Shown one piece after another: positions 1-29,167 of a stretch of 29,167 nucleotides of DNA; the first letter of the stretch is position 1, and each line of letters starts with the position of its first letter. The DNA lies in the IMG/VR virus record IMGVR_UViG_3300025120_000355, positions 1 through 29,167 of that record; one strand, 5' to 3'. Source of the DNA: a virus. Position numbers and translations under genes: made by a program. A model generated the notes under the pieces. The model ran no database searches, was not told the origin of the DNA, and saw only the letters and a list, made by a program, of their open reading frames with translations.

Positions 1-2
1 AT

Positions 3-253
3 ATGCCTAAGCCTATGAATATGCCTAAGCCTATGCCTATGCCTAAGCCTATGCCTATGAATATGCCTAAGCCTATGAATATGAATATGCCTATGAATAT
101 GCCTATGAATATGCCTATGAATATGCCTATGCCAAATATGCCTCGTATGCCTATGCCAAATATGCCTATGCCAGATATGCCTCGTATGCCTATGCCAGAT
201 ATGCCTCGTATGCCTATGCCAAATATGCCTATGCCTATGCCTATGCCTATGCC
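3..253 (+). repeat. In-frame ATGCCT-type hexanucleotide tandem repeat
   Basis: The DNA is a run of 6-base units (ATGCCT, ATGAAT, AAGCCT, plus 9-base variants ending in AAT or CGT). All are multiples of three, so expansion or contraction keeps the frame. The units are imperfect copies, which suggests repeated slippage with later point changes rather than a very recent expansion. Confidence 0.85.
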
Positions 254-395
254 TGAAACTTCTTCATCATCGTCTTCATCTAATTATTCTGGAGTTCAAA
301 GACGGGCTTCCCAGTCTCAGGCATACATGCCTGAAGGTAAAGTTGGACGATTTGCTGAACGTTCAAAATCAATTGATTACAATTTGAAAAAATAA
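3..395 (+). CDS. Met-Pro repeat protein, C-terminal part (5' end outside window)
   Basis: The reading frame is open at the left edge, so the true start is probably upstream. About 84 residues are built of two- to six-residue units (MP, MPKP, MN, MPNMPR, MPD) in which nearly every second residue is Met or Pro. A serine run and a short non-repetitive basic tail follow. There is no signal peptide or membrane segment in the visible part. The regular Pro spacing suggests an extended, non-globular stalk or linker. A structural or adhesion role is only inference, and I do not recognise the family. A terminator follows 20 bases after the stop codon. Confidence 0.6.
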   Translation: MPKPMNMPKPMPMPKPMPMNMPKPMNMNMPMNMPMNMPMNMPMPNMPRMPMPNMPMPDMPRMPMPDMPRMPMPNMPMPMPMPMPETSSSSSSSNYSGVQRRASQSQAYMPEGKVGRFAERSKSIDYNLKK

Positions 396-415
396 GTACA
401 AATGTCATAGCTATT

Positions 416-439
416 GCGCCCTAATGGGCGCTATATTTA
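416..439 (+). terminator. Rho-independent terminator after the repeat gene
   Basis: Perfect 6-bp stem GCGCCC / GGGCGC (416-421 with 426-431) with a TAAT loop, followed by a T-rich stretch. It shares the core CCCTAATGGG with the terminator at 824. Confidence 0.75.
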
Positions 440-482
440 ATTTGTGCCCGGCGATGGGCCTGAACACTTATAATTCTTACGA

Positions 483-650
483 ATGCAATTATCACGCGAC
501 CAGCTGTCCGAGCTGGAAGGTTTGATAGACGACACAATCGAATATTTCTGCGACACAAATCAACTGTCAGGAGAGCTTGCCTGGATTGTTCTTCAATGCC
601 GTGCTACAGCCAAATTGGCTGAGATGGCTGGAGAACTAGCACCTGCCTGA
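483..650 (+). CDS. Small hypothetical protein (55 aa)
   Basis: ATG at 483, TGA at 648-650. The protein begins MQLSRDQLSELEGLIDD and is predicted all-helical and acidic, with no cysteine pair, signal or membrane segment. It lies alone with the next small gene between two look-alike terminators, so the two form a compact two-gene unit. No function can be assigned. The gene is too short for most ORF callers; I accept it because of its start spacing, codon use and clean fit to the next gene (3-base gap). Confidence 0.6.
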   Translation: MQLSRDQLSELEGLIDDTIEYFCDTNQLSGELAWIVLQCRATAKLAEMAGELAPA

Positions 651-653
651 CGA

Positions 654-818
654 ATGACAAATACAACCGAACTAACAGGACTGTTCATGCATTTCCTGGT
701 GCAATTAATTCGAGAGCACGAAGCTGATAACCCACAACAGGTCTATCAACTAGTAGCTGATCGCTGCCAAGCGGAAGCCAATCGGCTTATGGCTTTAGAT
801 CCTGCTCGCAACCGCTGA
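654..818 (+). CDS. Small hypothetical protein (54 aa)
   Basis: ATG at 654, stop at 816-818, three bases downstream of the preceding small gene. The product is helical and mildly acidic (begins MTNTTELTGLFMHFLVQ). No family is recognised. The stop codon is followed after five bases by the terminator at 824, so this gene ends the unit. Confidence 0.6.
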   Translation: MTNTTELTGLFMHFLVQLIREHEADNPQQVYQLVADRCQAEANRLMALDPARNR

Positions 819-823
819 TATAC

Positions 824-846
824 GGACCCTAATGGGTCCTTTATTT
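824..846 (+). terminator. Rho-independent terminator
   Basis: Stem GGACCC / GGGTCC (824-829 with 834-839), loop TAAT, then TTTATTT. Same loop and inner stem as the terminator at 416. A short palindrome TGCC-TATAT-GGCA (852-864) follows before the next gene and could be an operator. Confidence 0.75.
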
Positions 847-881
847 CCTATTGCCTATATGGCATTCACTTACTTTTTACT

Positions 882-1535
882 ATGACAATCGCTAATCCTG
901 TTTCAATTCTCGCTGAGTTTACTGGTGGCCTATCTGCGCCAGTTGATTACGACCTGCTGATTGGAGTTGGTGTAACCAAAGACTCTGATGCGGTGTTCTT
1001 TCGCTACGAAGACTCCAAGCCTATTGCTCTCGTCAATCCTGCAACTGGCAAGCCACTTCAGACATTCAAGAATGTCACTTGCTATGGCATTGAACTTGTT
1101 CATGATATTGGCACTTTCAAAGCTACCAAGCTCAACTTTAAGCTTCAAAACACAGAAGGTTCCAAGCTCTGCTTCACTTCTGGTGTCGAGACCATGTGGT
1201 CACAAGCTGTCGTCACAGCTCTGATGGGAATCATGGGGTCAGGAATGTATGACTTCAACACACCATTCACCTTCTGGTCCAAGCGTGGTGATCAAGGCAT
1301 GCGTCCTTCATTCGCCAACATCTATCTAGATGGCGAGCGTGTTTCTGACAATCATATGTATGAGCAGCTCCGCGACCTTCGTTCTGACAGAAATAAAGAA
1401 GGAATTATTGCCAGCGTTACAGATGCAGTACAAATTCTTTCTGCAGAGATCTCTGGTGTTCCAACTGAAGTTACTGTTCTTGATGAGCTTCGTGCTTTGC
1501 CAACAACTGAAGTAAATACAGAGGATGACTTCTGA
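882..1535 (+). CDS. Hypothetical protein with acidic C-terminal tail (217 aa)
   Basis: First and largest protein of the rightward early run. It is rich in beta-type segments for the first 150 residues and then helical. The last residues are NTEDDF, an acidic tail with a terminal Phe like those of ssDNA-binding proteins and replication partners. No Walker, Zn or nuclease motif is seen. Its stop codon overlaps the next start (TGATG). The tail and position make a DNA-replication or early role possible, but I do not recognise the family. Confidence 0.75.
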   Translation: MTIANPVSILAEFTGGLSAPVDYDLLIGVGVTKDSDAVFFRYEDSKPIALVNPATGKPLQTFKNVTCYGIELVHDIGTFKATKLNFKLQNTEGSKLCFTSGVETMWSQAVVTALMGIMGSGMYDFNTPFTFWSKRGDQGMRPSFANIYLDGERVSDNHMYEQLRDLRSDRNKEGIIASVTDAVQILSAEISGVPTEVTVLDELRALPTTEVNTEDDF

Positions 1536-1762
1536 TGCCTGTGAAAACTGACTATGAGCGCGATTTCATTTTTGATATTGACGCTTATTTAATCGATAAC
1601 TACCCATCCATGACAATGGCTATCCGCCGCTCTGTCTGTGCAATGGCACTTGAACAGCTGGAATCATATGAGCTAGAGATTTTTGTAGACGAATGTGTGT
1701 CGGAATATTCCAAAACACAGTTGCAACTACAAAAGAAAGAAGAGGAAGAAGAAGAGGAATGA
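1535..1762 (+). CDS. Small acidic hypothetical protein with poly-Glu end (75 aa)
   Basis: Starts inside the upstream stop codon (TGATG at 1533-1537), typical of translational coupling. The middle is helical. The C-terminus ends in seven consecutive Glu after two Lys, encoded by a purine run at 1734-1759. That run (GAAGAGGA...) also supplies the ribosome binding site for the next gene at 1759, so the same DNA serves two purposes. Function unknown. Confidence 0.65.
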   Translation: MPVKTDYERDFIFDIDAYLIDNYPSMTMAIRRSVCAMALEQLESYELEIFVDECVSEYSKTQLQLQKKEEEEEEE

Positions 1763-1929
1763 CCTCAAGAGCAGTTACTGAGCTGCTAGCTGCTAGACGT
1801 TACCTTAATACTGTGCTCCTCCAATTATCTATTGATGGGGAGCACATAACAGCATGTCGGTTGCTAGAGCTACTTGATTACTTTGCTGAAAACCCTACCG
1901 AATACATCCAATTTACAAATGAACGTTAG
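1759..1929 (+). CDS. Small hypothetical protein (56 aa)
   Basis: Start chosen at ATG 1759, which overlaps the upstream stop (ATGA) and has a strong GAGGA site just before it. A longer frame back to 1693 would only read the poly-purine tail of the neighbour in another phase. The product begins MTSRAVTELLAARRYLN and is helical throughout. Function unknown. Confidence 0.6.
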   Translation: MTSRAVTELLAARRYLNTVLLQLSIDGEHITACRLLELLDYFAENPTEYIQFTNER

Positions 1930-2140
1930 AGAACTACCCGATTATGACGTCCTCGATGTCGTACTGCTGTGCCACGGCGCACTGGCCCAAGACTCACCAG
2001 AACTTCCTACGTACTATCTCAACCGAATACTCAACATCGTGTTTGGTTATCTCACTAGCGAAGATCGCAAGGTTGTCGAAAACTACCTTGCTGAAAAGAA
2101 GTATCTACCTCCGCTAAAACTGCACCTGCCTAATTCATGA
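1919..2140 (+). CDS. Small hypothetical protein (73 aa)
   Basis: ATG at 1919 lies in the last codons of the upstream gene (11-base overlap). An in-frame ATG at 1874 would create a 56-base overlap and is less likely. The protein is mixed helical, begins MNVRELPDYDVLDVVLL and has one Cys. No recognised domain. It belongs to the same chain of overlapping genes. Confidence 0.6.
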   Translation: MNVRELPDYDVLDVVLLCHGALAQDSPELPTYYLNRILNIVFGYLTSEDRKVVENYLAEKKYLPPLKLHLPNS

Positions 2141-2295
2141 TTCACCTTCTACAGCAACAGGCTTACGACGATTCCTGGGTGACTAGAGAATTGTTTGAAG
2201 ACAAAGCACTTGCTGAAAAAGAATTGGCTTTACTCAACGATCTTTTGATTAATGGAAAGCCAATTTCAACCTATCGCGTTATTTCTCAAGCATGA
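2137..2295 (+). CDS. Small hypothetical protein (52 aa)
   Basis: ATG at 2137 overlaps the upstream stop by four bases (ATGA), and its own stop overlaps the next start in the same way at 2292. Begins MIHLLQQQAYDDSWVTREL, then a helical segment (KALAEKELALLNDLL). The look is that of a short phage protein of the kind describing strings of edited arguments in early operons, but no function is known. Confidence 0.55.
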   Translation: MIHLLQQQAYDDSWVTRELFEDKALAEKELALLNDLLINGKPISTYRVISQA

Positions 2296-2510
2296 CACTC
2301 TCTGTAATTGAGCAGACCAACTTTCGTAACTACATCGTTCATCGACTGATGCTTGAAATCGAGCGTCTCATTCCTGAATACATCCACACCAACGGATACC
2401 TCATTCATCATATTGAGGACAAAGGTTATGAGTCTGTCGAAGAGTCTTATGTCAATGACGTAAGCAACATCACCTTTACTTGGGCACCTGACCCTTTCGG
2501 AAGATCATGA
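2292..2510 (+). CDS. Small hypothetical protein (72 aa)
   Basis: Coupled to both neighbours by ATGA overlaps. Begins MTLSVIEQTNFRNYIVHRL; helical N-terminal half and a beta-like C-terminal end (NITFTWAPDPFGRS). No recognised family. Confidence 0.6.
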   Translation: MTLSVIEQTNFRNYIVHRLMLEIERLIPEYIHTNGYLIHHIEDKGYESVEESYVNDVSNITFTWAPDPFGRS

Positions 2511-2662
2511 ATGAACAACAGAAGCGGGTCAAGTTTGAGGAATACCTCGACGACTTTGACCCCACTCCCCAGTATCTATACGATGACTGGCTTGGACCAA
2601 TGGACTTTGACGACTTTTGTATTTACCTAGAGGAAGAAGAACTTGAAAAAACTAATGTCTGA
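2507..2662 (+). CDS. Small highly acidic hypothetical protein (51 aa)
   Basis: ATG at 2507 in an ATGA overlap. More than a third of residues are Asp or Glu (for example EEYLDDFDPTPQYLYDDW and LEEEELE), with many Tyr and Phe between them. Acidic aromatic mini-proteins of this type often mimic DNA or bind basic host proteins in other phages (for example T7 Ocr or Gp2-like inhibitors). That is only an analogy of composition here. Confidence 0.55.
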   Translation: MNEQQKRVKFEEYLDDFDPTPQYLYDDWLGPMDFDDFCIYLEEEELEKTNV

Positions 2663-2951
2663 AATGGAAGCAATTCCTGTGACTGCACCAAAAGTCAGAA
2701 CAGTTTTTAACCCCAACACACTTGAGGAAGACCCACACCTTGCTTATGAGGCAGAGATTCAGTACAAACGTAAACCACCTGCAGTTCGTTTGATTATGTG
2801 CGACCGATTAGACACCGTAATTGTCGGTGATCCTGTCATGATTTCCTATCATAGGGGTATGAGATGTTATCAACATGCACGACATTTAGTAATATCAAAT
2901 AACGATAACTGTATCGGTGGTTTCTATTTCACTGATGGTAATCCCGCTTAA
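2655..2951 (+). CDS. Hypothetical protein (98 aa)
   Basis: I chose ATG 2655, eight bases before the upstream stop; an in-frame TTG at 2643 would extend it by four residues. The product is mostly beta-type with central VRLIMCDRLDTVIVGDPVMISYHRG and a Gly-rich end. No known motif. It lies directly before the thioredoxin-like gene. Confidence 0.6.
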   Translation: MSEMEAIPVTAPKVRTVFNPNTLEEDPHLAYEAEIQYKRKPPAVRLIMCDRLDTVIVGDPVMISYHRGMRCYQHARHLVISNNDNCIGGFYFTDGNPA

Positions 2952-2955
2952 AACA

Positions 2956-3303
2956 ATGATGAAAAACTACAAGCTCTATGTATTTACCCAAGACGGGTGT
3001 ACTCCTTGCGATCGTCTCAAGGACCACGTCAAAACTCTCACGGAAAACGAAGCGGCTGAGTTGGACTTTGTCCCTCTTAAAGCGCCCTCAGGCGGCCCTA
3101 CAGCGTTGGCGGAGGAGTTATCGGTGGAACTGTCACCAACACTCGTCGTCGTTCATGAGGAGGTTTCCTGCCGACTAGATGAAGACGGCGATGAAGATTG
3201 TGACTATAGAGAAGAATCTGTTGAACGTTTTATTGGTGCCAATTCAATTATTGAGCACCTTCAAGCAACTCTCGATGCCTACACTTACGCACATCCAGAA
3301 TGA
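2956..3303 (+). CDS. Thioredoxin/glutaredoxin-like protein
   Basis: 115 aa from ATG 2956; the longer frame from 2917 reads into the neighbour. A beta strand (YKLYVF) leads to the redox motif C15-TP-C18, and a probable cis-Pro loop follows (LSPTLVVV), so the thioredoxin fold is likely complete. Between them lies an acidic stretch, and the CRLDEDGDEDC segment carries two more cysteines. Such proteins reduce disulfides. With the ribonucleotide reductase genes 1 kb downstream, whose large subunit ends in a CxxC pair, it is a plausible reductant for that enzyme. That link is inference. Confidence 0.75.
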   Translation: MMKNYKLYVFTQDGCTPCDRLKDHVKTLTENEAAELDFVPLKAPSGGPTALAEELSVELSPTLVVVHEEVSCRLDEDGDEDCDYREESVERFIGANSIIEHLQATLDAYTYAHPE

Positions 3304-3506
3304 CCGAAAACGAACGCGAAGAGTTTATATTTGACTTGTCTCATCACATGGTTGGCAAACTATCACATGCTGGTATATTTGCCATGGCAGTAGATCAAAT
3401 GTGCACTATACTTGCCAGAGAAAGTGATGAACAGCTTTGCAAGATTGGGCCACACAATCTGTACAAGAAAGGCAAAAAGAAACACAAAAAAGTTAAAGGG
3501 TTTTAA
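3300..3506 (+). CDS. Small hypothetical protein with basic tail (68 aa)
   Basis: ATGA overlap with the thioredoxin-like gene. The N-terminal 50 residues are helical and acidic; the last 15 are Lys-rich (KKGKKKHKKVKGF), suggesting nucleic-acid or ribosome contact. Function unknown. Confidence 0.6.
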   Translation: MTENEREEFIFDLSHHMVGKLSHAGIFAMAVDQMCTILARESDEQLCKIGPHNLYKKGKKKHKKVKGF

Positions 3507-3679
3507 TGCAGCCTGAACAATACTTACTACTTATTGGCGAGCTTCACGGGTGCTCTCAACACCTAGCTGCCATCGATCAGCCACATGATCGCGAAGCAAT
3601 TAATGAATTAATTGTTAAGTACAACAAATTATATTTCAAATTGGTCAAAGAAAATGAGCAAAAAAGCAAATGTCATTGA
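3506..3679 (+). CDS. Small hypothetical protein (57 aa)
   Basis: ATG 3506 overlaps the upstream stop by one base (TAATG). Begins MQPEQYLLLIGELHGCSQHL; helical, ends KSKCH. It overlaps the start of the IF-1 gene by 26 bases in another frame, so its 3' end doubles as the IF-1 leader. Function unknown. Confidence 0.55.
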   Translation: MQPEQYLLLIGELHGCSQHLAAIDQPHDREAINELIVKYNKLYFKLVKENEQKSKCH

Positions 3680-3878
3680 AGCAAGAGGTGTCATCTTTAA
3701 GGAGAGTGGCAACGGTTACTTCAATGTTGAACTAGATGAGCCAACAGAACATAAGTGTTTGTGCAGAGCATCAGGGAAATTAGTAACACGTAAGATCCAG
3801 CTCTTGGTTGGCGATCGAGTTACCGTAGAACTTAGTCCCTTTGATCTAACAAGAGGACGCATCACACTAAGGGAATAA
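3654..3878 (+). CDS. infA: Translation initiation factor IF-1 homologue
   Basis: 74 aa from ATG 3654, the normal length of bacterial IF-1 (about 72). It matches the whole OB-fold pattern: an N-terminal MSKK lead, G-x-I-x-E strand region, a conserved SGK (residues near 48), then LVGDRVTVELSPFDLTRGRI, which is nearly the family signature GDxVxVExSPYDxxxGRI. IF-1 binds the 30S A site and works with IF-2 and IF-3. A phage copy could favour viral mRNAs, as inference. An in-frame ATG at 3612 would add 14 residues not found in the family and was rejected. MazG-like follows two bases later. Confidence 0.88.
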   Translation: MSKKANVIEARGVIFKESGNGYFNVELDEPTEHKCLCRASGKLVTRKIQLLVGDRVTVELSPFDLTRGRITLRE

Positions 3879-3880
3879 TT

Positions 3881-4321
3881 ATGACATTACTTGAACAAGC
3901 TCGTCAATTCAGAGAGATTTTTAATCAAGAAATTCTTGAAAATATCTCTAGATTTGGATTTATTAAAAAGGGTCTATGGGATATGCAGCTTAGATTGATA
4001 GCTGAAGAAGGTCAAGAGTTTATGACTGCTGCTGATGAGTGTTTTGCTGATCCTGAAAACACAAAACGTAGAGAAGAACTTGTCAAAGAACTATCAGATC
4101 TTGTCTTTGTCTGCTATCAATTTGCTGCTACTTATGGTATCGATTTAGATAAGGCTATGCAACTCGTTTATGAGTCTAATCTCAGTAAACTAGATGAACA
4201 AGGAAAGCCAATTTACAGAGAAGACGGAAAGGTCCTTAAAGGTCCATCGTATTTACCGCCCGATCTAGGCGACTGCCTACCTAAACCTCAACTTAATTAC
4301 TACGACACCAATGGAAAATAA
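3881..4321 (+). CDS. MazG-like nucleoside triphosphate pyrophosphohydrolase
   Basis: 146 aa, all-alpha NTP-PPase type. The metal-binding signature is visible: E42-E43-x2-E46 (EEGQEF), then E70-x2-D73 (KELSDLVF), followed by the typical phage ending GIDLDKAMQLVYESNLSKL. Family members hydrolyse (d)NTPs to monophosphates and pyrophosphate. Cyanophage MazG proteins have been proposed to alter host nucleotide pools, including (p)ppGpp, though that activity has been questioned. It sits between IF-1 and RNR, matching a role in nucleotide balance. Its last 11 bases overlap nrdA. Confidence 0.8.
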   Translation: MTLLEQARQFREIFNQEILENISRFGFIKKGLWDMQLRLIAEEGQEFMTAADECFADPENTKRREELVKELSDLVFVCYQFAATYGIDLDKAMQLVYESNLSKLDEQGKPIYREDGKVLKGPSYLPPDLGDCLPKPQLNYYDTNGK

Positions 4322-5735
4322 GCAAGTGATTGCACGCACTGGGCGTGTACAAAATTGGATTGATGATCCAGCTAGTCGCCTCCCTGTCAGCTGCACAGTT
4401 TTTGTAGTTGATGACAGTATGGAGGGACCCAATGGAATCGAAGCCAGCTGGCGCTACGTGAGTCACGGATTGCGCTTCGGGGCGGGGGTTGCTGTACATC
4501 TTTCCAAGATTCGTCCTGCCGGGCATGACAACGGTAAAGGGCTAGTAAGTTCTGGGCCTTGTTCATTCGGCAAAATTTATTCCTGCCTGAATGAGCAACT
4601 CCGTAGAGGTGGGGTCTACAAGAACGGAGCTGTGGTGCTTCACCTCGATTTAAACCATAAGGACATCCTTGAGTTCGTCAATATGCCTAGGCACGAAATA
4701 CCTTGGGCTAAGCGTTGCATTAACTTGTCTAACGTCATGTGGGACATGGCCAAGCCTGCAGTCAAAGATGCAATCCTCAAAGGTATTGCTCGTGGTGACA
4801 TCTGGCTAGCCAAGATCCGCAGTGATCAGCATGGTGAAAGGATTTATGCGAACGTATGCCTGGAGGTTTTTCTCAAATCACGTGGCACATGTCTTTTGGA
4901 GCATATAAACTTAGGTGCTTGTCGTCCTGAAGATATCCCGTCTGCATTTATTGCAGGAATGTCAGAGCTTATTGATCTGCATTCAAAAACTGGTGTCGAA
5001 AATACAGGTGAGTACCTAGCACAAGAAGAAGATCGGCAAGTGGGGCTAGGCATGCTTGGACTAGCAAACCTCTTAGCTCTTGAGAAAGTTACCTATGCTG
5101 AATTTGGTGAAGCTTTAACTGCTCACTTGTATCCTGAAGGCGATTATCTTACGACTCCAGAAGCACGTAAGATAGTTAAAGAACTTCAGTTAGGTGTTGA
5201 TTCAGCAGCAGCTATTGCAGAACGAGCCAATATGGATCGTTGCTTTGCTATTGCTCCAACTGCCTCTTGTAGTTACCGTTACAAAGACCGATCTGGCTAT
5301 ACCACGGCCCCCGAAATTGCACCGCCAATCGGACGCACAGTGGATAGAGACAGCTCTACATTTGGTGTTGAAACATTCGACTACGGAGAAGTTGAAACAG
5401 CTGACTCGGTTGGTTGGGACAACTACAAACGTGTAGTCGATGGCATTATGGAAATGCTAAAACGCACCGGCCTGGCTCATGGCTATAGTTTCAATTCATG
5501 GAGCGACGTTGTTACTTACGACGATGCATTCATTGAAGCTTGGCTAGATTCTCCACAAACTTCGCTGTACTACAGCTTGCAAGTTATGCAGAACACGCAG
5601 GCAAAAGATGATGCACTTGCTGCACTAGACGGTGACTTTGGAACTATGTTCGGATTCAACGACGGCGACGCCGATGATGACGGCATTATCAACATCTTTA
5701 ATGACCCAGCAGCCTGTGTCGGCTGCGCTGAATAA
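4311..5735 (+). CDS. nrdA: Ribonucleotide reductase, class I large (alpha) subunit, short cyanophage type
   Basis: 474 aa, far shorter than E. coli NrdA (761) but normal for cyanophage enzymes. The catalytic N-x-C-x-E motif is at N181-C183-E185. The redox cysteines are C28 and C204, and PTASCSYRYK forms the phosphate-binding loop. The C-terminal CxxC pair (C469, C472) is present. A tyrosine dyad (Y420-Y421) marks the radical path to a beta subunit, so the enzyme is class I although relatives were often labelled B12-dependent. The N-terminal ATP cone is absent, so ATP/dATP feedback is probably lost. It makes dNDPs for phage replication together with NrdB just downstream. Confidence 0.88.
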   Translation: MENKQVIARTGRVQNWIDDPASRLPVSCTVFVVDDSMEGPNGIEASWRYVSHGLRFGAGVAVHLSKIRPAGHDNGKGLVSSGPCSFGKIYSCLNEQLRRGGVYKNGAVVLHLDLNHKDILEFVNMPRHEIPWAKRCINLSNVMWDMAKPAVKDAILKGIARGDIWLAKIRSDQHGERIYANVCLEVFLKSRGTCLLEHINLGACRPEDIPSAFIAGMSELIDLHSKTGVENTGEYLAQEEDRQVGLGMLGLANLLALEKVTYAEFGEALTAHLYPEGDYLTTPEARKIVKELQLGVDSAAAIAERANMDRCFAIAPTASCSYRYKDRSGYTTAPEIAPPIGRTVDRDSSTFGVETFDYGEVETADSVGWDNYKRVVDGIMEMLKRTGLAHGYSFNSWSDVVTYDDAFIEAWLDSPQTSLYYSLQVMQNTQAKDDALAALDGDFGTMFGFNDGDADDDGIINIFNDPAACVGCAE

Positions 5736-5754
5736 ACCTTATACATTCAAACAA

Positions 5755-6486
5755 ATGAAAGCAGAAACTCCCTACATCCATCTACACGAGCGCAAGCGTA
5801 CCTGGACTCCAGTCCAAGTATCTGCTGGTCTACTCCTTGATGGTGGCGAAGAAGTTATTCAACGAGCATTAGCACTCCGTTGTCTTGAAATCCCCGTAGG
5901 TGACTTTATTAGCCAAGCTATGAAAGGTGACCTGCCTGATGTGAAGGGCTGCAAGGAGTTGCTTGCTTCCAATGTTGTTGATGAAGAAAACCATGATATT
6001 GCCCTTAATTTCGCAGCTAAAGCACATGGAGTCTCCCCTCAGTTTGAGAAGGAGGCTGCACACATTTGTAAGACCTGGCTTGAGCTGGACCGCCATCCTG
6101 TTCTCAAAGCTGTGGTACTTGAGAGATCAGTCTTTTTCGTCTTACTGCCCATCTTCCGACGGTTGGGAGATACAGGATTGCGTACGACAAGTGCCGATAT
6201 CTCACGAGATGAGCAGACCCATGTCGCAGCGAACACACTTGTCTGTGAATCGCTTGGTCTTAAGTCAGACAAAACGCTCAATAACCTTAGGAGAGCTACG
6301 GTTGCTTGGTGCCTTCAGTCCCTCAAAGGGGAAGCAGATAACAAGCATCTCTCCAGCAACTTCTGGCTTAGTAGTTCAGATTCTCTATATACAGTAGGCA
6401 AAGCTCAAGGGCTTGCCGACACTCGCGCCTCAAGAATGCCTGCGTTTTTTGAGACTGCCAACCAAAACTTACCTCAGTACGCTTAA
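5755..6486 (+). CDS. nrdB: Ribonucleotide reductase small (beta) subunit without the usual radical tyrosine
   Basis: 243 aa from ATG 5755; an in-frame ATG at 5701, overlapping nrdA, is possible and would add 18 residues. Ferritin-like helices carry the metal ligand set E45, E77-x2-H80, E123 and E153-x2-H156, all in expected spacing. The position of E. coli Tyr122 (seven residues after the E77-type ligand) is Leu84, so a stable tyrosyl radical of class Ia/Ib is not possible at that site. A metal-based or other radical, as in classes Ic/Id, is inferred. It forms the holoenzyme with the upstream alpha subunit. Confidence 0.82.
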   Translation: MKAETPYIHLHERKRTWTPVQVSAGLLLDGGEEVIQRALALRCLEIPVGDFISQAMKGDLPDVKGCKELLASNVVDEENHDIALNFAAKAHGVSPQFEKEAAHICKTWLELDRHPVLKAVVLERSVFFVLLPIFRRLGDTGLRTTSADISRDEQTHVAANTLVCESLGLKSDKTLNNLRRATVAWCLQSLKGEADNKHLSSNFWLSSSDSLYTVGKAQGLADTRASRMPAFFETANQNLPQYA

Positions 6487-6487
6487 T

Positions 6488-6775
6488 ATGCCACCGCTTG
6501 AATTCACTGTTAAAGAAAAGATTAAAATTCAAATAGTAGACCAAGAAGTTAACCTCAAGACCTTTGTTGACAGCCACTTACCATCTGATTGCCATATCGT
6601 TACTTATTCTATTGATGGCAATATTGCTTATGATGTAGTACGTGCATACACAATGGCCGATATTTTTGACGCTTATTTCGACAAGCTCAGAGGTAAAGGT
6701 GAGTTATTAAAAATTCAATCTGGCTACGGAAAGATACGACCAAATCTATATGGCAAAATCAAAACTGAAGAGTGA
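6488..6775 (+). CDS. Hypothetical protein (95 aa)
   Basis: ATG 6488, one base after the nrdB stop; the longer frame from 6413 lies inside nrdB. Beta-rich N-terminal half (VKEKIKIQIVDQEVNL), then mixed. No recognised motif. Its position between nrdB and thyX suggests a link to nucleotide metabolism or simply cotranscription. Confidence 0.6.
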   Translation: MPPLEFTVKEKIKIQIVDQEVNLKTFVDSHLPSDCHIVTYSIDGNIAYDVVRAYTMADIFDAYFDKLRGKGELLKIQSGYGKIRPNLYGKIKTEE

Positions 6776-6872
6776 TTACATAGACGATCTCTGTCTTTAT
6801 GTCAGAGAGCGTGCGAATAAATTAACTGTCAAACAATTACGTCAATTGCTAGCAATACATGCACACAGCTAA
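6750..6872 (+). CDS. Very small basic hypothetical protein (40 aa)
   Basis: ATG 6750 to TAA 6870-6872, overlapping both neighbours (26 and 14 bases). Begins MAKSKLKSDYIDDLCLYV and then a helix (VKQLRQLLAIHAHS). A gene is likely because it bridges the otherwise empty stretch before thyX, but it is near the size limit for certainty. Confidence 0.45.
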   Translation: MAKSKLKSDYIDDLCLYVRERANKLTVKQLRQLLAIHAHS

Positions 6873-7482
6873 ACTGGTATGGGTAACACCTGATGCCGAA
6901 AAACTTATTGGCAAACTTGCCCGAGTATCAAATCCAGCTAACGAGGATAATCCCAATGTCGAACGTCTCATCAAATATCTCATCAAACATAAGCACTGGA
7001 GTCCATTCGAAATGGCGTCCATGTGCGTCGAGATTCAGACTACAAGAGCTATTGGAGCGCAAATCCTTAGACACAGATCATTCTCATTTCAAGAGTTCTC
7101 TCAGCGCTATGCGGAAGTCACTGAAATAGATGTACCCAAACTCCGTAGACAGGACTTAAATAATCGCCAAAATTCTATTGATGATTTTCCAGAAGAACTT
7201 TCGGAGGAACTTCAAAACAGCATTGCGCTACATAATGACAAGTCAAATGCTTTGTACAAAAAGCTACTTGCTTATGGTGTAGCTAAGGAGTGTGCTCGTA
7301 ATGTTCTTCCCCTATCTACCAAAACTAGGATGTATATGTCAGGCACAATTCGTAGTTGGCTACACTATATAGATCTCCGTGCAAGTCATGGGACTCAAGT
7401 CGAGCACTCACAAATTGCTTCACAGATAAGCGAGATCCTTGATACAGAATTGCCTACTGTATCTCGCGCTATGTGGACATAG
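6859..7482 (+). CDS. thyX: Flavin-dependent thymidylate synthase
   Basis: 207 aa, normal ThyX length. The signature RHR-x7-S is perfect at R71-H72-R73 ... S81, followed by QR. The C-terminal part has the substrate-binding RSWLHYIDLRASHGTQVEHS block. The enzyme makes dTMP from dUMP using methylene-tetrahydrofolate, FAD and NADPH, and replaces ThyA in many marine phages and picocyanobacteria. Start ATG 6859 overlaps the preceding mini-gene. With RNR upstream it completes the dNTP supply set. A 36-base AT-rich gap follows. Confidence 0.95.
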   Translation: MHTAKLVWVTPDAEKLIGKLARVSNPANEDNPNVERLIKYLIKHKHWSPFEMASMCVEIQTTRAIGAQILRHRSFSFQEFSQRYAEVTEIDVPKLRRQDLNNRQNSIDDFPEELSEELQNSIALHNDKSNALYKKLLAYGVAKECARNVLPLSTKTRMYMSGTIRSWLHYIDLRASHGTQVEHSQIASQISEILDTELPTVSRAMWT

Positions 7483-7518
7483 TGCTTATATTAAAGACTG
7501 ATAAATATATAGGCAATA

Positions 7519-8178
7519 ATGAACTTTATCGCAGCCACAGTTGAACTCAGATCCATTATTTCAGATCCGATCAATGCTTATGGGTTGGACTATCGCGGCG
7601 CTGATGCTGTTATCCCCGCTGGCAGCGGTGACAACGAGGTCAAACTTCGAGTCCTTTGTTACGACCGATCCGGTCCCAAACTCGATTCCTTCCTCGACTG
7701 GAAAAAAGGAAACCGTGCATTGATCACTGGCTACCTTGTCTTCTCAGAAGACACTGCTCAGCCTTTAGATCTTATGGTGACTACTGTCGAGTTCAACATT
7801 CCACAGGATATGTATTGCAACCAGGTTGTACTAGGTAATGCATTCTTTGGATCTAACGACATTAAGGAACGCAAGAATGGACAGATCGCAACCAAAATTG
7901 GGACTACCCTGGATAATGCTGACGTCACTACCTGGCTCTTTATGGAACTCCATGAAAGCAGGAAGTCCAAACTCAGCGATCGAATCCGTAGTGGACGTGG
8001 CATATGCGTTCATGGCTATCTCCGTGAATACCGCAAGGAAGGTGACGCAAGTCCTTACCGTGCAATCGTTGCAAACGACTTCACTACTCGCAAAGAAAAA
8101 GAGAGATCTAATTCTCAAGCTCGAACAACGGGTCAAGCAAAGGGATATGGCGAAGTAGATCCTGTGCCTGACTACTAA
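7519..8178 (+). CDS. OB-fold single-stranded DNA-binding protein
   Basis: 219 aa. Two beta-barrel blocks are suggested: residues 1-85 (VELRSIISDP ... RALITGYLVFSEDT) and 95-170 (NQVVLGNAFFGSNDIKER ... ICVHGYLREYRKEG). The strand patterns resemble SSB: a GNA/GY strand, W residues and YR near the end. A flexible linker then ends in the acidic tail GEVDPVPDY, comparable to the protein-interaction tails of SSB and T7 gp2.5. It probably coats ssDNA during replication. It is the last gene before the terminator at 8210. Confidence 0.68.
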   Translation: MNFIAATVELRSIISDPINAYGLDYRGADAVIPAGSGDNEVKLRVLCYDRSGPKLDSFLDWKKGNRALITGYLVFSEDTAQPLDLMVTTVEFNIPQDMYCNQVVLGNAFFGSNDIKERKNGQIATKIGTTLDNADVTTWLFMELHESRKSKLSDRIRSGRGICVHGYLREYRKEGDASPYRAIVANDFTTRKEKERSNSQARTTGQAKGYGEVDPVPDY

Positions 8179-8209
8179 TTTATTAGTACAATCACATATA
8201 CCTTAAATG

Positions 8210-8228
8210 GCCTCATTGAGGCTTTTTT
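8210..8228 (+). terminator. Strong Rho-independent terminator
   Basis: Stem GCCTC-ATT-GAGGC (8210-8222) directly followed by six T. It separates the nucleotide-metabolism run from the replication run; the 75 bases after it are AT-rich and must hold the next promoter, though no clear -35/-10 pair stands out. Confidence 0.85.
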
Positions 8229-8303
8229 AATGACTAAAAATTTCACTAAACTCACATTTATCCAGCGTATTACTTATATTTGTAGAGTCTAAATAACATC
8301 AAT

Positions 8304-9041
8304 ATGGCGCTACAAGTCCTACCTCCAGAAATGCTGGAGACAACAGATAAAATTGAAACAAAAGAACCACAACCTTATTGGAAACCAAGCAGTCTTAAAG
8401 ACGGAGAATCGGAAGAGTTCCGACTACTCGGTTGCTATGAAACCGGTCACGCAATCGTCGGTTGGCAGTACGCATCCGAATGCCGTGATCCTAAAACTGG
8501 TGATTTGCGTTTTAACGGCTACGTTGTTAGTCGTACTCATCCTGGGCAACCCGAAGACATCGCACGAGAGACCGATTGGTCCAAGCCCGATCGACCTAAA
8601 ATCGATGGAACTTTTGTCAAACCCCGGAGATTTCTTGCATGGGTTGGCACTAGCGCAGCTCGTGGTCGTTTAGAGGTACTTTTCATTGAACAAAAATCAC
8701 TTAGAGAACAACTTACTGAGATCCTTCAAGAAATTGAAGACTACACTTGGACGGAAGATGGGCTTGCTAATTTTTCAATTAAGATTAGCCGCAAGGGAGC
8801 CGGTCTGGAAACTACATACAGCATCTTACCGAAGGTCCGTAAAGTGCCAGATAAAATTAAATCATCTTGGGACAAGGAGAAAGAGACCATTTGGCTACCT
8901 AATTTCTTTGAAGGCAAAGATCCTTTCGATGGCAAACAAGTTGATGAGAAAGGTCTTCCTGCTGGTGGAACCGACAAACGTGGAGCCCATGTAGGGACAA
9001 CAACTGCAACGAAAAAAGTAGAAGAGGAAACTGAATTCTAA
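8304..9041 (+). CDS. Putative gp32-like ssDNA-binding protein (245 aa)
   Basis: The core (residues about 38-180) has the pattern GESEEFRLLGCYETGHAIVG, then an FLAWV strand, a LEVLFIEQKSLREQL helix and ISRKGAGLETTYSILPKV. The last block matches the R-x-G-x-G-x-x-T-x-Y-x-x-P pattern common in phage gp32-type ssDNA-binding proteins. The C-terminus ends VEEETEF, an acidic tail with a terminal Phe. It begins the replication operon, directly before a coiled-coil protein and the exonuclease. Assignment is by pattern only; a recombination mediator is the main alternative. Confidence 0.5.
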   Translation: MALQVLPPEMLETTDKIETKEPQPYWKPSSLKDGESEEFRLLGCYETGHAIVGWQYASECRDPKTGDLRFNGYVVSRTHPGQPEDIARETDWSKPDRPKIDGTFVKPRRFLAWVGTSAARGRLEVLFIEQKSLREQLTEILQEIEDYTWTEDGLANFSIKISRKGAGLETTYSILPKVRKVPDKIKSSWDKEKETIWLPNFFEGKDPFDGKQVDEKGLPAGGTDKRGAHVGTTTATKKVEEETEF

Positions 9042-9430
9042 TGACTAATTCGAATATGGAAAACTTGCCACCTGAAATGCAGGCACGCATTGCTCAGATC
9101 ATTGCAGGTGCACAAGCAACAGAACAACCAATCGTTCCTACTGAACCCGTTGTAGCCGATGCTCCGCAACGACCACTAGCAACAAGGCCCCTTCCAAAAG
9201 TACCTTCCTTGATGGATCACACCATTGCTCTGCGTCAAGAAGTTGCAGACATGAGGAACGAAGTTTCGTTTATGACTCAACGTGTCGAAGCAATTGGTCA
9301 GGTAACAGAGGCAGTAGGAAACGCAGTGGGGCAGTTGTATGCCATGTTTCAGGAGCAAACCACAGTTACAGATTCAGGCGCAACGTATTCGCAGAACTTT
9401 CAAGCGCAGGTAGAAGAGGGTGACTACTGA
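9041..9430 (+). CDS. Hypothetical coiled-coil protein with acidic tail (129 aa)
   Basis: Starts on the last base of the upstream stop (TAATG). A Pro-rich linker (residues 25-60) precedes a heptad-like helix (HTIALRQEVADMRNEVSFMTQRVEAIGQV and onwards), which suggests an oligomer. It ends VEEGDY, again an acidic aromatic tail. It overlaps the exonuclease by 11 bases. A partner or loader of the ssDNA-binding protein is possible but unproven. Confidence 0.6.
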   Translation: MTNSNMENLPPEMQARIAQIIAGAQATEQPIVPTEPVVADAPQRPLATRPLPKVPSLMDHTIALRQEVADMRNEVSFMTQRVEAIGQVTEAVGNAVGQLYAMFQEQTTVTDSGATYSQNFQAQVEEGDY

Positions 9431-10172
9431 TAAGCCGTATCGGATACAAACTCCGAGCGGCTATAGAAAGTACCTCTGTTCAGGTCTGTATATGCCATCG
9501 GTAACTACAGTCCTGTCTGCCACGGAAACTGAAAAAGCTAAGGCTGGATTACGTAACTGGCAAAAAAACAACCCTGGTGCTCTAGAAGCAGCTTCAACAC
9601 GAGGCTCAGCTATTCACCTTGGTTGCGAAAATTACCTCCGAGGATTAGACCCAGGAGTTTCTGAAGAATATCAAGATTTCTGGAATGGAATCACACCATA
9701 CCTGGATTGGTTTGATACACTTCATTGGTCGGAACGTCCCTTACGTCCTGACTGGAATCACCTCAGAAGTGATGACCGCGAAGTTGCATATGTCTGGTCA
9801 ACAGAACATTTGTACGCTGGTTGTCCTGACTTGATCGGAGAGATAGGTGGGGTAAAGATAATTGCTGACTTTAAAACCAGTAACGCTCCTTACTCTGCTG
9901 TGTTTCCTGAGAAAGGAGACCGCTTAGGTTTTGGTGGATTTAGGAAATATCAAAAGTGCGCTCAGCAAATGGCGGCTTACCGCCTCGCGTTAGCTGAACG
10001 AACAGGATATAAATGTGATGTAGCTTTGATTATTGTTTCTACTCCAGAAACCTCTCAAGGTATCTTTATAGATACCGATCAGCTGGACAGATTCGAAGCA
10101 AAGTTTTTGAAGAGAGCCCAACAATTTCATGAGATGGAGAGTGCAAAAGATACTGAAAGTAGCAGTCAATAA
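9420..10172 (+). CDS. PD-(D/E)XK (RecB/Cas4-like) exonuclease
   Basis: 250 aa from a GTG at 9420 that has a GAAGAGG ribosome binding site 4-10 bases before it. Motifs in order: RGSAIH (H66), an acidic region at D119/E121, YAGCPDLIG (D137), IIADFKTS (D150, K152) and QQMAAYRLAL (Q183, Y187). This is the order of RecB-type phage exonucleases, which resect dsDNA or degrade host DNA for nucleotides, like T7 gp6. It lies between two candidate ssDNA-binding genes and the primase-helicase, consistent with recombination-dependent replication. Confidence 0.85.
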   Translation: MTTDKPYRIQTPSGYRKYLCSGLYMPSVTTVLSATETEKAKAGLRNWQKNNPGALEAASTRGSAIHLGCENYLRGLDPGVSEEYQDFWNGITPYLDWFDTLHWSERPLRPDWNHLRSDDREVAYVWSTEHLYAGCPDLIGEIGGVKIIADFKTSNAPYSAVFPEKGDRLGFGGFRKYQKCAQQMAAYRLALAERTGYKCDVALIIVSTPETSQGIFIDTDQLDRFEAKFLKRAQQFHEMESAKDTESSSQ

Positions 10173-12363
10173 GAACTGCCAAAATAAAAGCAACCCACAA
10201 CTGGTTGCTCGTGGTTGGTCAAATGTATTAGTCAGTATCGACTGGCTACTCGGATGGGTGGAGCATGGCTACGGCTGGTGCGCCACTCATTTTATTGATC
10301 GACACAGACGTGCAGATAATGCAGCAGGAAGCAACATCATTGTCATCGACTTTGATGGTGACACTACTCTTGATAAGTTTTGGGAAACCACAACTGCTAA
10401 AGAGTGGTGCCTTGCTACTTACACTTCTGCCAGTCACACAGAACAGGAACATAGATTCCGTGCAATTTTTGCATTGGAAATTGATCTTGAATCTTCTAGC
10501 CAACATCGCGGTGCTTACTGGTTAATCGTTAACCGTTTGCTTGCCGATCTGCAGCTTGACGATCTCAAAGATAACTGTGGACAAAAGCCTGAGCGCCTTT
10601 GGTATGGCAATACAGCTACCAGTCATCGTCTTAATGATGGTGCATTGGTGCCTGAATTCCTACTGACTGATATTGATTACGACGAACCTACAGAGTTTGT
10701 ACATTCAGACTGTGAGGATATTGACGTACGAAGATGTCAGTGGCTCCTTAGAGAGTTCCTACGGCCTTCAGACGACGACGAGTACGAGTCTTATTACGTA
10801 CCTGTCATGGCAGCCTGTGCTGGCGTAGGTGGCGTCCTATTTGATGACTGGGTGGACTGGGTCATTCGTGGCCATCATGGTCACAAAGAAGAAAACATAC
10901 GTGCGTTTAAGTGGAAAGGTCTCGGTAAATATGCGGGGCATACTAAACTATATTCGCTTGCAAAAAAGCAAGATCCTAATTGGACTAGTAAGCTTCCAAG
11001 TGATGTGCGCTTCGGTGCATCAGGTGGAGCGGTTGGTTATACAGAGACTGATCCGTTAGTCAGTTTTGAAGAGGTTATACGACAAGCAAAAGGAGAAACT
11101 ATGCAGTTCGAACCGGAACCTTTACCGGATTCCAAAAAAGTTGCCAAGCGTGGGCGACCAAAGAAAAGCAGTGATGACGCTGCCAAAGAACGTGAAGCTG
11201 ACGTAGAGAAAGTTAAATCAATCTTGACTGGTCTACGTAAGAACAGACTTACGAATGCCATTGAGTATGACGACCCCAACGGGAAAGTTGTTCAGCTTGA
11301 AGGTAATGACTTAGACATTATGACTACCAAGCTTGCTTGTGAGTACGGGGTATTCATTCCTGAGCCGCGTATCAAGTCAGCTATTCAGTATGCAGCAGGT
11401 AAAAACGGTTACTGCCCGATCACTCGGTACCTCGATAGTTGTGCAGCACATGCGATCCCGCATAAAGATTGGGACCGTATTGGAGAAGTCTTCCTAGGTA
11501 ACAAGCATCAGCTAGCCACTCTTGCCATGCAGCGCATGATGATTGGTGCAGTAGCTCGTGCCTACAACCCAGGTGCATCCATGTCCTGGCTACCCATTCT
11601 TGTGGGTGCTCAGGGTGTAGGTAAGTCCATGTTCGCGAGAAACTTGGTACCTGATGCCCTGTTCGCAGAGATCACCATTCCCTTGGAGACTCTGATGAAA
11701 GAGCAGTACCGCCTGCATATGGCATGGCTGCTTGAGCTACCTGAGATCGATAACTACTTCAATGTCAGGAACATTGAGAACTTCAAGAACCTAATCACAA
11801 GTCGAGTAGATGAGGTTCGTTATCCATATGCATCACTTCCATCAAAGTTGCCGCGTCGCTTTGTGATGATTGGTACTACCAATAGGAATCAATTCCTTGT
11901 TGACAGTACTGGCAATAGACGATTCGTTCCACTAGAAATTGCAGGAGGATTTCAGATTCCTTGGAAGCAATTAGAGCAAGAACGAGATAGTCTGTGGGCA
12001 GCGGCGGTACATGCTTACCGTAGCGGCGTTGGATATGAATTCAACAGTGGTGAGATTGCTGCAATCTCGGAATACATCCAAGAGTTTGGTGATCCAGATC
12101 CTTGGTTAGACAAGATTGGAGCCTACGTTTCAATCAAGCAAGAGGTCACTGCAGCCGACGTGCTTACTCATGCACTGGAGCTTGACCCTCGCAACCAGTC
12201 ACGTCGTGAAGGACGCCGTGTTGCTGATGTACTTCAGTCAATGGGGTGGCGTCGCTTGGTAACAAGCAGGAAAGACGCTAATGGTAAATCTAAATCGATA
12301 CGTATTTGGCAACGTCCAAAGGATGATCCTTTAGATGAATCCCATATCTTGAACGACTTCTAA
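10129..12363 (+). CDS. Primase-helicase with AEP-like N-terminus and VapE/VirE ATPase domain
   Basis: 744 aa. The N-terminal part resembles an archaeo-eukaryotic-type primase: acidic V-I-D74-F-D76-G-D and S-A-S-H103 with R109 after it. A linker region of about 150 residues follows, including a Lys-rich GRPKKSS. The C-terminal SF3-like helicase has Walker A GAQGVGKS (493-500), Walker B-like LLELPEID, and the VapE signature RFVMIGTTNRNQFLVDSTGN. It ends HILNDF. It should prime and unwind phage DNA. It starts 44 bases inside the exonuclease gene; a GTG at 10141 is an alternative start. Confidence 0.85.
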   Translation: MRWRVQKILKVAVNKNCQNKSNPQLVARGWSNVLVSIDWLLGWVEHGYGWCATHFIDRHRRADNAAGSNIIVIDFDGDTTLDKFWETTTAKEWCLATYTSASHTEQEHRFRAIFALEIDLESSSQHRGAYWLIVNRLLADLQLDDLKDNCGQKPERLWYGNTATSHRLNDGALVPEFLLTDIDYDEPTEFVHSDCEDIDVRRCQWLLREFLRPSDDDEYESYYVPVMAACAGVGGVLFDDWVDWVIRGHHGHKEENIRAFKWKGLGKYAGHTKLYSLAKKQDPNWTSKLPSDVRFGASGGAVGYTETDPLVSFEEVIRQAKGETMQFEPEPLPDSKKVAKRGRPKKSSDDAAKEREADVEKVKSILTGLRKNRLTNAIEYDDPNGKVVQLEGNDLDIMTTKLACEYGVFIPEPRIKSAIQYAAGKNGYCPITRYLDSCAAHAIPHKDWDRIGEVFLGNKHQLATLAMQRMMIGAVARAYNPGASMSWLPILVGAQGVGKSMFARNLVPDALFAEITIPLETLMKEQYRLHMAWLLELPEIDNYFNVRNIENFKNLITSRVDEVRYPYASLPSKLPRRFVMIGTTNRNQFLVDSTGNRRFVPLEIAGGFQIPWKQLEQERDSLWAAAVHAYRSGVGYEFNSGEIAAISEYIQEFGDPDPWLDKIGAYVSIKQEVTAADVLTHALELDPRNQSRREGRRVADVLQSMGWRRLVTSRKDANGKSKSIRIWQRPKDDPLDESHILNDF

Positions 12364-12392
12364 TTAAACTAAACAATATATAAGGTATTAAT

Positions 12393-12629
12393 ATGCTTGC
12401 TTCCGATATCAAGATTGGGCTGCGTGTCCGTGTACAAACTAATGGGATGAATGCTTTGGTTGTTGGACGACCAGAGTATTACACCCCAAGCTCAAAACTA
12501 GTTCGAATTAAATACGAGAACTCCACTCGTTATGAGTACATGATTAATAATCAACTCGAATCACTCGACACTGAAGATCAATACCCACCTCATGGTGGGA
12601 CATATGTAAAACCCGAGGGATCTTTCTAA
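12393..12629 (+). CDS. Small SH3-like hypothetical protein (78 aa)
   Basis: AAGG lies seven bases before ATG 12393. The sequence DIKIGLRVRVQTNGMNALVVG then alternating strands suggests a small beta-barrel (SH3 or KOW type). No catalytic motif. It overlaps the next start by one base. A nucleic-acid or protein adaptor is a guess. Confidence 0.55.
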   Translation: MLASDIKIGLRVRVQTNGMNALVVGRPEYYTPSSKLVRIKYENSTRYEYMINNQLESLDTEDQYPPHGGTYVKPEGSF

Positions 12630-13444
12630 TGGCTGAGGCTCAACCTTCTAAAAAGGTTGGCGGCCATGCTTATGGCAGGCGCGTCAAACAGATGTCTAAT
12701 ACAGCTGAGGAGGGAGAGCTTTGTCTTTACTCAGGACATTCACTTGGTAGATTCTCTTCCCACAGCATGCGCTATGACAGCCACCAAGCTTGTGTTCGCT
12801 GCGTAGCCGGTGCACGTGAAGGGCGGATGTCCTTTGATATCTCTAAGTTACTAAAAAAGAATCGAGTAAAAGCTCTTAGGTTCTGGTCATTAGTAGACAT
12901 GGCTGATCCAGATGAATGCTGGGAATGGAACGGATGCATTAACAAAAGAACTAAGCAACCTCAATTTGCATGGAGAAGGCATGGCATCTCATCATCGACA
13001 CAGCACCATCCTCAACGTGTTGCGATGTGGTTTACATGGGGTGATCTTGGATTCACTGGTGTTAAAACTACTTGTGGGAACAAGTATTGTTGTAATCCCT
13101 TCCATCTTATTCCTCAAAATATTGGGGTATTTGTAGACCACGATAGTTATCTAGAAAGTTTCGAGCTTGCTTGTGAGCTGCATACACTCAGGCAACAAAT
13201 TGCTGAGTATGTAGTACAGCAAGCAGTGAAAGAACAAGAGAAGATAGCCATCTCAGAAGGTCTAGATCAAAGAGAAGATCTCATACTCAATCCAAACTCA
13301 ATGTTTGATGAACGTTTTGAAGCTGTCATGGTAGACATGCTCAATGGACGCCACATCAGTCAGACCAAACCAGATTCTCCAGGCTTGTTTGAACAACCAG
13401 AAGATCACGAAACTAATGATGAAGATCCCACATCAGAGTTTTAA
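12629..13444 (+). CDS. HNH-type endonuclease (possible Holliday-junction or debranching nuclease)
   Basis: 271 aa. Residues 97-163 follow the phage HNH pattern: CWEWNG (C97), a basic strand, HPQRVAMWFTWG (H127, R130), then TTCGNKYCCNPFHLIP (C149, C154, N156, H159). An upstream C55-x2-C58 pair with C32 and H37 may form another zinc site. The C-terminal 100 residues are helical and end DEDPTSEF. Phages often carry a nuclease here in place of T7 gp3. Isolated HNH genes can be homing elements, but the operon context favours a replication role. Confidence 0.6.
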   Translation: MAEAQPSKKVGGHAYGRRVKQMSNTAEEGELCLYSGHSLGRFSSHSMRYDSHQACVRCVAGAREGRMSFDISKLLKKNRVKALRFWSLVDMADPDECWEWNGCINKRTKQPQFAWRRHGISSSTQHHPQRVAMWFTWGDLGFTGVKTTCGNKYCCNPFHLIPQNIGVFVDHDSYLESFELACELHTLRQQIAEYVVQQAVKEQEKIAISEGLDQREDLILNPNSMFDERFEAVMVDMLNGRHISQTKPDSPGLFEQPEDHETNDEDPTSEF

Positions 13445-13476
13445 TTAACTTATCCTATTGAAAGAGTCATTACATT

Positions 13477-13899
13477 ATGTCTAGACGTACAGATCTACTT
13501 CAGCAATTAATTCATTCAGACAAATTCGGGGAAGAGAAGGAGCAAGAGCAGAAGTTTCTTGCTGCTACTGCTGAGCTGATTCTTACTGATCTAATTACTA
13601 TTGCTTCTAATGGAGTGCTTGCAGAAGGTGCAGGTTCACTGGTGATTAATCTGTGCAACGACTCAACTACTTTCATGTCAGGCACTTCGCTGGAAGCAGA
13701 TATTAATGCTGCAGAAGCGAATGAAGACAATGATGTGGTTGAGTTCCTGCGTAAATTGCTGGAAGAAATTGATGAGAATGACTGGTCAAAAAATGTACTA
13801 ATTACCTTGATCAGTGATGCTGGAACAAGAACATTTGCAGTCGAAGCAGGTGGGAGCCAAGAAGGCTTCCGAGCGCTCGCAGCAGAATTTACAAGCTAA
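13477..13899 (+). CDS. Hypothetical protein (140 aa)
   Basis: GAAAGAG lies about 15 bases before ATG 13477. The N-terminal half is an amphipathic helix region (LLQQLIHSDKFGEEKEQEQK), followed by Ala/Glu-rich helices and an Ile/Val strand (WSKNVLITLIS). Strongly acidic overall. No recognised family. Its last 83 bases overlap the next frame. Confidence 0.65.
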   Translation: MSRRTDLLQQLIHSDKFGEEKEQEQKFLAATAELILTDLITIASNGVLAEGAGSLVINLCNDSTTFMSGTSLEADINAAEANEDNDVVEFLRKLLEEIDENDWSKNVLITLISDAGTRTFAVEAGGSQEGFRALAAEFTS

Positions 13900-14485
13900 G
13901 CTTAAAGAGAGTGGTTTAAAACTACCTCTTTATCCAACACCTCAATTGATTGAAAGAGCTCGTCAAGTTATGGGTTCTATTGACTATGACCCTACATCTG
14001 ATCCTGTTCAGCAGGTACTAGTAGATGCAACGTCTGTTCCATCGTTAGAGACAAACCCACTCCAGGAACACTGGCATGGAAATGTGTGGGTAGCACCTAA
14101 GGGTGCAGTACGTAATACACGGGTATGGTTAAACAAAACCATTAACGAGTATCGCAATAACCATATAAATAGTTTCGTATTTTTCACTAGTGCATCCGAA
14201 ATCGTCAGAGCGACTCCGGTTATATGGGATTATCCTGTGTGTATTCCTTTCCGTCGCATTAAGCAACTTCGAGCTACTTCTAAGGGCTTTGAATCAGTTT
14301 GCCCTTCAACCTGGAATGTATTGATCTATGGCCCACCTTTGGATGCAACCATTAGTGATATTGATAAGGTCACTTTATTTCATAACACCTTCCGTGACAT
14401 CGGTAGGATTATATACAATGAGTATGCTGGTGATAACTGGTTCAAGGACCTAGAACATTACGAAGAGCACAGGGGTGATGTGTGA
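13817..14485 (+). CDS. Dam-like phage adenine methyltransferase fold lacking the NPPY motif
   Basis: 222 aa if ATG 13817 is used; GTG 13814 or 13850 are alternatives and the 83-base overlap is unusual. The layout matches the phage Dam family (PF05869-like): LYPTPQLIERARQVMGSIDYDP (D56, D58) near the front, W86-HGNVWV, then W..KTINEYRN, TSASEIVRATPVIWDYPVCI and RRIKQL. The catalytic position that should read N-P-P-Y reads A93-P-K-G. The fold therefore seems kept but DNA adenine methylation is unlikely. Possible roles are substrate decoy or restriction interference; these are guesses. Confidence 0.55.
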   Translation: MLEQEHLQSKQVGAKKASERSQQNLQAKLKESGLKLPLYPTPQLIERARQVMGSIDYDPTSDPVQQVLVDATSVPSLETNPLQEHWHGNVWVAPKGAVRNTRVWLNKTINEYRNNHINSFVFFTSASEIVRATPVIWDYPVCIPFRRIKQLRATSKGFESVCPSTWNVLIYGPPLDATISDIDKVTLFHNTFRDIGRIIYNEYAGDNWFKDLEHYEEHRGDV

Positions 14486-14898
14486 TGAGTAGGCATATTT
14501 CGCCTGAAGCTTTCTATACGATGCCATCTGGCAGTCGTGTTCATCCATGTCGTTTGATCCATAAGGATGGTTCATTGATGTGGAAGCATGCACTACTTAG
14601 CAATAATGAATTCAAGTCTGTGCCTATTGAAATTGCACACGAAGCTCATATCATTAAGACTGCTCAACGATTAGAAGAGTTGAATGCATGGGTCTCTCAA
14701 GGGCTAGATCCATGGGAATATTTGCGTCCTGTTAAATGGTATGACCCAGAGTTGCCAGGATTTGATCAAGGCATTACAGTTGAGTTCAAGCACACTTCTA
14801 TTGCTTCTGGTCATATCATCAACAAACTACTAGAGCACAAGCAAGAGCATGAGACTCTTACTTGTGAAAATGGTTTATTCAGATTTGTAAGGTGCTAA
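14485..14898 (+). CDS. Hypothetical protein (137 aa)
   Basis: ATG 14485 overlaps the upstream stop (TGATG); an AGGGG site lies nine bases before. The front half is beta-rich (FYTMPSGSRVHPCRLIHKDGSLMWKHALL). The middle has helical EIAHEAHIIKTAQRLEELNAWV and the end is Cys- and Arg-containing. No recognised family. It ends tail-to-tail with the minus-strand DUF3310-like gene, overlapping by four bases. Confidence 0.65.
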   Translation: MSRHISPEAFYTMPSGSRVHPCRLIHKDGSLMWKHALLSNNEFKSVPIEIAHEAHIIKTAQRLEELNAWVSQGLDPWEYLRPVKWYDPELPGFDQGITVEFKHTSIASGHIINKLLEHKQEHETLTCENGLFRFVRC

Positions 14899-15251
14899 TT
14901 CATCTTGCTAATCAGGCGATCGAGATACCACCGTGCTTTCTTAGCATCTTCAGCTGGGTTGTCCTTAAGCCATAGGCGCATCAGATATTTCATCACTTGT
15001 CCTTGAAGCATCCCTTGCGTCACGTCAGGTGCATTCTTGATTGTGTCTTCGATGACATCAATCACTTCCTGCTTACCTGATGTGTAATGGCTTGGGCTAT
15101 GCACACGATCAGTCGTACCAAAATCTAGCCAGGCATCATTAACTGAATGCTTCCCATCTAACTCACTTGACCGGGTCCAATTTGCTTTGTCATTCATACG
15201 ATTCCAATCATCATATTCTTCCATGTCTTTAGTGAATTTGAAGTAATCCAT
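14895..15251 (-). CDS. DUF3310-like protein (118 aa)
   Basis: Start taken at the ATG on 15251; the extension back to 15335 overlaps the next gene's start. The C-terminal 65 residues match DUF3310: DRVHSPSHYTSGKQEVIDVIE, then a QGMLQGQVMKYLMRLWLKDN helix pair and KKARWYLDRLIS. This family is common in phages near nucleotide metabolism and replication genes and has been linked, by annotation, to T7 gp1.7-type nucleotide kinases; no catalytic site is visible. It is the only minus-strand gene within 18 kb of plus-strand genes, so it must have its own promoter. Confidence 0.75.
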   Translation of the reverse strand: MDYFKFTKDMEEYDDWNRMNDKANWTRSSELDGKHSVNDAWLDFGTTDRVHSPSHYTSGKQEVIDVIEDTIKNAPDVTQGMLQGQVMKYLMRLWLKDNPAEDAKKARWYLDRLISKMN

Positions 15252-15283
15252 GTATCCGCAATCATATGTTTCACTACCTAATA

Positions 15284-15301
15284 TAAGAGTATCAACTCTT
15301 A
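15284..15301. promoter_or_regulatory. Inverted repeat between divergent genes
   Basis: TAAGAGT-ATCA-ACTCTTA, a perfect 7-bp dyad, lies in the 58 bases between the divergent starts at 15251 (minus) and 15310 (plus). No T-run follows, so an operator or a leader hairpin is more likely than a terminator. Confidence 0.5.
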
Positions 15302-15309
15302 AATGTGAT

Positions 15310-15840
15310 ATGACAGCACCCAAAGGTGATCCCACTTATATAAAAAACAAGGAGCAACATTTTATTGATATTGCTAAAGCTGTTGGAGCTGCTTCAACAC
15401 ATCCATCATGTCCTGGTGGTTGTGTCATCGTTCGTGATCGAGAAATCATGGGTGACGGGCGCTCACTACTTACGGACTCTCAGGTAGAGATTGATCCTGT
15501 CTGCTATGCCATCGCTGGTGCATGCAAGCGAGGAACTCCTATGACCGGTGCAACTATCTACTCAACGCGATATCCCTTCTCTGCCTCTGTCTTTCAGGCA
15601 CACATCATGGGTATTCGCAAGATCGTAGTACTTGCATCTGATTGGGAGCCTTACTACAAGGATGAGTTCCGTAGAGCTGCACGACTAGCACGTGAATTAG
15701 ACATTGCTATTGAACCTCACTTTGAAGACGAAGACCCAAGGCTCTCAGTTAACAAACATGCCAATCGAAAAATTGATAAGAAATTATATCCAGACCCATC
15801 CACAGACAAACCAGCGGTAGAAACGATCTATGACAACTGA
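15310..15840 (+). CDS. dCMP deaminase-like pseudo-enzyme (zinc ligands lost)
   Basis: 176 aa from ATG 15310; the frame opens earlier but that part overlaps the divergent gene. The cytidine/dCMP deaminase fold is clear: an N-terminal helix, CVIVRDREIMGDG strand, then YAIAGACKRG and GATIYSTRYPF, AHIMGIRKIVVLASDW. The catalytic HAE is D62-P-V64 and the PCxxC site is P89-F-S-A-S93, so all zinc ligands and the general acid are gone. A structural, regulatory or nucleotide-sensing job is more likely than catalysis. The last 11 bases overlap the exonuclease gene. Confidence 0.7.
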   Translation: MTAPKGDPTYIKNKEQHFIDIAKAVGAASTHPSCPGGCVIVRDREIMGDGRSLLTDSQVEIDPVCYAIAGACKRGTPMTGATIYSTRYPFSASVFQAHIMGIRKIVVLASDWEPYYKDEFRRAARLARELDIAIEPHFEDEDPRLSVNKHANRKIDKKLYPDPSTDKPAVETIYDN

Positions 15841-16360
15841 ACTATTATTTGATATAGAAAGCACAGGATTACTCCGTGTCGGCTCGACGATTCACTGTAT
15901 TGTGATTCGCGATATCGCTAATGTAGAAGAAGCAGAAGTTTTTGACTGCAAACCAGAACGTGCAGTTATTCAAGGGGTTAAAGCCCTTGAGAGAGCTGAT
16001 GTTCTAATTGGCCACAATATTCTGGGATACGATGTACCACTTCTTAAAGAACAGTTTCCAGAGTTTGCACCAAGAGGTTCTTACCTTGACACACTTACTC
16101 TGTCTCGCTTGTATTATCCTCACATTAGTGAGCGAGATTATGAAAGAAGACCTATTGGAATGCCACAAAGGCTCTACGGCTCACATAGTCTAGAAGCATG
16201 GGGCTATAGATTAAAATGTTTCAAAGGAGACTTTGCTAAGAACACCAGTAATGACTGGTCTACTTACACTCCTGAGATGCTTGACTATTGCATCCAAGAT
16301 ACAAAAGTAACAGTAAAGCTATACGAACTATTGCAAAGGAGAATGAATGACTATTCCTAA
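15830..16360 (+). CDS. DNA polymerase A 3'-5' exonuclease domain as a separate gene
   Basis: 176 aa. The DEDDy motifs are complete: Exo I D8-I-E10, Exo II N63-ILGYD68, Exo III Y153-CIQD157. The lengths between motifs agree with T7 gp5's proofreading domain. In T7 this domain is fused to the polymerase; here it is a gene of its own with the polymerase 216 bases downstream. The two proteins presumably associate. Starts 11 bases inside the deaminase-like gene. Confidence 0.88.
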   Translation: MTTELLFDIESTGLLRVGSTIHCIVIRDIANVEEAEVFDCKPERAVIQGVKALERADVLIGHNILGYDVPLLKEQFPEFAPRGSYLDTLTLSRLYYPHISERDYERRPIGMPQRLYGSHSLEAWGYRLKCFKGDFAKNTSNDWSTYTPEMLDYCIQDTKVTVKLYELLQRRMNDYS

Positions 16361-16586
16361 GAAATCAGATCCACTTAACTCTGAAGAAATGACAGAGGCA
16401 GCGGAGATTTTCTTTCCGCTATTTAATATTGTGCACTCGCGAATGCCAGAAGGCGCTACTACAGAGGACTGCTTAAAGGTGATGGAGTCTGTAGCAAAGC
16501 TTGGTCATAAGAATCGAGCAGACAGGGCGGCTAAAGAGAAAGATCTCAACTTTGGATTCAACCAACTAAAAAATAATGATGCCTGA
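16347..16586 (+). CDS. Small helical protein between polymerase halves (79 aa)
   Basis: Overlaps the exonuclease end by 14 bases and the polymerase start by 11. Helical (NSEEMTEAAEIFFPLFNIV), with a conserved-looking EDCLKVMESVAKLGHKNRADR and a short end FGFNQLKNND. Its place between two parts of one enzyme suggests a bridging or stabilising subunit. That is inference; no known domain. Confidence 0.65.
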   Translation: MTIPKKSDPLNSEEMTEAAEIFFPLFNIVHSRMPEGATTEDCLKVMESVAKLGHKNRADRAAKEKDLNFGFNQLKNNDA

Positions 16587-17880
16587 TTACGTTGCTCTTG
16601 AAATGCGGATGGCCGAGCTTATGGCTCAGCAGGAAGCAAGTGGATTTAGATTTGATACTGAAGCTGCTGTACGTGTTCGCACGAAACTGCAGCAGGAGTT
16701 TGATGATCTAACAAATAAAATAAAATCAATTTATCTGTACGTACCTGGTAAAGTCTTCACTCCAAAGCGTGCTGATAAAAAGAAAGGCTATGTAGCAGGT
16801 GCTTCTATGACGCGCTTGACTGACTTCAACCCTACGTCACGCCTAAACATTGTTTGGGCTTTGCAAACATTCCGTGGTGCACGCTTCACTAAGGTTACTG
16901 AAACTGGTAAACCTAAGGTTGATGAAGCAACTCTCTCTGAAGTGAGAGACATTGCATTGTCTGCTGGTAACCAGAAACTGCATGACGAATGTGAGATGTT
17001 TATCCGCTTGTTGACATTACAGAAGTGGCTTGGTCAGCTATCCGAGGGAACCAACTCTTGGTTCAACTCTATTGAGGGGGATAGCTGTATCCATCACAGC
17101 TGCATTCTTGCTACTCAAACATCTAGAAATGTGCATCGGGGTCCCAACTTGGGGCAAGTGGTTAGTGCACCGTGGGCACGTGAACTATTTGTACCTCACC
17201 CTGGTCATGTAATGGTCGGAGCTGACCTTGAGGGCCTGGAATTGCGCCTGTTAGGGCACTACTTGGCCGCCTTCGATTCGGGGGCCTTTGCTGAGGTCGT
17301 GGTTAACGGTGACATCCATCAGCAAAATGCAGATCGTGTGGGATGCACTAGATCTGAGGTCAAAAGTTTAGTTTATGGGTTTATTTATGGAGCTGGAGAT
17401 GTTAAATTAGCTCATATATTACAGCCTGCTTTGTCAGATGCTCAAAAGAAATCGCTTGGTGCTGACTTACGACGCAAATTTCTCGACGCTATTCCTGGAT
17501 TGGAGCCACTAATCGATGCTATTAAACTCAAAGTTCGCTCAACTGGTCGTCTTAGGGGCCTTGATGGGCGTCCTATATTCTGTCGTGCTGAGCACAGTAG
17601 TCCCAACTTCTTACTTCAGTCTGCCGGAGCAATCATCTCCAAGCGATGGGTGGTGATTGGTCAGCAGATGATTGATAGTGCAGGACTTACCTATGACCGT
17701 GACTACACACGATGTGCTTACGTACATGATGAAGTTCAGATGTCTGTAGTACCTGCTGAGGTTGATCGTATGAAACGCTTACTAGAGGCAGCAGCACCTG
17801 AGGCTGGTAAGTACTACAACCTGCGAGTTCCTATGGCTGCATCTGCTGATCATGGTGAGAACTGGGCGGCTACTCACTAA
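16576..17880 (+). CDS. Family A DNA polymerase, polymerase domain only
   Basis: 434 aa with palm, fingers and thumb but no exonuclease. Motif A is VGADLEGLELR (D217, E222); the O-helix is R259-x3-K263-SLVYGFIYGAG; motif C is H384-D385-E386; TGRLRGLDGR (323-331) is the T-x2-G-R-x-R motif. The residue equivalent to E. coli Phe762 is Tyr267, as in T7 polymerase. It replicates the phage genome with the separate exonuclease (15830), the primase-helicase (10129) and the SSBs. Confidence 0.92.
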   Translation: MMPDYVALEMRMAELMAQQEASGFRFDTEAAVRVRTKLQQEFDDLTNKIKSIYLYVPGKVFTPKRADKKKGYVAGASMTRLTDFNPTSRLNIVWALQTFRGARFTKVTETGKPKVDEATLSEVRDIALSAGNQKLHDECEMFIRLLTLQKWLGQLSEGTNSWFNSIEGDSCIHHSCILATQTSRNVHRGPNLGQVVSAPWARELFVPHPGHVMVGADLEGLELRLLGHYLAAFDSGAFAEVVVNGDIHQQNADRVGCTRSEVKSLVYGFIYGAGDVKLAHILQPALSDAQKKSLGADLRRKFLDAIPGLEPLIDAIKLKVRSTGRLRGLDGRPIFCRAEHSSPNFLLQSAGAIISKRWVVIGQQMIDSAGLTYDRDYTRCAYVHDEVQMSVVPAEVDRMKRLLEAAAPEAGKYYNLRVPMAASADHGENWAATH

Positions 17881-18539
17881 TGGATTATGCAATCTGGTTA
17901 GAGAAAATTATTAGTATGCCATCATTGAATGGAGGTGGACCTTTTCTTGCACCCATATTTGCTGATCTATTACAAGGACAAACCTATGAAACTGCGTTTG
18001 AATGGTGTGCTGGCCCTGCTTGGATAGGTTGTTTATTACTGGAACAAAAAATCTGCAAGCATCTTGTTACCGGTGATATTAATCCTGATTCAGTCGCGTG
18101 CGTAGAAGCTACTAAAAAAATCAATCGATATAATATTTCTCCTTACTGCAGCAATAATATGGAGGGCATACCTAGATACAGTTTTGATCTAGTGATTGCA
18201 AACCCTCCCAATTACTGCAATATACAAACAACACATCCGTGTGGATTTCTACGTGATGATTTAAGACCATCAGATATTGATTGGCATATCCATCAAGATT
18301 TCTACAGCACAATAGCTAAATATTTACATTCCTCAAGCAAGTTGTTTATTTCAGAAGTTGCTGTTGATTCTTTGGAGGTAGTTATTAATGGTGAGTTGTA
18401 TGACAAAAGGGCTATTCCTCCCATCAAAGTCTTTAATCAAATGTTAGACGAAAATCAACTACAACTCGTGAATCGACATCCATATATCTTTGATAATGTA
18501 TCCTGCGATATTTTAGAAATTTCACTTAAACCCCACTAG
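17880..18539 (+). CDS. Class I SAM-dependent methyltransferase (N6-adenine or HemK-like)
   Basis: 219 aa, starts on the last base of the polymerase stop (TAATG). The SAM-binding motif is FEWCAGPAWIG (40-50), with D66 in the GDIN strand end, and the catalytic NPPN (108-111) in FDLVIANPPNY. This combination is shared by N6-adenine DNA methyltransferases and PrmC-type glutamine methyltransferases. Without a target-recognition domain the substrate cannot be told. Methylating phage DNA against restriction fits the replication context, but protein methylation is equally open. Confidence 0.75.
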   Translation: MDYAIWLEKIISMPSLNGGGPFLAPIFADLLQGQTYETAFEWCAGPAWIGCLLLEQKICKHLVTGDINPDSVACVEATKKINRYNISPYCSNNMEGIPRYSFDLVIANPPNYCNIQTTHPCGFLRDDLRPSDIDWHIHQDFYSTIAKYLHSSSKLFISEVAVDSLEVVINGELYDKRAIPPIKVFNQMLDENQLQLVNRHPYIFDNVSCDILEISLKPH

Positions 18540-18553
18540 ATATAATATTATCT

Positions 18554-18739
18554 ATGGAAGAAGCATCAGTATCATGTGTATTTGATGAACGTGCTACTCG
18601 TGCATTACATTCTGCTGTCGCATATACATTAGAAAAATGGACTGGCCAAGGTGAAATTGACCAGGAAGAATTGTTTTACTTAAAGACTTTTCTTCAAGGC
18701 GCTATATTTGAATTTGACTTTGGACGTTCATCTAAATAA
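18554..18739 (+). CDS. Small hypothetical protein of cyanophage type (61 aa)
   Basis: Begins MEEASVSCVFDERATRALHSA, then a helical YLKTFLQGAIFEFDF. Very similar in layout to short proteins I recall from other cyanophages, but without a known function. A TATAAT sequence at 18541-18546 just before the start could be a -10 element, though it leaves little leader. Confidence 0.6.
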   Translation: MEEASVSCVFDERATRALHSAVAYTLEKWTGQGEIDQEELFYLKTFLQGAIFEFDFGRSSK

Positions 18740-18783
18740 AAAAAAATTAACTGTAAAATAGTGATATTAGATGTTATGGCTTC

Positions 18784-19659
18784 ATGGGATTTTTTGATGG
18801 CTTAAATCGAGCCTATGGTCAGATGGATAAAAAGGTGATGTTTGGATTGCTTCCTGGTGGTGCACAAGTCCATCCTAAAATTGGTGGTACTGTTCTTGCG
18901 GCACAAGAAGCTATCCCAGCAATTACTCAGGGCGGCCTTCATTTAGGAGCCCGTACTGATCGTCATGTCGATAGTCGTATGTCGGATGCATTGATTCAAG
19001 CTGAGGCCACTGCAAGAGCTAGAGGATCTGATGTCACTGAATACAAAGACTATCCAAATACTCCAGGTGGTTTTGGTGCGAAGCATACATTTGGTGATGT
19101 CGCTATGAGCTCCTTTAAACGTGATGATACAGGAAGGGTTATAGGTCTTAAGCCACATAAATATGATACTGATAAATCAGTTGAAGAACTACGAGAAGAG
19201 ATTCGTGCTGGTGGACCTTTTTATAAGCCTGCGGAGTTAGCACTTGCTGCTACTCAAGGCGGTGGCATGACATCACATGATCTTGATTTTGTAAATAAAA
19301 CTAAACCGATTCCTTCTCCAACTACACCTAAACCAGTTGTTCCTATCGTTCCTCAAAACGAAGCCCCACTTCCTGTAATTTCAAGTACTACACCAACTTC
19401 TCCTCCTCCAATTATTACTCGTACTAAACCAACTGCTCCTCCTGTCATCACAGAAGCGGTACCACGTCCTGCTGGCGAAGCTTTAGCTGAAAGACCTGAG
19501 CTAACGACTCTAGGTCCGTTAACTGAATATGCAGTTAAGTCAGGCGATACACTTACTGCAATTGCTGCAGCAAATAACACAACCATTGAAGATATAGCTC
19601 GAAAGAATAAAATTGCTAATGTTGATTTAATTAATATCGGACAGAAGCTATTTTTCTAA
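18784..19659 (+). CDS. LysM-domain protein with Pro/Thr-rich linker
   Basis: 291 aa. Residues 1-175 form a Gly-rich, mixed region (MGFFDGLNRAYGQMDKKVM and onwards) without a known fold. Residues 178-245 are a Pro/Thr/Ile linker, and 247-291 are one LysM domain (YAVKSGDTLTAIAAANN to LINIGQKLFF). LysM binds peptidoglycan or chitin-like glycans. A virion protein that contacts the cell wall during entry, or a lysis aid, is likely. No signal peptide is seen, so virion incorporation is the better guess. The next gene starts after a hairpin-rich 250-base gap. Confidence 0.75.
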   Translation: MGFFDGLNRAYGQMDKKVMFGLLPGGAQVHPKIGGTVLAAQEAIPAITQGGLHLGARTDRHVDSRMSDALIQAEATARARGSDVTEYKDYPNTPGGFGAKHTFGDVAMSSFKRDDTGRVIGLKPHKYDTDKSVEELREEIRAGGPFYKPAELALAATQGGGMTSHDLDFVNKTKPIPSPTTPKPVVPIVPQNEAPLPVISSTTPTSPPPIITRTKPTAPPVITEAVPRPAGEALAERPELTTLGPLTEYAVKSGDTLTAIAAANNTTIEDIARKNKIANVDLINIGQKLFF

Positions 19660-19703
19660 CAACTACTGCCCAAACTTTTTATAAAATTCATTAAACTAAT
19701 AAA

Positions 19704-19769
19704 GCACCTGAAGAAGAGCAGCGTCAGGGTGCACTTTAGGTTTCAGAGATTTCTGCTGCTTCTCTCTGA
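19704..19769 (+). other. Two consecutive hairpins (possible 3' end or small RNA)
   Basis: GCACCTGA ... TCAGGGTGC (19704-19732, one bulged base) and TCAGAGA ... TCTCTGA (19743-19769, perfect 7 bp). Neither has a clean T-run. They may terminate or protect the LysM mRNA, or belong to a small RNA. The stretch 19660-19805 has no convincing gene. Confidence 0.4.
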
Positions 19770-19805
19770 GTAATTATTCTTCTCTGCGATTTGTGGGGAA
19801 GTCCC

Positions 19806-19814
19806 TGTTAAACT
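19806..19814 (+). promoter_or_regulatory. Candidate extended -10 promoter of the riboswitch
   Basis: TG-T-TAAACT matches the extended -10 pattern, and the expected start near 19820 would sit just before the first riboswitch stem at 19822. No good -35 is seen. Confidence 0.35.
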
Positions 19815-19821
19815 ATAGATA

Positions 19822-19877
19822 CGTTCATCTCCTAACATTAGGAGACGCAAGTACCTCACGAATGGAGGGAAGGAACG
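19822..19877 (+). promoter_or_regulatory. Glutamine riboswitch (glnA / Downstream-peptide type)
   Basis: Three-way junction visible by eye. P1 is CGTTC (19822-19826) with GAACG (19873-19877). P2 is TCTCCTA-ACAT-TAGGAGA (19828-19845). P3 is CCTC (19854-19857) with GAGG (19865-19868). The conserved segments of the class are in place: CGTTCAT at the 5' end, CGCAAGTA after P2 (consensus CGGAAGTA), and GAAGGAACG before P1 closes. From established work, this class binds L-glutamine and occurs in cyanobacteria and marine phages, usually before a short ORF, as here. The family was recognised from memory of its consensus. Confidence 0.8.
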
Positions 19878-19905
19878 GGAAACTACACCTCACTATGGAG
19901 TTTCC
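19878..19905 (+). promoter_or_regulatory. Hairpin over the ribosome binding site (riboswitch expression platform)
   Basis: GGAAACT (19878-19884) pairs perfectly with AGTTTCC (19899-19905). The ribosome binding site GGAG (19897-19900) lies in the loop edge and 3' arm, two to ten bases before ATG 19907. The hairpin abuts P1 of the riboswitch, so stabilising the aptamer could open or close translation of the downstream ORF. Confidence 0.6.
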
Positions 19906-19906
19906 A

Positions 19907-20089
19907 ATGACCCAATTACAAGCACGTGCTGTCGAAAATGCTCGTAAAGAGTACCTTCGTGCACAGAATGAACTACGTGTTCATCGCCTGTCTGAGACAC
20001 GCTACCGTGGTGTCCCAACTATCAAAGCCACTGCTGTAAAAGAACGGCATGGTTGTTTTACATATCGTGGCGTTAGTTACTGCCACTAA
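19907..20089 (+). CDS. DUF4278-like small protein under glutamine riboswitch
   Basis: 60 aa from ATG 19907. The in-frame codons back to 19793 run through the riboswitch and are not protein-like. An N-terminal helix (QARAVENARKEYLRAQNELRV) precedes RYRGVPTIKATAVKE and FTYRGVSY, two copies of the YRGV motif typical of cyanobacterial DUF4278 mini-proteins. The riboswitch suggests a role tied to nitrogen status. Comparable short host proteins interfere with nitrogen control, but their identity with this one is not established. A terminator follows at 20111. Confidence 0.68.
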   Translation: MTQLQARAVENARKEYLRAQNELRVHRLSETRYRGVPTIKATAVKERHGCFTYRGVSYCH

Positions 20090-20110
20090 TTTATACAATT
20101 AACTATCTGT

Positions 20111-20139
20111 CCCTCACTTAATAGTGGGGGTCTTTTTTT
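20111..20139 (+). terminator. Rho-independent terminator after the riboswitch gene
   Basis: CCCTCAC-TTAATA-GTGGGGG (20111-20130, one G-T pair) followed by TCTTTTTTT. It confines the riboswitch cassette to one gene. Confidence 0.85.
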
Positions 20140-20207
20140 GTTTATTTAGTACATATAATATTGAGAGCGATAAGTATAAATCGCTATCCATACTAGTTAA
20201 TTTAATT

Positions 20208-20579
20208 ATGAAATCTATTATTACTATTGCAGCTTTGTCTGTACTGTCAGCTCCCGCTTTTGCTGGTCCCTACGCCAACGTGGAGAACAATGCAGGTTGG
20301 ATTGGCAACGAGTTTGAAGGTGCTGTGACAGAGGCTCACGCTGGGTATGAGTTTGTAGCTAGCGAAAATGTTAGCCTTTATGTACAGGCTGGTCCTGCTT
20401 TTATCTCTATTGAAGATGAAGAGCTTGAGACTGAAGTGTCTGGTAAATTTGGTGTGATTGCCGATGTCTCACAATCATTTGAACTCTACGGAGAAGTTGC
20501 ATTCCTCACAGAAGACCAAGAGTTTGACGTGGATACCCTCTCACTGGGTACCAAGATTGGTGCTACCTACCGCTTCTGA
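20208..20579 (+). CDS. Secreted small outer-membrane beta-barrel-like protein
   Basis: 123 aa from ATG 20208. A clear signal peptide MKSIITIAALSVLSAPAFA is cut before GPYANV. The rest alternates hydrophobic and polar residues (VTEAHAGYEFV, VSLYVQAGPAFISI, FELYGEVAFLTE) and ends GATYRF, with the C-terminal Phe used by the Bam machinery. About eight short strands are possible. Similar proteins occur in other cyanophages as far as I recall. It may alter the host outer membrane, for example against superinfection, but this is inference. The leader has a hairpin AGCGAT/ATCGCT at 20166-20185; TATAAT at 20154-20159 is a possible -10. Confidence 0.7.
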   Translation: MKSIITIAALSVLSAPAFAGPYANVENNAGWIGNEFEGAVTEAHAGYEFVASENVSLYVQAGPAFISIEDEELETEVSGKFGVIADVSQSFELYGEVAFLTEDQEFDVDTLSLGTKIGATYRF

Positions 20580-20610
20580 TCGTTAAACTGATCAAAGCAA
20601 GAGTCCTAAG

Positions 20611-20634
20611 CCTTCGCTAACGCGGAGGTTTTTT
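20611..20634 (+). terminator. Rho-independent terminator after the secreted protein gene
   Basis: CCTTCGC-TAAC-GCGGAGG (20611-20628, one G-T pair) followed by TTTTTT. It separates the plus-strand block from the converging minus-strand genes. Confidence 0.85.
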
Positions 20635-20639
20635 ATTGT

Positions 20640-20972
20640 TTATCCGTAGCGTGTATCTAGCTGTTCGTAAATATTAGGTGTGCCATCCATATCAGGCCGT
20701 AGTTTGGCTGTACGTTCGTTAGACATTGCTTGGTTAACCTTACGCTGACGTTGAATACCAATGCCTGAGTTCATGCCGCCTGTACCAGGACGTGTTGTTA
20801 CAGTCCTGATCGGACGATTCTGCTCGTAGGCCATTTGACCTTTGTAAGCCTTTGTACGTTTTAATGCCTGTGCACGTGCACCATAATCACCACTTGCGTC
20901 ATACGCTTCACGTTCGTCATCACGTAAGTAACGTCGATCAAGTGGTTTATTTCTTAAGCCAGCACTTTTCAC
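20640..20972 (-). CDS. Basic hypothetical protein (110 aa)
   Basis: Starts with GTG at 20972, 13 bases after the upstream stop; no better start exists. Arg- and Lys-rich (RNKPLDRRYLRDDEREAYDA, AQALKRTKAYKGQM), low in hydrophobics, Gly-rich near residue 65. Looks like a small disordered virion or DNA-associated protein. No known family. Confidence 0.55.
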   Translation of the reverse strand: MKSAGLRNKPLDRRYLRDDEREAYDASGDYGARAQALKRTKAYKGQMAYEQNRPIRTVTTRPGTGGMNSGIGIQRQRKVNQAMSNERTAKLRPDMDGTPNIYEQLDTRYG

Positions 20973-20985
20973 AGTATCTTTACGA

Positions 20986-21183
20986 CTACCTGTCTAGTAT
21001 ATCGAAGTATCCTTCTCTGGGTATCACTGAGCCATCACAGATCAGTTTGTCTAAGTACCTAATGTCTGGTTCTTTTAGTTCTATCTGATTGTCATATAGC
21101 CACTGCCAAGCATCAAAATATTCTTGCAAGTCATTCGATGGTTGGCTCCCGAATGCAACCTTCTTAGCTTGCCCTACATTCAT
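20986..21183 (-). CDS. Small hypothetical protein (65 aa)
   Basis: ATGA overlap with the upstream coiled-coil gene. Contains NDLQEYFDAWQWLYDNQIE and an acidic helix, ending GYFDILDR. No recognised family; membership in the minus-strand operon is clear from spacing. Confidence 0.6.
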   Translation of the reverse strand: MNVGQAKKVAFGSQPSNDLQEYFDAWQWLYDNQIELKEPDIRYLDKLICDGSVIPREGYFDILDR

Positions 21184-21404
21184 ATACCAACTTGCTCATT
21201 TAATTTTCTGACTGCCTGTGCAAGAGGAACGATTGTTGCAAGCATTCGTTTTGGCATCTCTGATTGCATCGTTGTTGACGAGCTTTCCATAAGCTCAATT
21301 TTTGATTCCAAAGCAGCTATCCGCTTTTCCGTAGCCTTGCTTCTCTCCGCCGTAAATTTAATACTCAAAGCAACAGCTAATACTGGCCCTAAAATATATT
21401 CCAT
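21180..21404 (-). CDS. Small membrane-anchored coiled-coil protein (74 aa)
   Basis: Hydrophobic N-terminus (MEYILGPVLAVALSIKF) likely spans the membrane, then heptad-like KRIAALESKIELMESS. Similar to the protein at 22163, with the same order of membrane segment and coiled coil. Could be a holin-like or spanin-like lysis component, but this is uncertain. Confidence 0.55.
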   Translation of the reverse strand: MEYILGPVLAVALSIKFTAERSKATEKRIAALESKIELMESSSTTMQSEMPKRMLATIVPLAQAVRKLNEQVGI

Positions 21405-21438
21405 GTGTGAATATTAACTAGTCGAAGTCTAGCTAACT

Positions 21439-21762
21439 TTAACCAATCATAAGACCATCATCATCTAGATCGTCATTCTCATATTCTTGATCGTCGATAC
21501 TAGTTGGCAAATCATCGTCTGCCCTTAGTAGTAGCTCCATAAAAGTTTCTTCACTAATGATCTCAGGTAAACCAGCCTGATGTTCATCAATTTTGAACAT
21601 GATCCCTGCATTAAGTAGTGTGTTTTGTGTTCCGTTCTTGAGCTCCATGCGGGACTTAAGCAGACGCAAGGCAGTCTTTTCCAAGGCTGGGCGGCTCATT
21701 CGGGATACTTCGTATCGAGCTCTGGTTAAGGCAAATCGTTGTTCGATTGTTAGCGCTTCCAT
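21439..21762 (-). CDS. NblA-like phycobilisome degradation protein with extended C-terminus
   Basis: 107 aa from ATG 21762 (GAGGAAG site 10-16 bases before). Residues 4-52 line up with NblA: LT-x-EQ-x-F-x-L near the start, a V-x2-MS step, then a second helix with L-x6-M-x-LK and a final LL. Host and phage NblA direct phycobilisome proteins to Clp protease and are about 55-65 aa. Here 50 extra residues follow, ending in a strongly acidic tail. The match is by eye without a search. If right, the phage dismantles host light-harvesting antennae to gain amino acids or limit light input. It overlaps the upstream HNH frame by 107 bases. Confidence 0.55.
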   Translation of the reverse strand: MEALTIEQRFALTRARYEVSRMSRPALEKTALRLLKSRMELKNGTQNTLLNAGIMFKIDEHQAGLPEIISEETFMELLLRADDDLPTSIDDQEYENDDLDDDGLMIG

Positions 21763-22108
21763 CACCTAATTCTTCCTCGATAAAACGTTTGTTTGAGATC
21801 CATTCTTCAATTAATTCTTTTGCAGTTTCATTGTAAAATGACTGCCTTTGAAACCATACTAACCAAGGTTCACTTCCTTTGGAGTGATTACACTCAAGGC
21901 AGCAAGGCAGAAGATTGCCTCTTCGGCCATCTCCACCTTTGGATTTTGGTTTTATATGGTCCAGTGTGGTTGCTCGATTGCATCTGCAGTATCCGCAGAG
22001 GCCACCCCATCCATACTTAATTGACTTTTTAAATCTGCGCTTGGCACTCTGCTTAGATAAGCAAGTGAGGTCGAACATTAAGTCCTTCCAGTCTTCAGCA
22101 ATTCCCAT
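21656..22108 (-). CDS. HNH endonuclease (free-standing)
   Basis: 150 aa. A canonical HNH core: C38-GY-C41, TLDHIKP (D50, H51), NLLPCCLECNHSKG (N65, C70, C73, N74, H75). Such genes cut DNA and are often mobile in phages. The C-terminal 35 residues are encoded in the region that also codes the start of the NblA-like protein in another frame, so its tail may be accidental. It is between two small-protein genes in the operon, a typical landing place for a homing-type nuclease. Confidence 0.8.
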   Translation of the reverse strand: MGIAEDWKDLMFDLTCLSKQSAKRRFKKSIKYGWGGLCGYCRCNRATTLDHIKPKSKGGDGRRGNLLPCCLECNHSKGSEPWLVWFQRQSFYNETAKELIEEWISNKRFIEEELGDGSANNRTTICLNQSSIRSIPNEPPSLGKDCLASA

Positions 22109-22162
22109 GTAGTTGTTCTTCGCAACTGCCTTTACTTTACTTAAGACTTGTCTCTTCTGTAA

Positions 22163-22402
22163 TTATGTAGTGCGATTAATGGTAACCAACATATCCATCT
22201 TGTCTTCGATACGAATTAAATGATCTTCCATCCTTCCCATGGCAGCTGTAAATTCCTGCTTTGATGTATAGGACTCAGCCAGTTTCAACTCCAATCGATC
22301 TACCCTTGTATCTAAAGTTGTAACTCGATTGCCTATTTTGTTGAAGAGCACGGCTGTTCCAGTAACAATAGCAATAACGACAGGAATGGCGGTTTCAATC
22401 AT
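22163..22402 (-). CDS. Small membrane/coiled-coil protein, holin-like
   Basis: 79 aa from ATG 22402 (the frame extends to 22633 but that part overlaps another coding frame). One membrane segment (TAIPVVIAIVTGTAVLF) is followed by a long amphipathic helix (NRVTTLDTRVDRLELKLAE) ending near EDKMDMLV. This layout is seen in phage lysis or superinfection proteins. The start overlaps the end of the frameshift ORF (stop 22395-22397), so the two are translationally linked. Confidence 0.65.
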   Translation of the reverse strand: MIETAIPVVIAIVTGTAVLFNKIGNRVTTLDTRVDRLELKLAESYTSKQEFTAAMGRMEDHLIRIEDKMDMLVTINRTT

Positions 22403-22652
22403 CTCTTTGTAGATGTTTATAACGGGTTGAAATCGACCATCCGTCTTTGCCAAACGTCCCTTTTTCTGAGATTTCCCACGTAGGTGTCTCAGCTGGCTGC
22501 GTTTGAGTCCACTCTTCCTCAGCCTGGTCAAGCTTATTAGTAAGGGTGGCGTAGAACTTCTTTTTTTGAATGTAGCGTTGAGCTCGTTCGAAGTCGGAAC
22601 GAGTGTCAAATTGCCAGAGCCATTTCCCATCATCGGGAATATTGCTTAACTC
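22395..22652 (-). CDS. -1 frame extension lacking any start codon, fused to the membrane protein by frameshift
   Basis: Reading the minus strand in the -1 frame from G22652 gives 85 sense codons to TGA at 22397-22395. This frame is open further upstream too, back to a TGA near 22751, but contains no ATG, GTG or TTG anywhere. The sequence is protein-like: ELSNIPDDGKWLWQFDTRSD, a helical FERAQRYIQKKKFYATL, then EEEWTQTQ and an end ISTRYKHLQRDD. Fused to the first 45 residues it makes a 130-aa protein with a membrane N-terminus and soluble C-terminus, the layout of an inner-membrane spanin, though that is a guess. Confidence 0.6.
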   Translation of the reverse strand, partial: ELSNIPDDGKWLWQFDTRSDFERAQRYIQKKKFYATLTNKLDQAEEEWTQTQPAETPTWEISEKGTFGKDGWSISTRYKHLQRDD

Positions 22653-22786
22653 TTTTTTGGCTTTATTGAATTCAATGCCGAAAGCACAAGCTGGATCATG
22701 CTGTTTGACTTGAGTGGAGTCATCGCAATGATTTCACTTGCAGCAGCAAGTACGATCCAGAAGATAGCTGATTCTAAGATAGCCAT
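22646..22786 (-). CDS. Small membrane protein, zero-frame product of the frameshift gene
   Basis: 46 aa from ATG 22786. It has a membrane segment (AIFWIVLAAASEIIA), a polar turn (MTPLKSNSM), a second hydrophobic stretch (IQLVLSALN), and a basic end SIKPKKS. Just before its stop codon the codons CCA-AAA-AAG contain the slippery heptamer A-AAA-AAG (see separate entries). Its unshifted form would be a short membrane peptide. No function assigned; holin or spanin anchor is the simplest guess. Confidence 0.7.
   Translation of the reverse strand: MAILESAIFWIVLAAASEIIAMTPLKSNSMIQLVLSALNSIKPKKS
22652..22658 (-). other. Slippery heptamer A-AAA-AAG for -1 ribosomal frameshifting
   Basis: On the minus strand the zero frame reads CCA-AAA-AAG-AGT-TAA, so the heptamer A AAA AAG is in correct phase, as in E. 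coli dnaX. The stop lies one codon after it. Twelve bases downstream a hairpin TTCCC-GATGAT-GGGAA (22639-22624) could stimulate the shift; its 5-bp stem is modest. Confidence 0.6.
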
Positions 22787-22836
22787 GGTTACCCGATTTT
22801 ACTTAACTAAATATATTCTAACTATTTAATACTGAA

Positions 22837-22948
22837 GCTACGCTAACTACGCTGCTATCTATATACTGATAAAAAAATACCCCTATAGCGCAGAGGCCAC
22901 AGGGGATTAAAAAGCAGGTATATAGAAAACTACGGTAGTTAACGTAGC
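22837..22948. promoter_or_regulatory. Operator-like inverted repeats between divergent operons
   Basis: GCTACGCTAACTAC (22837-22850) is an inverted copy, with one mismatch, of GTAGTTAACGTAGC (22935-22948). The second site overlaps the perfect palindrome AACTAC-G-GTAGTT (22928-22940). They flank the terminator at 22871 in the 213-base gap between the minus-strand operon (start 22786) and the excisionase-like gene (start 23000). A regulator, perhaps that protein itself, could bind here. Confidence 0.55.
22871..22905 (-). terminator. Minus-strand terminator downstream of the integrase transcript
   Basis: Read on the minus strand: CCCCT ... AGGGG stem (22905-22901 with 22884-22880) then TATTTTTTT. 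It would stop leftward transcription from the integrase before the lysis-like operon. Confidence 0.6.
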
Positions 22949-22999
22949 TTTTTCTTGCTAGTGTGTTGATGCGGCTTACCGCGTTGTTGCTTATATGAC

Positions 23000-23290
23000 A
23001 TGGAAACATCGACTGATATTCGACTTGATCGCTTGACTTCTGAAGTATCACAACTGAGATACGAGATCAAACAACTACTTGAGCAAACGCCAAAACCTGG
23101 TCCGAAGTACGTCAGTACTAAAGATTTTGGTATTGCCATTGGTAAATCAAGCAGAACTGTGTGTCAGTGGTTAAACGATGGCCGCTTCCCACAAAGCGTC
23201 TACAAACAAAAACGGCGAGGCAGTGGCTTTATCTACATGCTTGATCGTGAGCCTGCCCTTCGGATCGCTGAGCGTCTGAGCATCACGTAA
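23000..23290 (+). CDS. Excisionase / MerR-like helix-turn-helix protein
   Basis: 96 aa. An N-terminal helix (RLDRLTSEVSQLRYEIKQLL) is followed by the winged-helix DNA-binding block KYVSTKDFGIAIGKSSRTV with QWLNDGRFPQSVYKQKRRG, typical of HTH_17/excisionase-type proteins (helix-turn-helix about 37-60). It lies 10 bases before tRNA-Ser and faces the integrase gene, the usual place for a recombination directionality factor. It might also be a transcription regulator of the divergent operons, given the operator-like repeats before it. Confidence 0.7.
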   Translation: METSTDIRLDRLTSEVSQLRYEIKQLLEQTPKPGPKYVSTKDFGIAIGKSSRTVCQWLNDGRFPQSVYKQKRRGSGFIYMLDREPALRIAERLSIT

Positions 23291-23299
23291 ACTGACAGC

Positions 23300-23384
23300 G
23301 GAAGGGTGGCAGAGTGGTCGATCGCGGTGGTCTTGAAAACCACTGACCTGCAAGGGTCCAGGGGTTCGAATCCCCTCCCTTCCG
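23300..23384 (+). tRNA. tRNA-Ser (anticodon UGA)
   Basis: Complete cloverleaf. Acceptor GGAAGGG (23300-23306) pairs with CCCTTCC (23377-23383), discriminator G at 23384. The anticodon stem GTGGT/ACCAC has loop CTTGAAA with TGA at 23334-23336. A long variable arm, typical of Ser, and T arm AGGGG-TTCGAAT-CCCCT follow. CCA is not encoded. The 3' end directly abuts the integrase stop codon at 23385 on the other strand. Confidence 0.93.
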
Positions 23385-24533
23385 TTACAAGCTTCGTCTG
23401 GATTGGATCTCCCTAACGGCACGCTCCACGTCGTCTGCCTGCATCCAATGGTGATAAGTCTTTGTGTGAACGGCGTGGTCATGTCCCATGCATTTGGCTG
23501 CAAGCACTGAGTTTCCACTTAATTCCACAATGGCATTGATCGCCCAAGAGTGCCTTAAGTCATACAACGTGTGTTCTGAAAAATAAGTCTGCAACCAACG
23601 TGCTGTTTGGTTGACGTAGTACTTACATTTCTCCGGGTCATAGTCAGCTTTGTCGTAGAAGTTATATGGAAGTTCTGGCTGCTCAAGCATTTCAAACTGA
23701 TCAATCCACTGCGGGTGTAATGACATCACAGTGCGACGTACAAGGTTCCCGTTCTTACGTTTAATCGTCCAGCACAAGCCACTGCTGCCATCACCTTTGA
23801 GTTGTAAACCAAATGCCTCACTTGGTCTGCATCCATAAATGATCAAGGCGCAGCACACCCACCCCTGCCACATCACTCCACTACCTTTCTTGCTGACTGC
23901 CCACCGCAGCGTTTGCAGCATTTTTTCTGCGGTCTCTAGATCAGGCGGATTGATCTCACGTTTAGGTATAGGCGGTTCACGCAAGTCATCAATTGGCACA
24001 ACCCCTGGTATGTCCAGAAGCCTGGCGACACGTTTGTAGGTTTTACATGCTTCATAACGAGCACGACTATGCATTGGTGTGCTCAAAATTCCTTCAACTG
24101 CCAACTCGATTGTGAATTCAGCAGAGTTTGGTAGCCGCCTCATCTCATTCTCCAGTCGCTTCCAACTACTGAGCGTTGATTTGTTCTCCCGTTTTTTACG
24201 AAAGAAACTCTGACGTAAAACATCTGTCGCATCAGCAACGGTGATGATGTCCTTCACCTCAAGGTCAGCAATTTCCCAAGGCAGCGGGCGCATGAGTGTG
24301 CCGATGTCTTTGTGGCGCAGGTCAGCTGTCTGAATCCTGTCGATGGCTGTATTGACTGACGACCCATCAGCAGGCAATCCCAAGGAAACTCGTTGCTGTT
24401 TTCTTGGTCCTCGATCGATCGAACAGCTGGTTCGCCAATACCAACGGTCGCTGTGGTCTTCTAATGACCCTCGTATGCCACGGAGCTTGAGTGTTTTATT
24501 GGCATCCGCTAGAACCTCAGTACTGACCTGCAT
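23385..24533 (-). CDS. int: Tyrosine-family site-specific integrase
   Basis: 382 aa. The N-terminal 170 residues hold the arm- and core-binding parts; the catalytic domain has Arg in YGCRPSEAF, the LYDLRHSWA box (Tyr in the first position where His is common), MGHDH, and the nucleophile Tyr360 in TKTYHHW. The gene lies tail-to-tail with tRNA-Ser without a spacer, and its start codon is seven bases from the first of several TTTGACTA repeats that look like arm sites. It should insert and, with the excisionase-like protein, excise the phage genome. Confidence 0.93.
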   Translation of the reverse strand: MQVSTEVLADANKTLKLRGIRGSLEDHSDRWYWRTSCSIDRGPRKQQRVSLGLPADGSSVNTAIDRIQTADLRHKDIGTLMRPLPWEIADLEVKDIITVADATDVLRQSFFRKKRENKSTLSSWKRLENEMRRLPNSAEFTIELAVEGILSTPMHSRARYEACKTYKRVARLLDIPGVVPIDDLREPPIPKREINPPDLETAEKMLQTLRWAVSKKGSGVMWQGWVCCALIIYGCRPSEAFGLQLKGDGSSGLCWTIKRKNGNLVRRTVMSLHPQWIDQFEMLEQPELPYNFYDKADYDPEKCKYYVNQTARWLQTYFSEHTLYDLRHSWAINAIVELSGNSVLAAKCMGHDHAVHTKTYHHWMQADDVERAVREIQSRRSL

Positions 24534-24655
24534 TCTGCATTTGACTATCTCAATAAGGTTGTAGCAGATTTTTTGACTATTTTCTGACTAAAAAACGTCG
24601 CGAAGAACGGCGAAATCGCGATAGTTATTGAGAACCCAAGTTATGCCAAGGCAAT

Positions 24656-24695
24656 AAAAAAGCAGTGACAGCCGGGGATCCGAGGCGTTCACTGC
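24656..24695 (-). terminator. Minus-strand Rho-independent terminator
   Basis: Minus strand: GCAGTGA ... TCACTGC 7-bp stem (24695-24689 with 24668-24662) around a GC-rich inner loop, then TTTTTT. It ends leftward transcription of the operon 24811-26131 before the integrase promoter. Confidence 0.85.
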
Positions 24696-24723
24696 AATAT
24701 TTGTTGTTGAGAAATCCTGGCTT

Positions 24724-24741
24724 TCAGTGGTTTCAAGACCA
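24724..24741 (-). other. tRNA-Ser anticodon-arm-like core inside attP
   Basis: The minus strand reads TGGTCTTGAAACCACTGA, identical to 23328-23346 of the tRNA-Ser gene except for one missing A. It includes the anticodon TGA. This is a likely recombination core matching a host tRNA-Ser; the rest of a tRNA is absent, so it is not a gene. Confidence 0.5.
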
Positions 24742-24810
24742 GCGGTAATTCTTTACATGACTGTAATTGTGACGGGCATCGAGAAAATGTTTGACTAGAT
24801 TTTGACTAAA

Positions 24811-25104
24811 TTACTGAGATGTTTTGCCACTCAATAGACCTCTTGATGCCCCTTCGTCAGGAAAATCTCTTGGTCTCGATTCAATACTGCTTTTCCCGCC
24901 AGATACTCGTTCGTGTGCTTGAAAAGTCGCTCGTTTGTAACGATGCATGAAAACATCAGGCAACCAGTAGGTTTCTATCCAGTTAATCGTTGGGTTTAGT
25001 TTGATGTGATGTTCAACCGAATGGGACATCGCACCCATTTGTATATAGCTGTCATGGGATACACAGGTGTTATCACCACTTCTATATAGATATAAGGTTT
25101 TCAC
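24811..25104 (-). CDS. Hypothetical protein (97 aa)
   Basis: GTG start at 25104 overlapping the upstream TAG by one base. Begins MKTLYLYRSGDNTCVSHDS, has WIETYWLPDVFMHRYKRATF in the middle and a polar, probably disordered end. No recognised family. It ends three bases from the right attP-like repeat. Confidence 0.6.
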   Translation of the reverse strand: MKTLYLYRSGDNTCVSHDSYIQMGAMSHSVEHHIKLNPTINWIETYWLPDVFMHRYKRATFQAHERVSGGKSSIESRPRDFPDEGASRGLLSGKTSQ

Positions 25105-25283
25105 TAATGACTGTTCTGGTTATAGCGATTGCGATCTATGTAGGCTTGACCATCATGACCAGCTGATCGTGGATCAAGACGCCCAGGCCCTGCACCATTC
25201 GTAGGAATAAACGGTGTATTACCAGGCAGTCCAGGGATATTATTATTGAGGCTAATCCTCTTACCTTTTTTACGTCTGTCCAT
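25104..25283 (-). CDS. Small Gly/Asn/Arg-rich hypothetical protein (59 aa)
   Basis: ATG 25283 to TAG 25106-25104. Begins MDRRKKGKRISLNNNIPGLPG and is rich in Gly, Pro, Asn and Arg, without hydrophobic core, so probably disordered. It is between the Lys-rich gene and the 97-aa gene, and it fills a gap that would otherwise be 208 bases. Confidence 0.55.
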   Translation of the reverse strand: MDRRKKGKRISLNNNIPGLPGNTPFIPTNGAGPGRLDPRSAGHDGQAYIDRNRYNQNSH

Positions 25284-25312
25284 AGTTATTGCTGTAATTA
25301 CTAATAGTTTAA

Positions 25313-25684
25313 CTACTTAGGCTGCTGACTATATTGTTTTCCTTTAGCTGTATCCCGGCGTTTCTTGTCGCTAGTTTTTTTGTAATCTGCCTTCGACATA
25401 GCATTGCGCTTCTTCTTGGGTAAATAACGTTCACCTGTGGCTTTTCTACCTTCTGTACTGTTTTTACCTGATCGTGTACCCCAATCCTCTTTAGTCCACT
25501 TTTTCATCTTGTTATTTTTTGCTGAAGGTTTTTTGCCTTCATATTTGCCACCAGCAGATTTGTAGTACTTAGTCGCTAGCTGCATTGCCCGTGCACTGTG
25601 CTTACCACCCATACGTGCTTTGGCCTTTGCTTTGGCGGCTGCCCATTTCTTGGGATCTTTTTTTGTTGCAATACCTTTAGCCAT
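25313..25684 (-). CDS. Lys-rich DUF5872-like protein
   Basis: 123 aa with about a third Lys or Arg. The first half is Ala/Lys-rich (WAAAKAKAKARMGG), like histone H1 tails. The second half contains KWTKEDWGTRSGKNS, GERYLPKKKRNAMSKADY and KGKQYSQQP, matching the DUF5872 block found in marine phages. It may bind nucleic acid, perhaps packaged DNA; the function is not established. The upstream gene overlaps its start by eight bases. Confidence 0.72.
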   Translation of the reverse strand: MAKGIATKKDPKKWAAAKAKAKARMGGKHSARAMQLATKYYKSAGGKYEGKKPSAKNNKMKKWTKEDWGTRSGKNSTEGRKATGERYLPKKKRNAMSKADYKKTSDKKRRDTAKGKQYSQQPK

Positions 25685-25832
25685 TTCTTTGTCCTAACAA
25701 TGGTGGTCCATGACTCATGCCGCCACGTGGTTTGGCAGGATATTTCGCTGGCATTTTTGCGCAACCTTCCCCTGTGTTGACATAAGGCTGTAGCGCTTGA
25801 CCTGCCATGCGTGTCGGAAAATCGTTATCCAT
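25677..25832 (-). CDS. Small Pro/Gly-rich hypothetical protein (51 aa)
   Basis: ATG 25832 overlaps the upstream stop (TGATG), and its stop overlaps the next gene (ATGGCTAA). Begins MDNDFPTRMAGQALQPYV, ends GPPLLGQRNG. Unstructured in appearance. Accepted because of double coupling to neighbours. Confidence 0.6.
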   Translation of the reverse strand: MDNDFPTRMAGQALQPYVNTGEGCAKMPAKYPAKPRGGMSHGPPLLGQRNG

Positions 25833-26131
25833 CAGCACTTCCAACGACGACGTGCTGCTAAACCACGTTCGCCTTTCCAGCCACGTGAACGAGCACAGAA
25901 TGATTTCTTGCGAGCACCAGCTTTAGTACCAGGTTTACCGTTGGGTGCTGGTGCTTTTAAATTGCTACCAGTTCTTTTGTTAATAGAAGCACGACCTTTA
26001 GCAGTTAACCCTGCACCCCGTTTCACTGAAAGTTTGTGACCGCCTTTGACAGTCATACCTTTCATTGCGCCTTTCTTTTTGCTCTTGCCATGAGCCTGAG
26101 CTTTTGATTTAGCACCCGCTCTGTTAGCCAT
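25832..26131 (-). CDS. Basic DUF6321-like protein
   Basis: 99 aa from ATG 26131. Strongly basic (KSKKKGAMKGMTVKGG). The HKLSVKRGAGLTAKGRASIN and TGSNLKAP blocks with ARKKSFCAR match DUF6321 proteins of marine phages. A zinc or nucleic-acid contact through the SFCAR Cys and final C is possible. Probably virion- or DNA-associated; function not known. Confidence 0.72.
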   Translation of the reverse strand: MANRAGAKSKAQAHGKSKKKGAMKGMTVKGGHKLSVKRGAGLTAKGRASINKRTGSNLKAPAPNGKPGTKAGARKKSFCARSRGWKGERGLAARRRWKC

Positions 26132-26161
26132 ACTCTGTAGCACTTGCTTTGTATAGTTTAA

Positions 26162-26383
26162 CTAAAAATCTTCATCATCTTTGTCTTTTTTCTCTTGCAC
26201 TTTTGTGATGCCATAACTTGCGAGAACAGTTGTTACCAAAGAACTAATGAATGCAGAATCGACGCTCTTTGCCATGCCGAAATAACTGGCAGTTAGGACA
26301 GCAAGAGACCATGTCAATACACCCGCCGGGATTATATTATAAAATAATTGCCTTATTACATTGTTTTTCTTTGAATTGTTCAT
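26162..26383 (-). CDS. Two-segment membrane protein, holin-like (73 aa)
   Basis: A short basic N-terminus is followed by two hydrophobic stretches (PAGVLTWSLAVLTASYFG and AFISSLVTTVLASYG) and a charged tail KVQEKKDKDDEDF. The layout is that of a small class II-type holin. The endolysin gene is 1.9 kb away, so the link is only plausible. Starts divergently from 26437 with 53 bases between. Confidence 0.6.
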   Translation of the reverse strand: MNNSKKNNVIRQLFYNIIPAGVLTWSLAVLTASYFGMAKSVDSAFISSLVTTVLASYGITKVQEKKDKDDEDF

Positions 26384-26436
26384 TAGGATACGATTAGAAA
26401 AAGATACAATGAAAAAAGCAACTTATAGGCAGATGT

Positions 26437-26805
26437 ATGAAGCGCTTACTTCTATTATTGCTGATTGCTGCTCCTGTTAACGCACAATCAGTCACTCCAA
26501 ACTTTACAACTGGGTCTATGACTCAAACTGTCAATGCTACCCAGGTAGTTACTGAAACCACATCGATTGAACGGTTTGGGGGTGCAGTAACTACTTGGAA
26601 TGGTGATAATGTCACAGCTATTGATACTGGTGGAGCATCTATAGATATCACAAATACAGCTACTCAATTTCATGTTGTTGATTCCGCACAGCCATGGCAA
26701 CTAGAAATTATTACAAGGTCCGCAGGGTTAGTGGAAACAGAGGATATAACAAGATCAATCCAAACCGATACAGTTACAAATACTTTATCAGTATTCTCGC
26801 AGTAG
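26437..26805 (+). CDS. Secreted protein of cyanophage type (122 aa)
   Basis: Signal peptide MKRLLLLLLIAAPVNA then QSVTPNFTTGSMTQTVNA. The mature part is Thr/Ser-rich and beta-like (TQVVTETTSIERFGGAVTTW), reminiscent of a short extracellular or envelope protein. As I recall, T4-like cyanophages carry relatives followed by a second secreted protein, as here. Function unknown. Confidence 0.65.
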   Translation: MKRLLLLLLIAAPVNAQSVTPNFTTGSMTQTVNATQVVTETTSIERFGGAVTTWNGDNVTAIDTGGASIDITNTATQFHVVDSAQPWQLEIITRSAGLVETEDITRSIQTDTVTNTLSVFSQ

Positions 26806-27251
26806 CTTTATTCTGCTCACCTGCATGGGCAGAAGAGAATACAAGTGTTGCTGCTAATCCACAAGCAAGTATCAGTGGGTCGGTTGCTAATCAAGCTGTA
26901 CAGATTAATCAAGGCTCGCTCAGTACGCAATCGTTCGCCAATGGACATTACTGTAATGGGCCTGTAATTAGTGTTACACCTTACTATTTGCAGACTGAAT
27001 CATTTGCATCTACATACTCTGCAAATAAAAACTATGGGGCACAGATTAGTCTGTCTATGCCTCTTGATGGTAGTTCAGTAGAGCTGTGTAAAGCACTAGC
27101 AAGACAAAGGTTAGAAAAAGGGAGGTTGGATTACGAACTTGTGCGTATTAAGGAATGCATTAATATTTACAAGAGTGGTTATAAGCTACATCCTGATAGT
27201 CCGTTCTACCCTATTTGTTCCGACGTTTTAGTCGCTGACGTGCCCAAGTAG
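26694..27251 (+). CDS. Second secreted protein of the pair (185 aa)
   Basis: ATG 26694 lies within the previous gene (112-base overlap) and is the only usual start before the signal sequence YFISILAVALFCSPAWA. The mature part starts EENTSVAANPQASISG; VQINQGSLSTQSFANGHYCNG and VTPYYLQTESFA follow. The C-terminal 60 residues are helical (CKALARQRLEKGRLDYEL) with cysteine pairs. Neighbouring cyanophages have a similar pair. Its end overlaps the Pro-rich gene on the other strand by 41 bases. Confidence 0.65.
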   Translation: MATRNYYKVRRVSGNRGYNKINPNRYSYKYFISILAVALFCSPAWAEENTSVAANPQASISGSVANQAVQINQGSLSTQSFANGHYCNGPVISVTPYYLQTESFASTYSANKNYGAQISLSMPLDGSSVELCKALARQRLEKGRLDYELVRIKECINIYKSGYKLHPDSPFYPICSDVLVADVPK

Positions 27252-27795
27252 TAGTCTCCTTACCACGCACCTTTTGTAACTTATTGACAACAATTTTTAG
27301 CAGAGGCTTAATAAGCTGAAGTACGTAATCAAATACTGTTTTAGCTACTAAAGCACCTCCGACAGAAGCAACAGCAGCAACAGTTGCGGTTGTCGATGCA
27401 GTAATCATTATTTCATTACTTGGTAGTGGTATCTCTACTTCGATCAATGGGATAGTTATTGAATTTTCTTCTGTAACTTCTGTAGGTCCAGGTAATACTG
27501 TATCTAGTTGCTGTTCTGGTAGTGCAGGTAGAGGATGAAAGATAACTGGTGGAGGTTGGGGAAGCTTTGGTGGTGGCTCTTTAGGAGGGGGGTCAACTTT
27601 CTCTTCAGCTGGTTCTTCTTCTTCTGTGGTTTTGGATGATTCTGTTTGTGGAGCGACTGGTTCTGGATAGTCCTTTAATCGTTGTGGTACTAAGACCCAA
27701 CGTGGGGGATTAACTAACGGTACATCTAATATTGGTGCTGGTAATTGGAATGCGTTAGGTAGAGGTATTGGAGGTAGTAGGGGTGCTACTTCCAT
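27211..27795 (-). CDS. Pro-rich protein with C-terminal membrane segment (194 aa)
   Basis: Residues 1-100 are extremely Pro-rich, with acidic TTEEEEPAEEKVDPPPKEPP in the middle. Residues about 128-165 (IMITASTTATVAAVASVGG and following) are hydrophobic, then a basic end KVRGKETTTWARQRLKRRNK. A membrane-anchored stalk, or a virion protein in cyanophages, is suggested. The 10-base overlap with the next gene is typical of this operon. Confidence 0.6.
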   Translation of the reverse strand: MEVAPLLPPIPLPNAFQLPAPILDVPLVNPPRWVLVPQRLKDYPEPVAPQTESSKTTEEEEPAEEKVDPPPKEPPPKLPQPPPVIFHPLPALPEQQLDTVLPGPTEVTEENSITIPLIEVEIPLPSNEIMITASTTATVAAVASVGGALVAKTVFDYVLQLIKPLLKIVVNKLQKVRGKETTTWARQRLKRRNK

Positions 27796-27926
27796 TTGTC
27801 AGACATTGGATCGTTACCTCCTTTAGTAATTGCTACTGCTCTTTTGTAGAAGTAGCAGTCAGTTTTGTCAGCTTCTTCTAAAGCCTCTTTAATTTTTTCC
27901 CAATTCTCTTTTTCTTGCTTATCCAT
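27786..27926 (-). CDS. Small helical cyanophage protein (46 aa)
   Basis: Start at ATG 27926 rather than 27971, which would overlap the upstream gene by 53 bases. MDKQEKENWEKIKEALEEA, then TDCYFYKRAVAI. Known as a conserved short protein in marine cyanophages by my recollection. Function unknown. Confidence 0.6.
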   Translation of the reverse strand: MDKQEKENWEKIKEALEEADKTDCYFYKRAVAITKGGNDPMSDKWK

Positions 27927-28197
27927 TTTCGGTAGCTGCAAGGTGATCCATTTCAGCATGCATCTGATCACTTAAATTACATACTTGTGCACATGCACCA
28001 AGAATTAAACCGCGCTGGTTTGGCGAGAGATCTGCTGCAGTTTCTGCATCTTCTGATAATACGTTTCCGATATCACCAAGACACATAATGATTGCAGGCA
28101 GTCCCCACTTTTCTACAAGTGTGTGCATAACTGATAAAAGAGGACTATTACCACTTTCAATAGCCTCCCAAAATGCCGCACGTTCTTTAGTTGTCAT
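27919..28197 (-). CDS. Hypothetical helical protein (92 aa)
   Basis: First gene of the minus-strand run. MTTKERAAFWEAIESGNSP, then two helices (LLSVMHTLVEKWGLPAIIM and RGLILGACAQVCNLSDQMH). Several Cys and Met. Short proteins of this look recur in cyanophages; no function known. Confidence 0.6.
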   Translation of the reverse strand: MTTKERAAFWEAIESGNSPLLSVMHTLVEKWGLPAIIMCLGDIGNVLSEDAETAADLSPNQRGLILGACAQVCNLSDQMHAEMDHLAATENG

Positions 28198-28262
28198 ACA
28201 TATAATAATGAGACTAATTATATTTTACTAGTTAGAATTAACAGTGATGAATACAAGTTCTC

Positions 28263-28970
28263 ATGAGTACACTATCAATAGAATCCTTCAAGAATTTTTT
28301 TAAGTACTACGCTGGTGAATCTCATCAGGAGGCAGCTGCAGAAAAGCTATATAAGGTCTTGCAGAAATGCAACTGTGAACAGCTTAATGAAGATGCGGAT
28401 TGGGTTAAAACTTATAGAAAGACGTCTGAGATTAAGAAGTTTAAAAAACTGATAACGCCTCTATTGATGGAACAATTAACCGGTTATCCGTCATCTGCTT
28501 TTGAAAAAGCCTTCATCAATGACTGCAATCGATTGTATGGTGATACAGGGTTTGCGAAACATATTGATGCCGCACAGATGCTCATGGCGAACATGATGCA
28601 TGAGACTTGTAATTTCTTGTATATGAAAGAGATTTCAGACGGACTGTACTTACGTGGTAGGACTGACTTAGGCCATGGTCCAGACGAAGGGGAAATTTGG
28701 AAAGGTGCCGGAGTACTGCAACTGACTGGAAAGTACAACTACTCACGTCTGGCAGAAGGTATTAACGATCCAAGGGTTATGGAAGGTGTTGATTATGTAT
28801 CTACCACTTATCCATTCACATCAGCACGCACCTGGATTGAAGAGAATGATCTATTAAATATATGTCTGACAGAAGGTTTTGATGCCTGCTGTCGCCGTAT
28901 TAATGGCGGATGGAACGGCTATGAAGATAGGCTTGCGAAGTACAAGATCTGTAAGCAATATATGATTTGA
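28263..28970 (+). CDS. GH19-like endolysin (peptidoglycan/chitin hydrolase fold)
   Basis: 235 aa. The lysozyme-like core starts near residue 80. H113-E114 in MMHETCNF is the first catalytic Glu position; LYLRGRTDLGHGPDEGE, WKGAGVLQLTGKYNYSRL and RRINGGWNGYEDR are the family blocks. The region often reading E-G-R before DLG reads R-G-R here, so the second acid may be displaced; this needs an alignment. The N-terminal 70 residues are helical, possibly for wall binding. It would cut the host wall at lysis or entry. Confidence 0.8.
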   Translation: MSTLSIESFKNFFKYYAGESHQEAAAEKLYKVLQKCNCEQLNEDADWVKTYRKTSEIKKFKKLITPLLMEQLTGYPSSAFEKAFINDCNRLYGDTGFAKHIDAAQMLMANMMHETCNFLYMKEISDGLYLRGRTDLGHGPDEGEIWKGAGVLQLTGKYNYSRLAEGINDPRVMEGVDYVSTTYPFTSARTWIEENDLLNICLTEGFDACCRRINGGWNGYEDRLAKYKICKQYMI

Positions 28971-29004
28971 GTAATACCTCGCGTTGCCACGGGGCGGGAT
29001 ACCG

Positions 29005-29167
29005 CTAGGCGATACCAGCATCAGATAGACGCTGTTCTAAGGTTTCGATCCTTGTCATTGCTTCTTGAAGTGCTTTGACAGCCTTCATGTAAAGCAAAGA
29101 GGAAGTTACGACCTTGGTTACAGTGCCAAGTTCGTTGCCATCTTCATCTTTATCAGGTTGGTCAGAA
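29005..29167 (-). CDS. Tail-fibre-like protein, C-terminal end (5' part outside window)
   Basis: Frame open to the right edge; stop TAG at 29007-29005. Its last residues are SLLYMKAVKALQEAMTRIE then TLEQRLSDAGIA, the coiled-coil end seen after S74-type intramolecular chaperone domains in phage tail fibres (where LL-x-KALQEA-x-x-RIE is common). The rest of the gene is not visible. It converges on the endolysin gene. Confidence 0.65.
   Translation of the reverse strand, partial: SDQPDKDEDGNELGTVTKVVTSSLLYMKAVKALQEAMTRIETLEQRLSDAGIA

Follow-up and report, generated by a model that had tools for sequence, protein, structure and literature searches.

Organization of the Locus

The stretch of DNA analyzed here (the window, 29,167 nucleotides) is a 29-kb virus record that encodes a family A DNA polymerase, a VapE-type primase, a ribonucleotide reductase and, judged by similarity to the podovirus S-CBP3, a thymidylate synthase. 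An NblA-like open reading frame (ORF) lies on its minus strand (Table I). The ATG begins at 21762, the last codon occupies 21442-21444, and the stop codon 21439-21441; a GTG at 21765 is a possible alternative start. The encoded protein has a basic half (residues 1-51, pI 10.9) followed by an acidic one (residues 52-107, pI 4.05, 18 Asp/Glu versus 2 Lys/Arg). The NblA motif pattern quoted by an earlier note on this DNA is present in the protein.

Table I. Features of the NblA-like ORF and of neighboring genes in the window
Feature	Positions	Strand	Remarks
Whole NblA-like ORF	21439..21762	-	encodes 107 aa from an ATG; positions include the stop codon; relatives at 78 IMG/VR loci
NblA-like domain, residues 1-51	21610..21762	-	Pfam 28/28, NCBIfam 28/28, PDB profile search, hhalign, model
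Predicted helix 1, residues 6-20	21703..21747	-	AlphaFold; start inside LxxEQxFxL motif, motif in 46/46 rows
Predicted helix 2, residues 24-51	21610..21693	-	AlphaFold
C-terminal extension, residues 52-107, family-specific	21442..21609	-	kept in 46 A2 rows; no match to NblA alignment
Predicted short helix, residues 71-80, in conserved PEIISEETFxxLL	21523..21552	-	AlphaFold, block pLDDT 69
Acidic tail, residues 81-107, predicted to be largely unstructured	21442..21522	-	D/E counts in 46 rows; pLDDT 47-55
HNH endonuclease ORF, just upstream, overlaps NblA-like start	21656..22108	-	Pfam HNH 8.4e-7; similar ORF at 74/78 loci
Small membrane/coiled-coil protein, downstream, weak holin match	21180..21404	-	PHROGs holin 7.7e-4; similar ORF at 75/78 loci
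Membrane/coiled-coil protein	22163..22633	-	similar ORF at 44/78 loci
Family A DNA polymerase, lineage marker	16576..17880	+	Pfam 3.9e-26

Similar ORFs in the neighborhood were counted by blastp at E ≤ 1e-5 (HNH, 78 loci). The HNH ORF extends over the beginning of the NblA-like ORF, which is read in a different frame (21656-21762); several relatives show this overlap too. Dual coding of this overlap was unsupported: pS in codons 1-36 was 0.82 compared with 0.80-0.88 elsewhere, and the HNH frame is stopped early at two loci (L048 and L049). At a further locus (L001; G001:42247-42495) the HNH ORF is cut short in an altered frame, either genuinely or through an assembly error. For the protein encoded at 22163..22633, the homologue in the close relative G001 shares 44% identity with a protein of S-CBP3 whose gene lies between those for lysozyme and the small terminase.

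Among the best 80 of 389 polymerase relatives, 30 have at least 3 kb of downstream sequence, and the NblA-like gene is present in 28 of these; the two records without it (L192 and L264) reach only 3.1-3.5 kb downstream. The gene behaves as a core gene among these near relatives.

Elsewhere in the window, a tRNA-Ser (TGA) gene at 23299-23385 (+) abuts the 3′ end of a tyrosine integrase ORF at 23385-24533 (-; weak Pfam match, E 0.016). This junction suggests an attachment site and a temperate phage; an ORF similar to the integrase occurs at only 6 of the 78 relatives' loci. The ORF at 3-395 consists largely of Met-Pro repeats (MPKPMNMP...).

Phage Lineage and Host

G001, a long record (84 kb) closely related to the window, has much of it in common, with protein identities that mostly fall at 80-100%. 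Compared with S-EIV1, three relatives (G001, G029, and G038) showed 54-55% identity in the terminase and 65-69% in a nearby 383-codon frame, genes that the window fragment does not contain. In S-EIV1 this plus-strand frame (KJ410740, 60859-62010) overlaps a minus-strand CDS (60784-61545), the annotation of which may be on the wrong strand. The reductase, the polymerase, D1, and the high-light-inducible proteins resemble those of S-CBP3.

Photosystem reaction center genes (Photo_RC, PF00124; psbA/psbD) were searched for in 63 of the 79 lineage records (78 loci plus the window), with 16 contigs of 6.5-24.6 kb left out. They were found in 24 of the 63, and the window fragment has none; among lineage records of at least 56 kb, 16 of 17 had one, the exception being G013. 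With these photosystem genes and the structural genes related to those of S-EIV1, the lineage is of the marine type that the earlier note had assigned to it. A megablast search with psbA of one relative (G008) matched 236 phage records, in which the first word of the name was Synechococcus in 216 and Cyanophage in 20. Because these matches are mostly to Synechococcus-named phages, a phycobilisome-bearing host is likely, and this single gene, in a search that favors psbA of similar composition, points to Synechococcus as the probable host.

Conservation of Both Halves of the Protein

Relatives of the window protein were found at 78 IMG/VR loci, 52 of which were reached by the single-sequence query alone. 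A scan of GTDB with two peptide patterns gave four further loci (L070-L073) on contigs shorter than 10 kb, in bins named Rhodobacteraceae, TMED88, Puniceicoccaceae, and Blastopirellula; L073 agrees with the IMG/VR locus L046 both in the length of its contig and in the position of the match. These copies are probably misbinned phage (cyanophage) contigs. A recent host-derived gene was rejected as an origin: none of the four GTDB loci is in a cyanobacterium, and all are on short contigs binned with other bacteria. A tblastn search of 50,697 phage records with two family members found no member of the family. The window protein gave only three weak matches (E 0.5) to the capsid maturation protease of Arthrobacter phages, and the second query gave none.

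Two alignments were used. A1 is the family alignment and profile whose 28 members were scanned against Pfam and NCBIfam; A2 has 46 rows, made up of the window protein and 45 aligned relatives (43 IMG/VR loci and 2 GTDB contigs). Near-duplicate loci and two interrupted copies (L051 and L052) were left out of both. In the latter records (G040 and G041) the NblA-like frame is broken, in G041 into three pieces.

Conservation in A2 runs from end to end, with 26 invariant positions spread across both halves. The mean pN/pS was 0.23 for residues 1-51 and 0.30 for residues 52-107, with synonymous sites near saturation; inside the extension it was 0.26 for residues 52-80 and 0.36 for residues 81-107, the least conserved part. 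The acidic-tailed extension is thus under purifying selection in the 45 aligned relatives. In each of the 46 rows the last 27 residues contain 10-14 Asp/Glu and at most one Lys/Arg. The earlier note had singled out the tail as unusual. It is indeed absent from canonical NblA, but it is not peculiar to one phage; kept in all 46 rows, it is a trait of the lineage. One explanation leaves the protein with an ordinary NblA function and lets the acidic, mostly unstructured tail set only its own stability or Clp co-degradation. Low model confidence and the weaker conservation of the last residues agree with this, but the stretch 52-80 has been conserved almost as strongly as the NblA half, which suggests a binding role, and we consider the explanation highly improbable.

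Relationship of the N-terminal Half to NblA

Canonical NblA is a protein of about 60 amino acids that sends the light-harvesting antenna to a protease. The window protein alone scored below the model cut-offs: 18.5 bits (E = 0.0029) against PF04485, where the curated cut-off is 25 bits, and 15.3 bits against the NCBIfam NblA model, where it is 100. Against PDB sequences NblA ranked third and was not significant (E 0.59). At the level of the family the signal was stronger. All 28 members of A1 matched PF04485 (best 1e-6) and the NCBIfam NblA model (best 5.7e-6) at E ≤ 1, and NblA was the sole family matched by every member scanned. Any one PHROGs family matched at most 4 of the 28 members, and NCBIfam and PHROGs otherwise gave nothing consistent. 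With the A2 profile, NblA of Synechococcus elongatus (3cs5) ranked first among PDB sequences (4e-5; next row 0.2).

A2 was also compared with six NblA sequences: three Nostoc plasmid copies (one an unannotated frame), PaV-LD, Ma-LMM01, and a 48-residue piece of 3cs5. By hhalign the two aligned over residues 1-51 (92.4%, 5.1e-7). An HMM built from the six sequences gave a mean of 22.2 bits on the 46 rows, with a lowest score of 14.7, compared with a best mean of 5.6 and a best single score of 14.0 for 200 column-shuffled control families. When 13 records were searched whole with PF04485, all matched at E ≤ 1 and five were above the Pfam cut-off, three of them only with neighbors in frame. In the control for this search a signal was seen in 4 of 14 genomes, above the cut-off in S. 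elongatus only; the three genomes with below-cut-off matches are not cyanobacteria.

The reverse searches were negative. The A1 profile matched none of 10 named records at E ≤ 10, although PaV-LD and Ma-LMM01 were among them, as was a Nostoc plasmid that carries bona fide NblA, and the A2 profile had zero matches in S-EIV1 and S-CBP3. Because A1 is blind to three records holding clear NblA genes, the relation to NblA must be distant; the link rests on the NblA profiles and the profile-profile comparison, not on A1 or A2 searches of named records.

The LxxEQxFxL motif is found near the N terminus in every row of A2. Five residues are invariant in the six NblA sequences, and four of these are invariant in A2 too, whereas the fifth (Glu28 of Nostoc) is lost. 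Of the phycobiliprotein-binding motif that NblA has toward its C terminus, a leucine close to the end of helix 2 is kept, but the KHxW of Nostoc NblA (LLKHxW end) is absent; this end is also divergent in NblA of PaV-LD and S. elongatus. The extension (residues 52-107) gave no match to the NblA alignment. NblA proper has about 60 residues and no further domain; with 107 residues and a conserved 56-residue extension, the protein is therefore classed as an NblA-like variant.

Structure prediction was performed on single chains. For residues 1-55 the AlphaFold model has two helices, at residues 6-20 and 24-51, with a short turn between them (mean pLDDT 92), which is the helix-loop-helix layout expected of NblA. 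Over the whole protein the mean pLDDT is 69.6, and the second half is of low confidence. A fold search with the whole model gave no match in the PDB and 28 in BFVD, none at E ≤ 0.001, and did not return NblA. Residues 1-55 gave three weak PDB matches (best Z 3.0, VIA-align) with no NblA among them. Fold searches on a two-helix chain are uninformative; since NblA was not retrieved, the fold evidence is confined to the helix layout.

Taken at family level, the profile matches make a good case that residues ~4-51 are homologous to NblA, in line with the resemblance that the earlier note had seen in the N-terminal half. That note had proposed an HMM search with the NblA family, which was significant for the family and below the cut-offs for the window protein alone. 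It had named the lack of a profile match together with a different fold as evidence to the contrary; a profile match was found, and two helices with a short turn are predicted.

NblA-like Proteins of Other Cyanophages

Cyanophage NblA has been described from several sources, and marine cyanophage NblA was reportedly shown to be active by Nadel et al. in 2019 and 2025. In one paper, NblA of S-SCSM1 is described and Nadel 2019 is cited for NblA in marine metagenomes, in 14 cyanopodoviruses, and in S-TIM5 (PMC9602691). A second source credits Nadel 2025 with the finding that many oceanic cyanophages encode NblA, which is estimated to cost up to 5% of the light captured by photosynthesis worldwide (PMC12892361). 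Both are consistent with the earlier note's statement that NblA occurs in freshwater and marine cyanophages. Within a narrow literature search for phage NblA with an acidic C terminus, with most subscription journals outside its scope, no paper was found; an earlier description of the acidic-tailed family in the marine viral NblA work of Nadel 2019/2025 is possible. In S-CBP3 (NC_025461, 21438-21731) a 98-codon frame without a CDS of its own has NblA as its best Pfam match (E 0.036), as expected if this cyanopodovirus carries nblA.

Cyanobacterial NblA (PF04485; PDB 3cs5, 1ojh, 2q8v) shares with the window family the LxxEQxFxL motif, the helix-turn-helix, and the profile match over residues 4-51. 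It differs in length (about 60 compared with 107 residues) and at the end of helix 2, and the window family has in addition a conserved 56-residue acidic extension. The freshwater phage proteins of Ma-LMM01 and PaV-LD are likewise phage-borne and have the NblA-type helix pair, but they lie well above the Pfam cut-off (52 and 45 bits), whereas the window protein is below it; PaV-LD NblA has 54 residues and no tail. S-SCSM1 gp237, from a marine cyanomyovirus, was called NblA-like by its authors using HHpred; unlike the window protein, it has 54 residues and matches neither PF04485 nor A1.

A second group of acidic-tailed proteins was found around S-EIV1. Its protein AHV82245 (KJ410740, 73902-74222; L168:33903-34223), annotated as hypothetical, is NblA-like and has an acidic tail of its own; in a published table, nblA does not appear for the group of S-EIV1 (PMC5332604). 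Relatives of AHV82245 were found at 31 IMG/VR loci, 14 of which were aligned (A5; rows of 90-108 aa). All 14 matched Pfam NblA at E ≤ 1 (best 9.2e-6; the member identical to S-EIV1 0.014), and hhalign against the six NblA sequences gave 88% (3e-6). The column-shuffle control was less clear for A5 than for A2: the A5 mean of 13.4 exceeded the best shuffled mean of 6.6, but the lowest row (10.4 bits) fell below the best shuffled score of 12.2. A5 resembles the window family in the Pfam match, in the acidic stretch at the C terminus, and in belonging to phages with related structural-region genes. It differs in forming a separate branch, each of A2 and A5 being closer to NblA than to the other, and in lacking psbA in the 12 records tested (Photo_RC in 0 of 11 A5-type contigs and none in S-EIV1). 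Homology of the two tails was considered, but their alignment was not significant. No A5 match was present in 19 A2-type records of at least 46 kb; 12 A5-type records, S-EIV1 among them, were likewise without an A2 match. By these profile searches, the S-EIV1-type phages appear to carry the A5 protein in place of the window's family.

These results bear on the explanation that the protein is not an adaptor but a small lysis, packaging, or regulatory phage protein, its helix pair being similar to NblA through convergence or a very remote relationship. Its fixed place between the HNH ORF (74/78 loci) and the holin-like gene (75/78), and its presence in 28 of the 30 near relatives able to show it (best 80 of 389 polymerase relatives), would suit such a role, as would the fold search without NblA and the failure of the A1 profile to find any bona fide phage NblA. 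Against it, NblA is the consistent Pfam match in two separate phage families (28/28 and 14/14), matches to any one PHROGs family stop at 4 of 28 members, and column-shuffled versions of the window family do not score. We regard this explanation as improbable.

A Second, Short NblA-like Protein

A short protein of 67-80 amino acids (A6) is encoded elsewhere in the genome in all 17 A2-type records of at least 56 kb. In G001 it lies at 28760-28960, outside the part equivalent to the window, and the window fragment has no such gene. It was not found in three A5-type contigs and S-EIV1. Among ten isolate records searched with the A6 profile, six cyanophages were without any match, including Syn9, P-SSM2, Syn5, and P-SSP7. 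In S-SCSM1 the profile matched 208993-209130 (E 1.1e-3), over gene 237, which is annotated nblA (208951-209115), and in S-TIM5 it matched 24905-25033 (1.4e-4), over a 54-codon hypothetical gene; both matches extend slightly beyond the stop codon of the gene. By hhalign, A6 aligned with S-SCSM1 gene 237 at 45.6% (2.1e-4). Profile-profile comparison with the six NblA sequences gave 87.2% (3.9e-6), but only three of nine members matched Pfam NblA (best 0.0046), and coiled-coil fusion glycoproteins ranked above NblA in the PDB. A five-sequence version of A6 had no profile match to A2 (0.3%). The assignment of the short protein to NblA is thus weaker than that of the long one, and its link to S-SCSM1 NblA is weak.

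Discussion

NblA has been reported to bind ClpC near its N terminus. According to a passage in a review, it facilitates the interaction of ClpC with phycobilisomes (PMC7966870). The reading that we favor, with moderate confidence, is that the protein is a phage member of the NblA superfamily that, during infection of marine Synechococcus, would serve as an adaptor for proteolysis, docking on ClpC and taking phycobiliproteins as cargo through its extension. The N-terminal homology, the two-helix prediction, the conservation of the tail, and the cyanophage context of the lineage were computed directly; the dimer, the binding of ClpC, the phycobilisome target, the role of the tail, and the host we infer.

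In the proposed mechanism the N-terminal helix pair (residues 4-51, with the invariant motif) probably dimerizes as does NblA, whose dimer is a four-helix bundle, and would dock on the host ClpC chaperone, the LxxEQxFxL motif being a candidate ClpC-binding motif. The conserved C-terminal extension, for which the earlier note had proposed a possible effect on the choice of partner, would take over the binding or handover of the substrate, most likely phycobiliproteins. During infection the antenna would then be partly broken down or retuned, and phage D1 would meanwhile keep photosystem II at work. The N-terminal motif is invariant, and a new conserved segment stands where NblA has its C-terminal end; most simply, the ClpC side would have been kept and the cargo side rebuilt. 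A phycobiliprotein is the likeliest cargo; the protein may instead carry another, or may work together with the short protein.

Some points count against the adaptor reading. Nearly half of the protein is without a known counterpart, the fixed synteny with the HNH ORF and the holin-like gene is unlike that of a freely moving metabolic gene, and it could be the short protein that acts on phycobilisomes. A possible but doubtful alternative is a retargeted adaptor: the NblA-like half would bind ClpC, the C-terminal half would bring another host or phage protein, and phycobilisomes would be left to the short protein, acting by itself or paired with the long one in a heterodimer. The short gene in 17 of 17 long lineage records, its weak profile match to the annotated S-SCSM1 NblA, and the conservation of the long protein's C-terminal half without any NblA match are consistent with such a division of labor, and a published title reportedly names an essential NblA1/NblA2 heterodimer in Synechocystis. 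However, two NblA-like proteins could simply be redundant, the NblA assignment of the short protein is the weaker one, it has no profile match to the long protein, and the window fragment lacks its gene. We offer only tentatively the idea of a lineage with two NblA-type adaptors, in which the short one is akin to published viral NblA and the long, acidic-tailed one directs ClpC to some other target or is obliged to pair with the short one. If true, viral reprogramming of the Clp system would go further than breakdown of the antenna alone.

To return to the adaptor reading, the protein would be a phage NblA-type ClpC adaptor that bears a new acidic tail, with phycobilisomes as its putative target. 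Annotation from one sequence at a time can overlook genes of this kind: in S-EIV1 the gene is listed as hypothetical, and in the window the protein on its own stays under the Pfam cut-off. Viral NblA reportedly reduces the light that oceanic cyanobacteria capture, and the protein described here probably helps the virus to dismantle or retune the light harvesting of its host. A long acidic-tailed form conserved throughout a cyanophage lineage, together with a second, short NblA-like protein would make viral control of the antenna more elaborate than the action of one small adaptor, and the tail offers a direct way to ask how the target choice of a Clp adaptor is set.

Follow-up and report, generated by a model that had tools for sequence, protein, structure and literature searches.

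Positions 22,163 to 22,786 of the 29,167-nucleotide viral sequence analyzed here (IMG/VR record IMGVR_UViG_3300025120_000355; this whole stretch is referred to below as the window) raise the question of how a minus-strand reading frame without any start codon could come to be translated. A preliminary description, made from the sequence alone, had pointed to an open frame of more than 110 codons ending at 22395 and containing no ATG, GTG or TTG, and had proposed that a −1 slip at an in-phase A_AAA_AAG close to the end of an upstream 46-aa membrane gene would lead ribosomes directly into it, yielding a fusion of 130 aa. A recount gave 112 codons from stop to stop, the heptamer was located at 22658-22652, one codon ahead of the stop of the 46-aa gene, and the predicted fusion was recomputed as 45 + 85 aa, so that these elements of the proposal stand. 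We conclude, with a probability of roughly 0.85, that a small phage membrane gene, probably related to lysis, here contains a genuine programmed −1 ribosomal frameshift, the slippage itself being inferred from sequence and conservation.

The 0-frame ORF (22786-22646, minus strand) translates as MAILESAIFWIVLAAASEIIAMTPLKSNSMIQLVLSALNSIKPKKS followed by the stop, with a single hydrophobic segment leading into a basic amphipathic stretch, and its 3′ end reads CCA AAA AAG AGT TAA. A slip would join its membrane anchor, through the predicted junction PKK-ELSN, to a domain of ~85 aa, which corresponds to the conserved part of the −1 ORF (ELSNIP...LQRDD, 85 aa, 22652-22398). No start-less stretch in the window is longer than the −1 ORF (22733-22395), and mononucleotide shuffles of the window gave an expectation of only 0.005 start-less stretches of at least 110 codons per window. 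Two further start-less stop-to-stop stretches, at 9145-9423 (plus strand, 92 codons) and 5202-5456 (minus strand, 84 codons), both overlap other ORFs. A_AAA_AAG occurs 16 times in the window on both strands, and the heptamer alone is therefore little proof; the weight is carried by phase and position and most of all by conservation. The −1 ORF had also been described as fitting exactly between its neighbors, which is not the case: it overlaps the membrane ORF at its 5′ side and, at its 3′ side, its TGA stop overlaps the ATG of the next gene (22402-22400) in ATGATTGA at 22402-22395. The features of the locus are collected in Table 1.

Table 1 Features of the frameshift locus and the gene following it, in window coordinates
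Feature	Position	Strand	Description
0-frame ORF	22646..22786	−	46-aa membrane peptide; PHROG 22542, function unknown (phrog_22542, E 2e-18)
Slippery heptamer A_AAA_AAG	22652..22658	−	In phase; 1 codon (AGT) ahead of the 0-frame stop
0-frame stop TAA	22646..22648	−	1 codon past the slip site
Possible weak hairpin TTCCC-GATGAT-GGGAA	22612..22645	−	Downstream of the slip site; read from the sequence
−1 ORF	22395..22733	−	112 codons stop to stop; zero ATG/GTG/TTG
Predicted transframe protein	22395..22786	−	130 aa (45 + 85), MAIL...PKK/ELSN...QRDD; from sequence and conservation
Next gene	22163..22402	−	~79-aa membrane and coiled-coil protein, XhlA-like; phrog_12220

In the window, the frameshift gene lies between an integrase gene and genes for HNH and NblA-like proteins. 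No endolysin gene adjoins it; the next gene is the XhlA-like one, whose match to Pfam PF10779 falls below the cut-off (E 0.06; 13.9 bits vs 34.7). The NblA-like gene is a 108-aa ORF at 21442-21765 (minus strand) with a weak match to the phycobilisome degradation protein NblA (PF04485, E 0.003, below the cut-off), which would fit a cyanobacterial host, and one relative (L193) carries a similar gene after its HNH gene. A tRNA-Ser-like stretch at 23301-23387 adjoins the integrase gene at 23385-24533 and suggests that the phage is temperate, with a tRNA as its attachment site; a DNA-level search of the region in phage records returned tRNA-Ser only. Genes for ribonucleotide reductase alpha and beta and for a DNA polymerase are found at 4311-6486 and 15830-17880, the exonuclease and polymerase parts of the latter being encoded by separate ORFs.

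Whether related phages keep the heptamer or carry a fused gene was the check put forward with the original proposal. Each profile scan of IMG/VR brought up more than 500 relatives, of which 80 were kept, while a genome collection yielded five relatives only, on MAG contigs resembling viral pieces. Pooled, at least 224 non-redundant frameshift-type loci, forming 76 clusters at 80% identity, were obtained from IMG/VR, named cyanophages and a few MAG contigs, and all 224 combine a membrane ORF, an in-phase slip heptamer near its stop and a −1 ORF. These loci were chosen by their heptamer, which is A_AAA_AAG in 208, G_GGA_AAG in 11, A_AAA_AAC in four and A_AAA_AAA in one; the stop follows within 0–1 codon in 222 of them and within 2–3 codons in the other two. 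The relatives include phages of Synechococcus, in which the membrane ORF was located by tblastn of phage records before their DNA was read: S-CBS1, S-CBS3, KBS-S-2A, S-B28, 7B11-B and WH11-B carry A_AAA_AAG, the stop and a −1 ORF, and S-EIVl has the same layout with G_GGA_AAG.

The result holds when the sampling is varied. Among the nearest relatives (close or fairly close IMG/VR sequences found by searching with the −1 domain and also possessing the membrane ORF), 19 of 19 keep CCA AAA AA(G/A), a stop no more than one codon later and the domain in the −1 frame. A canonical heptamer is present in 130 of 142 non-identical family members examined, and 128 of these 130 have a −1 extension of 42–110 codons, the exceptions being a degenerate copy and a contig end. 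Eleven of the 12 members without the heptamer lack the domain too; the twelfth (L175) has the domain with A_AAG_AAG. Free of any heptamer-based choice is a set of 134 non-identical loci found with the −1 domain alone as query, about 132 of which have an in-phase heptamer: A_AAA_AAG, A_AAA_AAA or G_GGA_AAG in 130 and A_AAA_AAC in L326 and L328, with a weaker G_AAA_AAG run in L202 and a contig end cutting L347. The membrane part and the domain were found in one frame in none of these 134 loci, so the heptamer, and not a fusion, is what related phages keep. In other phage contigs (L021-L030), a start-bearing small gene ends in the same tail motif, EKGTFGKDGWSIS, sometimes right after a membrane-type ORF, and this layout is an analogous arrangement without a frameshift.

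The slip site is also conserved beyond what the amino acids require. The residue encoded by the codon that supplies the first slip base varies widely (Gly, Ala, Pro, Glu, Lys, Ser, Val, Gln, Thr, Leu or Arg), but this codon, ahead of KK, always ends in the required base. From codon usage, the probability of this across 68 clusters would be ~10^-60 if the clusters were independent. That figure is overstated, because the clusters share ancestry and the loci were chosen by heptamer, but its direction is plain. Evidence for stimulators is less clear. Folding of the 60 nt from +5 past the heptamer gave a mean z of −1.48 against dinucleotide shuffles, with 22 of 51 sequences below −1.5, compared with a mean of −0.35 and 9 of 51 for upstream sequence. 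The downstream structures differ between groups, the signal being moderate and mixed, and at the position of the possible hairpin of the window the close relative L002 folds with a z of only −0.6. A Shine–Dalgarno (SD)-like stimulator upstream of the slip site was essentially absent (1 match in 51). Together, these observations indicate that slip efficiency may be low.

The −1 ORF evolves as a protein under purifying selection. In 35 non-overlapping pairs of relatives with 72–95% nucleotide identity, dN/dS of the −1 frame was below 1 in every pair (median 0.16), and substitutions at codon positions 1, 2 and 3 numbered 265, 176 and 619. A shifted-frame control over all 199 pairs (uncorrected ratio) gave medians of 1.28 and 0.61. 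The closest pair of the window itself is weak in this respect, with a dN/dS of only 0.68 from 15 differences; it is the relatives that bear out the earlier impression of a protein-like frame. Searches of the C-terminal domain against Pfam and PDB sequences returned nothing convincing, its AlphaFold model is poor (a helical hairpin and strands, pLDDT 73, pTM 0.36), and Foldseek comparison of this model with viral structures yielded no hit better than E 0.69. The charges flanking the hydrophobic segment average −0.98 before and +4.17 after it, in the same sense in 215 of 215 relatives. From this bias an N-out/C-in topology is predicted, which would place the extra domain in the cytoplasm; this is a prediction only. 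Identity as an i-spanin (Rz) was considered and rejected, since it needs a periplasmic C-terminal domain and the charge bias predicts C-in in all 215.

A role in lysis is likely from the neighbors of the gene in its relatives. The cyanosiphoviruses among these relatives have the XhlA-like gene first, then the membrane ORF with the frameshift and then the endolysin. An ORF of at least 150 aa, the size of an endolysin, starts at the −1 stop in 136 loci, and the downstream start overlaps the −1 stop in 165 of the 183 loci that have a downstream ORF; Pfam searches of example downstream ORFs identified phage lysozyme, glucosaminidase, C39 and M15 peptidase domains. Autographivirus relatives have the gene flanked by the tail fibre and small terminase genes, which is the position of T7 holin gene 17.5 (gp17.5). 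This context supports the earlier suggestion of a membrane or lysis-type gene, although the pairing of a small membrane protein with an adjacent endolysin is seen in the relatives (the 136 loci) and not in the window. A tail assembly chaperone of the G/GT type was rejected: the neighbors are endolysin, XhlA-like, terminase or HNH genes rather than a tape-measure gene, and there is no PHROG tail match. Overall, the locus has the sequence features of programmed −1 frameshifting, lacks those of a tail chaperone gene and has part of those of a holin gene.

The endolysins 3′ of the frameshift gene in seven relatives (L004, L033, L037, L038, L098, L100, L104) share an N-terminal module of ~55 aa (IRLLDLFRYYKGLPHQxAAIxELE...), joined to lysozyme, C39, glucosaminidase and C39, or lysozyme and M15 catalytic partners. 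The shared module gave rise to the idea that the C-terminal domain serves for endolysin docking, which was discarded because the module is also present in L110, where the domain is missing; the domain is thus not needed to explain the module. In L110, L111, L113 and L116, which have lost both the heptamer and the −1 domain, the endolysin ATG overlaps the 0-frame stop (AAATGATC), an overlap that keeps the two genes coupled.

Given the lysis context in relatives and the predicted C-in topology, we favor a two-isoform holin-type gene whose long form is made by frameshifting. Most ribosomes would stop one codon past the heptamer and release the short membrane peptide, while a minority would re-pair in tandem one base further back at A_AAA_AAG and continue through the start-less ORF, producing a membrane-anchored protein with the additional ~85-aa domain, predicted to be cytoplasmic. 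The two isoforms would act as a holin-type component, and their ratio, itself inferred, would help to set lysis in the manner of dual-product holins. This functional step is an inference and the holin-type role, taken by itself, remains tentative, a possibility rather than an expectation. As a probable second effect, slipping ribosomes would terminate where the next lysis gene begins and thereby couple its translation.

The frameshift could instead serve mainly to deliver ribosomes to that next gene, with the slip rate metering the endolysin or XhlA-like protein and the transframe product being secondary. The geometry of the 136 loci is suited to this: the start of the ORF of at least 150 aa precedes the end of the −1 stop by a median of 26 nt but lies a median of 220 nt (minimum 156) past the 0-frame stop; in the domain-less L110-L116 loci the endolysin ATG overlaps the 0-frame stop instead, and a frameshift/termination route to the lysis gene has long been discussed for MS2 (PMC10885494). 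An SD-like motif precedes only 13 of the 136 downstream starts, but such motifs are scarce in the family generally (11 of 215 membrane-peptide starts), so their scarcity at downstream starts is no pointer to coupling. The product of the −1 ORF is itself under clear purifying selection, and in the autographivirus 7B11-B (L031) the next gene lies 15 nt beyond the −1 stop and the domain is still kept. Ribosome delivery as the main purpose is accordingly unlikely, though not to be disregarded, and it is not exclusive with the two-isoform explanation.

It is also conceivable that the frameshift is real and the gene serves some other membrane function, travelling in late operons. No family model assigns it a function (PHROGs, “unknown function”), and the gene order of the window, with its integrase, HNH and NblA-like genes, leaves room for this. 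The relatives, however, have the gene next to those for endolysin and XhlA-like proteins or in the position of the T7 holin, and we consider a role outside lysis rather improbable.

The remaining alternatives concern the way in which the second frame is reached. Transcriptional rather than ribosomal slippage on the A run is suggested by the six A residues of the common heptamer and by the longer runs at some loci (L065). Six A residues are nevertheless short for polymerase slippage, eight of the 76 clusters have the same arrangement with G_GGA_AAG, which contains no such run, and the strict codon phase suits tRNA re-pairing, making this explanation very hard to sustain. Independent initiation of the −1 ORF, at a rare start codon or by re-initiation past the 0-frame stop with the heptamer being incidental, would agree with the internal starts chosen by the annotators of S-CBS1, S-CBS3 and S-EIVl. 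However, the ORF contains no ATG, GTG or TTG at all in the window or in 20 of 224 relatives, and the others have no start position in common; ATG is missing up to the tenth codon beyond the junction in 218 of 224 loci, and ATG, GTG and TTG are all missing there in 172. Conservation of the protein extends all the way to the junction (KGLIPxDG..., KALIxFG...), and the heptamer stays while the flanking codons change, so that independent initiation is scarcely credible. A sequencing error, assembly indel or decaying gene, for which the homopolymer at the junction might speak, can be set aside, given the same layout in more than 200 non-redundant contigs and in isolate genomes, the strong purifying selection and the absence of fused relatives.

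Kept in more than 200 related viral sequences, the layout has the look of a genuine control device that has not been described so far; no description of frameshifting in this gene family was found in the open-licence papers searched. In tailed phages, tail chaperones are the best-known case of conserved −1 frameshifting, and the present family is apparently a second widely conserved one, in another functional module, in phages of Synechococcus and relatives. The most far-reaching version of the two-isoform reading is that a holin-type peptide and a holin-anchored cytoplasmic regulator both come from one gene, which hands its slipped ribosomes to the endolysin start, forming a lysis clock in cyanophages. 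We regard this as speculative and doubtful at present; if it were true, one slip rate would set both the holin isoform ratio and the endolysin supply, and the family would be an undescribed, widely conserved class of phage −1 frameshift. The finding also bears on annotation. The −1 ORF is unannotated in KBS-S-2A, S-B28, 7B11-B and WH11-B and has been given internal starts in GenBank in S-CBS1 (L033), S-CBS3 (L037) and S-EIVl (L032), while the annotation of S-B28 and S-EIVl omits the membrane ORF as well, so many annotated genomes would lack a real protein. The gene further offers a testable handle on lysis timing in cyanophages, about whose lysis genes little is known, and a clean natural system in which to study A_AAA_AAG slippage beside a stop codon.

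Among known systems, lambda gpG/gpGT resembles what is inferred for the cyanophage gene: ribosomes slipping to −1 shortly before a short gene ends give a minority, C-terminally extended protein. The lambda slip heptamer is G_GGA_AAG, which is also found among the heptamers of the cyanophage family. Likewise, the frameshift arrangement of tail assembly chaperones is conserved across diverged dsDNA phages (PMC5009743), as the cyanophage arrangement is. The cyanophage gene differs in its mostly A_AAA_AAG slip sites, its membrane-anchored predicted product and its lysis neighborhood without tape-measure context, and no sequence relation to G/GT was found. In dnaX of E. coli, slippage leads to a shorter product and is stimulated by an SD sequence and a hairpin. 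The dnaX heptamer is the same A_AAA_AAG, but the cyanophage slip would yield a longer product, with no SD seen and variable hairpins. This heptamer is described as far more shift-prone in E. coli than the other heptamers compared (PMC5009743).

The lysis systems of PBSX and SPP1 combine an XhlA-type protein with a small holin, and co-production of the two is required for lysis (PMC6316719). PBSX XhlA/XhlB and SPP1 gp24.1/gp26 thus offer a parallel to the cyanophage set of a coiled-coil and transmembrane XhlA-like gene, a small membrane protein and an endolysin. Their holins, XhlB and gp26, have two transmembrane segments and no frameshift, the isoforms of the SPP1 holin arising from dual starts, and the match of the neighbor in the window to the XhlA family of Pfam is only weak and sub-threshold. 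Dual-product holins such as lambda S105/S107 derive two membrane products from one gene, as is proposed for the cyanophage gene, whose products would, by inference, be expected to set lysis timing. The two lambda products arise from a dual start at the N-terminus, whereas the cyanophage −1 frameshift would add a C-terminal domain instead. MS2 is an RNA phage with a separate lysis protein and no known conserved X_XXY_YYZ site, and in these respects stands apart from the cyanophage gene. What the two would have in common is a frameshift or termination event linked to the expression of a lysis gene, as discussed for MS2 (PMC10885494).
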